A stretch of 52,955 nucleotides of DNA from Sneathiellales bacterium. GTDB taxonomy: Bacteria; Pseudomonadota; Alphaproteobacteria; JANQFL01. Where the stretch lies: NCBI GenBank assembly GCA_028277845.1, contig JANQFL010000010.1:1-52955 (forward strand), in the 5' to 3' direction. The translations under genes and the position numbers were made by a program. The notes under the pieces are model-generated. The model saw nothing but the letters and a program-made list of their open reading frames with translations, was not told the origin of the DNA and made no database searches. Each line of letters opens with the position of its first letter. The stretch's first letter is position 1. This document shows positions 1-52,955 of the stretch, piece after piece.

Positions 1-22
1 GGCCATACCTGGCGGTATGGCC
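1..22. terminator. Hairpin at left edge, possible terminator
   Basis: Perfect 9-bp inverted repeat GGCCATACC / GGTATGGCC with a 4-nt loop. It lies at the extreme left edge with no gene visible around it, so it may end a gene outside the window. No T-run follows on the + strand. Confidence 0.35.
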
Positions 23-293
23 GAGACGGCAGCCGCCGGATTTGGCGCCAAGACGCCCGTCCCTCCGGGTTTCCGAGCGGCCGCCCCCCACGGCGTCAGA
101 CGGCTTGCCCGATGCCCGGCATCGCGCGGCCCCGTCTTCCTGGTGGATGACCAGGCCGCTCGAGAAACAGAATGGTTCCGTCTAAGGATGAAACGCTCTA
201 GCAACCCTGCGCAGCGAAATCACCGCGTCCGGATACGACGGATGGTTAAAATCCGTACACGTTTTCACCGCGAAAATTTATTTTTCCAGAATA
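23..293. other. Gene-free GC-rich leader region upstream of nap
   Basis: No convincing coding region is seen. The first 150 bases are very GC-rich with several short inverted repeats, such as CCTGG/CCAGG near 140-156. The stretch then becomes AT-rich towards the FNR box, as expected for a promoter. I looked for cobalamin and molybdenum-cofactor riboswitch hallmarks by eye and did not find a convincing match. Confidence 0.4.
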
Positions 294-307
294 TTGATGT
301 GAATCAA
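294..307. promoter_or_regulatory. FNR/Anr-type box upstream of the nap operon
   Basis: TTGATGTGAATCAA is a perfect match to the FNR/CRP-superfamily consensus TTGAT-N4-ATCAA. It lies 58 bp before the napF start codon, in an AT-rich stretch. Periplasmic nitrate reductase operons are commonly activated by FNR-type regulators under low oxygen. A fixed -10 element is not obvious, so the exact distance to the transcription start is not known. Confidence 0.8.
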
Positions 308-365
308 TTTTCCACCTGACTTGCAGGCGTACAAATCCTCTCAATAAGCCGAGAGGCATACAGAT

Positions 366-905
366 ATGGCCGCGATCAGCCGCATAGATTTTCTCCGTGG
401 ATCCTTGAAAGGACACAGGCAAGCTGTGCGTCCGCCGTGGTCAGTGGGTGAGCGGACTTTTACCGAAATCTGTGACGGCTGCGGTGATTGCAAGAGCGCC
501 TGTCGGCAGTCGATCGTCGTCATGGGCCGCGGGCGCTATCCCGAAGTCGATTTTCAGCGTGGCGTTTGCACGTTGTGCGGCGATTGCACGAAAGCGTGCC
601 CGACCGGCGCTCTATCCCAAGTCAAGATGTCGCTGGAACCGCCATGGGCCTTGGCGCCGCGTATCGATGATCGCTGCCTGGCCAGGCATCAGGTCGTGTG
701 CCGCACCTGCGCCGACCGCTGCGGACCGCGCGCCATCACGTTCAAGTTGACGATCGGCGGCGTCGCCCAGCCGCAGATCGACGATTTCGCCTGCACAGGT
801 TGCGGCGAGTGCGTCTCGTCCTGTCCACGCCAGGCGATCGACCTTTCGTATCGAGAAACATTGCACACCGAACCCAAACGGTCGGCCAAAGGAGTTGTGG
901 CATGA
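366..905 (+). CDS. napF: Ferredoxin-type protein NapF
   Basis: Accessory 4Fe-4S protein of the periplasmic nitrate reductase system, 179 aa, thought to act in the cytoplasm in NapA maturation. Canonical Cys-x2-Cys-x2-Cys-x3-Cys clusters lie at about residues 36-46 and 143-153, and a third at 68-78. A looser set (C104, C112, C115, C119) lies between them. It has no signal peptide, as expected for NapF. It is the first gene of napFDAGHBC, and its TGA overlaps the napD ATG (ATGA), suggesting translational coupling. The FNR-type box at 294-307 probably controls it. Confidence 0.93.
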   Translation: MAAISRIDFLRGSLKGHRQAVRPPWSVGERTFTEICDGCGDCKSACRQSIVVMGRGRYPEVDFQRGVCTLCGDCTKACPTGALSQVKMSLEPPWALAPRIDDRCLARHQVVCRTCADRCGPRAITFKLTIGGVAQPQIDDFACTGCGECVSSCPRQAIDLSYRETLHTEPKRSAKGVVA

Positions 906-1180
906 ACATTTCCGGCATTCTCGTCCACGCCAATCCCGGCAAAGTCGACGCAGTCAGCGCCGCTCTAACCGAATTCCAAGGTTTGGAGATCCACGCCGCC
1001 ACCGATGATGGCCGGCTGGTGGTGACCCTCGACTGCCAGGACAACAACGCCGCCGCCGACACGCTGATCAAGATGAACGGTCTGGACGGGGTCCTGACCG
1101 CATCCCTCGTGTACCACAATTTTGAACCCGAAACCGCCAACGAAAATGAGACCGGCCCTGTGGCCGTCGGCCTCAATTGA
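902..1180 (+). CDS. napD: Chaperone NapD
   Basis: Small cytoplasmic chaperone, 92 aa, of the family that binds the twin-arginine signal of NapA and delays export until the molybdenum cofactor is inserted. The N-terminus ([10 protein letters not shown]) and the ferredoxin-like beta-alpha-beta pattern fit NapD. The ATG overlaps the napF stop by 4 nt. A longer reading frame runs through upstream, but this start gives the family's usual length of about 90 aa. The C-terminal tail is acidic and family-variable. napA follows after 20 bp. Confidence 0.92.
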
Positions 1181-1200
1181 TCCGCCTGCAGGAGGATAAG

Positions 1201-3690
1201 ATGACACTATCTCGTCGCGACTTTATCAAAACCAACGCTGTCGCCGCCACGGCCGCGGCGGCTGGAATCACGTTGCCCGGAATCAAGAAAGCCGATGCCG
1301 CCGACGATATCCGCTGGGACAAAGGCGTGTGCCGGTTCTGCGGCACGGGCTGTGGCGTCCTGGTCGGCACCAAGGCCGGCCGTGTCGTCGCCACCCAGGG
1401 CGATCCCGACGCACCGGTCAACAAGGGCCTGAACTGCATCAAGGGCTACTTCCTGTCCAAGATCATGTACGGCGAAGACCGGCTGACCCAGCCGTTGCTG
1501 CGCATGACGGACGGCAAGTACGACAAGAACGGCGAGTTTACGCCGATCTCGTGGGATCAGGCCTTCAACGTCATGGCCGACAAGTACAAGGCGGCCATCA
1601 AGGCAAAAGGCCCGACCAGCGTCGGCATGTTCGGTTCCGGCCAGTGGACGGTCTGGGAAGGCTATGCGGCCGCCAAGTTCTACAAGGCCGGCCTGCGCTC
1701 CAACAACATCGATCCCAACGCCCGGCACTGCATGGCTTCCGCCGTCGGCGCCTTCATGCGGGCGTTCGGCATTGACGAACCCATGGGCTGCTATGACGAC
1801 CTGGAGCACGCCGATACCTTCGTGCTGTGGGGCGCCAACATGGCCGAGATGCACCCGATCCTGTGGTCGCGCCTGACCGACACGCGCCTGACCAAGAAGG
1901 GCGCCGAGGTGCATGTCCTGTCGACCTTCGAGCATCGCTGCTTCGAGCTGGCCGACAACGGCATGATTTTCACGCCGCAGACCGACCTGGCGATCCTCAA
2001 CTACATCGCCAACTACATCATCCAGAACGATGCGGTGAACTGGGATTTCGTCAACAAGCACGTCAACTTCACCAAGACACCGACGGACATCGGTTACGGC
2101 CTGCGTCCGACCCATGCCTTGGAGAAAAAGGCGAAGAACGCCGGCAAGGGTAAGCTCAGCAAGATCGACTTCGAGGAATACAAAGCGGCGGTCGCCGAAT
2201 ACACCCTCGAAAAAGCCAGCGAAATGTCCGGCGTGCCGGCCGAGAAGCTGGAGCGTCTGGCCAAGGCCTATGCCGATCCCAAGCGCAAGGTCGCGTCCTA
2301 CTGGACCATGGGCTTCAACCAGCATACCCGCGGTGTCTGGGTCAACGGTCTGCTCTACAACGTGCATCTGCTGACCGGCAAGATCGCCGAGCCCGGCAAC
2401 AGCCCGTTCTCGTTGACCGGTCAGCCCTCGGCTTGCGGCACGGCCCGCGAGGTCGGCACCTTTGCCCATCGTCTGCCGGCCGACTTGGTCGTCATGAAGC
2501 CGAAGCACCGCGAAGCGGCCGAGAAGATCTGGAATCTGCCGGCGGGCACGATCCCCGGCAAACCCGGCTACCACGCTGTGTTGCAGAATCGGATGCTCAA
2601 GGACGGCAAGCTGAACGTGTACTGGGTCCAGTGCAACAACAACATGCAAGCCGCCCCGAACATGAACGAGGAAGGTTATCCGGGTTACCGCAATCCGGAG
2701 AACTTCATCATCGTGTCCGATCCGTATCCCACGGTCACGGCCATGGCGGCCGACCTGATCCTGCCCACGGCCATGTGGATGGAGAAGGAAGGGGCCTACG
2801 GCAATGCTGAGCGGCGCACCCAGTTCTGGCGTCAACAGGTCAAGGCGCCGGGTGAGGCCAAATCGGACGTCTGGCAGATCGTCGAGTTTTCGAAGTACCT
2901 CAAGGTCGAGGACGTCTGGCCGGCCGATCTGATCGCCAAGAAGCCCGAACATGCCGGCAAGACCCTGTATCAGGTCCTGTTCGCCAACGGCGAAGTCGAC
3001 AAGTTCCCGCTCGACCAGACGGCCAAGGGTTTCGACAATGCCGAATCGGCCGACTTCGGTTTCTATCTGCAGAAGGGCCTGTTCGAAGAATATCGGCGCT
3101 TCCAGTTCGAGGGTCCGAAGCCGGGCCACGAAATGGCCGAGTTCGATATCTACCACCAGGCCCGCGGTCTGCGCTGGCCGGTCATCGACGGCAAGGAAAC
3201 CCTGTGGCGCTTCCGTGAAGGCTACGATCCGCACGTCAAGGCCGGTGAGGGCGTCAAATTCTACGGCAAGCCCGACGGCAAGGCGAACATCATCTTCGCG
3301 CCTTACGAGCCGGCGGCAGAAGCGCCTGACAAAGAGTACGATCTCTGGCTCAGCACCGGCCGGGTGCTCGAACACTGGCACAGCGGTTCGATGACCCGAC
3401 GGGTGCCCGAATTGCACCGGGCCTATCCCAACGCCAAGCTGTACATGCACCGTGACGATGCCAAGGCCCGCGGTCTGAAGCGTGGCCAGGAGGTCAAGGT
3501 GCAGACCCGGCGTGGCGAGGTGTTGACCCGCGTCGAAACCCGGGGCCGTAACCGGGTGCCGAAAGGCCTGGTGTACATGCCTTGGTTCGACGCCAGCCAG
3601 TTGGTCAACAAGTTGACCCTGGATGCCACCGATCCGTTGTCGAAAGAGACGGATTTCAAGAAGTGCGCCTGCAAGGTCGTGAAGGCCTAG
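1201..3690 (+). CDS. napA: Periplasmic nitrate reductase catalytic subunit NapA
   Basis: Reduces nitrate to nitrite in the periplasm with a Mo-bis-MGD cofactor and one 4Fe-4S cluster. The product is 829 aa, the normal NapA length. The N-terminus has a twin-arginine export signal (SRRDFIK, residues 4-10) followed by a hydrophobic Ala-rich stretch. The cluster cysteines are C44, C47, C51 and C79, and the likely Mo ligand is C177 in ARHCMAS. The ATG at 1201 was chosen because GGAGGA precedes it closely. An in-frame TTG at 1177 overlaps the napD stop and has no better ribosome site. Electrons should come from NapB and NapC encoded downstream. Confidence 0.97.
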
Positions 3691-3761
3691 AACGCATAAG
3701 GGATCGGGGCGCCACCCGGCGCCCCGCGACCGACTTATGACGTGAGTAAAGGACCAATCCG

Positions 3762-4523
3762 GTGGTTGACCAGGGAAACAGAACGAAGCGTAGCGCCATG
3801 AGCCGGCGCCAGTTCGTCGCCGATACGGCCAAGACGGCCTGCGGCATCGGACTGGCCGGGCTGGCCCTGTCCCTGGTCGCCGACGGCGCCGGCGCCATCG
3901 CCCCCGTCGCCGTCCGGCCGCCGGGTGTCGACGACGAACACGCGTTTCAATCCGCCTGTGTCCGCTGTGGCCTATGCGTGCGGGACTGCCCCTACGACAC
4001 GCTGCGTCTGGCGACACTGGGCGAGGATGTCGCCGTCGGTACGCCGTATTTCATCGCCCGTGCCGTACCGTGCGAAATGTGTGACGACATTCCCTGCGTC
4101 GTTGCCTGCCCGACGGGGGCACTGGACAAAGACCTGACCAATATCGACGACGCGCGTATGGGCCTGGCGGTCCTGATCGACCAGGAGACCTGCCTCAATT
4201 TCCTCGGCCTGCGCTGCGACGTCTGCTACCGGGTCTGCCCGCTGATCGGCAAGGCGATCACTCTGGAACGCCGCCACAACGAGCGGACCGGCAAACACGC
4301 CGAATTCATTCCCACGGTGCATTCCGAACACTGCACCGGCTGCGGCAAATGCGAGCACGCCTGTGTATTGGAAAAAGCGGCAATCAAAGTCGTGCCCAAG
4401 GATCTGGCCAAGGGTCAGATCGGCGCGCACTACCGGCTGGGCTGGGAAGAGAAAGCCAAGAAGGGCGGCGAACTGGTGCCCGGCATCCGCGATCTGCCCG
4501 ATAGGCTTCCGGGAGTGGAATAG
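3762..4523 (+). CDS. napG: Quinol dehydrogenase ferredoxin subunit NapG
   Basis: Exported 4Fe-4S protein, 253 aa, that works with NapH in moving electrons from quinol towards NapA. A twin-arginine signal (SRRQFVA, residues 14-20) is followed by a hydrophobic helix. Four cysteine clusters follow: [11 protein letters not shown], a C-x2-C-x4-C-x3-C set, a Cys-rich CDVCYRVCP set and [11 protein letters not shown]. The GTG start at 3762 follows AAAGGAC. An ATG at 3798 would begin at the Arg-Arg motif but lacks a ribosome site. The stop shares one base with the napH start. Confidence 0.93.
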
Positions 4524-5437
4524 TGCATATTCGTTCCGGACATATGGTCGGCCATGACGCAATCCAAGCCAAGGGCTGGTTCGGTGCCCACAAGTGGCTG
4601 TTGCTGCGCCGCCTGTCGCAAGTCTTTTTCCTCGGCCTGTTCCTGGTTGGGCCACTGACCGGATACTGGCTGGTTAAGGGCAACCTGGCCTCCAGCCTGA
4701 CCCTGGACTTCCTGCCGTTGACCGACCCGTACGTCCTGGCGCAATCGTTCGTCGCCCGGCATATCCCCGAACTGACGGCGATCCTCGGAGCGGTCATCGT
4801 CGTCGGTGCCTACTTCGTAGTCGGCGGCCGGGTGTATTGCTCTTGGGTCTGCCCGCTCAATCCGGTGACGGATTTGGCCCATTGGATCCGGCAGAAACTT
4901 GGCTTCAAGGGCGGTGCCCGTTTCAGCCGCAACGTGCGCTATTGGCTGCTGGCCATGACGTTCGCGGTCGCTGCCATCTCCGGCACCATCGCCTGGGAAC
5001 TGGTCAATCCGGTCTCCATGCTGCATCGGGGAATCATTTTCGGATTCGGCATTGGCTGGCTGGTGGTTCTCGCCGTGTTCCTGTTCGACCTGTTCGTCAG
5101 CAATCGCGGCTGGTGCGGTCATCTGTGCCCGGTCGGCTCGTTCTACAGCCTGATCGGCAAGGTCTCCGTCGTGCGGGTCAGCGCCGCCGGTCGGAGCAAA
5201 TGCAACGACTGCATGGACTGCTACGCTGTGTGCCCGGAACCGCAGGTCATTCAACCGGCACTGAAGGGGACGGCGCCGACGTCGAGCCCGCTCATTCTGT
5301 CCGCCAATTGCACGAACTGCGGGCGCTGTGTGGATGTCTGCGCACCCGACGTCTTTTCATTCTCCACCCGGTTCGCCGGTCAGTCCGATCAGGCGGTGCC
5401 GAACTCTCAACACCAGATCGGGGAGGCACGGCCATGA
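4523..5437 (+). CDS. napH: Quinol dehydrogenase membrane component NapH
   Basis: Membrane partner of NapG, 304 aa, with about four transmembrane helices that probably contact the quinol pool. It carries two CxxxCP motifs of the NapH/NosR type (CSWVCPLNP and CGHLCPVGS) and two C-terminal ferredoxin clusters (CNDCMDCYAVCP and CTNCGRCVDVC). The N-terminal block KGWFGAHKWLLLRR resembles enteric NapH. The start is GTG, overlapping the napG stop. The stop overlaps an ATG at 5434 in frame with napB. Confidence 0.94.
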   Translation: MHIRSGHMVGHDAIQAKGWFGAHKWLLLRRLSQVFFLGLFLVGPLTGYWLVKGNLASSLTLDFLPLTDPYVLAQSFVARHIPELTAILGAVIVVGAYFVVGGRVYCSWVCPLNPVTDLAHWIRQKLGFKGGARFSRNVRYWLLAMTFAVAAISGTIAWELVNPVSMLHRGIIFGFGIGWLVVLAVFLFDLFVSNRGWCGHLCPVGSFYSLIGKVSVVRVSAAGRSKCNDCMDCYAVCPEPQVIQPALKGTAPTSSPLILSANCTNCGRCVDVCAPDVFSFSTRFAGQSDQAVPNSQHQIGEARP

Positions 5438-5517
5438 CGAACGGATTGGAATTCAGCCGGTCCGTGCCGGCTCCGGTTTTCCGTTTTCACCTTCAACGCA
5501 GAGTGCGGAGGTTTGCC

Positions 5518-5955
5518 ATGAAGAAAACAGTCTTGGCCATCCTGGCTGGCCTGATGATCCCTTTGTTTGCGGCGATGGGTGCCGCGACGGCCGACGACGT
5601 GAAATCCTTGCGGGGCGGTAAGGCCATCCCTGACGCGGAATCTCCGCCGACGGTAGCCAAACTGATCCTCGATCAGGAGTCCTTCGACCGGAATTTCAAG
5701 TCTCAGCCGCCGCTGATTCCCCATAAGGTCGAGAAATACAAGGTCAACCTGAAGGCCAACCGTTGCCTGAAATGCCACGACAAGTCCAACTACAAGGAAG
5801 AGGAAGCACCGATGACCGGCAAGAGCCACTACATCGGCGCCGACGGCAAGGAGATGGATAAGATCTCCATGAAGCGGTATTTCTGCAATCAGTGCCACGT
5901 GCCGCAAGCGGACGCCAAACCGCTGGTGAAGAACACGTTTAAGTCCGCCAAATAG
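5518..5955 (+). CDS. napB: Periplasmic nitrate reductase dihaem cytochrome subunit NapB
   Basis: Small electron-transfer subunit, 145 aa, that passes electrons from NapC to NapA in the periplasm. Two CxxCH haem sites are present, CLKCH (83-87) and CNQCH (123-127). A clean Sec signal (MKKTVLAILAG...) precedes the mature protein. The ATG at 5518 follows GCGGAGG. An equally well-placed in-frame ATG at 5434 overlaps the napH stop as ATGA and follows GGGAGG. It would add 28 residues before the signal peptide, so the start is not settled by sequence alone. Confidence 0.92.
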   Translation: MKKTVLAILAGLMIPLFAAMGAATADDVKSLRGGKAIPDAESPPTVAKLILDQESFDRNFKSQPPLIPHKVEKYKVNLKANRCLKCHDKSNYKEEEAPMTGKSHYIGADGKEMDKISMKRYFCNQCHVPQADAKPLVKNTFKSAK

Positions 5956-6074
5956 CGGTCGACGTTTGCCAAGATTGAGTTTTCCGGCGTTCCGTGCCAT
6001 TCGTCTCGCTGACGGATGGCACGGCCGGTCGGAACCCAAACGCAGGTACATAACAAAATAGGAGTGTGGTGTTC

Positions 6075-6683
6075 ATGACTGGATCAGGAAACGACAATGC
6101 CGGCGGCGGTTTCATCGGCCGGCTGTGGCGTGGATTGTGGCGGCCGAGCGCGCGCTATTCCCTTGGAGCGTTGCTGATTGTCGGCGTCGCCGGCGGTGTC
6201 GTGCTGTGGGGCGGGTTCAACTGGGCCATGGAAATGACGAACACGGAAGAGTTCTGCATTTCCTGCCATGAAATGCGCGACAATGTGTTCGAGGAATACA
6301 AGGACACCATCCACTACACCAACCGCACCGGCGTGCGCGCCACGTGCCCCGACTGCCATGTGCCGAAGGAGTGGGTGCACAAGGTGGTCCGGAAGGTTCA
6401 GGCGACCAACGAGCTCTATCACAAAGCATTGGGGTCCATCGATACCCGCGAGAAATTCGAGGAGAAACGCCTGCAGTTGGCGCGCAACGTGTGGGACAAC
6501 ATGAAGGCGACGGACTCCCGCGAATGCCGCAATTGCCACGGCTTCGACTTCATGGACGTGACCAAGCAGGAGCGGCGGGCGCAGAAACGGCACCTCAAGG
6601 TCGCCGACAACGGCAAGACGTGCATCGACTGCCACAAGGGCGTCGCACACGAATTGCCCGAGGGGTGGGACGAAGACGAATAG
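6075..6683 (+). CDS. napC: Tetrahaem membrane cytochrome c NapC (NapC/NirT family)
   Basis: Membrane-anchored quinol oxidase of the NapC/NirT family, 202 aa, feeding electrons to NapB-NapA. One N-terminal transmembrane helix lies at about residues 28-50. Four haem motifs follow: CISCH, CPDCH, CRNCH and CIDCH. The ATG at 6075 was chosen because the ribosome site AGGAG sits about 10 nt upstream. GTG codons at 6066 and 6069 are too close to it. This is the last gene of the operon and is followed by a strong hairpin at 6711-6733. Confidence 0.94.
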   Translation: MTGSGNDNAGGGFIGRLWRGLWRPSARYSLGALLIVGVAGGVVLWGGFNWAMEMTNTEEFCISCHEMRDNVFEEYKDTIHYTNRTGVRATCPDCHVPKEWVHKVVRKVQATNELYHKALGSIDTREKFEEKRLQLARNVWDNMKATDSRECRNCHGFDFMDVTKQERRAQKRHLKVADNGKTCIDCHKGVAHELPEGWDEDE

Positions 6684-6710
6684 GATCTTTCCTTTCTCCG
6701 GTCTTCGGCC

Positions 6711-6733
6711 AACGGGCGGCTCGGCCGCCCGTT
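6711..6733 (+). terminator. Terminator of the nap operon
   Basis: Perfect 10-bp stem AACGGGCGGC / GCCGCCCGTT with a 3-nt loop, 27 bp after the napC stop. A short T-containing tail (CGGTTAA) follows rather than a long U-tract, so it may be a weak intrinsic terminator. Confidence 0.7.
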
Positions 6734-6829
6734 CGGTTAACAGGGGTCACACAGCCGTGACTTGCCCGTGATCGGCGGTTTCGGGGACACTTGTGTCAAA
6801 ACCCGGTGTCACAAGTCCCTCGGAACACC

Positions 6830-7309
6830 ATGATCAAGCTCACGGCACTTGCAGTCTCTTTCACCATCGCCGCCATCGCTTCGGTGCACGCGACCGAACT
6901 GAACCGGGGCACGCCGACGGTCGTCGACGGCAGAACCCTCGAATTAAACGGACAACGTTATGTTTTGAACGGGATCGATGCACCGGATCTTGCCCAGACT
7001 TGTACCTGGGGCAAAAAGGAAATTCGTTGCGGTCTGCTGTCGAAGACGGCTTTGATGGACCTGGTGGCCGGGGCGGAGGTGACCTGCAAGTCGCTCGGGC
7101 TTACCGGAAGCAGACCCACGGTGATCGGCAAATGCCAGGCGGGCGGTTTCGATCTGGGCGGCAACATGGTACACACCGGCTGGGCCGTTACGGCGCCCGG
7201 TGCTTCGGACGACTACAAGCGGGTTCAAGACAAGGCGAAGACCGCCCATCGGGGCTTTGGCGCGGCCGTTTCGTCATGCCGGCCGACTGGCGCAACGGCG
7301 CCCGCCTGA
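6830..7309 (+). CDS. Exported SNase-like (thermonuclease fold) protein
   Basis: Exported 159-aa protein with a Sec signal (MIKLTALAVSFTIAAIASVHA). The mature part begins with the staphylococcal-nuclease-like pattern of a short loop and strand (VVDGRTLELNGQRYVLNGIDAPD). The typical catalytic arginines of active SNase are not clear here, so it may be a degenerate, non-catalytic OB-fold domain. It has several cysteines that could form disulfides. The ATG at 6830 was chosen for the signal peptide; longer in-frame starts upstream would bury it. It converges with the DUF3253 gene. Confidence 0.72.
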   Translation: MIKLTALAVSFTIAAIASVHATELNRGTPTVVDGRTLELNGQRYVLNGIDAPDLAQTCTWGKKEIRCGLLSKTALMDLVAGAEVTCKSLGLTGSRPTVIGKCQAGGFDLGGNMVHTGWAVTAPGASDDYKRVQDKAKTAHRGFGAAVSSCRPTGATAPA

Positions 7310-7320
7310 ACTGATCCAGC

Positions 7321-7620
7321 CTAGCCTTTGACGGCCTTGCGCAGCCGGACGATGCCTTTGAAATCGTTGGGATCGGCCACTTGGCCTTTGCGCAGGATGT
7401 CGATTTCGCCGGCTCGGGCGAGATGCACCATCTGCTGTTTCACGGCCGGCAGGTATTTACGCCAGGCGGCTGGCCGGTCGTCGGACTTCTTGCGTTGTGC
7501 GGCGATATAGGTGGCCACATCCTGGGGCGATACCGAGGACGTCTCGGACACACAGTGCAGGATGGCTTCGACGACGGGGTCGCGGAGCGTCTCTTCGGAC
7601 GCGGTGGATTTGTCGGTCAT
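7321..7620 (-). CDS. DUF3253 family protein
   Basis: Cytoplasmic 99-aa protein recognised as DUF3253 by its pattern: an N-terminal helical part, a PQDVA-type helix, AAWRKYLPAVKQQMVHLARAG in the middle, then a winged-helix-like end (ILRKGQVADP, GIVRLR). The fold resembles a small winged helix, but no target is known to me. It lies 26 bp downstream of the TRAP large permease and may be co-transcribed with it. Function unknown. Confidence 0.75.
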   Translation of the reverse strand: MTDKSTASEETLRDPVVEAILHCVSETSSVSPQDVATYIAAQRKKSDDRPAAWRKYLPAVKQQMVHLARAGEIDILRKGQVADPNDFKGIVRLRKAVKG

Positions 7621-7646
7621 GACGGTCTCGGAAACGGCCCGGACGC

Positions 7647-8957
7647 TCAGGGCCGGGCGGCCATGCGTTCGGGCAGGAATGTTGCGATTTCAGGGAAGGC
7701 GATAATTAGCCCAACCGCGCCCACCATCAAACAGAAAAATGGAATGGCCGCTCTGGCCACATAGGCGATGGAATGTTTGGTCATGCCCTGCAGCACGAAC
7801 AGGTTGAAACCGATCGGCGGCGTGATCTGCGCCATTTCCACGACCACCACCAGGAAAATACCGAACCATAGCATGTCGATACCGGCCTGACGCACCATCG
7901 GTTCCACGACCGCCATGGTCAGAACGACAGCTGAAATGCCGTCCAGGAAGCAGCCCAGCACGATATAGAACACCGTCAGCGCCAGGATCAGCGTCAGCGG
8001 CGACAGTTCCATCGACGAGATCCAGGCCGCCAGCTCGCGCGGCAGGCCGGTAAAGCCCATGGACAGGGACAGGAACGAGGATCCGGCCAGGATCAGGGCG
8101 ATCATGCACGACGTCCGCGTGGCGCCCATCAGGCTGTCGATGAAGGTCTTGCGGCTGAGCGACCCTTGCAACGCGGCCAGGATCAGTGCGCCGAACACCC
8201 CTAGCACGGCCGCTTCGGTCGCCGTGAAGACGCCCATGTAGATGGACCCCAGCACGGTCAGGATCAGCGCGATCACCGGTACCAGGTTGGCCGACAGGCG
8301 CAGACGTTCGCCCAGGCTCGGCTGGTTCTCGTCCCTGGGCACCTTGTTCTTGTTGAGCAGCGCCCAGATCATGACATAGCCCATGAACCCGAGTGCCAGC
8401 ATGATGCCCGGCAGGATACCGGCGATAAACAGCTTGGCGATGGATTCGTTGATGGTGACGCCGTAGACGATGAGGATGATCGACGGCGGTATCAGCAGCC
8501 CGAGGGTGCCGGCGCCGGCCAGGGTGCCGATGGTCATGCGTTCCGGATAACCGCGGCTGCGCAGCTCGGGCAGCGACATCTTGCCGATGGTGGCGACGGT
8601 GGCGGCGGACGAGCCGGAGATGGCGGCGAAAATGGCGCAGCCGACCACGTTGACATGCAGCAGCCGGCCGGGCAGGCGGCTCATCCACGGCGCCAGGCCC
8701 TTGAACATGTCCTCCGAGAGACGCGACCGGAACAGGATTTCGCCCATCCAGATGAACAGGGGCAGGGCGGTCAGGGTCCAACTGGAACCGGCCGACCAGA
8801 TGGTCGTGACCATGGCGTCACCGGCGGGCCGGGCGGGAATGAACAGGGTCATGCCGGCGAGGGCGACACCCAGGAGCGACATGCCGACCCAGACGCCGCT
8901 GCCGAGCAGGAAAAACAGGATGGCGAGAAAGGCGCCGGTCAGCAGCAGTTGTTCCAC
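7647..8957 (-). CDS. TRAP transporter large permease (DctM family)
   Basis: Large membrane subunit of a tripartite ATP-independent periplasmic transporter, 436 aa with about 12 hydrophobic segments, which carries the Na+-coupled transport step. Features seen are the N-terminal MEQLLLTGAFLAILFFLLGSG, LLIPPSIILIVYG and a C-terminal LGCFLDGISAVVLTMAVVEP block, all typical of DctM. It follows the small permease by 6 bp. The substrate cannot be told from sequence; organic acids are the commonest for this family. Confidence 0.93.
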   Translation of the reverse strand: MEQLLLTGAFLAILFFLLGSGVWVGMSLLGVALAGMTLFIPARPAGDAMVTTIWSAGSSWTLTALPLFIWMGEILFRSRLSEDMFKGLAPWMSRLPGRLLHVNVVGCAIFAAISGSSAATVATIGKMSLPELRSRGYPERMTIGTLAGAGTLGLLIPPSIILIVYGVTINESIAKLFIAGILPGIMLALGFMGYVMIWALLNKNKVPRDENQPSLGERLRLSANLVPVIALILTVLGSIYMGVFTATEAAVLGVFGALILAALQGSLSRKTFIDSLMGATRTSCMIALILAGSSFLSLSMGFTGLPRELAAWISSMELSPLTLILALTVFYIVLGCFLDGISAVVLTMAVVEPMVRQAGIDMLWFGIFLVVVVEMAQITPPIGFNLFVLQGMTKHSIAYVARAAIPFFCLMVGAVGLIIAFPEIATFLPERMAARP

Positions 8958-8963
8958 GGCCGC

Positions 8964-9488
8964 CTATCCCAGCCCGCCGCCAGCATCGGCGTGCTCAGGC
9001 TCTTCCTCGCCGGTGTGGTCACCGTCGCGCAGGGCGGCGATGAAATGGTCGACGAAGCACAGGAACAGCACCGTCGTGCCGATCGCCATGCCAAGTTGCG
9101 GGATCCACAGCGGCGTGGCGTCGGGGCCTTGCGAGATGTCGTTGATCTCGTAGCTGACCCGCACCATCTTGACGCTGAAATACGCGAAATAGCCGGACAG
9201 GAAACAGCCCGCCAAATAGCACCACAGCTCGGCATAACGGCGTTTGGTCTCGGGCAGTCGCTGCAGGAACAGGGTGACCCGGATGTGTTCCCCGGCCCCC
9301 AGCGTATAGGCCAGGGCGAGAAAACTCGCCGCCGCCATGCAATAGCCGGCATAGTCGGCCGTACCGGGCACGGCGATCCCCAACCAGCGGCCGGCGGCCT
9401 GAATGAAGATCAGCACCGCCAGTGACACCATGAAACAGGCCGCCAGGGCGCCGCAGGCCCGGTAAAGAGGGGTGAGAAACAGACGCAT
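8964..9488 (-). CDS. TRAP transporter small permease (DctQ family)
   Basis: Small membrane subunit of the TRAP transporter, 174 aa with four hydrophobic segments, assisting the DctM-type subunit. The block AVPGTADYAGYCMAAASFLALAYTLGAGEHIRV is typical of DctQ. The ATG at 9488 (MRLFLTPLYRACG) was chosen. A TTG seven codons upstream at 9509 with a GGTGGG before it is possible. The C-terminal tail is acidic. It sits between the binding-protein gene and the large permease, downstream of a strong intercistronic hairpin. Confidence 0.88.
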   Translation of the reverse strand: MRLFLTPLYRACGALAACFMVSLAVLIFIQAAGRWLGIAVPGTADYAGYCMAAASFLALAYTLGAGEHIRVTLFLQRLPETKRRYAELWCYLAGCFLSGYFAYFSVKMVRVSYEINDISQGPDATPLWIPQLGMAIGTTVLFLCFVDHFIAALRDGDHTGEEEPEHADAGGGLG

Positions 9489-9512
9489 CGAAATGTGCGA
9501 GGTATTCAAGAC

Positions 9513-9545
9513 CCACCGGAACCGGAAACATCCCGGTTCCGGTGG
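9513..9545 (-). terminator. Intercistronic hairpin between TRAP binding-protein and permease genes
   Basis: Perfect 13-bp stem CCACCGGAACCGG / CCGGTTCCGGTGG with a 7-nt loop, between the DctP-type stop and the DctQ-type start. No T-run follows. In such a position it may stabilise the binding-protein mRNA or cause partial termination, giving excess binding protein over permease. Confidence 0.7.
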
Positions 9546-9554
9546 AAGAACGTC

Positions 9555-10529
9555 TTACATGCCCTTGAACTTATTGACGATTGCGGTGCCATCCGAGCCG
9601 GCCTTGTCCATCCATTCCTTGGTCATGGTTTCGCCGATCCTGTTCAATTCGGCCTTGAAACCGGCGCCAGGCGCGGCCACGGTCATGCCGTTGGCGGCCA
9701 GGGTCTTGAGGTACCCGGCGGCGAGTGAAGCGCTCTTGTTCCAGCCTTCCAACTCGGTCTCGTTGGCGATGTTGAGGATGATCGTGCGGATCTTGGCGTC
9801 CAGGCCGTCCCACGACTTCTTGTTCACCACCACCATGTTTTTCGGCAGCCAGGCCTGGGTGTCGTAGAAATGGCTCAGATGCTCCCAAACCTTGCGGTCG
9901 ACGCCGGTGGCGCCGGACGAAATGAACGAATTGGCGACACCGGTGGCCAGGGCCTGGCTCAGCTCGGCGGCTTCGATCTGGGTCGGCACGGCGCCGGTCA
10001 ACTCGGCCAGACGCGCGGTGGCCGGGTTATAGGCCCGGAACTTCAACCCCTTCATGTCGGCGACGGCATTGAGCGCCTTGTTGGCGTATATGCCTTGCGG
10101 TGGCCACGGCACGGCGTACAGGAACTTCAGACCCTGTTTGTCTAGGATACCCTCGATGGTCGGCCGCGACGCGTCATACAGATTGCGCGCCGCCTGATAG
10201 TCGGTCGCCAGGAACGGCACCGCGTCGATACCGAAAATAGGATTTTCGTTGGACAGGGCGGAAATCAGGCGCTCGCCGATCGGCGCTTGGCCGGTCTGCA
10301 CGGCGCGTTTGATCTCGCCACCCTTGAACAGGGACCCGCCGCCATGCACGACGATTTCCAGCTGGCCGTTGGTCGCCTGTGTCACCCGCGCGGCGAACTG
10401 CTTGCCCAGTTGCGTGTGGAAATTGCTGTCGGCATAGGCCATCGGCATGTCCCAGCGATCGGCGGCAAACGCGCCCGACGCGGACACGGCGACGATCCCC
10501 GCTGCCAGGGGCAGAAAAATGGATTTCAT
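9555..10529 (-). CDS. TRAP transporter solute-binding protein (DctP family)
   Basis: Periplasmic substrate-binding subunit, 324 aa, with a Sec signal (MKSIFLPLAAGIVAVSASGAFA). Family landmarks include the GGGSLFKGGEIKRAVQTGQ segment, FRAYNPATARLAELTGAVPTQIEAAELSQAL, and the conserved Arg before the binding cleft (LKFRAYN), which usually contacts a substrate carboxylate. The ATG at 10529 follows GGGAGA. A longer reading frame upstream has no coding look. It is the first gene of binding protein - small permease - large permease. Confidence 0.93.
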   Translation of the reverse strand: MKSIFLPLAAGIVAVSASGAFAADRWDMPMAYADSNFHTQLGKQFAARVTQATNGQLEIVVHGGGSLFKGGEIKRAVQTGQAPIGERLISALSNENPIFGIDAVPFLATDYQAARNLYDASRPTIEGILDKQGLKFLYAVPWPPQGIYANKALNAVADMKGLKFRAYNPATARLAELTGAVPTQIEAAELSQALATGVANSFISSGATGVDRKVWEHLSHFYDTQAWLPKNMVVVNKKSWDGLDAKIRTIILNIANETELEGWNKSASLAAGYLKTLAANGMTVAAPGAGFKAELNRIGETMTKEWMDKAGSDGTAIVNKFKGM

Positions 10530-10661
10530 GATTGTCTCCCTATGATGCCGCGTTGTTCCGCGGCTGTTATCGAAGGCCGGCGTGCGGCCGGTGCGAAACC
10601 TCGTCTCGGCCCGAGTGGATCCGGACCCTGTTTTCTCTACCATGAAACAGCACAACCGAGA

Positions 10662-10692
10662 AGCCGGACGCAGGGTCACACTGCGTCCGGCT
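10662..10692 (-). terminator. Hairpin downstream of the DUF4399 gene
   Basis: Perfect 12-bp stem AGCCGGACGCAG / CTGCGTCCGGCT with a 7-nt loop, 27 bp past the stop at 10720 on the minus strand. It probably separates DUF4399 from the TRAP operon. The tail is TTCTCGG, not a long U-tract. Confidence 0.65.
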
Positions 10693-10719
10693 GTGCAAGC
10701 TGCCTTTAAGTAAGTCCGG

Positions 10720-11151
10720 CTATTTGACGGTGATCGTGATCTTCTTCGACTGCACGACCGGCTCGTGCGGGATGTGGTTGTGGTCGCCCAACAGCAGTTG
10801 CAGGGTGTGCGTGCCCGGCGACAATGTGACACTGGTTTCGGTCTGGCCGCCGCCGAAATGCCGGTAGTGGTCGTCCTTCGGGATCGGTTCTCCCAAAATC
10901 GGCAAGGGCGCGTCGATAATCAGATGATGATGGCCCGTGTGCTTCTTTTCGACGCCGGCAGGCGCGACCCCCATGCCTTTCAGGCCAAAACGCACGACTA
11001 CCGGATTGGAAACGGTCGCGCCGTCGGCCGGCGCGATGAAATAAAGCGTGGCGCCTTCCTTCGACATGGTGCGGTGACCGTCGGCCTGGGCGGACAACGG
11101 TGCGGCACAAAAAGCGGCGGCCAAGGCCGCCGAAAGAACGAGACGCTTCAT
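10720..11151 (-). CDS. DUF4399 family exported protein
   Basis: Exported 143-aa protein with a Sec signal ending near AQA-DG. It belongs to DUF4399, recognised by FGLKGMGVAPAG, the histidine-rich TGHHHLIID block, and HFGGGQTETSVTLSPGTHTLQLLLGDHNHIPH. The many histidines suggest metal binding in the periplasm, but the function of the family is unknown to me. The ATG at 11151 follows GGGGAGGG. It lies downstream of the DUF3012 lipoprotein gene with a hairpin between them. Confidence 0.82.
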   Translation of the reverse strand: MKRLVLSAALAAAFCAAPLSAQADGHRTMSKEGATLYFIAPADGATVSNPVVVRFGLKGMGVAPAGVEKKHTGHHHLIIDAPLPILGEPIPKDDHYRHFGGGQTETSVTLSPGTHTLQLLLGDHNHIPHEPVVQSKKITITVK

Positions 11152-11166
11152 GAAACCCTCCCCAGT

Positions 11167-11198
11167 GTGGTTGCGCCAGAGATTTAGGGCGCAACCAC
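11167..11198 (-). terminator. Intercistronic hairpin between DUF3012 and DUF4399
   Basis: 11-bp perfect stem GTGGTTGCGCC / GGCGCAACCAC with a 10-nt loop (AGAGATTTAG on the + strand). It lies between the DUF3012 stop and the ribosome site of DUF4399. It could terminate or attenuate the minus-strand transcript. Confidence 0.6.
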
Positions 11199-11212
11199 GG
11201 GAAGGGAACTGA

Positions 11213-11395
11213 CTACTTGATGATACAGTGCTTGGCGAAATCGGTCGCTTCGTTGGCGGTCCAATCACCCTTCGGTTTTTCCTTCAGCTGATTGCACCAT
11301 TCCTCGCTGCCGACCTCGGGGGAACACGCCGTCATGGAGAGGGACATAGCGGCGATGGCGGCAACGATGGCGAAGCTTTTGATGCTCTTCTTCAT
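11213..11395 (-). CDS. DUF3012 family small lipoprotein
   Basis: Tiny 60-aa lipoprotein. The signal peptide ends in a lipobox-like SMTAC (Cys24). The mature part has the DUF3012 signature PEVGSEEWCNQLKEKPKGDW followed by TANEATDFAKHC, with two further cysteines. The whole product matches the family from end to end. The role is unknown. It is encoded between a dihaem cytochrome gene and DUF4399 on the same strand. Confidence 0.85.
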   Translation of the reverse strand: MKKSIKSFAIVAAIAAMSLSMTACSPEVGSEEWCNQLKEKPKGDWTANEATDFAKHCIIK

Positions 11396-11490
11396 ACACT
11401 GAACCTCAATTTCCCGATTCCGTTACTGTACCCCTATGTGTAAGCACGGAACCGGTTGGCCACAAGTTGGTGGAAATACGTATGTCCGCC

Positions 11491-12291
11491 TCAATTTCCG
11501 CCGGGGCGGGTCGGCAGCGTCTGGGCGTAGGACAGGACATCCAGCAGCACATCCGGCCCGAAGACGCGCATCGCCGGCATGTCGGCAAAGGTCTGGCCGT
11601 TCATCACCTTGTGCAAGGCGCGCCATGGATTGGTCTTGATGACCCGGGCCAGGGAGAGCTGTTCTTCTTCCTCGCCGATCCAGGCGCCGCCGTCGAAATC
11701 GTGGCACATGGCGCAGACGTTCTGGAACACCGCCCGGCCCCGTTCGGCGTTGCCGCGCACGTAGTTCTTCTCCGCGGCGATACGGTCCTTGGCGTCCAGG
11801 GCGCCCTTGCTGACAAACAAGGCCAGCGCCTTGACGGCGTTGTCCGGTAACAGAGGCTCGGAATAGCCATGAATGTCGTTGCGGATGACGGCTTCGATCT
11901 TGGCCGGTGCCATGCCCGCCATGCCGTCGATACCCTTGATGCCAATCTTCGCATCCCGTTTTCCCAGTTCGCCGTCACGGCCTTTGTAATCCCAGCCATG
12001 ACAACTGACGCAACGCCATGTCTCGCTGCCTCTGAGCAGCCCGTCTGCCGGATAAGCGGGGTGCGTGGTTTTCGGCGGATCGTTCAACAGGACGCCCCAC
12101 CACAAATCGTAGAGCCGTCCGCCATAGGCGATCATCCAGGCGGTGCTGGGGTTGTTGGGCGCGTCATCGACCGAGCTTTGGTAAAAGCCCTTTGGCGTGT
12201 CGTCCTGCGCCATGGCTGGCGCGCCGGCGAACGCAATCATGACAGTGGTGAGAACGGCGAGACCGCGGGCGAAAAATCCTGATGCGAACAT
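11491..12291 (-). CDS. Exported dihaem cytochrome c
   Basis: Periplasmic cytochrome, 266 aa, with a Sec signal (MFASGFFARGLAVL...APAMA) and two class-I-like haem motifs, CVSCH and CAMCH, one in each half. The first domain has a long N-terminal part (YGGRLYDLWWGVLLND...HPAYP) seen in c-type cytochromes fed by other electron donors. Methionines after each motif could be sixth ligands. The start at 12291 gives a clean signal peptide; an ATG at 12327 would add 12 residues. Its partner is unknown. It may add to respiratory electron flow, but no oxidase gene is nearby. Confidence 0.85.
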   Translation of the reverse strand: MFASGFFARGLAVLTTVMIAFAGAPAMAQDDTPKGFYQSSVDDAPNNPSTAWMIAYGGRLYDLWWGVLLNDPPKTTHPAYPADGLLRGSETWRCVSCHGWDYKGRDGELGKRDAKIGIKGIDGMAGMAPAKIEAVIRNDIHGYSEPLLPDNAVKALALFVSKGALDAKDRIAAEKNYVRGNAERGRAVFQNVCAMCHDFDGGAWIGEEEEQLSLARVIKTNPWRALHKVMNGQTFADMPAMRVFGPDVLLDVLSYAQTLPTRPGGN

Positions 12292-12389
12292 GTCTGGGTT
12301 CCGTTGTTCCTTATCGTTGGCCGTCATTCAGGGGACGCCGGGACGCGAAGTCAACAGCACCAATTGTCACAGACAAACCGGCCCCAATT

Positions 12390-13295
12390 TCACAACGGGC
12401 GAAACAATTCCGCCAGTTGTTCGGCTTCCTGAACCTGGTCGCGTGACATCTCCTTGCGCAGCGACTTGAGATAGTGTTCCGAAATGTCCGGTTTCTGGGC
12501 CTTGGCCAGGAAGAACCAGCGGTATGCGGCCACCAGGTTGCGTTCGACCCCTTCGCCCAGCGCGTACATGCGGCCGAGGAAGACCTGGGCGTTGACATGG
12601 CCCTGGGCAGCGGCAATCTCGAAATGCCGGGCGGCGCGGCGGTAGTTCTTTTTGACGCCCTGGCCCCGGTAGTAAAGCCGGCCGAGATCGAACTCCGCTT
12701 TGCCGATGCCGTCCGAAGCGGCGGCGCGGAACAGGTCGGCGGCGCTTTTGAAGTCCTGATCGACGCCCGCGCCGAAATAGTACATGTACGCCAGGTTGCG
12801 CATGGCCTTGCCATAGCCCTGGGCGGCGGCCTTGCGCAGCAGTTTGACGGCTTCGGCCGGGTCGGCGGGCACGCCGTGTCCGTCGATATACAGTGTGGCG
12901 AGATTGCGTTGCGCCTTGGCGTTCCCCTGATCGGCGCTGAGGCGGTACCACTCGGCCGCCTGTTTCATGTCCTTTTCCACCGCCTTGCCTTCGGCATAGT
13001 AGATGCCGACGATGCGTTGGGACTCGGCGTGGCCCTGTTCGGCCGCCTTGCGGAACCACTTCAAAGCGGTCTCGGCAGACTCCTCGACCCCGTTGCCGCT
13101 GTCATACATCCGCCCGAGCCAGTATTGCGCTTCGGCGTCGCCCGCCTCGGCTTTCGGAGCCGCCATCGCCACCACGGCATCGTAATCGCCGACATTGACC
13201 AGTGCGCGGTATGGCGGGACCGAGTCGGCCCAGGCGGCTTGCGCCAGGATACCGAACACGATCGCCATCGGTGCGAAGAAGATAAAACGGATCAT
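12390..13295 (-). CDS. Exported Sel1-repeat (TPR-like) protein
   Basis: Exported 301-aa protein: a signal peptide (MIRFIFFAPMAIVFGILAQAAWA) then about six Sel1 repeats of roughly 36 residues. Typical units are AEAQYWLGRMYDSGNGV, AKAQRNLATLYIDGHGV and VNAQVFLGRMYALGEGV. Sel1 repeats form helical scaffolds for protein-protein contacts. The C-terminal 30 residues are charged and helical. No enzymatic motif is seen. Neighbouring genes give no strong hint of the partner. Confidence 0.88.
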   Translation of the reverse strand: MIRFIFFAPMAIVFGILAQAAWADSVPPYRALVNVGDYDAVVAMAAPKAEAGDAEAQYWLGRMYDSGNGVEESAETALKWFRKAAEQGHAESQRIVGIYYAEGKAVEKDMKQAAEWYRLSADQGNAKAQRNLATLYIDGHGVPADPAEAVKLLRKAAAQGYGKAMRNLAYMYYFGAGVDQDFKSAADLFRAAASDGIGKAEFDLGRLYYRGQGVKKNYRRAARHFEIAAAQGHVNAQVFLGRMYALGEGVERNLVAAYRWFFLAKAQKPDISEHYLKSLRKEMSRDQVQEAEQLAELFRPL

Positions 13296-13376
13296 GATAT
13301 GCCTGCTGTCACGCGATAAGTGGCGCCACGGTAGTCCAGCCCACCCCGCGGTGCAACGATGTGCTTGGATTTTCCG

Positions 13377-13997
13377 CTAGGTTCTGCGGAAGCGGCACCA
13401 GATGAAATTCTGCTTCGCGCCCCCGGGCGTGGCGTGGTCTTCGTGATGGTGTTCGATCAGCAAGAATTCACCGCCCAGCGCGGACGCTAGGGAACTGGCG
13501 TCGTGGCGCATGACCGGAAGTCCGCTGCACTTTTCCGGTCCTTGCGGCGAAAACGTGGCCATGACGACGTGACCGTCCGGGGCGAGGGCGTGTGTCAATG
13601 TTGTGACGTAGGCTTCCCGGTCGGCCTGAGCGGTCAGGAAGTGGAAGACGGCGCGGTCGTGCCACACGGCAAATTGTCTCTCGGGCCTCCAAGTTTGGAT
13701 ATCGCCGGTGATCCACGTAACCTGGCCGGCTTTTTCGCCGAGCCGGGCCTTGGCCGCATCGAGGGCGGCCGCCGAGACATCGAGTACGGTGAGATCCGTA
13801 AACCCGTCCGCCAGCAGATGATCCGCCAGCGTCGACGCGCCGCCGCCGATGTCGGCGATGGCGGCATCCTTGGCGACGCCGGTGGCGGCAATCATTGCCA
13901 GCGACCGGTCCGGCCGCGGCTGATACCAGCTCACGGCATCCGTGGCACGGGTCTGGTAGACCGACTGCCAATGCTCCTCGGTTGATTTTTCTGTCAT
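13377..13997 (-). CDS. Class I SAM-dependent methyltransferase
   Basis: Cytoplasmic 206-aa protein. The SAM-binding motif I is IADIGGGAST, motif II is the acidic end of strand 2 (LTVLDVSAAAL), and an aspartate near WITGDIQTW follows. The N-terminus HWQSVYQTRATDAVSWYQPRP and the HDRAVFHFLT segment are typical of a small-methyltransferase subfamily often annotated as class I SAM methyltransferase. The substrate is unknown. The start ATG lies 8 bp after the end of the upstream minus-strand frame region. Confidence 0.85.
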   Translation of the reverse strand: MTEKSTEEHWQSVYQTRATDAVSWYQPRPDRSLAMIAATGVAKDAAIADIGGGASTLADHLLADGFTDLTVLDVSAAALDAAKARLGEKAGQVTWITGDIQTWRPERQFAVWHDRAVFHFLTAQADREAYVTTLTHALAPDGHVVMATFSPQGPEKCSGLPVMRHDASSLASALGGEFLLIEHHHEDHATPGGAKQNFIWCRFRRT

Positions 13998-14050
13998 GAC
14001 AGAACTACTTCAACACCGTTGCGGTGCCGGCGCCAGATGACCGATTGCCG

Positions 14051-14362
14051 CTACCTGCGCCGTTTTTCGGCCCGCGGCAAGCGCGGCCAGTCGATTTGGT
14101 CATCGGGTTTGCGCCGCACCCAGGCGACGAAACGGGCGATATCGTCATCGGCGCGCAATACCTCGGCGGTCGCGTGCGTGGTCGCCAGTTCCGCCTCGGA
14201 AAAGCGCCGGTGCACCATGCGGTGGCAGATCTTGTGCATCCAGTCCCAGTCCCGGCCGCCATGGGCGCGGGGGATCCAGTGGTGCCGGTCGACACTGGGA
14301 CCGGCCATCATGATGCGGCCGCACAGCGGACAGGGGCCCAAGGTATCGTCTGCGCCGGCCAA
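14051..14362 (-). CDS. HNH-type zinc finger nuclease-like protein
   Basis: 103-aa protein with the layout of an HNH endonuclease fold: a zinc-knuckle half (CPLCGR), then DRHHWIPRAHGG with the HH pair, then HKICHRMVHRRFSE with a second Cys and histidines. Active HNH nucleases use this arrangement to cut DNA, but here the biological target is unknown. The start is TTG at 14362, five bases after the TauE stop, so it is probably translationally coupled. No ATG exists before the zinc knuckle. Confidence 0.78.
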   Translation of the reverse strand: MAGADDTLGPCPLCGRIMMAGPSVDRHHWIPRAHGGRDWDWMHKICHRMVHRRFSEAELATTHATAEVLRADDDIARFVAWVRRKPDDQIDWPRLPRAEKRRR

Positions 14363-14366
14363 CGGG

Positions 14367-15125
14367 CTAGCCCGACTGCCAGAGCGGCAGACTGGTGATC
14401 GCCGCCGCCGTGCACAACACCAGGGCGAACAGCCGGAAAAACCGTTCCGACGCCACCGAGAACAGTTTCGAACCGACGACGATGGCGATGGCGTAGGGCA
14501 CGACGAACAACAAACCCATTTGCCCGGTCTCTGCGGTGAACAATCCGTTCCACCACAGCGACGCGCCGGTGACGATGCCGATCAGGCCGAAATAGGCGAA
14601 GATGTTGTAACGCACCAGGGCCGGCGACGACGCGCCGCCCAGCCAGAACAGGATGACCGGCGGTCCGTACAGGCTGGCGAAGCCGCCGCCAAGTCCCGAA
14701 GCCGCGCCGACTCCGGCCGAATAGGCGGCGCCCGGGTCGCGCCGGTAGCGCCAGCCCGTCGCCATGATGCCGACGAGAATCAGGATGGTCGTGCAGATGA
14801 TCCAGCGTCCGATGACGGGATCGGCGACCACCAGCAGGTACACCCCGGCCGGTACCGTAACGGCGGCGCCCAGAGTGAGCGGAAAGACCGACTTCCAGTC
14901 GCAATGGCGGAAGGCGGCAAGAAGGAACGGCAGGCTGACGATGGTATCGAAGATGAACATGGCCGGAACCGCGACCGTGGGGGCATAGAGGGCGGCGGCG
15001 ACCGGCACGAAGATCATGGCGGCGCCGAAGCCGCTGAACCCACGCACGACGCCGGCCAACGCCGCCATACCCGCGGCAAGCCAGAACCGGGTTTCCGACA
15101 GTATCGACAAGTCCCATTCGGCCAT
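14367..15125 (-). CDS. TauE/SafE family sulfite exporter-like permease
   Basis: Integral membrane protein, 252 aa, with about eight hydrophobic segments. The family signature is GVVRGFSGFGAAMIFVP near residue 25 and again GLGGGFASLYGPPVILFWL near residue 145, the two-fold repeat of TauE/SafE. Members export sulfite or other small organosulfur anions; the substrate here is not known. The HNH gene overlaps closely downstream and the NUDIX gene lies 22 bp upstream, all on the same strand. Confidence 0.9.
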   Translation of the reverse strand: MAEWDLSILSETRFWLAAGMAALAGVVRGFSGFGAAMIFVPVAAALYAPTVAVPAMFIFDTIVSLPFLLAAFRHCDWKSVFPLTLGAAVTVPAGVYLLVVADPVIGRWIICTTILILVGIMATGWRYRRDPGAAYSAGVGAASGLGGGFASLYGPPVILFWLGGASSPALVRYNIFAYFGLIGIVTGASLWWNGLFTAETGQMGLLFVVPYAIAIVVGSKLFSVASERFFRLFALVLCTAAAITSLPLWQSG

Positions 15126-15147
15126 GGCGTTCCGTCGGTCTTTGTGG

Positions 15148-15588
15148 TTAGTCCAGGAACCGGGCCAGGAGGTCGGGGTAGTCGTCGGGAAAGGCCAGGT
15201 CCAGTTCGAGCGCCTCGCTGCGGCTGCACCAGCGCATTTCCGTGTGTTCGTCGCCGCGCAGCGCCGGCCCGGGTCCGTGCCATCGGGTCACCACGAAGAT
15301 ATGGATGAGCGCCGGTGGGTTTTCCGCGTCCCCGTCCGAGTGCAATCGCGTGAACAGTTGGGCGTCATTGGGCACAATGTCCAGTTCTTCCCGGAGTTCG
15401 CGCCTGAGCGCCTGTTCCAGGGTTTCGCCGGCCTCGACGTGACCGCCGAATACATCCCACTTTTCCGGAGCGCGGCGACGATCGGCGGACCGGCGCCCGA
15501 GCAGAACGCCACGCTCCGACAGTATGAGCGCGCAGGCGCAGTGCACTCTGCCGTCAGCCACGTCTACGGGCGCGGCGGCGGTGCTCAT
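15148..15588 (-). CDS. NUDIX hydrolase
   Basis: 146-aa hydrolase of nucleoside-diphosphate-linked substrates. The Nudix box is clear: GHVEAGETLEQALRRELREE, with the expected Gly, Glu, Arg-Glu and Glu-Glu metal-binding residues. The N-terminal strand VHCACALILSERGVLLGRRS and the loop KWDVFGGHVE also fit. It may cleanse oxidised or modified nucleotides, but the exact substrate cannot be told. It lies between the VWA protein gene and the TauE-type permease gene. Confidence 0.92.
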   Translation of the reverse strand: MSTAAAPVDVADGRVHCACALILSERGVLLGRRSADRRRAPEKWDVFGGHVEAGETLEQALRRELREELDIVPNDAQLFTRLHSDGDAENPPALIHIFVVTRWHGPGPALRGDEHTEMRWCSRSEALELDLAFPDDYPDLLARFLD

Positions 15589-15613
15589 CGCACGGGCGGT
15601 CTTGTGGAGGGCA

Positions 15614-16789
15614 CTAGCGCTGCAGCTCCTTCATGCCCCGTTCCAGGCCGTCGATGGTGAGGGGATACATGCGGTCGCCCATGACCTGTTTCAGCATGTG
15701 GATAGACGGGGTGTATTCCCAGTACTTCTCGGGCACCGGGTTGAGCCAGATGGCGCTCTGGTAGATGTCGAGGATGCGCTGCATCCAGACCTGGCCGGCT
15801 TCCTCGTTCCAGTGTTCCACGCTGCCGCCGGGTGTCACGATTTCGTAGGGGCTCATGGTGGCGTCACCGACGAAGATCAGTTTGTAGTCGTTGCCGAAGG
15901 TGTGCATGACCTCCCAGGTCGGCTGGAAGTCGCTGTGCCTGCGCCGGTTGTCCTTCCACAGCTTCTCGTAAAGGCAGTTGTGGAAGTAATAATACTCCAT
16001 GTGCTTGAACTCGCTGCGCGCGGCGGAGAACATTTCCTCGCAGGTCCGGATATGGTCGTCCATCGACCCGCCGATATCGAACAGCAGCAGGACCTTCACC
16101 TTGTTGTGGCGCTCCGGCACCATCTTGATGTCCAGATAGCCGGCATTGTCGGCGGTGGCGCGGATGGTGTGCGGCAGGTCCAGTTCTTCCTTGGCCCCAT
16201 CGCGGGCGAACTTGCGCAACCGGCGCAGCGCCACCTTGATGTTGCGGGTGCCCAGCTCCACCGAATCGTCCAGATTGCGGTATTCGCGCTTGTCCCATAC
16301 CTTGACGGCGCGGCGGTGGCGCGACTTGTCCTGGCCGATGCGCACGCCTTCCGGATTGTAGCCGTAGGCGCCGAACGGCGAGGTGCCGGCGGTGCCGATC
16401 ATCTTGGAACCGCCCTGGTGGCGTTTTTCCTGTTCCTCGAGGCGCTTCTTCAATGTTTCCATGAGCTTGTCCCAGCCCATGGCTTCGAGCTCTTCCATCT
16501 CTTCGGGCGAGAGATAGAGTTCGGCCATCTTGCGCAGCCATTCCTCGGGGATGTCGGCGGCGGGGTCGTCACGGATGAATTCGATGCCGTTGAAGCAGTG
16601 GCCGAACACCCGGTCGAACTTGTCCAGATTACGCTCGTCCTTCACCAGGCAGGAACGGGAGAGGAAATAGAAATCGTCGATGCTGTAGTTGGCGACGCCC
16701 TTCTGCAGCGCTTCCAGCATGGTCAGGTATTCCCGCAACGTGACGGGAATTTTCGATTCGCGCAGTTCGAAAAAGAAGTTGTTGAACAT
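15614..16789 (-). CDS. CoxE-like VWA domain protein
   Basis: 391-aa protein with a C-terminal von Willebrand A domain. The metal site (MIDAS) is DIGGSMDDH, matching DxGxS, and a further D lies in LIFVGDATMSPYE. The N-terminal half is helical (NFFFELRESKIPVTLREYLTMLEALQ). Proteins of this type form a complex with MoxR-family AAA+ ATPases that remodel or activate metalloenzymes. The partner is probably the ATPase at 17189-18031. The small exported protein between them may be co-transcribed. Confidence 0.88.
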   Translation of the reverse strand: MFNNFFFELRESKIPVTLREYLTMLEALQKGVANYSIDDFYFLSRSCLVKDERNLDKFDRVFGHCFNGIEFIRDDPAADIPEEWLRKMAELYLSPEEMEELEAMGWDKLMETLKKRLEEQEKRHQGGSKMIGTAGTSPFGAYGYNPEGVRIGQDKSRHRRAVKVWDKREYRNLDDSVELGTRNIKVALRRLRKFARDGAKEELDLPHTIRATADNAGYLDIKMVPERHNKVKVLLLFDIGGSMDDHIRTCEEMFSAARSEFKHMEYYYFHNCLYEKLWKDNRRRHSDFQPTWEVMHTFGNDYKLIFVGDATMSPYEIVTPGGSVEHWNEEAGQVWMQRILDIYQSAIWLNPVPEKYWEYTPSIHMLKQVMGDRMYPLTIDGLERGMKELQR

Positions 16790-16809
16790 GCTTGCCGGCT
16801 ACCTCTCGG

Positions 16810-17100
16810 TCACTGCTTGGGTGTGCAGGATTCCTTCATGGTTTCCTGCTGGCTGTCGTAGGCAATGCGGCATTCGACGACCTTGCCGGCCTTGCCGAGC
16901 ATATAAGTGGAGACCTGGACGACCCGGGTCAGGTGTTCGTACGGCGCCACACCCTTGTGCTCTTCCCTGGTTTCCTTCTTGTCGAGGATCGTCCAACCGT
17001 CGCTTAGAAGGTCTTTGACCCGCATGGGATCGGCGCCTTGCACGGTGGCCGCACCGGCAATGGTCGCTGCGACCGTCACGATCAGGGACTGCTTGAACAT
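16810..17100 (-). CDS. Small exported protein, unknown function
   Basis: Exported 96-aa protein. A signal peptide (MFKQSLIVTVAATIAGAATVQGA) precedes a short mature domain with a DGWTILDKKETREEHKG start, TRVVQVSTYMLGKAGKVVECRIAYD and a C-terminal Cys. Two cysteines in the mature part could form a disulfide. I do not recognise the family. It lies between the CoxE-like VWA gene and the MoxR-type ATPase gene. Confidence 0.75.
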   Translation of the reverse strand: MFKQSLIVTVAATIAGAATVQGADPMRVKDLLSDGWTILDKKETREEHKGVAPYEHLTRVVQVSTYMLGKAGKVVECRIAYDSQQETMKESCTPKQ

Positions 17101-17188
17101 GGCGATGCCTCCTTGCGAAGGAAAATCGGTGTCTCAGCCGTGAAACGCCTGGCCGTGCCCCATAGTAACAAGATCCACCGCGGTCCGA

Positions 17189-18031
17189 CTACTGCCCGCG
17201 CTTGTTGAGAAACGCCAACCGCTCGAACAAATGCACGTCCTGCTCGTTCTTGAGCAGGGCGCCGTGCAGGGGCGGGATCAGCTTGTTGGGATCACGGCTC
17301 TTGAGCACCTCGATCGGCAGGGACTCGGCCATCAGCAATTTGAGCCAATCGAGCAGCTCCGACGTCGACGGCTTCTTCTTCAAGCCGGGCACGTCGCGGA
17401 TTTCGTAGAACACGGTCAGCGCTTCCCGCACCAGTTCATGCTGGATGTCGGGGAAATGCACATCGACGATGGTGCTCATGGTGTCGGCGTCGGGGAACGA
17501 GATGTAATGGAAGAAGCAGCGGCGCAGGAAGGCGTCCGGCAGCTCCTTCTCGTTGTTCGATGTGATCATGACGATCGGCCGGTGCTTGGCGCTGATGGTC
17601 TCCGACGTCTCGTAGACGAAGAACTCCATGCGGTCGAGTTCCTGCAACAGGTCGTTGGGGAACTCGATATCGGCCTTGTCGATCTCGTCGATCAGCAGGA
17701 TCGGCCGGGTGTCGCCGGTGAAGGCTTCCCACAGCTTGCCCTGCTTGATGTAGTTGCGGATGTCGTGCACCCGGTCGTCACCGAGCTGCGAATCCCGCAG
17801 CCGCGACACCGCGTCGTATTCGTAGAGGCCCTGCTGCGCCTTGGTGGTCGACTTGATGTGCCACTCGATGAGGGGCGCGCCCAGGGATTTGGCCACTTCG
17901 GCCGCCAGGACGGTCTTGCCGGTGCCGGGTTCGCCCTTGATGAGAAGCGGGCGTTCCAGGGTAATGGCGGCATTGACGGCCACCATCAGATCTTCGGTGG
18001 CGACGTAGGATTCGGTACCTTCGAATTTCAT
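17189..18031 (-). CDS. MoxR-type AAA+ ATPase
   Basis: 280-aa ATPase. The Walker A motif is GEPGTGKT, Walker B is LLIDEIDKAD, and sensor 1 is VMITSNNEKE, followed by the arginine-finger region DAFLRRCFFHYISFP. This matches the MoxR/CbbQ branch that works with VWA proteins to load metals or remodel enzymes. ATG at 18031 (MKFEGTESYVATEDL) was chosen; a TTG 13 codons upstream extends the frame without a better ribosome site. The partner is the VWA protein downstream. Confidence 0.93.
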   Translation of the reverse strand: MKFEGTESYVATEDLMVAVNAAITLERPLLIKGEPGTGKTVLAAEVAKSLGAPLIEWHIKSTTKAQQGLYEYDAVSRLRDSQLGDDRVHDIRNYIKQGKLWEAFTGDTRPILLIDEIDKADIEFPNDLLQELDRMEFFVYETSETISAKHRPIVMITSNNEKELPDAFLRRCFFHYISFPDADTMSTIVDVHFPDIQHELVREALTVFYEIRDVPGLKKKPSTSELLDWLKLLMAESLPIEVLKSRDPNKLIPPLHGALLKNEQDVHLFERLAFLNKRGQ

Positions 18032-18217
18032 GCTGAGCTCTACTGCGGCGCGGTTGTGGATAGGGGGCAACGGTCGGGCAGCAAACTAGGGTGTGCCCGG
18101 CCTTCGATCAAGTGCGGAGGCGGAGTAGGTCGGTTGACGTAGGGGATTGTTGTCGGAGACGGCCGGTGACCGGGGCCGCTTACACACCGTAAACCGGACG
18201 ATGGCCGCAATAATCGC

Positions 18218-19318
18218 CTATTCCGGCGAACGTTCGTGCTCTTCGATCAATCGCAGCGTGTTGAGGTATTCCGGATCCTTGCGCCAACGGGCGATGACCT
18301 TCCGGGCGGATGCTTCGGTCAGTTCGTCATAAAAGGTCGCCGCACCGGAAAGCTCGTTGGGATCGACCTGTTTGTCACCCAGCCGGCCTTGCCGGACCTT
18401 GATGAAGATGGTGATGAAGCTGTGCTTGTCGAGGCCGATGGACTTGCACGCCATGGCCAGGCCTTCGCCGCCGGATTCGAACAGGATGCGCCGCACCAGG
18501 CGCGACCGTAGGCCGGTCAACTGACCGAACAAATCCACGAACAAGGGAATCTTGCCGGCATTGAGGTATCCGAGAAGCAAGTGCGGATTGGTGTTCGCCT
18601 TGGTTTCGTCGGCGTCGTGCCGGTCATCGAATATGTCGTGCACGGCGTCATCGATGGTGTCGTCGAGTTCCGTGGGATCGATTTCGAACCGTTGCACGAT
18701 GTGTTCACGCAACGCGGCGGAGACGACCCAATAGAGTTTCTTGACCAGGTGCTGCGGCAAGTCATAGCGCCGGGCCAAGGGTTCATGGAACCGTTCGATA
18801 TGGTGCGATTCGTCGACCAGCCGTTCCAGCGTATGGTCGGCGATGCAGGCGGTTTCGTTGTCCAGCAGCTTGGTGATGACGTCTTCGTTGCCGGTTTCCA
18901 CCAGGGCATGGGACACGTCTTCGCTGAGGCGCGGGCGCATGGCGATGGCCAGCTGATGTTCCATGGTCCGGTACTGAATGATTTCCAACAGGTCCGGGTC
19001 CTGCAACGCCTGGCAGTTGACCAGGATCGGAAAGGCGACGTCGATGTGTTCGTTGGCCAAAGTACGGATCAGGTCGCCCGGTACCTTGTCGTCGCCGGCC
19101 AGGTGTTCCGCCACGGCCTGGCGGACGGTGACCTCGACCTCGTGGATCAGCGACTTGATGATGTTGCACATTTGGGTGCGATCGCCCGGCGTCAGGCGTT
19201 GATTGTCGCCGGTATACAGATCGGTGATCGCGGTAATCAGTTCGGCGCGGCTTTCCTTCGACTTGTCGCGCGCCAAGCCTATCAGTTCCTGATATCCCCA
19301 AGACAACGCTTCCGACAC
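18218..19318 (-). CDS. DUF2336 family protein
   Basis: 366-aa, mainly helical protein typical of Alphaproteobacteria. It has the DUF2336 flavour: an Ala-poor HEAT-like set of helices with DLIRTLANEHIDVAFPILVNCQAL, EIIQYRTMEHQLAIAMRP and LSEDVSHALVETGNEDVITKLLDNETACI. The start was placed at GTG 19318 (SEALSWGYQE) because AAGGGG precedes it. A longer frame from a TTG at 19465 exists, but its extra residues look non-coding and contain a hairpin. Function unknown; some members are implicated in cell envelope or signalling roles. Confidence 0.8.
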   Translation of the reverse strand: MSEALSWGYQELIGLARDKSKESRAELITAITDLYTGDNQRLTPGDRTQMCNIIKSLIHEVEVTVRQAVAEHLAGDDKVPGDLIRTLANEHIDVAFPILVNCQALQDPDLLEIIQYRTMEHQLAIAMRPRLSEDVSHALVETGNEDVITKLLDNETACIADHTLERLVDESHHIERFHEPLARRYDLPQHLVKKLYWVVSAALREHIVQRFEIDPTELDDTIDDAVHDIFDDRHDADETKANTNPHLLLGYLNAGKIPLFVDLFGQLTGLRSRLVRRILFESGGEGLAMACKSIGLDKHSFITIFIKVRQGRLGDKQVDPNELSGAATFYDELTEASARKVIARWRKDPEYLNTLRLIEEHERSPE

Positions 19319-19457
19319 GGCGGGCCCCTTCAACTCGTCACATGCAATTTCCGCCGGGGCGGGAGCCCTTCGGCTCCTTACCCGCAGCGGGAGTATGCTC
19401 ACGGCATGGTTGCCAGGGGGTAAAAATTCGTGGTTAACGCTACGAAAAACTGCCTGC

Positions 19458-20447
19458 TCAGGCAATAAAACGGGACCTCAGGGCCGGTACTGGCACACGG
19501 CACATGGACCGGCGCCCGAACAGGCGGTAGCGGGTGCGGGCGACCAGGGAATAAATGGCGTTTTGCAAGGGCTTCGGCAGGACGACGAAGACGCCGAACA
19601 GGTTCCAAGGGAAGGTCATGCGGCGGACCAGGCGCAGAACCGCCGCGGCGCCGGCATGGACCTGGCCGTTCTCGATCAACACCATGTGAGAGAAATCATC
19701 CGGGTCACGTCCATGACGGGCCAGGAGTGCCCGTCCGGTGTCCGATTGAATGGCGCAGTAGCGGACGGACCCGCTGAGATCCCGCTTGGCATAGAACGCC
19801 ATGGAGCCGCAACACAGATTGCACATGCCGTCGAACAACAATATGGCATCCGGTTTCATGTTGCTGTCCACGGAGTCCGGTTGCGGCGCCAGGTCGTTGT
19901 CGGTGGTGCCGGTCAGTTTGCCCCGGTAGCGCACGAGCCGTCCCAATACGGGCAGCCGGATGTCCACATCGAAGCAGAACCGGTCGCATTCGGCCCATTC
20001 CTCGGCCTGCACGGTGGGCATCACGATGCGCGGCACCGGGATACCGAAGGCGTGCATGCCGCGCGAAGTCACCAGGATACGCTCGTCTCGGCGCGTTACG
20101 TCCAGGTGGAAAGCCAACGGCCCGAAGCGTTCGGTGACAGCCCGCGGTTTCTCGTCTCCGCCGCGGTCATGGGTGGAGGCGAACTGACGGGCACCGAACC
20201 GGCGTACCCAGATCTCGCGCCCGTCTTCGCGGATCACCGTAAGGTGAACCGGAACATTGTCTCCCGGGTCCGGAAAGCTGAAGAGCCACGCGGTCAGGCG
20301 CGCCAGCGGGTTGCGTGCCGGCGTGACCGTACTGGTACCGACGGCCGTGTAGCGCGTGCCTTTACCGTGGGCTCGCCGGACCGGTTCCGGCAAACGGGCG
20401 AAGCCTGCGCCCAAGGCGTCTGCGTAAACCATCGAACGTGACGTCAT
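19458..20447 (-). CDS. DUF4166 domain fused to a DCC thiol-disulfide oxidoreductase domain
   Basis: 329-aa protein with two domains. The first (about residues 1-190) is DUF4166: ADALGAGFARLPEPVRRAHG, WVRRFGARQFAST, GIPVPRIVMP, VLGRLVRYRGKL. The second (about 210-320) is a DCC/DUF393 domain with the redox motif LLFDGMCNLCC (Cys-x2-Cys). DUF4166 is often fused to saccharopine-dehydrogenase-like enzymes in other bacteria; here that enzyme is a separate, overlapping upstream gene. ATG at 20447 overlaps the upstream gene by 86 nt; ATG at 20432 is also possible. Confidence 0.82.
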   Translation of the reverse strand: MTSRSMVYADALGAGFARLPEPVRRAHGKGTRYTAVGTSTVTPARNPLARLTAWLFSFPDPGDNVPVHLTVIREDGREIWVRRFGARQFASTHDRGGDEKPRAVTERFGPLAFHLDVTRRDERILVTSRGMHAFGIPVPRIVMPTVQAEEWAECDRFCFDVDIRLPVLGRLVRYRGKLTGTTDNDLAPQPDSVDSNMKPDAILLFDGMCNLCCGSMAFYAKRDLSGSVRYCAIQSDTGRALLARHGRDPDDFSHMVLIENGQVHAGAAAVLRLVRRMTFPWNLFGVFVVLPKPLQNAIYSLVARTRYRLFGRRSMCRVPVPALRSRFIA

Positions 20448-21618
20448 GATGTGTGCTCCCGCCATTTGAGGCCAGAATGTCGCCCTCCGTCGTGCGGCAG
20501 GCGATGTGGAAGTCTTGGGCTTCCTGCATGAATTCCTCGACCGTGAACAATTCGACACACGGTTTGGCGCCGATGTCCTTGAGCTTTCCGTCGGCGATCT
20601 TGCGCGCCAGGATGACGGCGGGCAGGCACGGGACCCAGGGGCCTTCCCCGGCCCAGGCCAGCAGGGTCCAGCTGCGTGTCACCGGCAGGCCGTCCGGGTC
20701 GTCGCCCGACACCGTGACCGCCATGCCGCCGACATCCGTTCCGGCGGTTTTGAACAGACCCTCGCCACGGTGAAGCAGGCGGTGGAAAGGCCGCAGCGAA
20801 TCGATCACGCCGTAGCGCACCAGCCAGGAGCAGGCCCACAGTCCCAGATGGACGGCCGGCAATTCGTGTCCGGCATAAAACGTCACCCGTTCGACATCGG
20901 GGTAACGGATCGGCAGCAAGGCAATGTCGGGCACGTCGCAGGCCGACATCCAACGCCCGCCAAGGGAACCCAGGCCCGGCGCCGCCAGCGTGCGGCGGCG
21001 CAAGTCCTGCCAGCCGTGGGTGTAGGTCCACCGCCCCTTGTCGAGGCGCGGGATAGCGCGGCCCGTGTAGCTGAGAATGCCGGAGAACACCGCGGGGCCG
21101 CGGTCGGCCCGGTTGCCGGGCAGGATGGCCATCTCGATGCGGCGGACGGTCTCCAACTCCCTGGCCAGGTCGGCGATGACGGCGGTGGACAGGCCGGGCA
21201 CGCTGCTGACGCCGCTGACGGCCAATACGCCGGCGTCCTGGGCCTCTCCGTCCAGCAGCGAGAATCCATCGACGAAATCCCGGCCGTCCGCCAGATCGAT
21301 GTAATGCACCCCTGCGTCGAAGCAGATACGCGCCACGTCGTAGTCCTGGCCCTGGAACGGGCCGCATGTGTGAATCACCAGTTTGGCATCTGATTGCCTG
21401 ATGGCGGCGGCCAAATCTCCGGGCACATCGACGCCCAAGGGCATGACATCGGCGTCGGGCAGATCGGTCCGCAGGCGGTCGACGAAGGTGCTGGCCTTGA
21501 TCAACGAGCGCCCGGCGACAATGACTTTCATATCCTTATCCGCGGCCAACCGGCGGCTGATGCGGCCACCAAAGACCCCGTAACCACCGAGAACCAGGAT
21601 TGGAAACGATTTGCTCAT
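20362..21618 (-). CDS. Saccharopine dehydrogenase-like NAD(P)-dependent oxidoreductase
   Basis: 418-aa protein with an N-terminal Rossmann nucleotide-binding site (ILVLGGYGVFGGRISRRLA) and the family's middle section CGPFQGQDYDVARICFDAGVHYIDLADGRDF. The reaction is unknown; related proteins reduce or oxidise diverse substrates. The ATG follows GGAGGTGTCG. Its start overlaps the DUF2269 stop by 4 nt, and its own 3' end overlaps the DUF4166-DCC gene by about 86 nt. The three genes form one minus-strand operon with an operator at 22120-22139. Confidence 0.88.
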   Translation of the reverse strand: MSKSFPILVLGGYGVFGGRISRRLAADKDMKVIVAGRSLIKASTFVDRLRTDLPDADVMPLGVDVPGDLAAAIRQSDAKLVIHTCGPFQGQDYDVARICFDAGVHYIDLADGRDFVDGFSLLDGEAQDAGVLAVSGVSSVPGLSTAVIADLARELETVRRIEMAILPGNRADRGPAVFSGILSYTGRAIPRLDKGRWTYTHGWQDLRRRTLAAPGLGSLGGRWMSACDVPDIALLPIRYPDVERVTFYAGHELPAVHLGLWACSWLVRYGVIDSLRPFHRLLHRGEGLFKTAGTDVGGMAVTVSGDDPDGLPVTRSWTLLAWAGEGPWVPCLPAVILARKIADGKLKDIGAKPCVELFTVEEFMQEAQDFHIACRTTEGDILASNGGSTHHDVTFDGLRRRLGRRLRPFAGTGPASPR

Positions 21619-22097
21619 AGCGACACCTCCGGTTTGGCGATCATTAAGTGAAAGACGATCAGCATGGCGATGAAGGCCGGACAGCCGAGCCAGAACCAGA
21701 TCCGGGCCAGGCGGCGGTAATCCGACGAGAGGGGACGGCCGCGCAGGGCCGCGGCACGGGCCAGCCGCGCCATGCGGATCTGCAGCCAGACCACGGGCAG
21801 CCAGCAGGCGCCGGCAAGGGCGTAGAGGCCGACGGCGAGGGCAAGCCAGCCGGCCTCAAGCGTCCAGCCGGCGAAACGGGCGAGGAGGCAACCCGTCACC
21901 GGCTGGAGCAGCGCTGCCGGGGCGGTAAACAGCCAGTCGGCCAGGACAACGTTTTCCGCGACATCCGCAACCGTGGAACTGACGTTGGTGCGGTTGGCCC
22001 GCCACATCTGAAACGCGGTGCCGAGGCCCGTGCCGAACAGCACCACCGCGCCGACGATGTGGGCGAATTTGATGGCGTCGTAGTTCCAGTCGATCAT
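21615..22097 (-). CDS. DUF2269 family integral membrane protein
   Basis: 160-aa membrane protein with four hydrophobic segments. The DUF2269 pattern is clear: IKFAHIVGAVVLFGTGLGTAFQMWRA, then WLFTAPAALLQPVTGCLL and the C-terminal RIWFWLGCPAFIAMLIVFHLM. The histidine in KFAHIVG and charged edges fit the family. It is the first gene of the operon with the saccharopine-dehydrogenase-like and DUF4166-DCC genes. A palindromic operator lies 23-42 bp before the start codon. Function unknown. Confidence 0.85.
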   Translation of the reverse strand: MIDWNYDAIKFAHIVGAVVLFGTGLGTAFQMWRANRTNVSSTVADVAENVVLADWLFTAPAALLQPVTGCLLARFAGWTLEAGWLALAVGLYALAGACWLPVVWLQIRMARLARAAALRGRPLSSDYRRLARIWFWLGCPAFIAMLIVFHLMIAKPEVSL

Positions 22098-22119
22098 GTT
22101 GACATCCGTATTGACAGTA

Positions 22120-22139
22120 ATTTCAGTAGAAACTGAAAT
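22120..22139. promoter_or_regulatory. Operator palindrome before the DUF2269 operon
   Basis: ATTTCAGT-AGAA-ACTGAAAT: perfect 8-bp arms with a 4-bp spacer. The same arms occur at 22691-22710 before the GbsR/MarR-type regulator gene. The site sits just upstream of the DUF2269 start, where a repressor could block transcription. The matching pair strongly suggests that the product of 22156-22680 binds both. Confidence 0.8.
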
Positions 22140-22155
22140 AACGCGACAAAATTTT

Positions 22156-22680
22156 TTACTTCTTCACGAAGCGGGCAACCTTGTCTCCCAGTTTCATCAA
22201 GGCAATCAACGTCGGTTTCGGTACTCTGATGATCTTGCCGTGCCAATTGTTCAGGGTTTCGATGAATTCGAGCATGCGGGCGATGCGCTGCTTGATTTCA
22301 TCGGGTGTTTCCGTGTCATTGTCGGCATCCAGGACACATTGGCGCAGCATGGTGAGAGTCGGGTCGATCTCGCGCCGTTTGCGCTCCTCGACGATGGTCA
22401 TCAGCATCGTCCACAGGTCCTTTTCCGACTCGAAATGGTCTCGCCGGTCGCCCAGCACGTGCGTCGCGCGCACCAGGTTCCAGCCTTGCAGTTCGCGCAG
22501 ACTCATGGACACGTTGGATCGGGCAATCGACAGGCTTTCGGCGATTTCGTCGGCCGGCAGCGGTTTCGGTGAAAGATAGAGCAGGGCGTGAATTTGGGCG
22601 ACGGACCGGTTGACGCCCCACCGGGTGCCCATTTCGCCCCAGTGCAGAATGTAACGTTCAACGGTCGGTGTGATTTTCAT
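22156..22680 (-). CDS. GbsR/MarR-family transcriptional regulator
   Basis: 174-aa regulator. The N-terminal winged helix has an HTH around residues 45-65 (LPADEIAESLSIARSNVSMSLRELQ) and a wing with RATHVLGDRRDHFE. The start HWGEMGTRWGVNRSVAQIHALLYL is characteristic of the GbsR branch. The C-terminal helices likely form the dimer. A consensus promoter overlaps a palindrome identical in its arms to one before the downstream operon, so autoregulation and control of the DUF2269 operon are inferred. The inducer is unknown. Confidence 0.9.
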   Translation of the reverse strand: MKITPTVERYILHWGEMGTRWGVNRSVAQIHALLYLSPKPLPADEIAESLSIARSNVSMSLRELQGWNLVRATHVLGDRRDHFESEKDLWTMLMTIVEERKRREIDPTLTMLRQCVLDADNDTETPDEIKQRIARMLEFIETLNNWHGKIIRVPKPTLIALMKLGDKVARFVKK

Positions 22681-22690
22681 AATTTCACAA

Positions 22691-22710
22691 ATTTCAGTCT
22701 ATACTGAAAT
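22691..22710. promoter_or_regulatory. Operator palindrome at the regulator's own promoter
   Basis: ATTTCAGT-CTAT-ACTGAAAT: 8-bp arms identical to those at 22120-22139, with a different 4-bp spacer. It overlaps the -10 box and the likely transcription start of the GbsR/MarR gene, the position expected for an autorepressor. Confidence 0.82.
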
Positions 22711-22737
22711 TATAGAAATAAACGGAACGCAAGTCAA
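22709..22737 (-). promoter_or_regulatory. Sigma-70 promoter of the GbsR/MarR regulator
   Basis: On the minus strand TTGACT (22737-22732), a 17-bp spacer and a perfect TATAAT (22714-22709) are read. The expected start is near 22702, giving a leader of about 22 nt. The -10 box shares bases with the operator at 22691-22710. Confidence 0.8.
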
Positions 22738-22807
22738 GCATATCATGATGACTGTCGGTTTCCGCCGGGCTGGTTCGTCCAACCTGGAACGTGTTAAGGA
22801 GACAGCC

Positions 22808-23137
22808 ATGACAGACACCCAGCCCACATTCGAGGCCATTACGGAAACCCTGTGTGCCGAAGACGCCGATGTTGCGCCCGGCAAGATGATGCGATCGCCC
22901 GGGATCACCTGGGGAGGCAAGGTCTTCGCCTTTCATTACGACGGCGCGATGGTGTTCCGGCTGGGCAAGCGGTTCGATGCCGATGGGGCAGGGTTGACCG
23001 GCTGGTCCTACCTGTCGCCGTTCAAGCACAAACCGCCCATGACGGGATGGATCGTGGTGCCTGATGCGCATACGGCACTATGGCCGGACTTGGCGCGGCA
23101 AGCGCGCGACGTCATGAAGGCCGAGCGGAGCGAATAG
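22808..23137 (+). CDS. Hypothetical protein, possible TfoX/YjbR-like fold
   Basis: 109-aa cytoplasmic protein. ATG at 22808 follows AAGGAGACAGCC. The block KMMRSPGITWGGKVFAFHYDGAMVFRLGKRFDADG recalls the TfoX N-terminal/YjbR type of fold (a Lys-Met-containing strand, then a GK.FA.. strand pair), but the match is only by eye. The end is helical and charged. It faces away from the GbsR/MarR gene and leads a run of + strand genes. Function unknown. Confidence 0.7.
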   Translation: MTDTQPTFEAITETLCAEDADVAPGKMMRSPGITWGGKVFAFHYDGAMVFRLGKRFDADGAGLTGWSYLSPFKHKPPMTGWIVVPDAHTALWPDLARQARDVMKAERSE

Positions 23138-23142
23138 AAGAC

Positions 23143-23826
23143 GTGACGGCACCGGCCAGCTATCGGGACGTGGCGAATACCCTGGCGCCGTATGGCTTGA
23201 TCCCGCGCGGCGGGTTTTGGGCAAAGCCCGATGACGGCTTGCCCGGTATCGCGACGGTCGTCATGGTCGGCAATGCCGGGGCCGACATGTTCGCCGCATT
23301 CAGCCACTGGCGCGCCGAGACACAGGATACGGAACCGCATCAACTGGACCGTTGGAGCCGCCAGTGTATCGAAACGGCGGCCGACGACCTTGGGGCGGCG
23401 GCCGTGTTTCCCTTCGATGGGCCGCCGTACAGGCCGTTTCAGCAATGGGCCATGCGGGCGGAGCCGGTGTGGCCGTCGCCGCTCGGTATCCTGATCCACC
23501 CCCGCTACGGACTGTGGCACGCCTACCGTGGCGCGCTGGCGTTCAAACACACCCTCGACCTGCCCGAACAACAGGCCGTGAGCAGACCTTGCGATTCCTG
23601 CGTTGCTCGTCCATGTCTCTCCACGTGCCCGGTTGAGGCATTCGCCGACTCGGGGGAGACGCGCTACGACGTGGATACCTGCGCCGGCCATCTCAGGACC
23701 GATGCCGGAAACGACTGCATGGCGATGGGGTGCAGGGCGCGGCGTGCGTGCCCCGTCGGCACGGAATTCATCTACGATGAAGCGCAGGCCGCGTTTCATA
23801 TGGACGCGTTTCTTGCGTCCCGTTGA
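23143..23826 (+). CDS. Cysteine-rich iron-sulfur protein (QueG/ferredoxin-like)
   Basis: 227-aa protein. The C-terminal half carries many cysteines: CDSCVARPCLSTCPVEAF, then DTCAGHLRTDAGNDCMAMGCRARRACPVG. This resembles the two-cluster ferredoxin part of epoxyqueuosine-reductase-like proteins, but the catalytic N-terminal domain is shorter and different. GTG at 23143 begins five bases past the upstream stop. A longer in-frame ATG at 23080 would overlap the previous gene by 58 bp. It precedes a uracil-DNA glycosylase family gene. Exact function unknown. Confidence 0.72.
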   Translation: MTAPASYRDVANTLAPYGLIPRGGFWAKPDDGLPGIATVVMVGNAGADMFAAFSHWRAETQDTEPHQLDRWSRQCIETAADDLGAAAVFPFDGPPYRPFQQWAMRAEPVWPSPLGILIHPRYGLWHAYRGALAFKHTLDLPEQQAVSRPCDSCVARPCLSTCPVEAFADSGETRYDVDTCAGHLRTDAGNDCMAMGCRARRACPVGTEFIYDEAQAAFHMDAFLASR

Positions 23827-23845
23827 AGGAGAGGAGCCACCACCG

Positions 23846-24451
23846 TTGACCAGCCGCAAAGCGAAACAGACCCTGCCGCAGTTACTGATCGACATCCGGG
23901 CCTGTGCTTTGTGTCATGAATTGCCGCTAGGCCCGCGGCCGGTGCTTCAGGCCAGCCCGTCGGCACGGATCCTGATTGCCGGCCAGGCGCCGGGCACCAA
24001 GGTGCACGAGACCGGCATTCCCTTCAACGATCCCAGCGGCGACCGGCTGCGCGACTGGTTGGGCGTGGATCGCGAAACGTTCTACGACGAGAAACGCATC
24101 GCCATCGTGCCGATGGGATTCTGTTATCCCGGCCGCGACGAGCGGGGCGGTGACAAGCCGCCTATCCCACGCTGTGCGGAAACCTGGCGGGGCCGCGTCA
24201 TGCCGCTCCTGAAAAACGTCAGACTGACACTGGTGATCGGCCAGTACGCCCATGCCTGGCATCTCGGCGCTGCGCGCCGGAAAAGCCTGACGGACACCGT
24301 GCGCAATTGGCGGGCCTACGGACCCGATGTTCTACCCTTGCCCCATCCGTCATGGCGTAACACCGCCTGGCTCAAGCGCAATCCCTGGTTCGAGGCGGAC
24401 ATCCTGCCGGTTCTGCGCGGCCGGGTACGTGAACTCCTGGCCGACGGGTGA
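23846..24451 (+). CDS. Uracil-DNA glycosylase family protein
   Basis: 201-aa protein of the UDG superfamily. It has an N-terminal CALCHEL pair of cysteines, motif A GQAPGTKVHETGIPFNDPSGDRL, the central LTLVIGQYAHAWHL, and motif B PLPHPSWRN. A metal or cluster could be held by the cysteines, as in family 4 enzymes, but only two are obvious, so it may differ from those. The start TTG at 23846 was chosen because AAGGAGAGGAG lies 9 nt before it; no ATG lies nearby. Probable role: recognition or removal of damaged bases. Confidence 0.82.
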   Translation: MTSRKAKQTLPQLLIDIRACALCHELPLGPRPVLQASPSARILIAGQAPGTKVHETGIPFNDPSGDRLRDWLGVDRETFYDEKRIAIVPMGFCYPGRDERGGDKPPIPRCAETWRGRVMPLLKNVRLTLVIGQYAHAWHLGAARRKSLTDTVRNWRAYGPDVLPLPHPSWRNTAWLKRNPWFEADILPVLRGRVRELLADG

Positions 24452-24464
24452 TAGCATTGCCGAC

Positions 24465-25454
24465 ATGAGTGTCATTCGGACATGTGCCGTCGTGGCCGTG
24501 CTGATCGTCGTGGCCGCATGCGCGCCGCGTCTGCAGTCGGGTGGCCCGGGCGCGACCGAACCTAGGTTGACGGAGTCCGTCTTCACCACGTCGGACGGGC
24601 TGCAATTGCCGGTCCGGACCTGGCGGGCGGACGATGGGCCGACGGCCATCATCGTGGGTGTGCACGGGTACGGCGACTATTCCTACGGCTTGGACATGCC
24701 GGCGACATGGTGGGCCGAACACGGTGTCACGACCTATGCCTACGATCAACGCGGTTTCGGCAAGACACCCGAACACGGGATCTGGCCGGGTGTCGACCGG
24801 CTGACCGGCGATTTACGCACATTCGTCCGTCTCGTGGGCGAAAGGCATCCCAACCTGCCGCTCTTCATCGTCGGCGTCAGCATGGGCGGCGCGGTGACAA
24901 TGGCGGCGTTCGCGGACGGCGCCGGCCACGAGGCCGTGAAAGTCGACGGACTGATTCTGAATGCGCCGGCGGTTTGGGGCCGGGTGACGATGAATTCGTT
25001 TTATCGGGCGACCCTTTGGCTGACCGTCAGACTGATTCCCGGCGGCGAAGTGTCCGGCAGCGGCTTGAACATTCGGCCGTCCGACAATATCGACATGCTG
25101 CGGGCGCTCGGGCGCGACCCATTGATCTACAAGACCAGCCGCGTCGATACGGTGTACGGCCTGGTCAATCTGATGGACGCGGCCCTCGAATCGGCGGAAA
25201 GGCAAACGCTGCCTACCCTGCTGCTGTACGGCGCCCGCGACGAGATCATTCCCGCCGAACCGGTCGAGATCATGCGCCGGCGCCTTACTGCCCCCCACCG
25301 CGTCGTGCTCTATCCTGACGGCTGGCACATGCTGTTCCGTGATCTGCAGGCGGAAACCGTGTGGCGGGACGTGCTGGCCTGGATCTCGGACCGCAGCGGC
25401 CCGCTGCCGTCGAACCACGAACACAACGGCGGGCCGCTGTTCGCCCGCAAGTGA
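24465..25454 (+). CDS. Alpha/beta hydrolase lipoprotein (monoacylglycerol lipase-like)
   Basis: 329-aa protein. A signal peptide with a lipobox (IVVAACAP, Cys19) predicts a membrane-anchored lipoprotein. The hydrolase fold shows an oxyanion segment GVHGYGDYS, the nucleophile elbow GVSMGG, the acid near LLYGARDEIIPAE, and the catalytic histidine in YPDGWHMLFRD. The pattern fits the lysophospholipase/monoglyceride lipase group. Natural substrate unknown. ATG at 24465 was chosen for the signal peptide. Mut7-C follows on the same strand. Confidence 0.86.
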   Translation: MSVIRTCAVVAVLIVVAACAPRLQSGGPGATEPRLTESVFTTSDGLQLPVRTWRADDGPTAIIVGVHGYGDYSYGLDMPATWWAEHGVTTYAYDQRGFGKTPEHGIWPGVDRLTGDLRTFVRLVGERHPNLPLFIVGVSMGGAVTMAAFADGAGHEAVKVDGLILNAPAVWGRVTMNSFYRATLWLTVRLIPGGEVSGSGLNIRPSDNIDMLRALGRDPLIYKTSRVDTVYGLVNLMDAALESAERQTLPTLLLYGARDEIIPAEPVEIMRRRLTAPHRVVLYPDGWHMLFRDLQAETVWRDVLAWISDRSGPLPSNHEHNGGPLFARK

Positions 25455-25468
25455 ACGGGGAGGGCGGC

Positions 25469-25957
25469 ATGCACGAAACGTCCGCCTCTCACCCGCAACG
25501 CTTTCTGTGTGACGAAATGCTGACCGGCCTCGGTAAATGGCTGCGCGCCGCCGGCCACGACACTCTGATCGCGTCGGCGCCCCACCGTGACCGCGAGCTG
25601 GTCAGGACATGCCTCGATCACGACCGGCGTTTGCTGACGTGTGACCGGCGTATGCTGGAAATAACGCACGCGGACAAAGTGACATGTGTCCTGTCCGCCC
25701 AGGGGGTGCAGGCACAGGTCATCGAGCTCAACAGGTCCCTCGATATCGACTGGTTGGCGGCGCCGCTGAGCCGCTGCCTGCTCTGCAACGGCCTGCTGAC
25801 CGACGTCGCCGTGCAACAGATCGATCGGCTGCCACCGGATATACGCCAGGGCGGACAGCCGGTTTCCCGGTGCACCGCACGCGACAAACTCTACTGGCAA
25901 GGCAGCCATTACAGACGTCTTCGCGCACGTTTACAGACGTTTGCGGACGATTGCTAA
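25469..25957 (+). CDS. Mut7-C RNAse-domain protein
   Basis: 162-aa protein of the Mut7-C type: an N-terminal PIN-like domain (RFLCDEMLTGLGKWLRAAGHDT, then DRELVRTCLDHDRRLLTCDRRML) with conserved acidic residues, followed by a zinc-ribbon end (SRCLLCNGLL ... ARDKLYWQGSHYRR). Members are predicted RNases of unknown target. ATG at 25469 follows GGGGAGGG. It lies 14 bp after the hydrolase stop, and the tRNA-Val gene follows on the opposite strand. Confidence 0.88.
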   Translation: MHETSASHPQRFLCDEMLTGLGKWLRAAGHDTLIASAPHRDRELVRTCLDHDRRLLTCDRRMLEITHADKVTCVLSAQGVQAQVIELNRSLDIDWLAAPLSRCLLCNGLLTDVAVQQIDRLPPDIRQGGQPVSRCTARDKLYWQGSHYRRLRARLQTFADDC

Positions 25958-25975
25958 AGTGTTGTGGGAAGAAGA

Positions 25976-26051
25976 TGGTGGGCGGTGCAAGGCTCGAACT
26001 TGCGACCCCGGCGATGTGAACACCGTGCTCTACCAACTGAGCTAACCGCCC
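25976..26051 (-). tRNA. tRNA-Val(CAC)
   Basis: 76-nt cloverleaf on the minus strand: acceptor GGGCGGT pairing with ACCGCCC, D-arm GCTC..GAGC, anticodon stem CGGTG/CGCCG with loop TTCACAT (anticodon CAC), T-arm with GTTCGAGCC, and an encoded CCA end. One T-G pair lies in the anticodon stem. Confidence 0.95.
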
Positions 26052-26115
26052 GAAAGAGGGGTTTTCTAGGCTTCGTCGCCCAGGCTGTCAAGCGGCGTTG
26101 GTGACCGGCAGCCGG

Positions 26116-33972: not shown

Positions 33973-35334
33973 ATGAAAGTTCGCCCAGGGTCTTTCCGCG
34001 CCATGCTGCCAGCCGGCGTTGCGCTGCTCACTCTGTCCGGTTTCGAAGCCCAGGCCGAAACGTTGTTCGAGGCAATGGCTGCCGCCTATGCCAACAATCC
34101 CACATTGGACGCCCAGCGTGCCCAATTGCGGGCCACCGATGAAAATGTCGCGCAAGCCGTTTCCGGCTGGCGGCCGACGGTGACGCTGAGCGGCGATGTC
34201 GGATGGCAGCGCCAGGAAATCAACAATCTGGGCGCAAACAACAACACCCCGAAAAACATCTCGGTTTCAGTCAGCCAACCGGTTTACAACGGCGGCACCA
34301 CCGTGTCGCAAACCAACAGTGCCGAGGCCAACGTTCAGGCCGGACGCGAAAACCTGCACGCCACGGAACAGACAGTCCTGTTGCAGGCGGTGACCGTGTA
34401 CATGGACGTTCTGCGCGATCAGGCGGTCGTTCAGTTGAACCGTAACAGCGAACAAGTGCTGAAGCGCCAGTTGGAAGCGGCTCAGGACCGGTTCCGGGTC
34501 GGCGAAATCACCCGCACCGACGTGGCTCAGGCCGAAGCGCGGCTTTCCCGCGCCACGGCCGATCGGGTACAGGCCGAAGGATTCCTGATCTCCAGCCGCG
34601 CATCCTATGAGCGCGTTGTCGGACGGGCACCCGGGGAACTCGACCCGCCGCCGCCGCTGCCGCCGTTGCCGGTCAGCGAAGACGAGGCCCGTGCGACGGC
34701 CGTGGCCGAAAACCCGAACTTGCGGGCGGCCCGGTTCACGGAGCAGGCCTCGGCTGCCGATGTCGAAACCGCGCGCGGCGGCCTGTTGCCGACGGTGTCC
34801 CTGTCAGCCAGCCTGGCGCACGGAGACGACACGTCCAGTACCGTCGACGAATCCGATACCGCCAAGATTACGGCCAATGTGTCGGTGCCCCTTTATCAAT
34901 CGGGTGCACAGTATTCGGCCGTAAGGCAGGCACGCCAGGTCAACAGCCAGCGTCGCATTCAGATCGAGGAAAACCGGCGCTCGGTACTCGAATCGGTGGT
35001 GCAGTCGTGGGAGCAGTTGACGACGGCCAAGGCCCGCATTGTTTCTCGGCGCGAACAGGTCCGGGCCAACGAAATTGCCCTCGATGGTGTCATACAGGAA
35101 GCCGCCGTCGGGTCGCGGACGACGTTGGACATACTTGATGCTGAGCAGGAACTGCTCGATTCACGGGTCGCCCTGGTACGGGCCGAACGCGACGAATACG
35201 TCGCGGCGTATTCGCTGCAGTCGTCGGTCGGGCGCCTGACCGCACAGCAGTTGGGCCTGCAGGCGGATATCTATGATCCGGCCGTGCATTATCAAAAAAT
35301 TAGAGACAAGTGGTACGGTACTACCGCCGATTGA
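33973..35334 (+). CDS. tolC: TolC-family outer membrane channel protein
   Basis: 453-aa outer membrane efflux/secretion channel. It has a Sec signal (MLPAGVALLTLSGFEAQA), then the two TolC repeats with long helices: ETLFEAMAAAYANNPTLDAQRAQL and ARATAVAENPNLRAARFTEQASAADVETARGGLLPTVSLSASL. It likely serves type I secretion and multidrug efflux, and could serve the exporter at 49304-52368. ATG at 33973 was chosen; a TTG at 33931 extends the frame. A stem-loop at 35367-35398 follows. Confidence 0.92.
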   Translation: MKVRPGSFRAMLPAGVALLTLSGFEAQAETLFEAMAAAYANNPTLDAQRAQLRATDENVAQAVSGWRPTVTLSGDVGWQRQEINNLGANNNTPKNISVSVSQPVYNGGTTVSQTNSAEANVQAGRENLHATEQTVLLQAVTVYMDVLRDQAVVQLNRNSEQVLKRQLEAAQDRFRVGEITRTDVAQAEARLSRATADRVQAEGFLISSRASYERVVGRAPGELDPPPPLPPLPVSEDEARATAVAENPNLRAARFTEQASAADVETARGGLLPTVSLSASLAHGDDTSSTVDESDTAKITANVSVPLYQSGAQYSAVRQARQVNSQRRIQIEENRRSVLESVVQSWEQLTTAKARIVSRREQVRANEIALDGVIQEAAVGSRTTLDILDAEQELLDSRVALVRAERDEYVAAYSLQSSVGRLTAQQLGLQADIYDPAVHYQKIRDKWYGTTAD

Positions 35335-35366
35335 CGGCACGGTTACCAATTGACAAGCAAACGCTG

Positions 35367-35398
35367 TTAAACCGGGAAAACGAACCCTCCCGGTTTAA
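35367..35398 (+). terminator. Hairpin after tolC
   Basis: 11-bp perfect stem TTAAACCGGGA / TCCCGGTTTAA with a 10-nt loop, 33 bp after the tolC stop. No U-tract follows, so termination strength is uncertain. Confidence 0.6.
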
Positions 35399-35481
35399 GG
35401 GGTTTGCGCATGACGCGAAGACTCGCTTTTTGTTTCACCCTGGCATAATTTAGCGGGGCTAGGCGGTATTGAGGTTATTCG

Positions 35482-36186
35482 ATGAGCCAAACGGACTCGC
35501 AACAAGAACCAACCATGGAAGAAATTCTGGCGTCGATTCGCCGGATCATTTCCGAAGAGGGTGAGACAGAAGAGGGCGAGGAAGGGGCGGAATCCGAAGC
35601 GGAGGAAGCCATAGAACTCGACGAGCCCGAAGAGGCCGTCGAACCCATCGATCTGAGTACCGAAGAAGAAGACGCGGCCGGAGAAGCGGGGGAGGACGTT
35701 CTCGAACTGACCGAAATGGTTGCCGAGGATGGCAGCGTCGTCAGCCTGGACGATGAAGAATCTGCCGAGGAAGAACCCGTCGAGGCAGAACCCATCGAGG
35801 AAGAACCTGTCGAGGAAGAAGCCGTCGAGGAAGAGCTCACCGAAGAAGAAGAGTCCTTTGACGACGTTTTGGCGGAACCGGAGCCCGAGCCCGAACCGGC
35901 GTCCGAGCCCGATATCGCGGCTTTAGCCGACGCCGGTCTTGTTTCCGACCCCGTCGCCGACCAGGCCTCGGCGACATTTGCCGGATTGAGCGGCGCCGTA
36001 CTGGCCGCCCGCGGCGTGCCCATGGGAGATAGCCACAAGACTTTGGAAGAGCTAGTTAAGGAACTGCTTCGGCCCATGCTGAAGGAGTGGCTCGACCAGA
36101 ATCTGGCATCCTTGGTACAGCGCATCGTCGAACGCGAGGTCGAACGACTCGCCGGCCGGGCCGACCGGGATCAAAGCGACCTTTAA
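35482..36186 (+). CDS. popZ: Polar organising protein PopZ (DUF2497)
   Basis: 234-aa, very acidic protein. The N-terminus PTMEEILASIRRIISEE is the conserved PopZ helix. The middle (about 30-150) is Glu/Asp/Pro-rich and disordered. The C-terminus KTLEELVKELLRPMLKEWLDQNLASLVQRIVEREVERLAGR forms the oligomerisation helices. PopZ condenses at cell poles and anchors chromosome and signalling proteins in alphaproteobacteria. The acidic linker is long compared with Caulobacter PopZ. valS follows after 67 bp, as commonly seen. Confidence 0.92.
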   Translation: MSQTDSQQEPTMEEILASIRRIISEEGETEEGEEGAESEAEEAIELDEPEEAVEPIDLSTEEEDAAGEAGEDVLELTEMVAEDGSVVSLDDEESAEEEPVEAEPIEEEPVEEEAVEEELTEEEESFDDVLAEPEPEPEPASEPDIAALADAGLVSDPVADQASATFAGLSGAVLAARGVPMGDSHKTLEELVKELLRPMLKEWLDQNLASLVQRIVEREVERLAGRADRDQSDL

Positions 36187-36253
36187 AACCGCCCGGTTTT
36201 GCGCTATCCAGCGTATTCCGAAATTTCTGTCTGTTAGTTGAGGTAGTTCAGCG

Positions 36254-38902
36254 ATGCTGAGCAAGGTGTACCGACCCCAGGAGGTCGAGGAGAAACAGTA
36301 TGCCCGCTGGGAAGAAGCGGGCGCGTTCGCGTGCGGCCAGACCGAGGGCCAACCCTATACGATCGTCATTCCGCCGCCCAACGTCACCGGCAGCCTGCAC
36401 ATGGGCCACGCCCTCAACAACACCTTGCAGGACGTCCTGATCCGCTTCCAGCGCATGCGCGGCCGCGACGCCCTGTGGCAACCCGGCACCGATCATGCCG
36501 GCATCGCCACCCAGATGGTTGTCGAACGGCAATTGGCCGAACAGGGTACCGACCGGCGCGACATGTCCCGTGACGCCTTCATCGCCAAGGTGTGGAAATG
36601 GCGGGAGGAATCGGGCGGCACCATCATCGATCAGTTGCGCCGGCTGGGTGCCTCGTGCGACTGGGAGCGTGAGCGCTTCACCATGGACGACGGTCTCTCC
36701 CAGGCCGTGCTCAAGGTCTTCGTCGACCTCTACAAGCAGAACCTGATCTACCGCGACAAGCGCCTGGTCAACTGGGACTGCAAGTTCCAGACCGCTATTT
36801 CGGACCTCGAGGTCGAGCAACGCGATGTCAACGGCCATCTGTGGCACTTCAAATATCCCATCGACGGCGAGGAGGGGCGTTTCATCACCGTCGCCACCAC
36901 CCGCCCCGAGACCATGCTGGGCGACACCGGTGTCGCCGTGCATCCGGATGACGAGCGCTATGCCGACTTGATCGGCAAATACGCCGTGTTGCCGCTGGTC
37001 GGCCGCAAGATCAAGATTGTTGCCGACCTGCATGCCGACCCGGAGCAGGGATCGGGTGCCGTGAAGATCACACCGGCCCATGACTTCAACGACTTCGAGG
37101 TCGGCCGCCGGCACGATCTGGAGATGGTCAACATCTTCGACGCGCACGGCAATCTCAACGAGATGGTGCCCGCGGCGTATCAGGGTATGGAACGCTTCGC
37201 GGCCCGCGAGAAGGTCGTTGCCGACCTGGAAGCCCAGGGTCTGGTCGCCGAGATCGAGGACCATCAGCATACCGTGCCGTACGGCGACCGCTCGGGCGTG
37301 GTCATCGAACCGTGGCTGACCGACCAATGGTACGTCGACGCCGCCGAACTGGCCAAGAAACCCATCGAGGCGGTCGAGCGCGGCGAGACCCGCTTCGTGC
37401 CGCAGCAGTGGGAAAAAACCTTCTTCGAATGGATGCGCAACATTCAGCCCTGGTGCATTTCGCGCCAGATCTGGTGGGGCCATCAGATCCCGGCCTGGTA
37501 CGCGCCCGACGGCAAGGTGTTCGTCGAGAAGACCGAGGAAGAGGCCCGGAACGCCGCCAAGATCCACTATGGCAAGGACGTGCCGCTCGAGCGCGACCCG
37601 GACGTGCTGGACACTTGGTTCTCGTCGGCCCTGTGGCCGTTCTCGACGCTGGGCTGGCCGGAAGAGACACCTGAACTCAAACGCTATTACCAGACCGACG
37701 TGCTGGTGACCGGCTTTGACATCATCTTCTTCTGGGTCGCCCGCATGATGATGATGGGCATGCACTTCATGGAAGAGGCGCCGTTTCACACGGTCTATAT
37801 CCATGCCCTGGTGCGCGACGAGCGCGGCCAGAAAATGTCCAAGTCCAAGGGCAACGTCATCGACCCGTTGCACCTGATCGACAAGTTCGGCGCCGACGCC
37901 CTGCGCTTCACCCTGTCGGCCATGGCCGCTCAGGGGCGCGACATTAAGCTCTCGGAAAACCGGGTCGAAGGCTACCGCAACTTCGCCACCAAGCTGTGGA
38001 ACGCGGCCCGGTTCTGTGAGATGAACGTCTGCCTGCCGTCCGATGACTTCGAGCCGGGCAATTGCCGTGAAACCGTCAACCGCTGGATCGTCGGCGAGAC
38101 GGCGCGGGCGTCGGAGAAGGTGACCCAGGCACTGGATGCCTACAAGTTCAACGAGGCGGCCAACGCCGCCTATCAGTTCACCTGGGGCACGTTCTGCGAC
38201 TGGTACCTGGAGTTTTCCAAGCCCCTGTTGACCGAGGGCGGCGAACTGGCGCGCGAGGAAACCCGGGCCTGTGCGGCCTGGGTGCTGCAGCAGATCCTCA
38301 AGCTGCTGCACCCCTTCATGCCGTTCATCACCGAGGAAATCTGGGAACGCCAGGCAGGCCCCAAGAATTCAATGCTGATGCAGCAGGACTGGCCGGGCTC
38401 GTCCGCCATTCCGATCGACTCCGAGGCCGATGCCGAGATGGCCTGGGTTATCGAACTGATCAGCGACGTGCGCGCCGTCCGCTCGGAAAGCAACGTGCCG
38501 GCCGGTGCCAGGATCCCCATGCGTCTGCTCAACGGCAACGCCGAAACGCTCCGCCGTCTGGAGGCCAACGACGAAGTCATCCGCCGTCTGGCCCGGCTCG
38601 ACAGCGTCGAAACCGAAGGCGGCGTGCCGACCGGTTCGGTGCAGATCGTGATTGGTGAAGCGACTCTGGTGTTGCCGCTGGCCGGCGTCATCGACCTGGA
38701 CGCCGAACGGGCACGCCTGCGCACACAGATCGACAAGCACGCCGGCGAGATCGCCAAGATCGACAAGAAACTGGCCAACGCCAACTTCATGGCCAAGGCG
38801 CCGGAACATGTCATCGAGGAACAGCGCGATCGGCGCAACGATGCCGACGCTACACGCGCCAAGCTGGCCGAGGCGCTCGAGCGGTTGTCGGCGGCTGGCT
38901 AG
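36254..38902 (+). CDS. valS: Valine--tRNA ligase
   Basis: 882-aa class I aminoacyl-tRNA synthetase that charges tRNA-Val. The HIGH motif is in PPPNVTGSLHMGHALNN, and the KMSKS motif in KMSKSKGNVIDPL. The editing domain has TTRPETMLGDTGVAVHP. The C-terminal coiled-coil (ARLRTQIDKHAGEIAKIDKKLANANF) is complete. Length is typical. The start ATG at 36254 fits MLSKVYRPQEVEEKQY. No partial copy is seen. Confidence 0.97.
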   Translation: MLSKVYRPQEVEEKQYARWEEAGAFACGQTEGQPYTIVIPPPNVTGSLHMGHALNNTLQDVLIRFQRMRGRDALWQPGTDHAGIATQMVVERQLAEQGTDRRDMSRDAFIAKVWKWREESGGTIIDQLRRLGASCDWERERFTMDDGLSQAVLKVFVDLYKQNLIYRDKRLVNWDCKFQTAISDLEVEQRDVNGHLWHFKYPIDGEEGRFITVATTRPETMLGDTGVAVHPDDERYADLIGKYAVLPLVGRKIKIVADLHADPEQGSGAVKITPAHDFNDFEVGRRHDLEMVNIFDAHGNLNEMVPAAYQGMERFAAREKVVADLEAQGLVAEIEDHQHTVPYGDRSGVVIEPWLTDQWYVDAAELAKKPIEAVERGETRFVPQQWEKTFFEWMRNIQPWCISRQIWWGHQIPAWYAPDGKVFVEKTEEEARNAAKIHYGKDVPLERDPDVLDTWFSSALWPFSTLGWPEETPELKRYYQTDVLVTGFDIIFFWVARMMMMGMHFMEEAPFHTVYIHALVRDERGQKMSKSKGNVIDPLHLIDKFGADALRFTLSAMAAQGRDIKLSENRVEGYRNFATKLWNAARFCEMNVCLPSDDFEPGNCRETVNRWIVGETARASEKVTQALDAYKFNEAANAAYQFTWGTFCDWYLEFSKPLLTEGGELAREETRACAAWVLQQILKLLHPFMPFITEEIWERQAGPKNSMLMQQDWPGSSAIPIDSEADAEMAWVIELISDVRAVRSESNVPAGARIPMRLLNGNAETLRRLEANDEVIRRLARLDSVETEGGVPTGSVQIVIGEATLVLPLAGVIDLDAERARLRTQIDKHAGEIAKIDKKLANANFMAKAPEHVIEEQRDRRNDADATRAKLAEALERLSAAG

Positions 38903-38948
38903 TCGGCATGCAGGATCGGTAGCGCTGCCACACTGCTGGTGCCGGGTC

Positions 38949-39746
38949 TTAGAGAGGCAGGTCGTAACCCAATCGCTTCGAGACGGACTTCGTGATCTGG
39001 TCGAAGCGCTGATAGGCCTCGCGGGACCAATGCTCGCTTCGGCTGGTGGGGTCGAAAGCCTGTGGCCTGGCGACCGGTGACCAGTGCAAATCATCGGCGC
39101 CGCCGCGCTCGAAGGACGATCCGTAAACCGGGAAATCCTCGACACTAGCATAGTCGAACGCGCTGGCATCGAGCCCGGCATGTGTGAAGATGGACCGCAG
39201 TACGGTTTTCGGCTCGGCGACGAGATCCTCGTACCGTACGACCTTCAACACCCTTTCGGCGCTTCGGCCGAAAGTCTCCTGTAGCGCGACAAGATAGGCG
39301 GCCGCCGCGCCCCATCGCCTGCAGGCGTCGTCAAACTCCCAATTGAAACCTTTCATACCGGACTCCACGACATCGGGCCCGAAACGGGTCAGAACAATCA
39401 GATCGCATCCGGGCAGGTAAGTAGGCGCAAGTTCCAACCCGCTGACGGCCGGAGATTTGAATACGACACGCCGGCCTTCCTCGTCCGCATCCGACTGCAT
39501 GAAGGACAAGACGGCGTGTCCCAGCATGCCGCGCAGATCGGGGATACGGTCATGGGCGCCCCACGCTTCGTTCCAGTTTGCCTGCACGGACCGGATGTAG
39601 TTTTCCAGGTGTGACAGGCCGCTGACGAGGAAGTCCTCGTGCAGTGTCCGTGGCGCCGTACATTCCCGATGGGTCGCCAGCAGCCGGCCCAGGTAGTTCG
39701 TGCCAACCCGCCGCGTCAGGCCGAACACCAGTATCGGACGCAACAT
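38949..39746 (-). CDS. Sulfotransferase-like protein
   Basis: 265-aa protein with a P-loop-like PAPS-binding start, PILVFGLTRRVGTNYLGRLL (family usually RSGTT), a later VVRYEDLVAEPKTVLRSIFTHAGL, and LIVLTRFGPDVVESGMKG. This pattern is that of sulfotransferases acting on carbohydrates or lipids. The acceptor is unknown, and the P-loop change makes catalytic activity uncertain. ATG 39746 was chosen; a TTG at 39776 would add ten residues without a clear ribosome site. Confidence 0.72.
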   Translation of the reverse strand: MLRPILVFGLTRRVGTNYLGRLLATHRECTAPRTLHEDFLVSGLSHLENYIRSVQANWNEAWGAHDRIPDLRGMLGHAVLSFMQSDADEEGRRVVFKSPAVSGLELAPTYLPGCDLIVLTRFGPDVVESGMKGFNWEFDDACRRWGAAAAYLVALQETFGRSAERVLKVVRYEDLVAEPKTVLRSIFTHAGLDASAFDYASVEDFPVYGSSFERGGADDLHWSPVARPQAFDPTSRSEHWSREAYQRFDQITKSVSKRLGYDLPL

Positions 39747-39889
39747 GCCGTCGGGATCGATCGGGGTTTCCTGCAAGGTGATTGTCTCAGTTGAATGTTA
39801 CCGGATGTTCGCGGGAACCGGCTGGCCGCCGGCGCAATTGTCCGCGGTCACCGATGATAATCGCACACCATTTGCTTGGGTATATGGAG

Positions 39890-40366
39890 TTATAATGGTT
39901 TCCGCGCCATCCAATAGTCCAGGCATTGGCCTTCACCGACGTCACGGGACCGTTTTTCGACAATCTCGTACCCAAGTCCCCGGTAGAAATCATAGGACGG
40001 CAGGGACACACTGAGCTCGGTTTCGGCAATGCCGTTGCGCCGGGCCAGCTCTTCCAAAGCCATCATCAGCGCCCGACCTCGTCCGCCGCCTTGTTTGTCA
40101 GGATGTACGAACACGGCGAAAATCTCATTGTCCACGACGCTGCCTGTGGCGGTGAGCGTGTTGTCTTCGTCGATCACCAGGACGGTGCCGTCGCGGTTGC
40201 GTGCGCGAATTTGATCCTGGCCATGAAAGGATTTGAAAAACGCGACGGCACGGGGCGGATATGCGGCGGCATAGCTGATATCGATCGTATCGTGAATTAA
40301 CCTGCGCAAGGTGACGAAATCGGAGTCGCGGCAGGGTCGGATCGTGTATTTTCCCGGTTCGGACAT
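39890..40366 (-). CDS. GNAT-family N-acetyltransferase
   Basis: 158-aa acetyltransferase. The acetyl-CoA loop is VHPDKQGGGRGRALMMALEELA, matching the R/Q-x-x-G-x-G/A pattern. The N-terminus TIRPCRDSDFVTLRRLIHDTIDISYAAAYPPRAVAFF is characteristic of a common GNAT subgroup. Substrate unknown. It lies between a sulfotransferase-like gene and a divergent second GNAT gene. Confidence 0.9.
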   Translation of the reverse strand: MSEPGKYTIRPCRDSDFVTLRRLIHDTIDISYAAAYPPRAVAFFKSFHGQDQIRARNRDGTVLVIDEDNTLTATGSVVDNEIFAVFVHPDKQGGGRGRALMMALEELARRNGIAETELSVSLPSYDFYRGLGYEIVEKRSRDVGEGQCLDYWMARKPL

Positions 40367-40424
40367 ACCGCGACATTAAACATGCATCGGCGTTTCCGGA
40401 AGCCGGTGTCAAGGAGAACCGTTG

Positions 40425-41141
40425 ATGGCGCAATACACGAATGAACTGGATCAGCCTGTCGGTGCGGCATTGCCCGATTGGCGGCCCGCCCGGTTTCCCA
40501 GGGTTGACCACATGTCGGGAACATACTGCGTGCTTGAATTGATCGACGTTGAACGCCATGCCGACGACCTGTTTGCCGCGTTTGCCGAAGATACCGAGAG
40601 CCGCATGTGGACCTACATGGTCGATGGCCCATTCGTTACGGCGGATGACCTGCGTGCCTGGCTGGATACCGCCGCGGCCCTGCAGGACCAGGTCTACTAT
40701 GTCATTACCGACAAGCGGTCCGGCAAGGCGAGCGGTTGGGCCAGTTATCTGCGTATTCAGCCGGCTCACGGTGTCGTGGAAGTCGGCAGCATTGCCTACG
40801 CGCCCCGTTTGCAGCGTACGCCGGCCGCGACCGAGGCCATGTATTTGATGATGCGCCAGGCGTTCGAGGATTTCGGCTACCGCCGATACGAATGGAAGTG
40901 CGACGCCCTCAACGCGGCATCGTGCCGGGCGGCCGAGCGGCTTGGATTTTCATATGACGGCTTGTTCCGACAAGCCATCGTCTACCGTGGCCGCAACCGC
41001 GACACCGCCTGGTACTCGGTGCTTGACGGCGACTGGCCGGCACTCAAGCCGGCCTATCAGGCGTGGCTGTCGCCGGACAATTTCGATGCCGGCGGACAAC
41101 AACGCCGCAAACTTGCCGATCTGATTGCCGGGCGGCGCTAA
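40425..41141 (+). CDS. GNAT-family N-acetyltransferase (RimJ/RimL-like)
   Basis: 238-aa protein resembling the Acetyltransf_3/RimJ-RimL group. The acetyl-CoA region is RLQRTPAATEAMYLMMRQAFEDFGYRRYEWKCDALNAASCRAAERLGFSYDG, with the conserved N.AS..AAERLGF block. ATG at 40425 follows AAGGAGAACCGTTG; TTG at 40422 is adjacent. It overlaps the next, convergent GNAT gene by 4 bp. Substrate unknown. Confidence 0.9.
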   Translation: MAQYTNELDQPVGAALPDWRPARFPRVDHMSGTYCVLELIDVERHADDLFAAFAEDTESRMWTYMVDGPFVTADDLRAWLDTAAALQDQVYYVITDKRSGKASGWASYLRIQPAHGVVEVGSIAYAPRLQRTPAATEAMYLMMRQAFEDFGYRRYEWKCDALNAASCRAAERLGFSYDGLFRQAIVYRGRNRDTAWYSVLDGDWPALKPAYQAWLSPDNFDAGGQQRRKLADLIAGRR

Positions 41142-41629
41142 CGCCACGCCTCCCGGGTCAGCGTGTAGACGATGCAGTCATCGGCGCCGAACCGGCGGCG
41201 GCCGACGGCGCGGAAGCCGAGCCGTTCGTAGAACCGATGGGCATCGGTGTTGCTGGCGAGGGGGTCGATCAGCACGGCCCGGACCGATGAATCGGCGAAG
41301 CAACGGTCCAGCGCCTGACGCATCATGGCCGTGCCGAAACCCTGGCCCAGGTCGTTTGCCTCGCCGATCCAGATATCGATGGCGCGCAGGCCGGTTCCGA
41401 TGTCGCCCCAATAGTGGGTTTCTTCCTCGGCCGGATCGATGATCTGTACGATCCCCACGGGCCGCCCATCGATTTCACCGATCAGCATATCCCGCCACTG
41501 CGGCTCGAGGCCGAGTTCGTATGCCCAGTCGACGGCGTCGTCCGCCGCGCCCGATGCGATCACGTGGGGTTGCGTGTCCCAGTGGCGCAGCAGGTCGAGA
41601 TCGTCGAGGGTCGCGGGCCGCAGTTTCAT
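41138..41629 (-). CDS. GNAT-family N-acetyltransferase, AAC(6')-like
   Basis: 163-aa protein related by pattern to the aminoglycoside 6'-acetyltransferase branch: IGTGLRAIDIWIGEANDLGQGFGTAMMRQALDRCFADSSVRAVLIDPLASNTDAHRFYERLGFRAVG. This similarity does not show antibiotic activity; chromosomal members often have other substrates. ATG at 41629 is clear. It is the last of three GNAT genes in a row. Confidence 0.85.
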   Translation of the reverse strand: MKLRPATLDDLDLLRHWDTQPHVIASGAADDAVDWAYELGLEPQWRDMLIGEIDGRPVGIVQIIDPAEEETHYWGDIGTGLRAIDIWIGEANDLGQGFGTAMMRQALDRCFADSSVRAVLIDPLASNTDAHRFYERLGFRAVGRRRFGADDCIVYTLTREAWR

Positions 41630-41648
41630 GGATTAGCTGTGCCGGCGG

Positions 41649-42569
41649 TCACTGCGGCCTGGGCGGGCTCAATTCCCCAAGCCGCGCGTCGATGGCGGCG
41701 CGGTCCGCGATACTCGGCATGGCACCGGCGGCAAGGCAGGTGAGGGCGCCGGCCACCGACGCATGATGCAGGGCGTCCGGCAGGTCCTGGCCTTCGTCGA
41801 GCCCGGCGGCGAACGCGCCGACGAAGCTGTCGCCCGCCGCCGTGGTGTCGACCGGGTCGATCTTCAGGGCGCCGACCCGCCATTTGGCCTCATGGGCCAG
41901 CGCCAGCGCGCCGTCGCTTCCCAGGGTGACGACCAGGGCCGTCGGGACTTTGGCGCGCAAAGCATCCGCGGCGTCTTCCGGATCGCGGCCGGTAATGCCG
42001 AACCGTTCCGCCGCCGCCGCGATTTCCAGTTCGTTGCAGATCACGTAATCCAGCACCGGCCAGATGTCGTCGGGGATGTGGGCGGCCGGGGCGTTGTTGA
42101 GGATGACCCGGGCGCCGGCGGCCTTGGCCCGATCGGCGAGGCGCCAGTTTTCCTCGAGCGGCACTTCCATCTGCAGCAAGACGGTCGTGTCCGGCCCCAG
42201 CGCATCGTCGGGCACCAGGCCGGCATGCACCGTGCGGTTGGCGCCGCCGGCCACGGCGATCTGGTTTTCGCCGTTGGCGTCGACGCAGATGGCGGCGCAG
42301 CCGGTCGGCGCGCCGCCCGTGGCGACCAGCGCCGCGTCCACCTTGGCGGCGTGCAATTCGGCGACGGCGGCGCGGCCGAAATCGTCGTCCCCGACCATGC
42401 CGGCCATACGGGTCGGCGCGCCGAACCGGCCGGCGGCGACCGCTTGGTTGGCGCCCTTGCCGCCCGGTACGGTCAGGTAGTCGGCGCCGAGCACCGTCTC
42501 GCCGGGTTTGGGCAGCGTCTCCACGGGAAACACCAGGTCGGCGTTGATCGAACCGAAGACCAGGATCAT
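41649..42569 (-). CDS. rbsK: Ribokinase (PfkB family)
   Basis: 306-aa carbohydrate kinase that phosphorylates ribose to ribose 5-phosphate. The N-terminal GSINADLVF and GKGANQAVAA motif, and the C-terminal DTTAAGDSFVGAFAAGL with its catalytic Asp, are complete. Pattern and length fit RbsK. It faces away from a nucleoside hydrolase 660 bp off, so both may serve ribonucleoside use. No ribose transporter is in the window. Confidence 0.9.
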   Translation of the reverse strand: MILVFGSINADLVFPVETLPKPGETVLGADYLTVPGGKGANQAVAAGRFGAPTRMAGMVGDDDFGRAAVAELHAAKVDAALVATGGAPTGCAAICVDANGENQIAVAGGANRTVHAGLVPDDALGPDTTVLLQMEVPLEENWRLADRAKAAGARVILNNAPAAHIPDDIWPVLDYVICNELEIAAAAERFGITGRDPEDAADALRAKVPTALVVTLGSDGALALAHEAKWRVGALKIDPVDTTAAGDSFVGAFAAGLDEGQDLPDALHHASVAGALTCLAAGAMPSIADRAAIDARLGELSPPRPQ

Positions 42570-42677
42570 GCGGCGCCCTCGACATGTGGCAATTGATGGA
42601 CCGGAGAATCACTAACCCATTCCGCGGCCCTGACGAAGCCCTAATCGCGGCACCGGAATGCGGATGGCGGCTAACGG

Positions 42678-42863
42678 CTAACGGCGGCGGGATTTGCGGG
42701 CGGGCGCCCGTTGGCGTTCGTCGAGCACCTGGCCGATGACCTGGGCGACGAACCGGGCATCGGGATGGCCCGCCGCCGCCGGACGGGCGCCGGTATCCGA
42801 TGCGCGCCGCTCCGGGTTGCGCCGTCGGTCCGGCCGGGCGCGGCGGTCGGGCGGCAACCTCAT
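42678..42863 (-). CDS. Candidate small basic protein under a sigma-54 promoter
   Basis: 61-aa Arg-rich protein (MRLPPDRRARPDRRR..., ending DARFVAQVIGQVLDERQRAPARKSRRR). The DARFVAQVIGQVL helix looks conserved, but I do not recognise a family. A sigma-54-like promoter (42952-42967) and an activator-like motif (43028-43048) lie upstream on this strand. An in-frame longer reading lacks a start codon, and a short overlapping ATG frame (from about 42905) ends by a TGA, so a frameshift is possible. Treat as tentative. Confidence 0.4.
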   Translation of the reverse strand: MRLPPDRRARPDRRRNPERRASDTGARPAAAGHPDARFVAQVIGQVLDERQRAPARKSRRR

Positions 42864-42951
42864 GCCGCCCGCCGATCCGGCCGGAAATGCGCCGTATTGG
42901 ACATGGTCTTGGCCCCGATGTTTCCTCGTCTCGTCTTTAGCCAAGAGTTCT

Positions 42952-42967
42952 GCAAAAACCGCACCAA
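42952..42967 (-). promoter_or_regulatory. Sigma-54-like promoter, minus strand
   Basis: On the minus strand TTGGTGCGGTTTTTGCA is read: GG and GC are 12 bp apart, and the flanks fit YTGGYRYR-N4-TTGCW. It reads towards the candidate small gene at 42678-42863, start expected near 42940. Confidence 0.5.
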
Positions 42968-43027
42968 TCCGCGAAATTGGCGGAAATCCTCGACTCCGGT
43001 TGCGGACACCCATCGGGTTCAACCCAA

Positions 43028-43048
43028 AGTGTCGGAATTTCTTACACT
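43028..43048. promoter_or_regulatory. Second copy of the AGTGTCGGAA-N4-TTACACT motif
   Basis: AGTGTCGGAA-TTTC-TTACACT. All 17 positions outside the 4-bp core equal the motif at 30645-30665. It is 61 bp from the sigma-54-like promoter at 42952-42967. Confidence 0.6.
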
Positions 43049-43230
43049 GGTCTGGTCCGGGCGCGCGGGACCGGGGCGGATTTCGGCGAAATTCCGCCCG
43101 GACCGCGCCTATGGGAATTGTAAGGAACGCCGACGGCCCGTCCCGTGTCCCCGCCGCGCTTGCCTGCGGGCGGGCGGGGTGATACGTCGGGAGCATAAGA
43201 GACACCATTATTCAGACAGGAGCGCGCACC

Positions 43231-44172
43231 GTGTCCATTCGCCATTCCGTCATCATCGATTGCGACCCGGGGCAGGACGACGCCGTGGCCCTGCTCATGG
43301 CCTACGGCTCCCGGGATGAACTGGACATCCGCGGCATCACCACGGTGGCCGGCAACGTGCCCCTCCGCCTGACCCAGGAAAACGCTCGGCGGGTGACGGA
43401 ACTGGCGGGCATCACCGACATCCCCATCTACGCCGGCTGCGCCCGGCCGATCATGCGCGATCTGGTGACCGCCGAATGGATCCACGGCGCCACCGGTCTG
43501 GATGGATGCGGATTGCCGGACGCCTCGATGTCATTGGCCGACGGCCACGCCGTCGATTTCATCGTCGACACGTGCCTCGCGGCGGCGGACGGCGAGATGA
43601 CGCTGGCGCCCACCGGGCCCCTGACCAACATCGCCATGGCCATCGTCAAGGAGCCGGCCATCCTGCCGAAGATCCGGGAAATCGTCCTGATGGGCGGCGC
43701 CATGGACCACGGCAACACCACGCCGGCGGCCGAGTTCAACATCTACGTCGACCCGCACGCCGCCCATGTGGTGTTCGAATGCGGCCGGCCGGTGGTCATG
43801 CTGGGCCTCGACGTCACCCACAAGGCCATCACCACGCCGGCCCGGCTCGACGCCATCAAGCGGCTGGGCACGCCGGTCTCGGACTCGGTCGCCGGCATGC
43901 TGACGTTCTACAACAAGTACGACATCGACCGGTACGGCATGGAAGGGGGGCCGCTGCACGACCCCTGCGTCATCGCCTATCTGCTCCGGCCCGAGCTGTT
44001 TTCGGGCCGCCACGTGCACGTGGCCATCGACACCAAAAGCGAGCTGAGCATGGGCAAGACCGTGGTCGACTGGTGGGACGGCAATGACCAGGCAGCCAAC
44101 GCCACCGTCATCGACCGGATCGACGCGGACGGGTTCTATGCGCTCCTGACCGAGCGGCTGGCGCGGGTCTGA
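43231..44172 (+). CDS. Nucleoside hydrolase (RihA/IunH family)
   Basis: 313-aa enzyme that splits ribonucleosides into base and ribose. The metal-binding DCDPGQDDAVALLMA near the start (IIDCDPGQDDA) is exact, with GPLTNIAMA, GGAMDHGNTTPAAEFNIYVDPHAA and the C-terminal DPCVIAYLLRPELF. GTG at 43231 follows AGGAGCGCG. Together with the divergent ribokinase it would salvage ribose. The type of nucleoside is not predictable. Confidence 0.93.
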   Translation: MSIRHSVIIDCDPGQDDAVALLMAYGSRDELDIRGITTVAGNVPLRLTQENARRVTELAGITDIPIYAGCARPIMRDLVTAEWIHGATGLDGCGLPDASMSLADGHAVDFIVDTCLAAADGEMTLAPTGPLTNIAMAIVKEPAILPKIREIVLMGGAMDHGNTTPAAEFNIYVDPHAAHVVFECGRPVVMLGLDVTHKAITTPARLDAIKRLGTPVSDSVAGMLTFYNKYDIDRYGMEGGPLHDPCVIAYLLRPELFSGRHVHVAIDTKSELSMGKTVVDWWDGNDQAANATVIDRIDADGFYALLTERLARV

Positions 44173-44211
44173 CGGCCCGCCCGCGTTCCGGCGGAGCGGC
44201 GGGCAAAACAA

Positions 44212-44233
44212 AAGCGGCGCCGAAGCGCCGCTT
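44212..44233. terminator. Bidirectional terminator
   Basis: 9-bp perfect stem AAGCGGCGC / GCGCCGCTT with a CGAA loop. On the minus strand a T-rich tail (TTGTTTTG) follows the stem. It ends the nucleoside hydrolase and GcrA-like transcripts. Confidence 0.85.
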
Positions 44234-44266
44234 GATGTGCATGTAACGATTTCCCCGCGGCGGCCG

Positions 44267-44461
44267 TCAGGCGGCTTTCTTGTGAGGAATGAACGGCGTC
44301 CGTACCTCGTCTTCCGAGCTGCGGATGGATTTGGCGAAGTGTTCGGCGCAATAGGACGAACCGGGCAGGCGGGTGCAACCGCAGTATTCGTGCGACGGGC
44401 GCGCTTCGTGGGACCACATCGGCCACAAGCATCCGCGAGGCGTATTAGTCTCGGACATCAT
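44267..44461 (-). CDS. GcrA-like mini-protein (zinc-binding C-terminal module only)
   Basis: 64-aa Cys-rich protein: CLWPMWSHEARPSHEYCGCTR, then LPGSSYCAEHFAKSI. The Cys/His spacing resembles the GcrA C-terminal sequence CxWP...FxFCG....GxxYCxxH. Full GcrA is a sigma-70 cofactor of alphaproteobacteria with an N-terminal DNA-binding helix pair, absent here. It may be a truncated relative with a new role. ATG at 44461 follows GAGAAACG. An inverted repeat lies upstream at 44597-44616. Confidence 0.7.
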   Translation of the reverse strand: MMSETNTPRGCLWPMWSHEARPSHEYCGCTRLPGSSYCAEHFAKSIRSSEDEVRTPFIPHKKAA

Positions 44462-44489
44462 CGTTTCTCGTAATTTGATTTGATGACGT

Positions 44490-44519
44490 ATTATATTGTG
44501 CACTGCAAAAAAAATGCAA
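44490..44519 (-). promoter_or_regulatory. Sigma-70-like promoter of the GcrA-like gene
   Basis: On the minus strand TTGCAT (44519-44514), an 18-bp spacer and a perfect TATAAT (44495-44490) are read, 29 bp before the ATG. The surroundings are AT-rich in a GC-rich genome. Confidence 0.65.
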
Positions 44520-44596
44520 TACAAAAATCGCACGAAATTGGGGAAAAATTAACACCTGAAAATAGGCGTTCGCGTGCGCAAAAAAATCGCCAAATA

Positions 44597-44616
44597 TGGT
44601 AAAGCCAAGTTTACCA
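44597..44616. promoter_or_regulatory. Inverted repeat, possible operator
   Basis: TGGTAAA-GCCAAG-TTTACCA: 7-bp perfect arms with a 6-bp spacer. It lies about 140 bp upstream of the GcrA-like gene and just after the SDR gene. No second copy was seen. Confidence 0.4.
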
Positions 44617-44631
44617 ATAATCGCACCGGTT

Positions 44632-44650
44632 TAGGGCCGAATCGGCCCTA
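44632..44650 (-). terminator. Short hairpin after the SDR gene
   Basis: TAGGGCCGA-A-TCGGCCCTA palindrome (9-bp arms). It lies 46 bp after the SDR stop on the minus strand. T-tail is lacking, so its role is uncertain. Confidence 0.4.
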
Positions 44651-44695
44651 GATTTGTCCGTCTGCGGACCACGGATTTCGGCCAGGGCGCCGCCG

Positions 44696-45490
44696 TCAAT
44701 CCTCGACGAACGCCAGCGTCGGCAGGTCGACCACGGTAGCGCCGCCGTCCACGGTGACGATGGAACCGTTCATCATGACGGCCTCGTCGGAGGCGACGAA
44801 GCAGATCACGTTGGCCACCTCGTCGGGGGTCGCCGGCCGCCCCAGGGGCACGTCCCTGGTCACCAGGGCGTAGGCCTCGTCGACGGAGGAGACGTCGTCG
44901 CGTCCGTCCACCAGCATCCGCATTTCCTCGTCGGCCATGTCGGTGGCGACCCAGCCCGGGCACAGCACGTTGGTGCGCACGCCCTTGCGGCCGTAGTCGC
45001 GGGCCAGCGACTTGCCCAGGCCGACGCAGGCGTGCTTCATGGTGACGTAGCCCGCCGCGTCCGGCGCCGCGAACAGGCCGGCGATCGACGCGACGATGAC
45101 GATATTGCCGCGCCGGGCGATCAGGTCGGGCAGGCATTCGCGGGCGGTGACGAAGGCGGTGTCCAGGTTGGCCCGGGCGCTGTCGGCCCAGGTCTGGTCG
45201 CTCATTTCGGTGGTCGGCCCGACCCCGTGGCCGCCGGCATTGGCGATCAGGATATCGACCGGGCCGTGGGTGCCGTGCAGGTCGTCGAGCGCCGCCTTCA
45301 CGGCGGCCGTGTCGGCGGCATCGGCGGCCAGCACCAGCCCGCCGGTTTCGCGCGCCACCGCGTCCAGCGGCTCCCGCCGCCGGCCCATCAGCGCCACCCG
45401 GGCGCCGTCCGAGGCCATGCGCCGGGCCACCGCCGCGCCGATGCCCGTGCCGCCGCCGGTGATCAGCACCGTCCTGTCCGCGAACCGCAT
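44696..45490 (-). CDS. Short-chain dehydrogenase/reductase (SDR)
   Basis: 264-aa NAD(P)-dependent oxidoreductase. Cofactor motif TGGGTGIG at residues 11-18, NAGG near residue 83, catalytic Ser in IVASIAG and the YxxxK pair in YVTMKHA. Typical classical SDR length. Substrate unknown. ATG at 45490 follows GGGGGAAC. The gene ends near a hairpin; no co-transcribed neighbour is obvious, although the DUF6279 gene lies 66 bp upstream on the same strand. Confidence 0.92.
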   Translation of the reverse strand: MRFADRTVLITGGGTGIGAAVARRMASDGARVALMGRRREPLDAVARETGGLVLAADAADTAAVKAALDDLHGTHGPVDILIANAGGHGVGPTTEMSDQTWADSARANLDTAFVTARECLPDLIARRGNIVIVASIAGLFAAPDAAGYVTMKHACVGLGKSLARDYGRKGVRTNVLCPGWVATDMADEEMRMLVDGRDDVSSVDEAYALVTRDVPLGRPATPDEVANVICFVASDEAVMMNGSIVTVDGGATVVDLPTLAFVED

Positions 45491-45556
45491 GTCGTGTTCC
45501 CCCTTGTCGTTATCCGTTCCGGCAGTGTAGCAGACGCCGCGGCGGGCCGCCGTGTG

Positions 45557-46429
45557 TCAGCTCGACAGTTCCAGCATCTCCGACGCGTAGCCGCGCAGGT
45601 TCGAAACCAGCGCCGCCCGTTGCGCGTCGGTCAGCGACACCATGATCCCGAACAGCAGGCCCTCGAAACGGGTCCAGCGGCCCTCGGACACCGCCTGGTA
45701 TTCGGGATCGACGATCTCGTGCGGGCGCAGCAGGATCCGGTAGACGAAATCGCCGATCTCCGCCTTGTCCGGTTTGCGCGACAGAAACGCGGTAAAGGCG
45801 CGCTGCCGGTTGGCCCGGGTGCGCAGCCAGGCCGCGTTCTCGCCCATGGTGGCTTCCGCGTAGCGCCGGATGATCCGCTTCTGGCCGTCGTTCAAGTCGC
45901 CGGTGAGCCGTTCGAAGTTTGCGGCCGTGCGCGCGACCCGTTCGTCCAGACGGTCCTCCGGCGGCTCCGCTTCGTCTTCCCGGCTTTCCTCCATACGCTT
46001 GGCCATGCGCGATTCCAGGTAGCGGATCTTGTCCGGGGTGGTGTGGTTGACCAGGACATCGGCCATGAACGGCGCCGCGCCCGTTACCAGGTCGTCGAGC
46101 AGCCGGCGCAACTCCGCGACCGCGGCGGCGACAGCCGCCCGGTCCGGCGGGCCGCGCTCGACGATGTCCGCCTGGGCGGTCAGAAACCGGGCGTACCGGG
46201 GCAGCATCTCGGCGCTGTGCCAGTCGAGCAGGGCCTCGATCCGGCCGTCGACGAAGGCCTGCTCGTCCTCGTTCAGGTCGAGGTGATACGACGCCTCGCT
46301 CGACAATGCGTCGTCGATGAACCCGTACAGGAAGGACAGCCGGCTGCAGCCCGTCACCACCAGCGCCAGGGCGAGCAGGACGGCGGCACGCATGGCGGGA
46401 GCCGCGGAGTGTCCGATGAAGGCAGGCAT
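45557..46429 (-). CDS. DUF6279 family lipoprotein
   Basis: 290-aa lipoprotein. A signal peptide with lipobox VTGC follows MRAAVLLALALVV. The family shows SFLYGFIDDALSSEASYHLDLNEDEQAFVDGRIEALLDWH, then long helices with many charged residues. ATG at 46429 follows AGAGGA; a shorter start at 46393 is possible. An upstream extension overlaps the tRNA-Ser gene on the other strand and is not real. Function unknown. Confidence 0.8.
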   Translation of the reverse strand: MPAFIGHSAAPAMRAAVLLALALVVTGCSRLSFLYGFIDDALSSEASYHLDLNEDEQAFVDGRIEALLDWHSAEMLPRYARFLTAQADIVERGPPDRAAVAAAVAELRRLLDDLVTGAAPFMADVLVNHTTPDKIRYLESRMAKRMEESREDEAEPPEDRLDERVARTAANFERLTGDLNDGQKRIIRRYAEATMGENAAWLRTRANRQRAFTAFLSRKPDKAEIGDFVYRILLRPHEIVDPEYQAVSEGRWTRFEGLLFGIMVSLTDAQRAALVSNLRGYASEMLELSS

Positions 46430-46658
46430 CCAGTCCTCTCGTATCGGCCCGCACGGCGCCGTTGCGCCGCCGGTGACAGATCCTCTCAAGGCGCAAAGCA
46501 TACGGCTGTTTGCGGGCGTCTTGCCAGTCGCAAGTCGGTGATCGGGCCGCATCCCGCACATCGAAGCGTGCCGCGCCGCGCGGAAGCCTTGCGCGCTGCG
46601 CCGACCGGGGGTAAAGAAGCCTGTCGGCGCGCCCACGTCGGGCGGCGTCCGATCGAAC

Positions 46659-46748
46659 GGATGGGTGGCCGAGCGGTTGAAGGCACCGGTCTTGAAAACC
46701 GGCAGGCGTGAGAGCGTCTCGTGGGTTCGAATCCCACCCCATCCGCCA
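46659..46748 (+). tRNA. tRNA-Ser(TGA)
   Basis: 90-nt cloverleaf with a long variable arm: acceptor GGATGGG/CCCATCC, anticodon stem CCGGT/ACCGG with loop CTTGAAA (anticodon TGA), variable arm AGGCGTGAGAGCGTCT, T-arm GTGGGTTCGAATCCCAC, encoded CCA. Confidence 0.95.
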
Positions 46749-46762
46749 TTTCTCCCGGTCAT

Positions 46763-47383
46763 TCAGCCCTCGGTGGATGTCTCCACCGGCTTGGGTTCGC
46801 TGAGAATGCGGTCGATCAACCCCCACTCGAGAGCTTCCTCCGCTGTCATGAAGCGGTCGCGGTCGAGCGCCCGCTCGGCGTCCGCGTAGCTGCGGCCGCA
46901 GTTCTCGGCATAGAGCCGCGTGATCCGTTGCTTGGTCTTCTGGATCTCCTCGGCATGGATGGCGATGTCGGACGCCTGCCCCTGGTAACCGCCGGACGGC
47001 TGGTGCACCAGCATGTCGGCGTTGGGCAGCGCCGCCCGCTGGCCCGGCTCGCCGGCCATCAGCAGGAACGACCCCATCGACCGGGCCGTGCCCATGCACA
47101 GGGTATGCACCGGCGCGCGGATGTAGCGCATGGTGTCGTACATGGCGAAGCCGCTGGTCACCACGCCGCCGGGCGAGTTGATGTACAGGCTGATCGGCTT
47201 CTTCGGGTTTTCCGCTTCCAGAAACAGCAACTGGGCGCAGACCAGGGCGGATACCGTGTCGTTCACCTCGCCGTTGAGAAAGATGATCCGCTCGCGCAGG
47301 AGCCGGGAGTAGATATCGAAAGACCGCTCGCCGAGAGCCGATTGTTCGACGACCATGGGGACGAGTTGCATCGTGTCGCGCAT
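46763..47383 (-). CDS. clpP: ATP-dependent Clp protease proteolytic subunit
   Basis: 206-aa serine protease that forms the ClpP chamber. The catalytic Ser is in [14 protein letters not shown], His in [12 protein letters not shown] and Asp in [15 protein letters not shown]. The family's usual GxxASM is TARSM here. Start ATG at 47383 gives [36 protein letters not shown]. No clpX is next to it, which suggests an additional rather than main ClpP. A broken relative lies at 48890-49040. Confidence 0.93.
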
Positions 47384-47430
47384 CGGCGACCTCCATTCTT
47401 CATTCGGAAATGGTGGGACGGGGAAGGGGT

Positions 47431-47787
47431 TCAGGCGGCGCGCATCAACATCGGGTTGTTGCCGTTCGCGGCGTTCACGAGGTCATCGGCCCCGGTGCCG
47501 GTAATCTCATGAATGATCCGCAATCGCGTACCGCCGTCGTCATTGGGAGAAATCCGGAATGTGACGACGCTTTCCAGGAACGGCGGTTCGTCGTCACGCA
47601 TCCTGTAGCGGATTTCCCGTTGCGGTATGGCCGACACGGCGTCCGGTTCCGCCAACGCATCGCCGGGCAGCCATCTGTCGCGGTAGGTTTCGTCGCTGAT
47701 CGCGCGCCAGACTTTTTCCGGCGCGGCATCGAGGTCGTATTCCTGCTCCAGCGCGTCCGCTGGTGCCTCGGTTCCGTGTTCACTCAT
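47431..47787 (-). CDS. AHSA1/SRPBCC family protein
   Basis: 118-aa START-like fold protein ([27 protein letters not shown], then the beta-strands [25 protein letters not shown]). Genes of this type often follow ArsR-type regulators and are of unknown ligand. The ATG overlaps the ArsR-type stop by 4 nt, so the pair forms a two-gene operon. Confidence 0.88.
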
Positions 47788-48098
47788 TCGTCCATGTCCT
47801 CCAGTACATCCTTCAACGCCGCGACACGGGCCGGCCAGTAGTCGCGGTACTTCCGCAGCCAGCGGGCGATGTGCGCCAGGCCTTCCGGATCGACCTCGTA
47901 ATTGACGAAACGCCCCTGCCGTTCCTCGCGCACCAGCCGTGCCTCGCGCAGCACGGACAGGTGCTGCGACATGGCCGGCTGGCTGATCGCCATGCCTTCG
48001 CGCAGGGCGCTGGCGTTCATGGCGCCGCCGGCAAGTTTCTCGAAAATGGCGCGGCGGGTGGGATCGCCCAGGGCCTTGAAGATGGCGTTCTCGATCAT
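47784..48098 (-). CDS. ArsR-family transcriptional regulator
   Basis: 104-aa winged-helix regulator (IFKALGDPTRRAIFEKLAGGAMNASALREGMAISQPAMSQHLSVLREARLVREERQGRFVNYEV). The cysteine pair of metal-sensing ArsR is lacking; this is the branch paired with AHSA1 proteins. An inverted repeat at 48105-48124 directly precedes the start codon and is a probable operator. Confidence 0.92.
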   Translation of the reverse strand: MIENAIFKALGDPTRRAIFEKLAGGAMNASALREGMAISQPAMSQHLSVLREARLVREERQGRFVNYEVDPEGLAHIARWLRKYRDYWPARVAALKDVLEDMDE

Positions 48099-48104
48099 GC
48101 CAAT

Positions 48105-48124
48105 ACATAAGCATGAACTTATGT
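48105..48124. promoter_or_regulatory. Operator-like inverted repeat before the ArsR/AHSA1 operon
   Basis: ACATAAG-CATGAA-CTTATGT, 7-bp perfect arms. It lies 7 bp before the ATG of the ArsR-type gene, where it could block transcription or translation. Confidence 0.7.
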
Positions 48125-48433
48125 GAATGACAAGGGCCGAATCTTGCCGGTCACCGCTATTTCAAAGCGTCGGCGGCCTTCAGATCGGACTCGCTGGCAT
48201 CCACTATGGCTTTGTCCGCGCCGATGGAGATGTACCGGCATCCGCAACAACGGCTCGGTCGTTGTGCCACGTCCCAATCCGCGGGCCGGCATTCTCATCC
48301 ATGGTGGCAATCGGCAATGTATTTCCCGCAAATATGATTGCGGATTTGGGTCTGGACGCACCCACACATTAGAATAAATAGAAAAAAGCGAAAATCACTT
48401 TCGTTTAACGAGTTACCCGTTAAACTAGTGCTC
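48125..48433. other. Gene-free stretch
   Basis: About 300 bp with no supported gene. The last 60 bp before 48434 are AT-rich and probably hold the promoter of the small membrane protein. No repeat was recognised. Confidence 0.4.
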
Positions 48434-48652
48434 ATGGGGGAGACAATCACCAGATGGCACAACAGACGGCGAGAGGCGTTCGTCAAGCGGGTGCTGTATG
48501 CATACGTGGCGTTGGGGTTCGCAACGTTCGGGTATCTGACGTTTTTTGACAAGACCTACAAAATCTGGAATTTGCCGGTCACGGTGGTTGGCAATTTGTT
48601 CCTGGGACTTATCTGGCCCATCTACTGGACGGTCGTGCACTCGCTGGTTTGA
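48434..48652 (+). CDS. Small membrane protein, unknown
   Basis: 72-aa protein with two hydrophobic segments (VLYAYVALGFATFGYLTFF and LPVTVVGNLFLGLIWPIYWTVVHSLV), after a basic start (RWHNRRREAFVKR). I do not recognise the family. ATG at 48434; a GTG at 48428 is in frame. Confidence 0.6.
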   Translation: MGETITRWHNRRREAFVKRVLYAYVALGFATFGYLTFFDKTYKIWNLPVTVVGNLFLGLIWPIYWTVVHSLV

Positions 48653-48759
48653 AGCGCGGAACGTTGCACGAATATCCAGGATCGTTGCGAAGCGCCAGCC
48701 GCCGGACGTCCGAGTGCCATCCGGATCAGAGAAGAGGGGTCAAGTCTCGCGGAGAAGAA

Positions 48760-48896
48760 GGGTCAGGTCTCGCATTGTAGCGTGACGCTGACGCGAGACG
48801 TCTGGATCAAAGAGTTTCGCCCAACACCATAATCCATATCAATTGAAGACAGGCCATTTGGCACACTCCTGCATGCTACAATGCGAGACCTAACCC
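48760..48896. mobile_element. 137-bp element with terminal inverted repeats (MITE/REP-like)
   Basis: The ends are 21-bp inverted repeats (48760-48780 and 48876-48896) that agree at 20 positions; the shared core is GGTCTCGCATTGTAG. A partial extra copy, GGGGTCAAGTCTCGC, lies just left at 48736-48750. There is no transposase inside. Similar ends are known from REP/transposase-associated repeats. Confidence 0.72.
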
Positions 48897-49048
48897 CAAT
48901 CCGTGTATGTCTCGTGGGATTGCGGCGTTGCCGTCGGTTCGCTGAGAATGCGGTCGATCAACCCCCAGTCCAACGCTTCCTCCGCCGTCATGAAGCGGTC
49001 GCGGTCGAGGGCCCGCCCGGCGTCCGCGTAGCTGCGTCCGCAAACCCT
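48890..49048 (-). pseudogene. Broken clpP 3' fragment
   Basis: The minus strand encodes [36 protein letters not shown], matching the end of the clpP at 46763-47383 at nearly every residue. The N-terminal 70% is missing and the tail after EP is unrelated, ending with a stop inside the adjacent repeat element. It has enough base changes to be an old copy or a remnant of a second clpP. Confidence 0.85.
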
Positions 49049-49303
49049 TTCAGCAAGATTCCCCCTGTCTTGCGCTTCGCCGACGCGGTCTGAACCGCAC
49101 ATCCGCGATTGGCGGTACAGTCTACATTGGCGAAGGTTAGTTTATGTTGTCCATGTGGCAGGTGTTGAGCGTTCAGTCAATACACGTGGATATAATGAAA
49201 CGAGATCAAGTTTCTCTATTTTGTTGTGCATCTAGTCCTGACAATGTATTTCGAACTCCCGTGTTGCTAGGAAGGGGAACCAACGGCAGAGCATTGAAAA
49301 CGC
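49049..49303. other. Intergenic region downstream of the secretion operon
   Basis: Mixed-composition stretch between the clpP fragment and the HlyD-type stop. No gene, terminator with U-tract or repeat was recognised. Confidence 0.4.
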
Positions 49304-50638
49304 TCAGTCCTCTTTCATGCTGCGTGAAAACGCGTCTGTGAGGGGCTTGAGCAGATAACTCAGTGCCGATCGTTCGCCGGTCCTTATAAAAGCTTCCGTC
49401 GGCATACCGGGCAATAGCTCCAGGCCATTGAGCCTAGCTATCTCTTCGTCCTCTATGCCGATACGGACACGGTAATAGGACGTCTGTTGTTCCTGATCAC
49501 TAATCAAGTCGTTGGATACGCGCGTCACTCGGCCTTCGATCTCTGGTGTAGTCCGTTGATTGAATGACGAAAACCGGATTCTGGCTGGCGAGTGCAGGGT
49601 CACGTTGTCGATGTCCTTGGGTTCGACGTTCACTTCGACCACCAGTTCGTCATTTTTTGGAACGATGTACATGATCGGTTGGCCGGCCTGCACTACGCCG
49701 CCTTGCGTGTGAATTTGAAGTTCCAACACATACCCTGATTGGGGAGCGAGGACGTCAAGCCTGCGTAGGGTATCCTCCGCCGTGATTTTTTCTTCCAAGC
49801 GTTCCTGAACCTGAACCTTGATATCACGTAGTTCGGCGATGACCTCCTCCTGAAAAGCGCTGTGCAGTCGGTTGATTTCGATTCCGGCCTCACCAATACG
49901 ATTGTTCGCTCGTGCGATTTCGGCGATATGCGCGCCTTTGTCGCCCAATAGCTGTTCGGCCTCCCGCTCCAGCAAGAGAATACGTGTAATCGGGACATGG
50001 CCTTTCTGATGGAGTAGCCGTAGACCGTTCAGTTCTTCTCTGATGATTTGGATTTGGTTTTGCTTGGATTTGACCTGGGCGTTGAGCCCGTCAATCTCAT
50101 CACCGAGTTGCCGAATGCGTTTGTTGAGCAAAGCCAGCTCTTCGTGCCGGGTTTCGCGGCGCACGCGAAATAGGTTGTGCTGACCATCGGTGACGTCTCG
50201 AACATCCGGCTCATCCCATATTTGGTGGAGAAAATGAGGCCAGTCGATCTCGGCCGCGCCGTCACGTTCGGCACGCAACCTGCCTTCTCGCGCACTCAAT
50301 TCGATCAATTGGTCCCGGACTACGGCAAGATTGGCTTTCGTTACCGTATCGTCCAGTCTGATCAGCAACTGTCCTTTTGTGACGGCCTGACCTTCCGTGA
50401 CCAGAATCTTGTCGACAATACCACCCTCGAGATGTTGCACCGTTTTCTTGTTGGACTCGACCGTGACGACGCCGCTGGCGATGACGGCACCGTCAATGGG
50501 AGCGAACAGGGACCACAGGAGCAATCCGCCGAAAACGGTTGCCGCAACACTTACTCCGACGAAAACGTATTTTCGGATACCCAGGTCAAGCGTTCCCCCG
50601 GCCGGATCCGAAGTAATGGGGACATCGCCGGCTGTCAT
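49304..50638 (-). CDS. HlyD-family type I secretion membrane fusion protein
   Basis: 444-aa periplasmic adaptor. One transmembrane helix lies near the N-terminus (YVFVGVSVAATVFGGLLLWSLF), then a lipoyl-like half (GVVTVESNKKTVQHLEGGIVDKILVTEGQAV), a long coiled coil (about 130-290), a second lipoyl half (VLAPQSGYVLELQIHTQGGVVQAGQPIMYIVP) and the family's end. The ATG overlaps the ABC gene stop by 4 nt. It links the exporter to an outer membrane channel, which is not encoded nearby; tolC at 33973 could serve. Confidence 0.93.
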   Translation of the reverse strand: MTAGDVPITSDPAGGTLDLGIRKYVFVGVSVAATVFGGLLLWSLFAPIDGAVIASGVVTVESNKKTVQHLEGGIVDKILVTEGQAVTKGQLLIRLDDTVTKANLAVVRDQLIELSAREGRLRAERDGAAEIDWPHFLHQIWDEPDVRDVTDGQHNLFRVRRETRHEELALLNKRIRQLGDEIDGLNAQVKSKQNQIQIIREELNGLRLLHQKGHVPITRILLLEREAEQLLGDKGAHIAEIARANNRIGEAGIEINRLHSAFQEEVIAELRDIKVQVQERLEEKITAEDTLRRLDVLAPQSGYVLELQIHTQGGVVQAGQPIMYIVPKNDELVVEVNVEPKDIDNVTLHSPARIRFSSFNQRTTPEIEGRVTRVSNDLISDQEQQTSYYRVRIGIEDEEIARLNGLELLPGMPTEAFIRTGERSALSYLLKPLTDAFSRSMKED

Positions 50639-52368
50639 GGCGACTGTTCCAGATTGCTAGGCCGGCGCAGATTTTGGGTCTTGTTCGCCAACACTTTCTC
50701 GAGCACGTTCTTTTTGGGACCGAAGGCGGCGACTTTTCCATTGTCGAGCGTCAGAATATGGTCGACTTCGGAAATGGCGCTCGGCCGATGGGAAATGATG
50801 ACGAGCGTCTGCCTGTTCCGCTTCAATTGCCGGATCGCCGAATTGAGTGCGCCGTCCCCGTCCGAATCCAAATTGGCGTTGGGCTCGTCCAGAACGATAA
50901 GCGATGGGTCGTTGTAGAGCGCGCGTGCCAATCCGACCCGTTGGCGCTGGCCGGCGGAGAGAAAGCACCCCGATTCGCCGATTTCGGTTTCATATCCGTC
51001 CGGCAAGCGCAGGATCAAGTCGTGGCAACCCGCCATTTGCGCCGCTTTGACAACCTGATCGTCCTGGGCATCCTTGACAAACCTGGCGATGTTTTCGGCG
51101 ACGGTACCGTCGAACAATTCCACGGACTGTGGCAGGTACCCCACCTCCGCGTGCGCCGTCGCGGGTGATATCTGTGCGATGTCGGCGCCGTCGATCCGCG
51201 CCGTACCTTCGGACGCAGGCCAAACGCCGACCAGCAGCCGGCCCAAAGTCGATTTGCCGGAGGCGCTCGGGCCGATCAGGCCGAGTGCGTCCCCCGGTTT
51301 GAGCGAAAAGGAAATGTTCTGCAGAAACGGTCTTTTTGCACCCGGAGGACCACCCGATACGTTCTCCACATCCAATTGGCCGCGAAACGCCGGCAGTTCG
51401 ATCCTGTTCTTCGTTTCCGGGACAAATTCCAGGAGGTCGTTCAATCGATCGTAGGCGGATCTGGCGGTCTGAAAATTCCGCCAATTGCCGACAAGCTGTT
51501 CCAGGGGTTGCAGCGCCCGTCCCAAAAGGATCGACGCCGCGATCATGACACCGGCTGAAACGATGTTTTCGATGGCCAGCGCCGCACCCACGCCGAGAAT
51601 GGCCGACTGCAGGAACAGGCGCAGGGTCTTGCTTGAAACGGAAAATGCGCCGGTCCGGTCGCTTGCAAGCAATTGGCTGCTCAAGTCACCCTGTTTGAGC
51701 GCGAGCCATCGGTCGCGAATGGCCGGCAACATGCCCATCGCATGCGCAACTTCCGTATTGCGGATACTGGTTGCCGCGAGGGTGTTGCACCGGATTTGCG
51801 TCCGGCCGGCGCGTTCCTGCGCGGCCCGGGTGGCGATTTGGTTGAAAACCGCGAGTATGGCGATCGCCAGCATGCCCACCAAAGCCACCGTTCCTAGTAT
51901 CCAGTGCAGCATGAAGATGACGGCAAGATACACCGGCGCCCACGGCGCATCGAACAAGGCGAAAGGCCCTTGGCTGGTCAGGAATTGCCGCAACGCGGAC
52001 AAGTCGCGCACGGGTTGATCCGTCTTGATCGTCGGTGAGCGCAAGGCGTGCCACATCAGGGCGTCGAACGTGGATGCGCCCATATCTCGTTCGAGCCTGG
52101 TGCCGATGCGCACCAGCAAACGCGACCGAACGAAATCGAAAATACCCATGGCGGCGTAGAGAGCCGCAATTAGGCAACTCAAAGCCACCAGCGTCGGCAC
52201 GCTGCGGCTGGTCAACACACGATCGTATATCTGCAGCATGTAAAGCGGGCCGCCCAGCATCAGCACGTTGATCAGGCAACTGAAGAGGCCGACCAGGACG
52301 AAGCTGGAGCGAAACGTGGACAGGACCCGCTTTATCTGCCCGTCGGTTTGCCCAATATCTCCACTCAT
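50635..52368 (-). CDS. Type I secretion ABC exporter (PrtD-like)
   Basis: 577-aa transporter with a membrane domain and a C-terminal ATPase. Walker A is GPSASGKST, signature LSAGQRQRVGLARAL, Walker B LIVLDEPNANL, then the His switch VIISH. It has no peptidase domain, as in PrtD. ATG at 52368; a GTG at 52377 is possible. It is followed by the HlyD-type gene, and preceded by the RTX-type gene it most likely exports. Confidence 0.93.
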   Translation of the reverse strand: MSGDIGQTDGQIKRVLSTFRSSFVLVGLFSCLINVLMLGGPLYMLQIYDRVLTSRSVPTLVALSCLIAALYAAMGIFDFVRSRLLVRIGTRLERDMGASTFDALMWHALRSPTIKTDQPVRDLSALRQFLTSQGPFALFDAPWAPVYLAVIFMLHWILGTVALVGMLAIAILAVFNQIATRAAQERAGRTQIRCNTLAATSIRNTEVAHAMGMLPAIRDRWLALKQGDLSSQLLASDRTGAFSVSSKTLRLFLQSAILGVGAALAIENIVSAGVMIAASILLGRALQPLEQLVGNWRNFQTARSAYDRLNDLLEFVPETKNRIELPAFRGQLDVENVSGGPPGAKRPFLQNISFSLKPGDALGLIGPSASGKSTLGRLLVGVWPASEGTARIDGADIAQISPATAHAEVGYLPQSVELFDGTVAENIARFVKDAQDDQVVKAAQMAGCHDLILRLPDGYETEIGESGCFLSAGQRQRVGLARALYNDPSLIVLDEPNANLDSDGDGALNSAIRQLKRNRQTLVIISHRPSAISEVDHILTLDNGKVAAFGPKKNVLEKVLANKTQNLRRPSNLEQSP

Positions 52369-52435
52369 GGGCCGCACGGCCGTTCAGACAGTGCGACCCA
52401 TGTGCAGATAAAGCCATTCAGAACCCGCACTTCGA

Positions 52436-52955
52436 CTATCCGAACAGGAAGTCGTTGTCGTGCAGATTGGTCTTGTCCACATTCTCCAGGGTGATGGTGT
52501 TGCTGGCATCCACCGAGATAACGACGTCGGCCCCGTTTTGCACGGCGTCATTCAAGACGTCGTTCAAATCGGTGTAGGGAAAGGCCGACAAGTCGATGAC
52601 GTCGCCTACGGCGGATCCGCTTGAGAAATCGGTGATCGTGTCGTTCCCGAAATTTGCCGCGAATACGAACGTATCACTACCGCTGCCACCGGTCATGATG
52701 TCGTCACCGGCACCGCCGTCGATGACGTCGTCGCCACCGGCAGCGGTGATGGTGTCATTCCCGGCTAGTCCGGCGATGTGCATGTTGAAATAGTCGTTGG
52801 TCATGCCGATCGTATCAGCGTTCCCGGTTCCGATCACATTCAGCGGCAAATCCCGGATGTCGCCGGAGTACAATATTGTCCCGTCATCGAATTCGAAGCG
52901 CTCGAGCCTCTGGTCGTTGGAGGCGAACCAGTCCTCCACCGTGACACGGTCCTCT
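52436..52955 (-). CDS. RTX-type Ca2+-binding secreted protein, C-terminal part
   Basis: Partial at the right window edge, at least 173 residues. The frame stays open to the last base (EDRVTVEDWFASNDQRLERFEFDDGT...), which is an RTX-type spacer. RTX nonapeptides follow (GNDTITAAGGDDVIDGGAGDDIMTGGSGSDTFVF). The last 70 residues form the non-cleaved C-terminal secretion signal with ITDFSSGSAVGDVIDLSAF, as in type I substrates. It is presumably the substrate of the downstream exporter. Its full length and function are not visible. Confidence 0.9.
   Translation of the reverse strand, partial: EDRVTVEDWFASNDQRLERFEFDDGTILYSGDIRDLPLNVIGTGNADTIGMTNDYFNMHIAGLAGNDTITAAGGDDVIDGGAGDDIMTGGSGSDTFVFAANFGNDTITDFSSGSAVGDVIDLSAFPYTDLNDVLNDAVQNGADVVISVDASNTITLENVDKTNLHDNDFLFG

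Follow-up and report, generated by a model that had tools for sequence, protein, structure and literature searches.

GbsR-type proteins belong to the MarR superfamily, and the closest described system to the one reported here is that of CydE. For CydE of Alishewanella sp. WH16-1, a GbsR-type repressor of cytochrome bd, a footprint on TATTTCAGAAATTTCTGAAAGTTCA was obtained in 2018, and the inducer is reported as sulfate (PMC6096048). A second footprinted CydE site is GGGATGCGCATATGCAAAT (PMC6096048). CioR of Chromobacterium violaceum, likewise a MarR repressor of GbsR type, shuts off its own operon by binding the promoter directly, and its target, a cyanide-insensitive cytochrome bd, is unlike the operon studied here (PMC11837568). 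GbsR and OpcR of Bacillus subtilis (PMC7396694) and OpuAR of B. infantis (PMC6207618) share family and domain layout with the regulator described below, whereas they control osmostress targets and use an aromatic cage to sense their inducers, choline and glycine betaine. B. subtilis GbsR acts as a roadblock downstream of the start point, on an AT-rich inverted repeat whose half-sites are separated by 4 bp (PMC7396694). Each of the four GbsR-type regulators that had been characterised by 2018 acts as a repressor, and the MarR superfamily also includes activators (PMC6207618). In a survey of 179 GbsR-type proteins, about 80 belong to neither the osmostress nor the cytochrome bd group, and the aromatic ligand cage is reported absent from non-osmostress members (PMC6207618). 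EctR1 and CosR are likewise MarR-type repressors of a proteobacterial metabolic operon, yet they control ectoine and betaine genes (review PMC7876524).

The window, which is the whole 52,955-nt stretch of DNA that was analysed, contains two palindromes of the form ATTTCAGT-N4-ACTGAAAT, at 22120-22139 and 22691-22710. As the first-pass annotation had described, their 8-bp arms are identical. The spacers are AGAA and CTAT, respectively, on the + strand. Operator 1 ends 10 nt upstream of the ATG of a regulator gene and would cover its predicted start point, and operator 2 lies 16 nt past the regulator stop codon and 22 nt upstream of the ATG of a DUF2269 gene. The features of the locus are as follows.

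22732 to 22737, − strand: -35 box TTGACT of the regulator promoter; relatives show a TTGACA-like peak 25 bp before the operator
22709 to 22714, − strand: -10 box TATAAT, a promoter match with a 2-bp overlap with operator 1
22682 to 22719, − strand: operator 1 with outer half-sites, ATTTCTAT-A-ATTTCAGT-ATAG-ACTGAAAT-T-TGTGAAAT; outer half-sites conserved in relatives
22691 to 22710, no strand: core palindrome of operator 1, before the regulator; equivalent site in 79 of 82 loci
22156 to 22680, − strand: 174-aa regulator of GbsR/MarR type with a winged helix and a helical dimerisation part (Pfam MarR_2)
22120 to 22139, no strand: core palindrome of operator 2, before the operon; 55 of 82 loci have a counterpart
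22111 to 22118, − strand: partial right outer half-site of operator 2, ACTGTCAA, with the conserved G kept; G in 98% of 55 relatives
21615 to 22097, − strand: DUF2269 integral membrane protein, first operon gene (Pfam PF10027, E 1.3e-56)
20362 to 21618, − strand: saccharopine-dehydrogenase-like NAD(P)-binding oxidoreductase (Pfam PF03435, E 2.9e-11)
19458 to 20558 (ORF limits; true start probably about 20447), − strand: DUF4166 fused to a DCC1-like thiol-disulfide oxidoreductase (Pfam PF13761, PF04134)

Both sites are rare. The window contains just these two at up to three mismatches, and shuffled sequences average 0.09. A search of the 5.39-Mb assembly, as the first-pass annotation had suggested, returned these two sites only at zero to two mismatches, not the many unrelated copies it had named as evidence against its proposal. 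Six more places appear at three mismatches, and a base-composition estimate gives about 1e-4 exact sites per genome.

The regulator matches Pfam MarR_2 (E 8e-8), and its AlphaFold2 model has a pLDDT of 93.5. Its best solved relative is MJ223 of M. jannaschii (1ku9; sequence E 1e-14, fold E 9e-10), which is also the literature's modelling template for GbsR. The protein thus shows the GbsR-family layout of an N-terminal winged helix-turn-helix and a C-terminal dimerisation domain with 1ku9 as best match, and both window palindromes are inverted repeats with 4-bp spacing, as in the operator of B. subtilis GbsR. Against the curated CudC model (the NCBIfam choline regulator) the regulator scores 55.6 bits, below the cut-off of 218. 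The Pfam content of the window operon is of another kind than the glycine betaine synthesis and Opu transport genes of the osmostress group. In the compared regulators, W14, W21, W67, F83 and W90 are conserved aromatics.

Scanning one genome per species yielded 80 relatives with 54-73% identity from alpha-, beta- and gammaproteobacteria, and 82 regulator loci were analysed, the window included. In 79 of the 82 loci, the 200 bp upstream of the regulator contain an equivalent of operator 1 that agrees at 13 or more of the 16 arm positions, perfectly so in 50 loci, and base-shuffled flanks reach 13 or more in 24 of 4100 trials. The three loci with no good operator 1 are L027, L028 and L069. As in the window, the regulator gene is followed by a second site with at least 14 of 16 positions in 55 of the 82 loci, and a good second site is absent from the other 27. 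The consensus over the loci is ATTTCTGT-N4-ACAGAAAT, or ATTTC[T/A]GT-N4-AC[T/A]GAAAT-like, of which the window carries the symmetric A/T variant. At least 95% of 85 relatives share the recognition helix A53 R54 S55 N56 V57 S58, and the operator arms are conserved too. We considered whether this helix reads the alternation of A and T at the sixth arm position; as the helix is invariant, with only four symmetric CAG cases to compare, the position appears degenerate.

The sites also travel with the regulator. The exact pattern ATTTCWGTNNNNACWGAAAT occurs in 17 of 385 genomes of the class, 15 of which encode the regulator, versus 23 of the 368 others (Fisher p = 5e-15), and the reversed pattern occurs in two of the 385. 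In 14 of these 15 genomes the site is directly beside the regulator; in the exception, G243, it precedes a fatty-acid desaturase gene. Among 44 genomes chosen for having the regulator, 39 carry the exact pattern and none carries the reversed one. At the level of sequence, these comparisons establish the sites, their conservation and their link to the regulator.

On the − strand, the regulator promoter reads TTGACT (22737-22732), 17 nt, TATAAT (22714-22709), and agrees with the consensus at 11 of 12 positions. The overlap of operator 1 with the -10 box, which had been noted before, is real and amounts to 2 bp only, the last two of TATAAT. The palindrome of the proposed 20-bp operator stands, but 20 bp is not its full extent, because a conserved outer half-site flanks the palindrome and the operator is larger. 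Specifically, in 79 loci operator 1 has a ATTTCAGT-like outer half-site one base to the left and a ACTGAAAT-like one one base to the right, which match on average at 5.2 and 5.8 of eight positions, respectively, compared with about 2 to 3.5 at the offsets next to them. The outer G on the right is invariant (79/79), even with the start codon 25-111 nt away. This G had been considered as part of a ribosome-binding site, an assignment that we rejected because the G is kept at those distances and also at operator 2. Perhaps two dimers occupy operator 1. In the 55 loci with operator 2, the flank of that site carries the right outer half-site only, its left side being a T-run with no outer half-site. 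No clear sigma-70 promoter was found at operator 2, nor a TTGACA at the register seen at operator 1; the best candidate for an operon promoter element, unproven as such, is a weak TTG-like hexamer that adjoins operator 2 on its left.

The T-run just left of operator 2 (22148-22151, − strand) shows T at 95%, 95% and 85% at three positions in the 55 relative loci. In some loci (e.g. L029, L033, L042 and L071) it follows a GC hairpin and resembles an intrinsic terminator for the regulator gene, and in others it is a AAAAAATTTT tract.

Downstream of operator 2, Pfam confirms the names first given to the operon genes, DUF2269, saccharopine-dehydrogenase-like (Sacchrp_dh_NADP) and DUF4166/DCC (DUF4166 plus DCC1-like). 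At least one homologue of the operon proteins lies nearby in 60 of 80 loci. Among 111 downstream proteins of 42 loci there are at least 27 DUF4166, 24 epimerase, 15 DCC1-like, 11 DoxX_3, nine DUF1731, eight DUF2269, seven saccharopine dehydrogenase and three fatty-acid desaturase matches, all minimum counts because some gene calls in high-GC loci are rough. To test this link independently, we looked at the genes adjoining seven exact sites that lie apart from the regulator in genomes that encode it, and five of the seven precede operon gene families (DUF4166, epimerase, DUF2269, saccharopine-dehydrogenase-like, desaturase). Of the other two, the one in L168 falls within a gene and the one in L169 is described below. 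The site in L104 precedes DUF4166 and saccharopine dehydrogenase genes; that in L166 precedes epimerase-DoxX_3 and then DUF2269; that in L167 precedes a small membrane protein and then epimerase-DUF1731 and DUF4166; and that in L165 precedes an epimerase-like fragment. In L105 (G243:C2, 1501-1520), the genome's sole exact operator lies before the fatty-acid desaturase gene, which has a TTGACT -35 box, and the regulator is on another contig; this site hints at membrane-lipid chemistry. Exact sites within coding sequence were taken as chance (a phage-like gene in L093, a murC-like gene in L102 and a repeat-rich gene in L168). We found no relevant literature on the motif letters or on DUF4166/DUF2269 regulation.

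A further exact symmetric site with the outer G, in L169 (G410:C186, 2052-2071), precedes a 287-aa protein of no assigned family in a regulator-bearing genome, and it is not explained by the regulon as described.

The CydE site ATTTCAGA-AATT-TCTGAAAG has the same length as the window operator and 13 of 16 equal arm positions, and both window sites contain the CydE-type ATTTCAG-N6-CTGAAA exactly. The second CydE site, GGGATGCGCATATGCAAAT, is unlike the palindrome and counts against the repressor-operator reading given below. CydE further resembles the window branch in being of GbsR type, in having its gene ahead of the target operon and, under the reading proposed below, in autorepression. In contrast, CydE targets cydAB, whereas the window branch is associated with DUF4166, epimerase, DUF2269, DCC and related genes, and the second operator between regulator and operon is particular to the window branch. 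No cydA was found beside the window regulator or its branch. Relatives with 43-48% identity sit before cydA, mostly with similar sites, and one of them, L009, has exactly the arms of the window. In the tree, a 100/100 branch splits these cyd-linked regulators from the DUF4166/epimerase-linked ones, among which the window regulator falls. The cyd-linked regulators form a sister branch, to which CydE would belong by shared gene context and site. The sites of this branch had been called little known; the branch and its regulon are new, but the operator type is not, CydE having been footprinted in 2018 (PMC6096048).

Taken together, phylogenetic footprinting over the 82 loci, co-occurrence over 385 genomes, the unlinked sites and the DNase footprint of CydE on a near-identical sequence support the proposed set of repressor, operator and operon. 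Very probably, a dimeric GbsR-family repressor of a CydE-sister branch binds ATTTC(A/T)GT-N4-AC(A/T)GAAAT twice, represses itself and the operon, and is released by a ligand or redox signal. On operator 1, the regulator would cover the -10 end and the start point and so repress its own promoter. On operator 2, it would block the DUF2269 - saccharopine-dehydrogenase-like - DUF4166/DCC operon, by promoter occlusion or as a roadblock to read-through. A small ligand or redox signal would then release the regulator and induce both transcripts together. In this scheme, binding to this kind of sequence is taken from the published experiments on CydE, and repression from those on CydE and CioR, whereas the sites, their conservation, the outer half-sites and the link to the regulator and the gene set come from sequence comparison. 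That the regulator binds directly in this organism, which sign the regulation has, what induces it and a membrane-lipid/redox role are inferred. The 27 loci with no good second site, the three with no good operator 1 and the lack of a clear sigma-70 promoter at operator 2 count against this reading.

Alternatively, the regulator could bind both sites but repress only itself, acting on the operon as a ligand-dependent activator. This would fit an operator 2 that has no clear sigma-70 promoter and whose flank differs from that of operator 1 (a T-run, no left outer half-site), and activators do occur in the MarR superfamily (PMC6207618). We nevertheless regard it as quite unlikely, given that four of four GbsR-type regulators characterised by 2018 repress (PMC6207618) and that operator 2 is just 22 nt from the first ATG, which puts the start point in or before operator 2, so that blocking suits the site better than activation. 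Very improbable is that the palindromes are the target of another regulator in the genome and not of the adjacent GbsR-type protein: exact sites co-occur with and adjoin the regulator across genomes, and the related CydE was footprinted on the same arms. A terminator hairpin of the regulator gene in place of a protein site would explain why operator 2 follows the stop codon by 16 nt and adjoins a conserved T-run. However, the T-run lies upstream of the palindrome and not after it, and operator 2 was rejected as a terminator on account of this wrong side. Moreover, its arms equal those of operator 1, its sequence is conserved over 55 loci beyond mere pairing and together with the outer half-site, and a separate hairpin precedes the T-run in some loci only, all of which makes a terminator hardly tenable.

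The divergent + strand genes (22808 onwards) might also be controlled from operator 1, which, as the first-pass annotation had noted, lies between them and the regulator. Operator 1 is about 100 bp ahead of the first divergent ORF, and weak promoter-like + strand matches overlap it, yet these matches reach only 9 of 12 positions, and homologues of the tested divergent genes lie beside the regulator in none of 85 other loci. Such control is therefore improbable: with no conserved neighbourhood, the divergent genes are probably outside the regulon, and their inclusion is not borne out by any conserved link with the regulator.

Under the preferred reading, in which one repressor acts on both operators, the system adds a new branch, with its regulon, to a known type of repressor and is not a new kind of system, because CydE was footprinted in 2018 and the cyd-linked regulators form a sister branch. 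It is an evenly balanced proposition that this is an undescribed proteobacterial regulon parallel to cytochrome bd/CydE, with a multi-half-site operator (perhaps for two dimers), a CydE-sister repressor and a signal-induced set for membrane-lipid/redox modification. This set would comprise DUF4166, NAD epimerase-DoxX_3/DUF1731, DUF2269, a saccharopine-dehydrogenase-like reductase, a DCC thiol oxidoreductase and a fatty-acid desaturase, with enzyme functions and signal being conjectural. As the arrangement recurs in dozens of other proteobacteria, it makes an uncharacterised gene network testable. One repressor type with a defined operator would tie DUF4166, DUF2269, DoxX_3-fused epimerases, DUF1731 and DCC into one conserved regulon, and membership in it offers a handle on the function of these widespread families. 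Two branches of GbsR-type repressors would share one operator code, and an operator that extends beyond the 20-bp palindrome is relevant to the assembly of such repressors on DNA.

Within the operon, the saccharopine-dehydrogenase-like frame overlaps the start of DUF4166-DCC in another frame by about 30-85 bp (20362-20447, − strand); the overlap is either real or due to a frameshift that lengthens the saccharopine-dehydrogenase-like frame. Directly downstream on the same strand, 18218-19465 encodes a DUF2336 protein with a sub-cut-off SpbR match, which is probably unrelated because it is absent beside the regulator in relatives. In the regulator itself, Cys115 (22336-22338, − strand) is kept in 87% of the compared regulators and absent from the cyd-linked L008-L011. 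Since the operon encodes a DCC thiol oxidoreductase, Cys115 is a possible redox- or metal-sensing residue.
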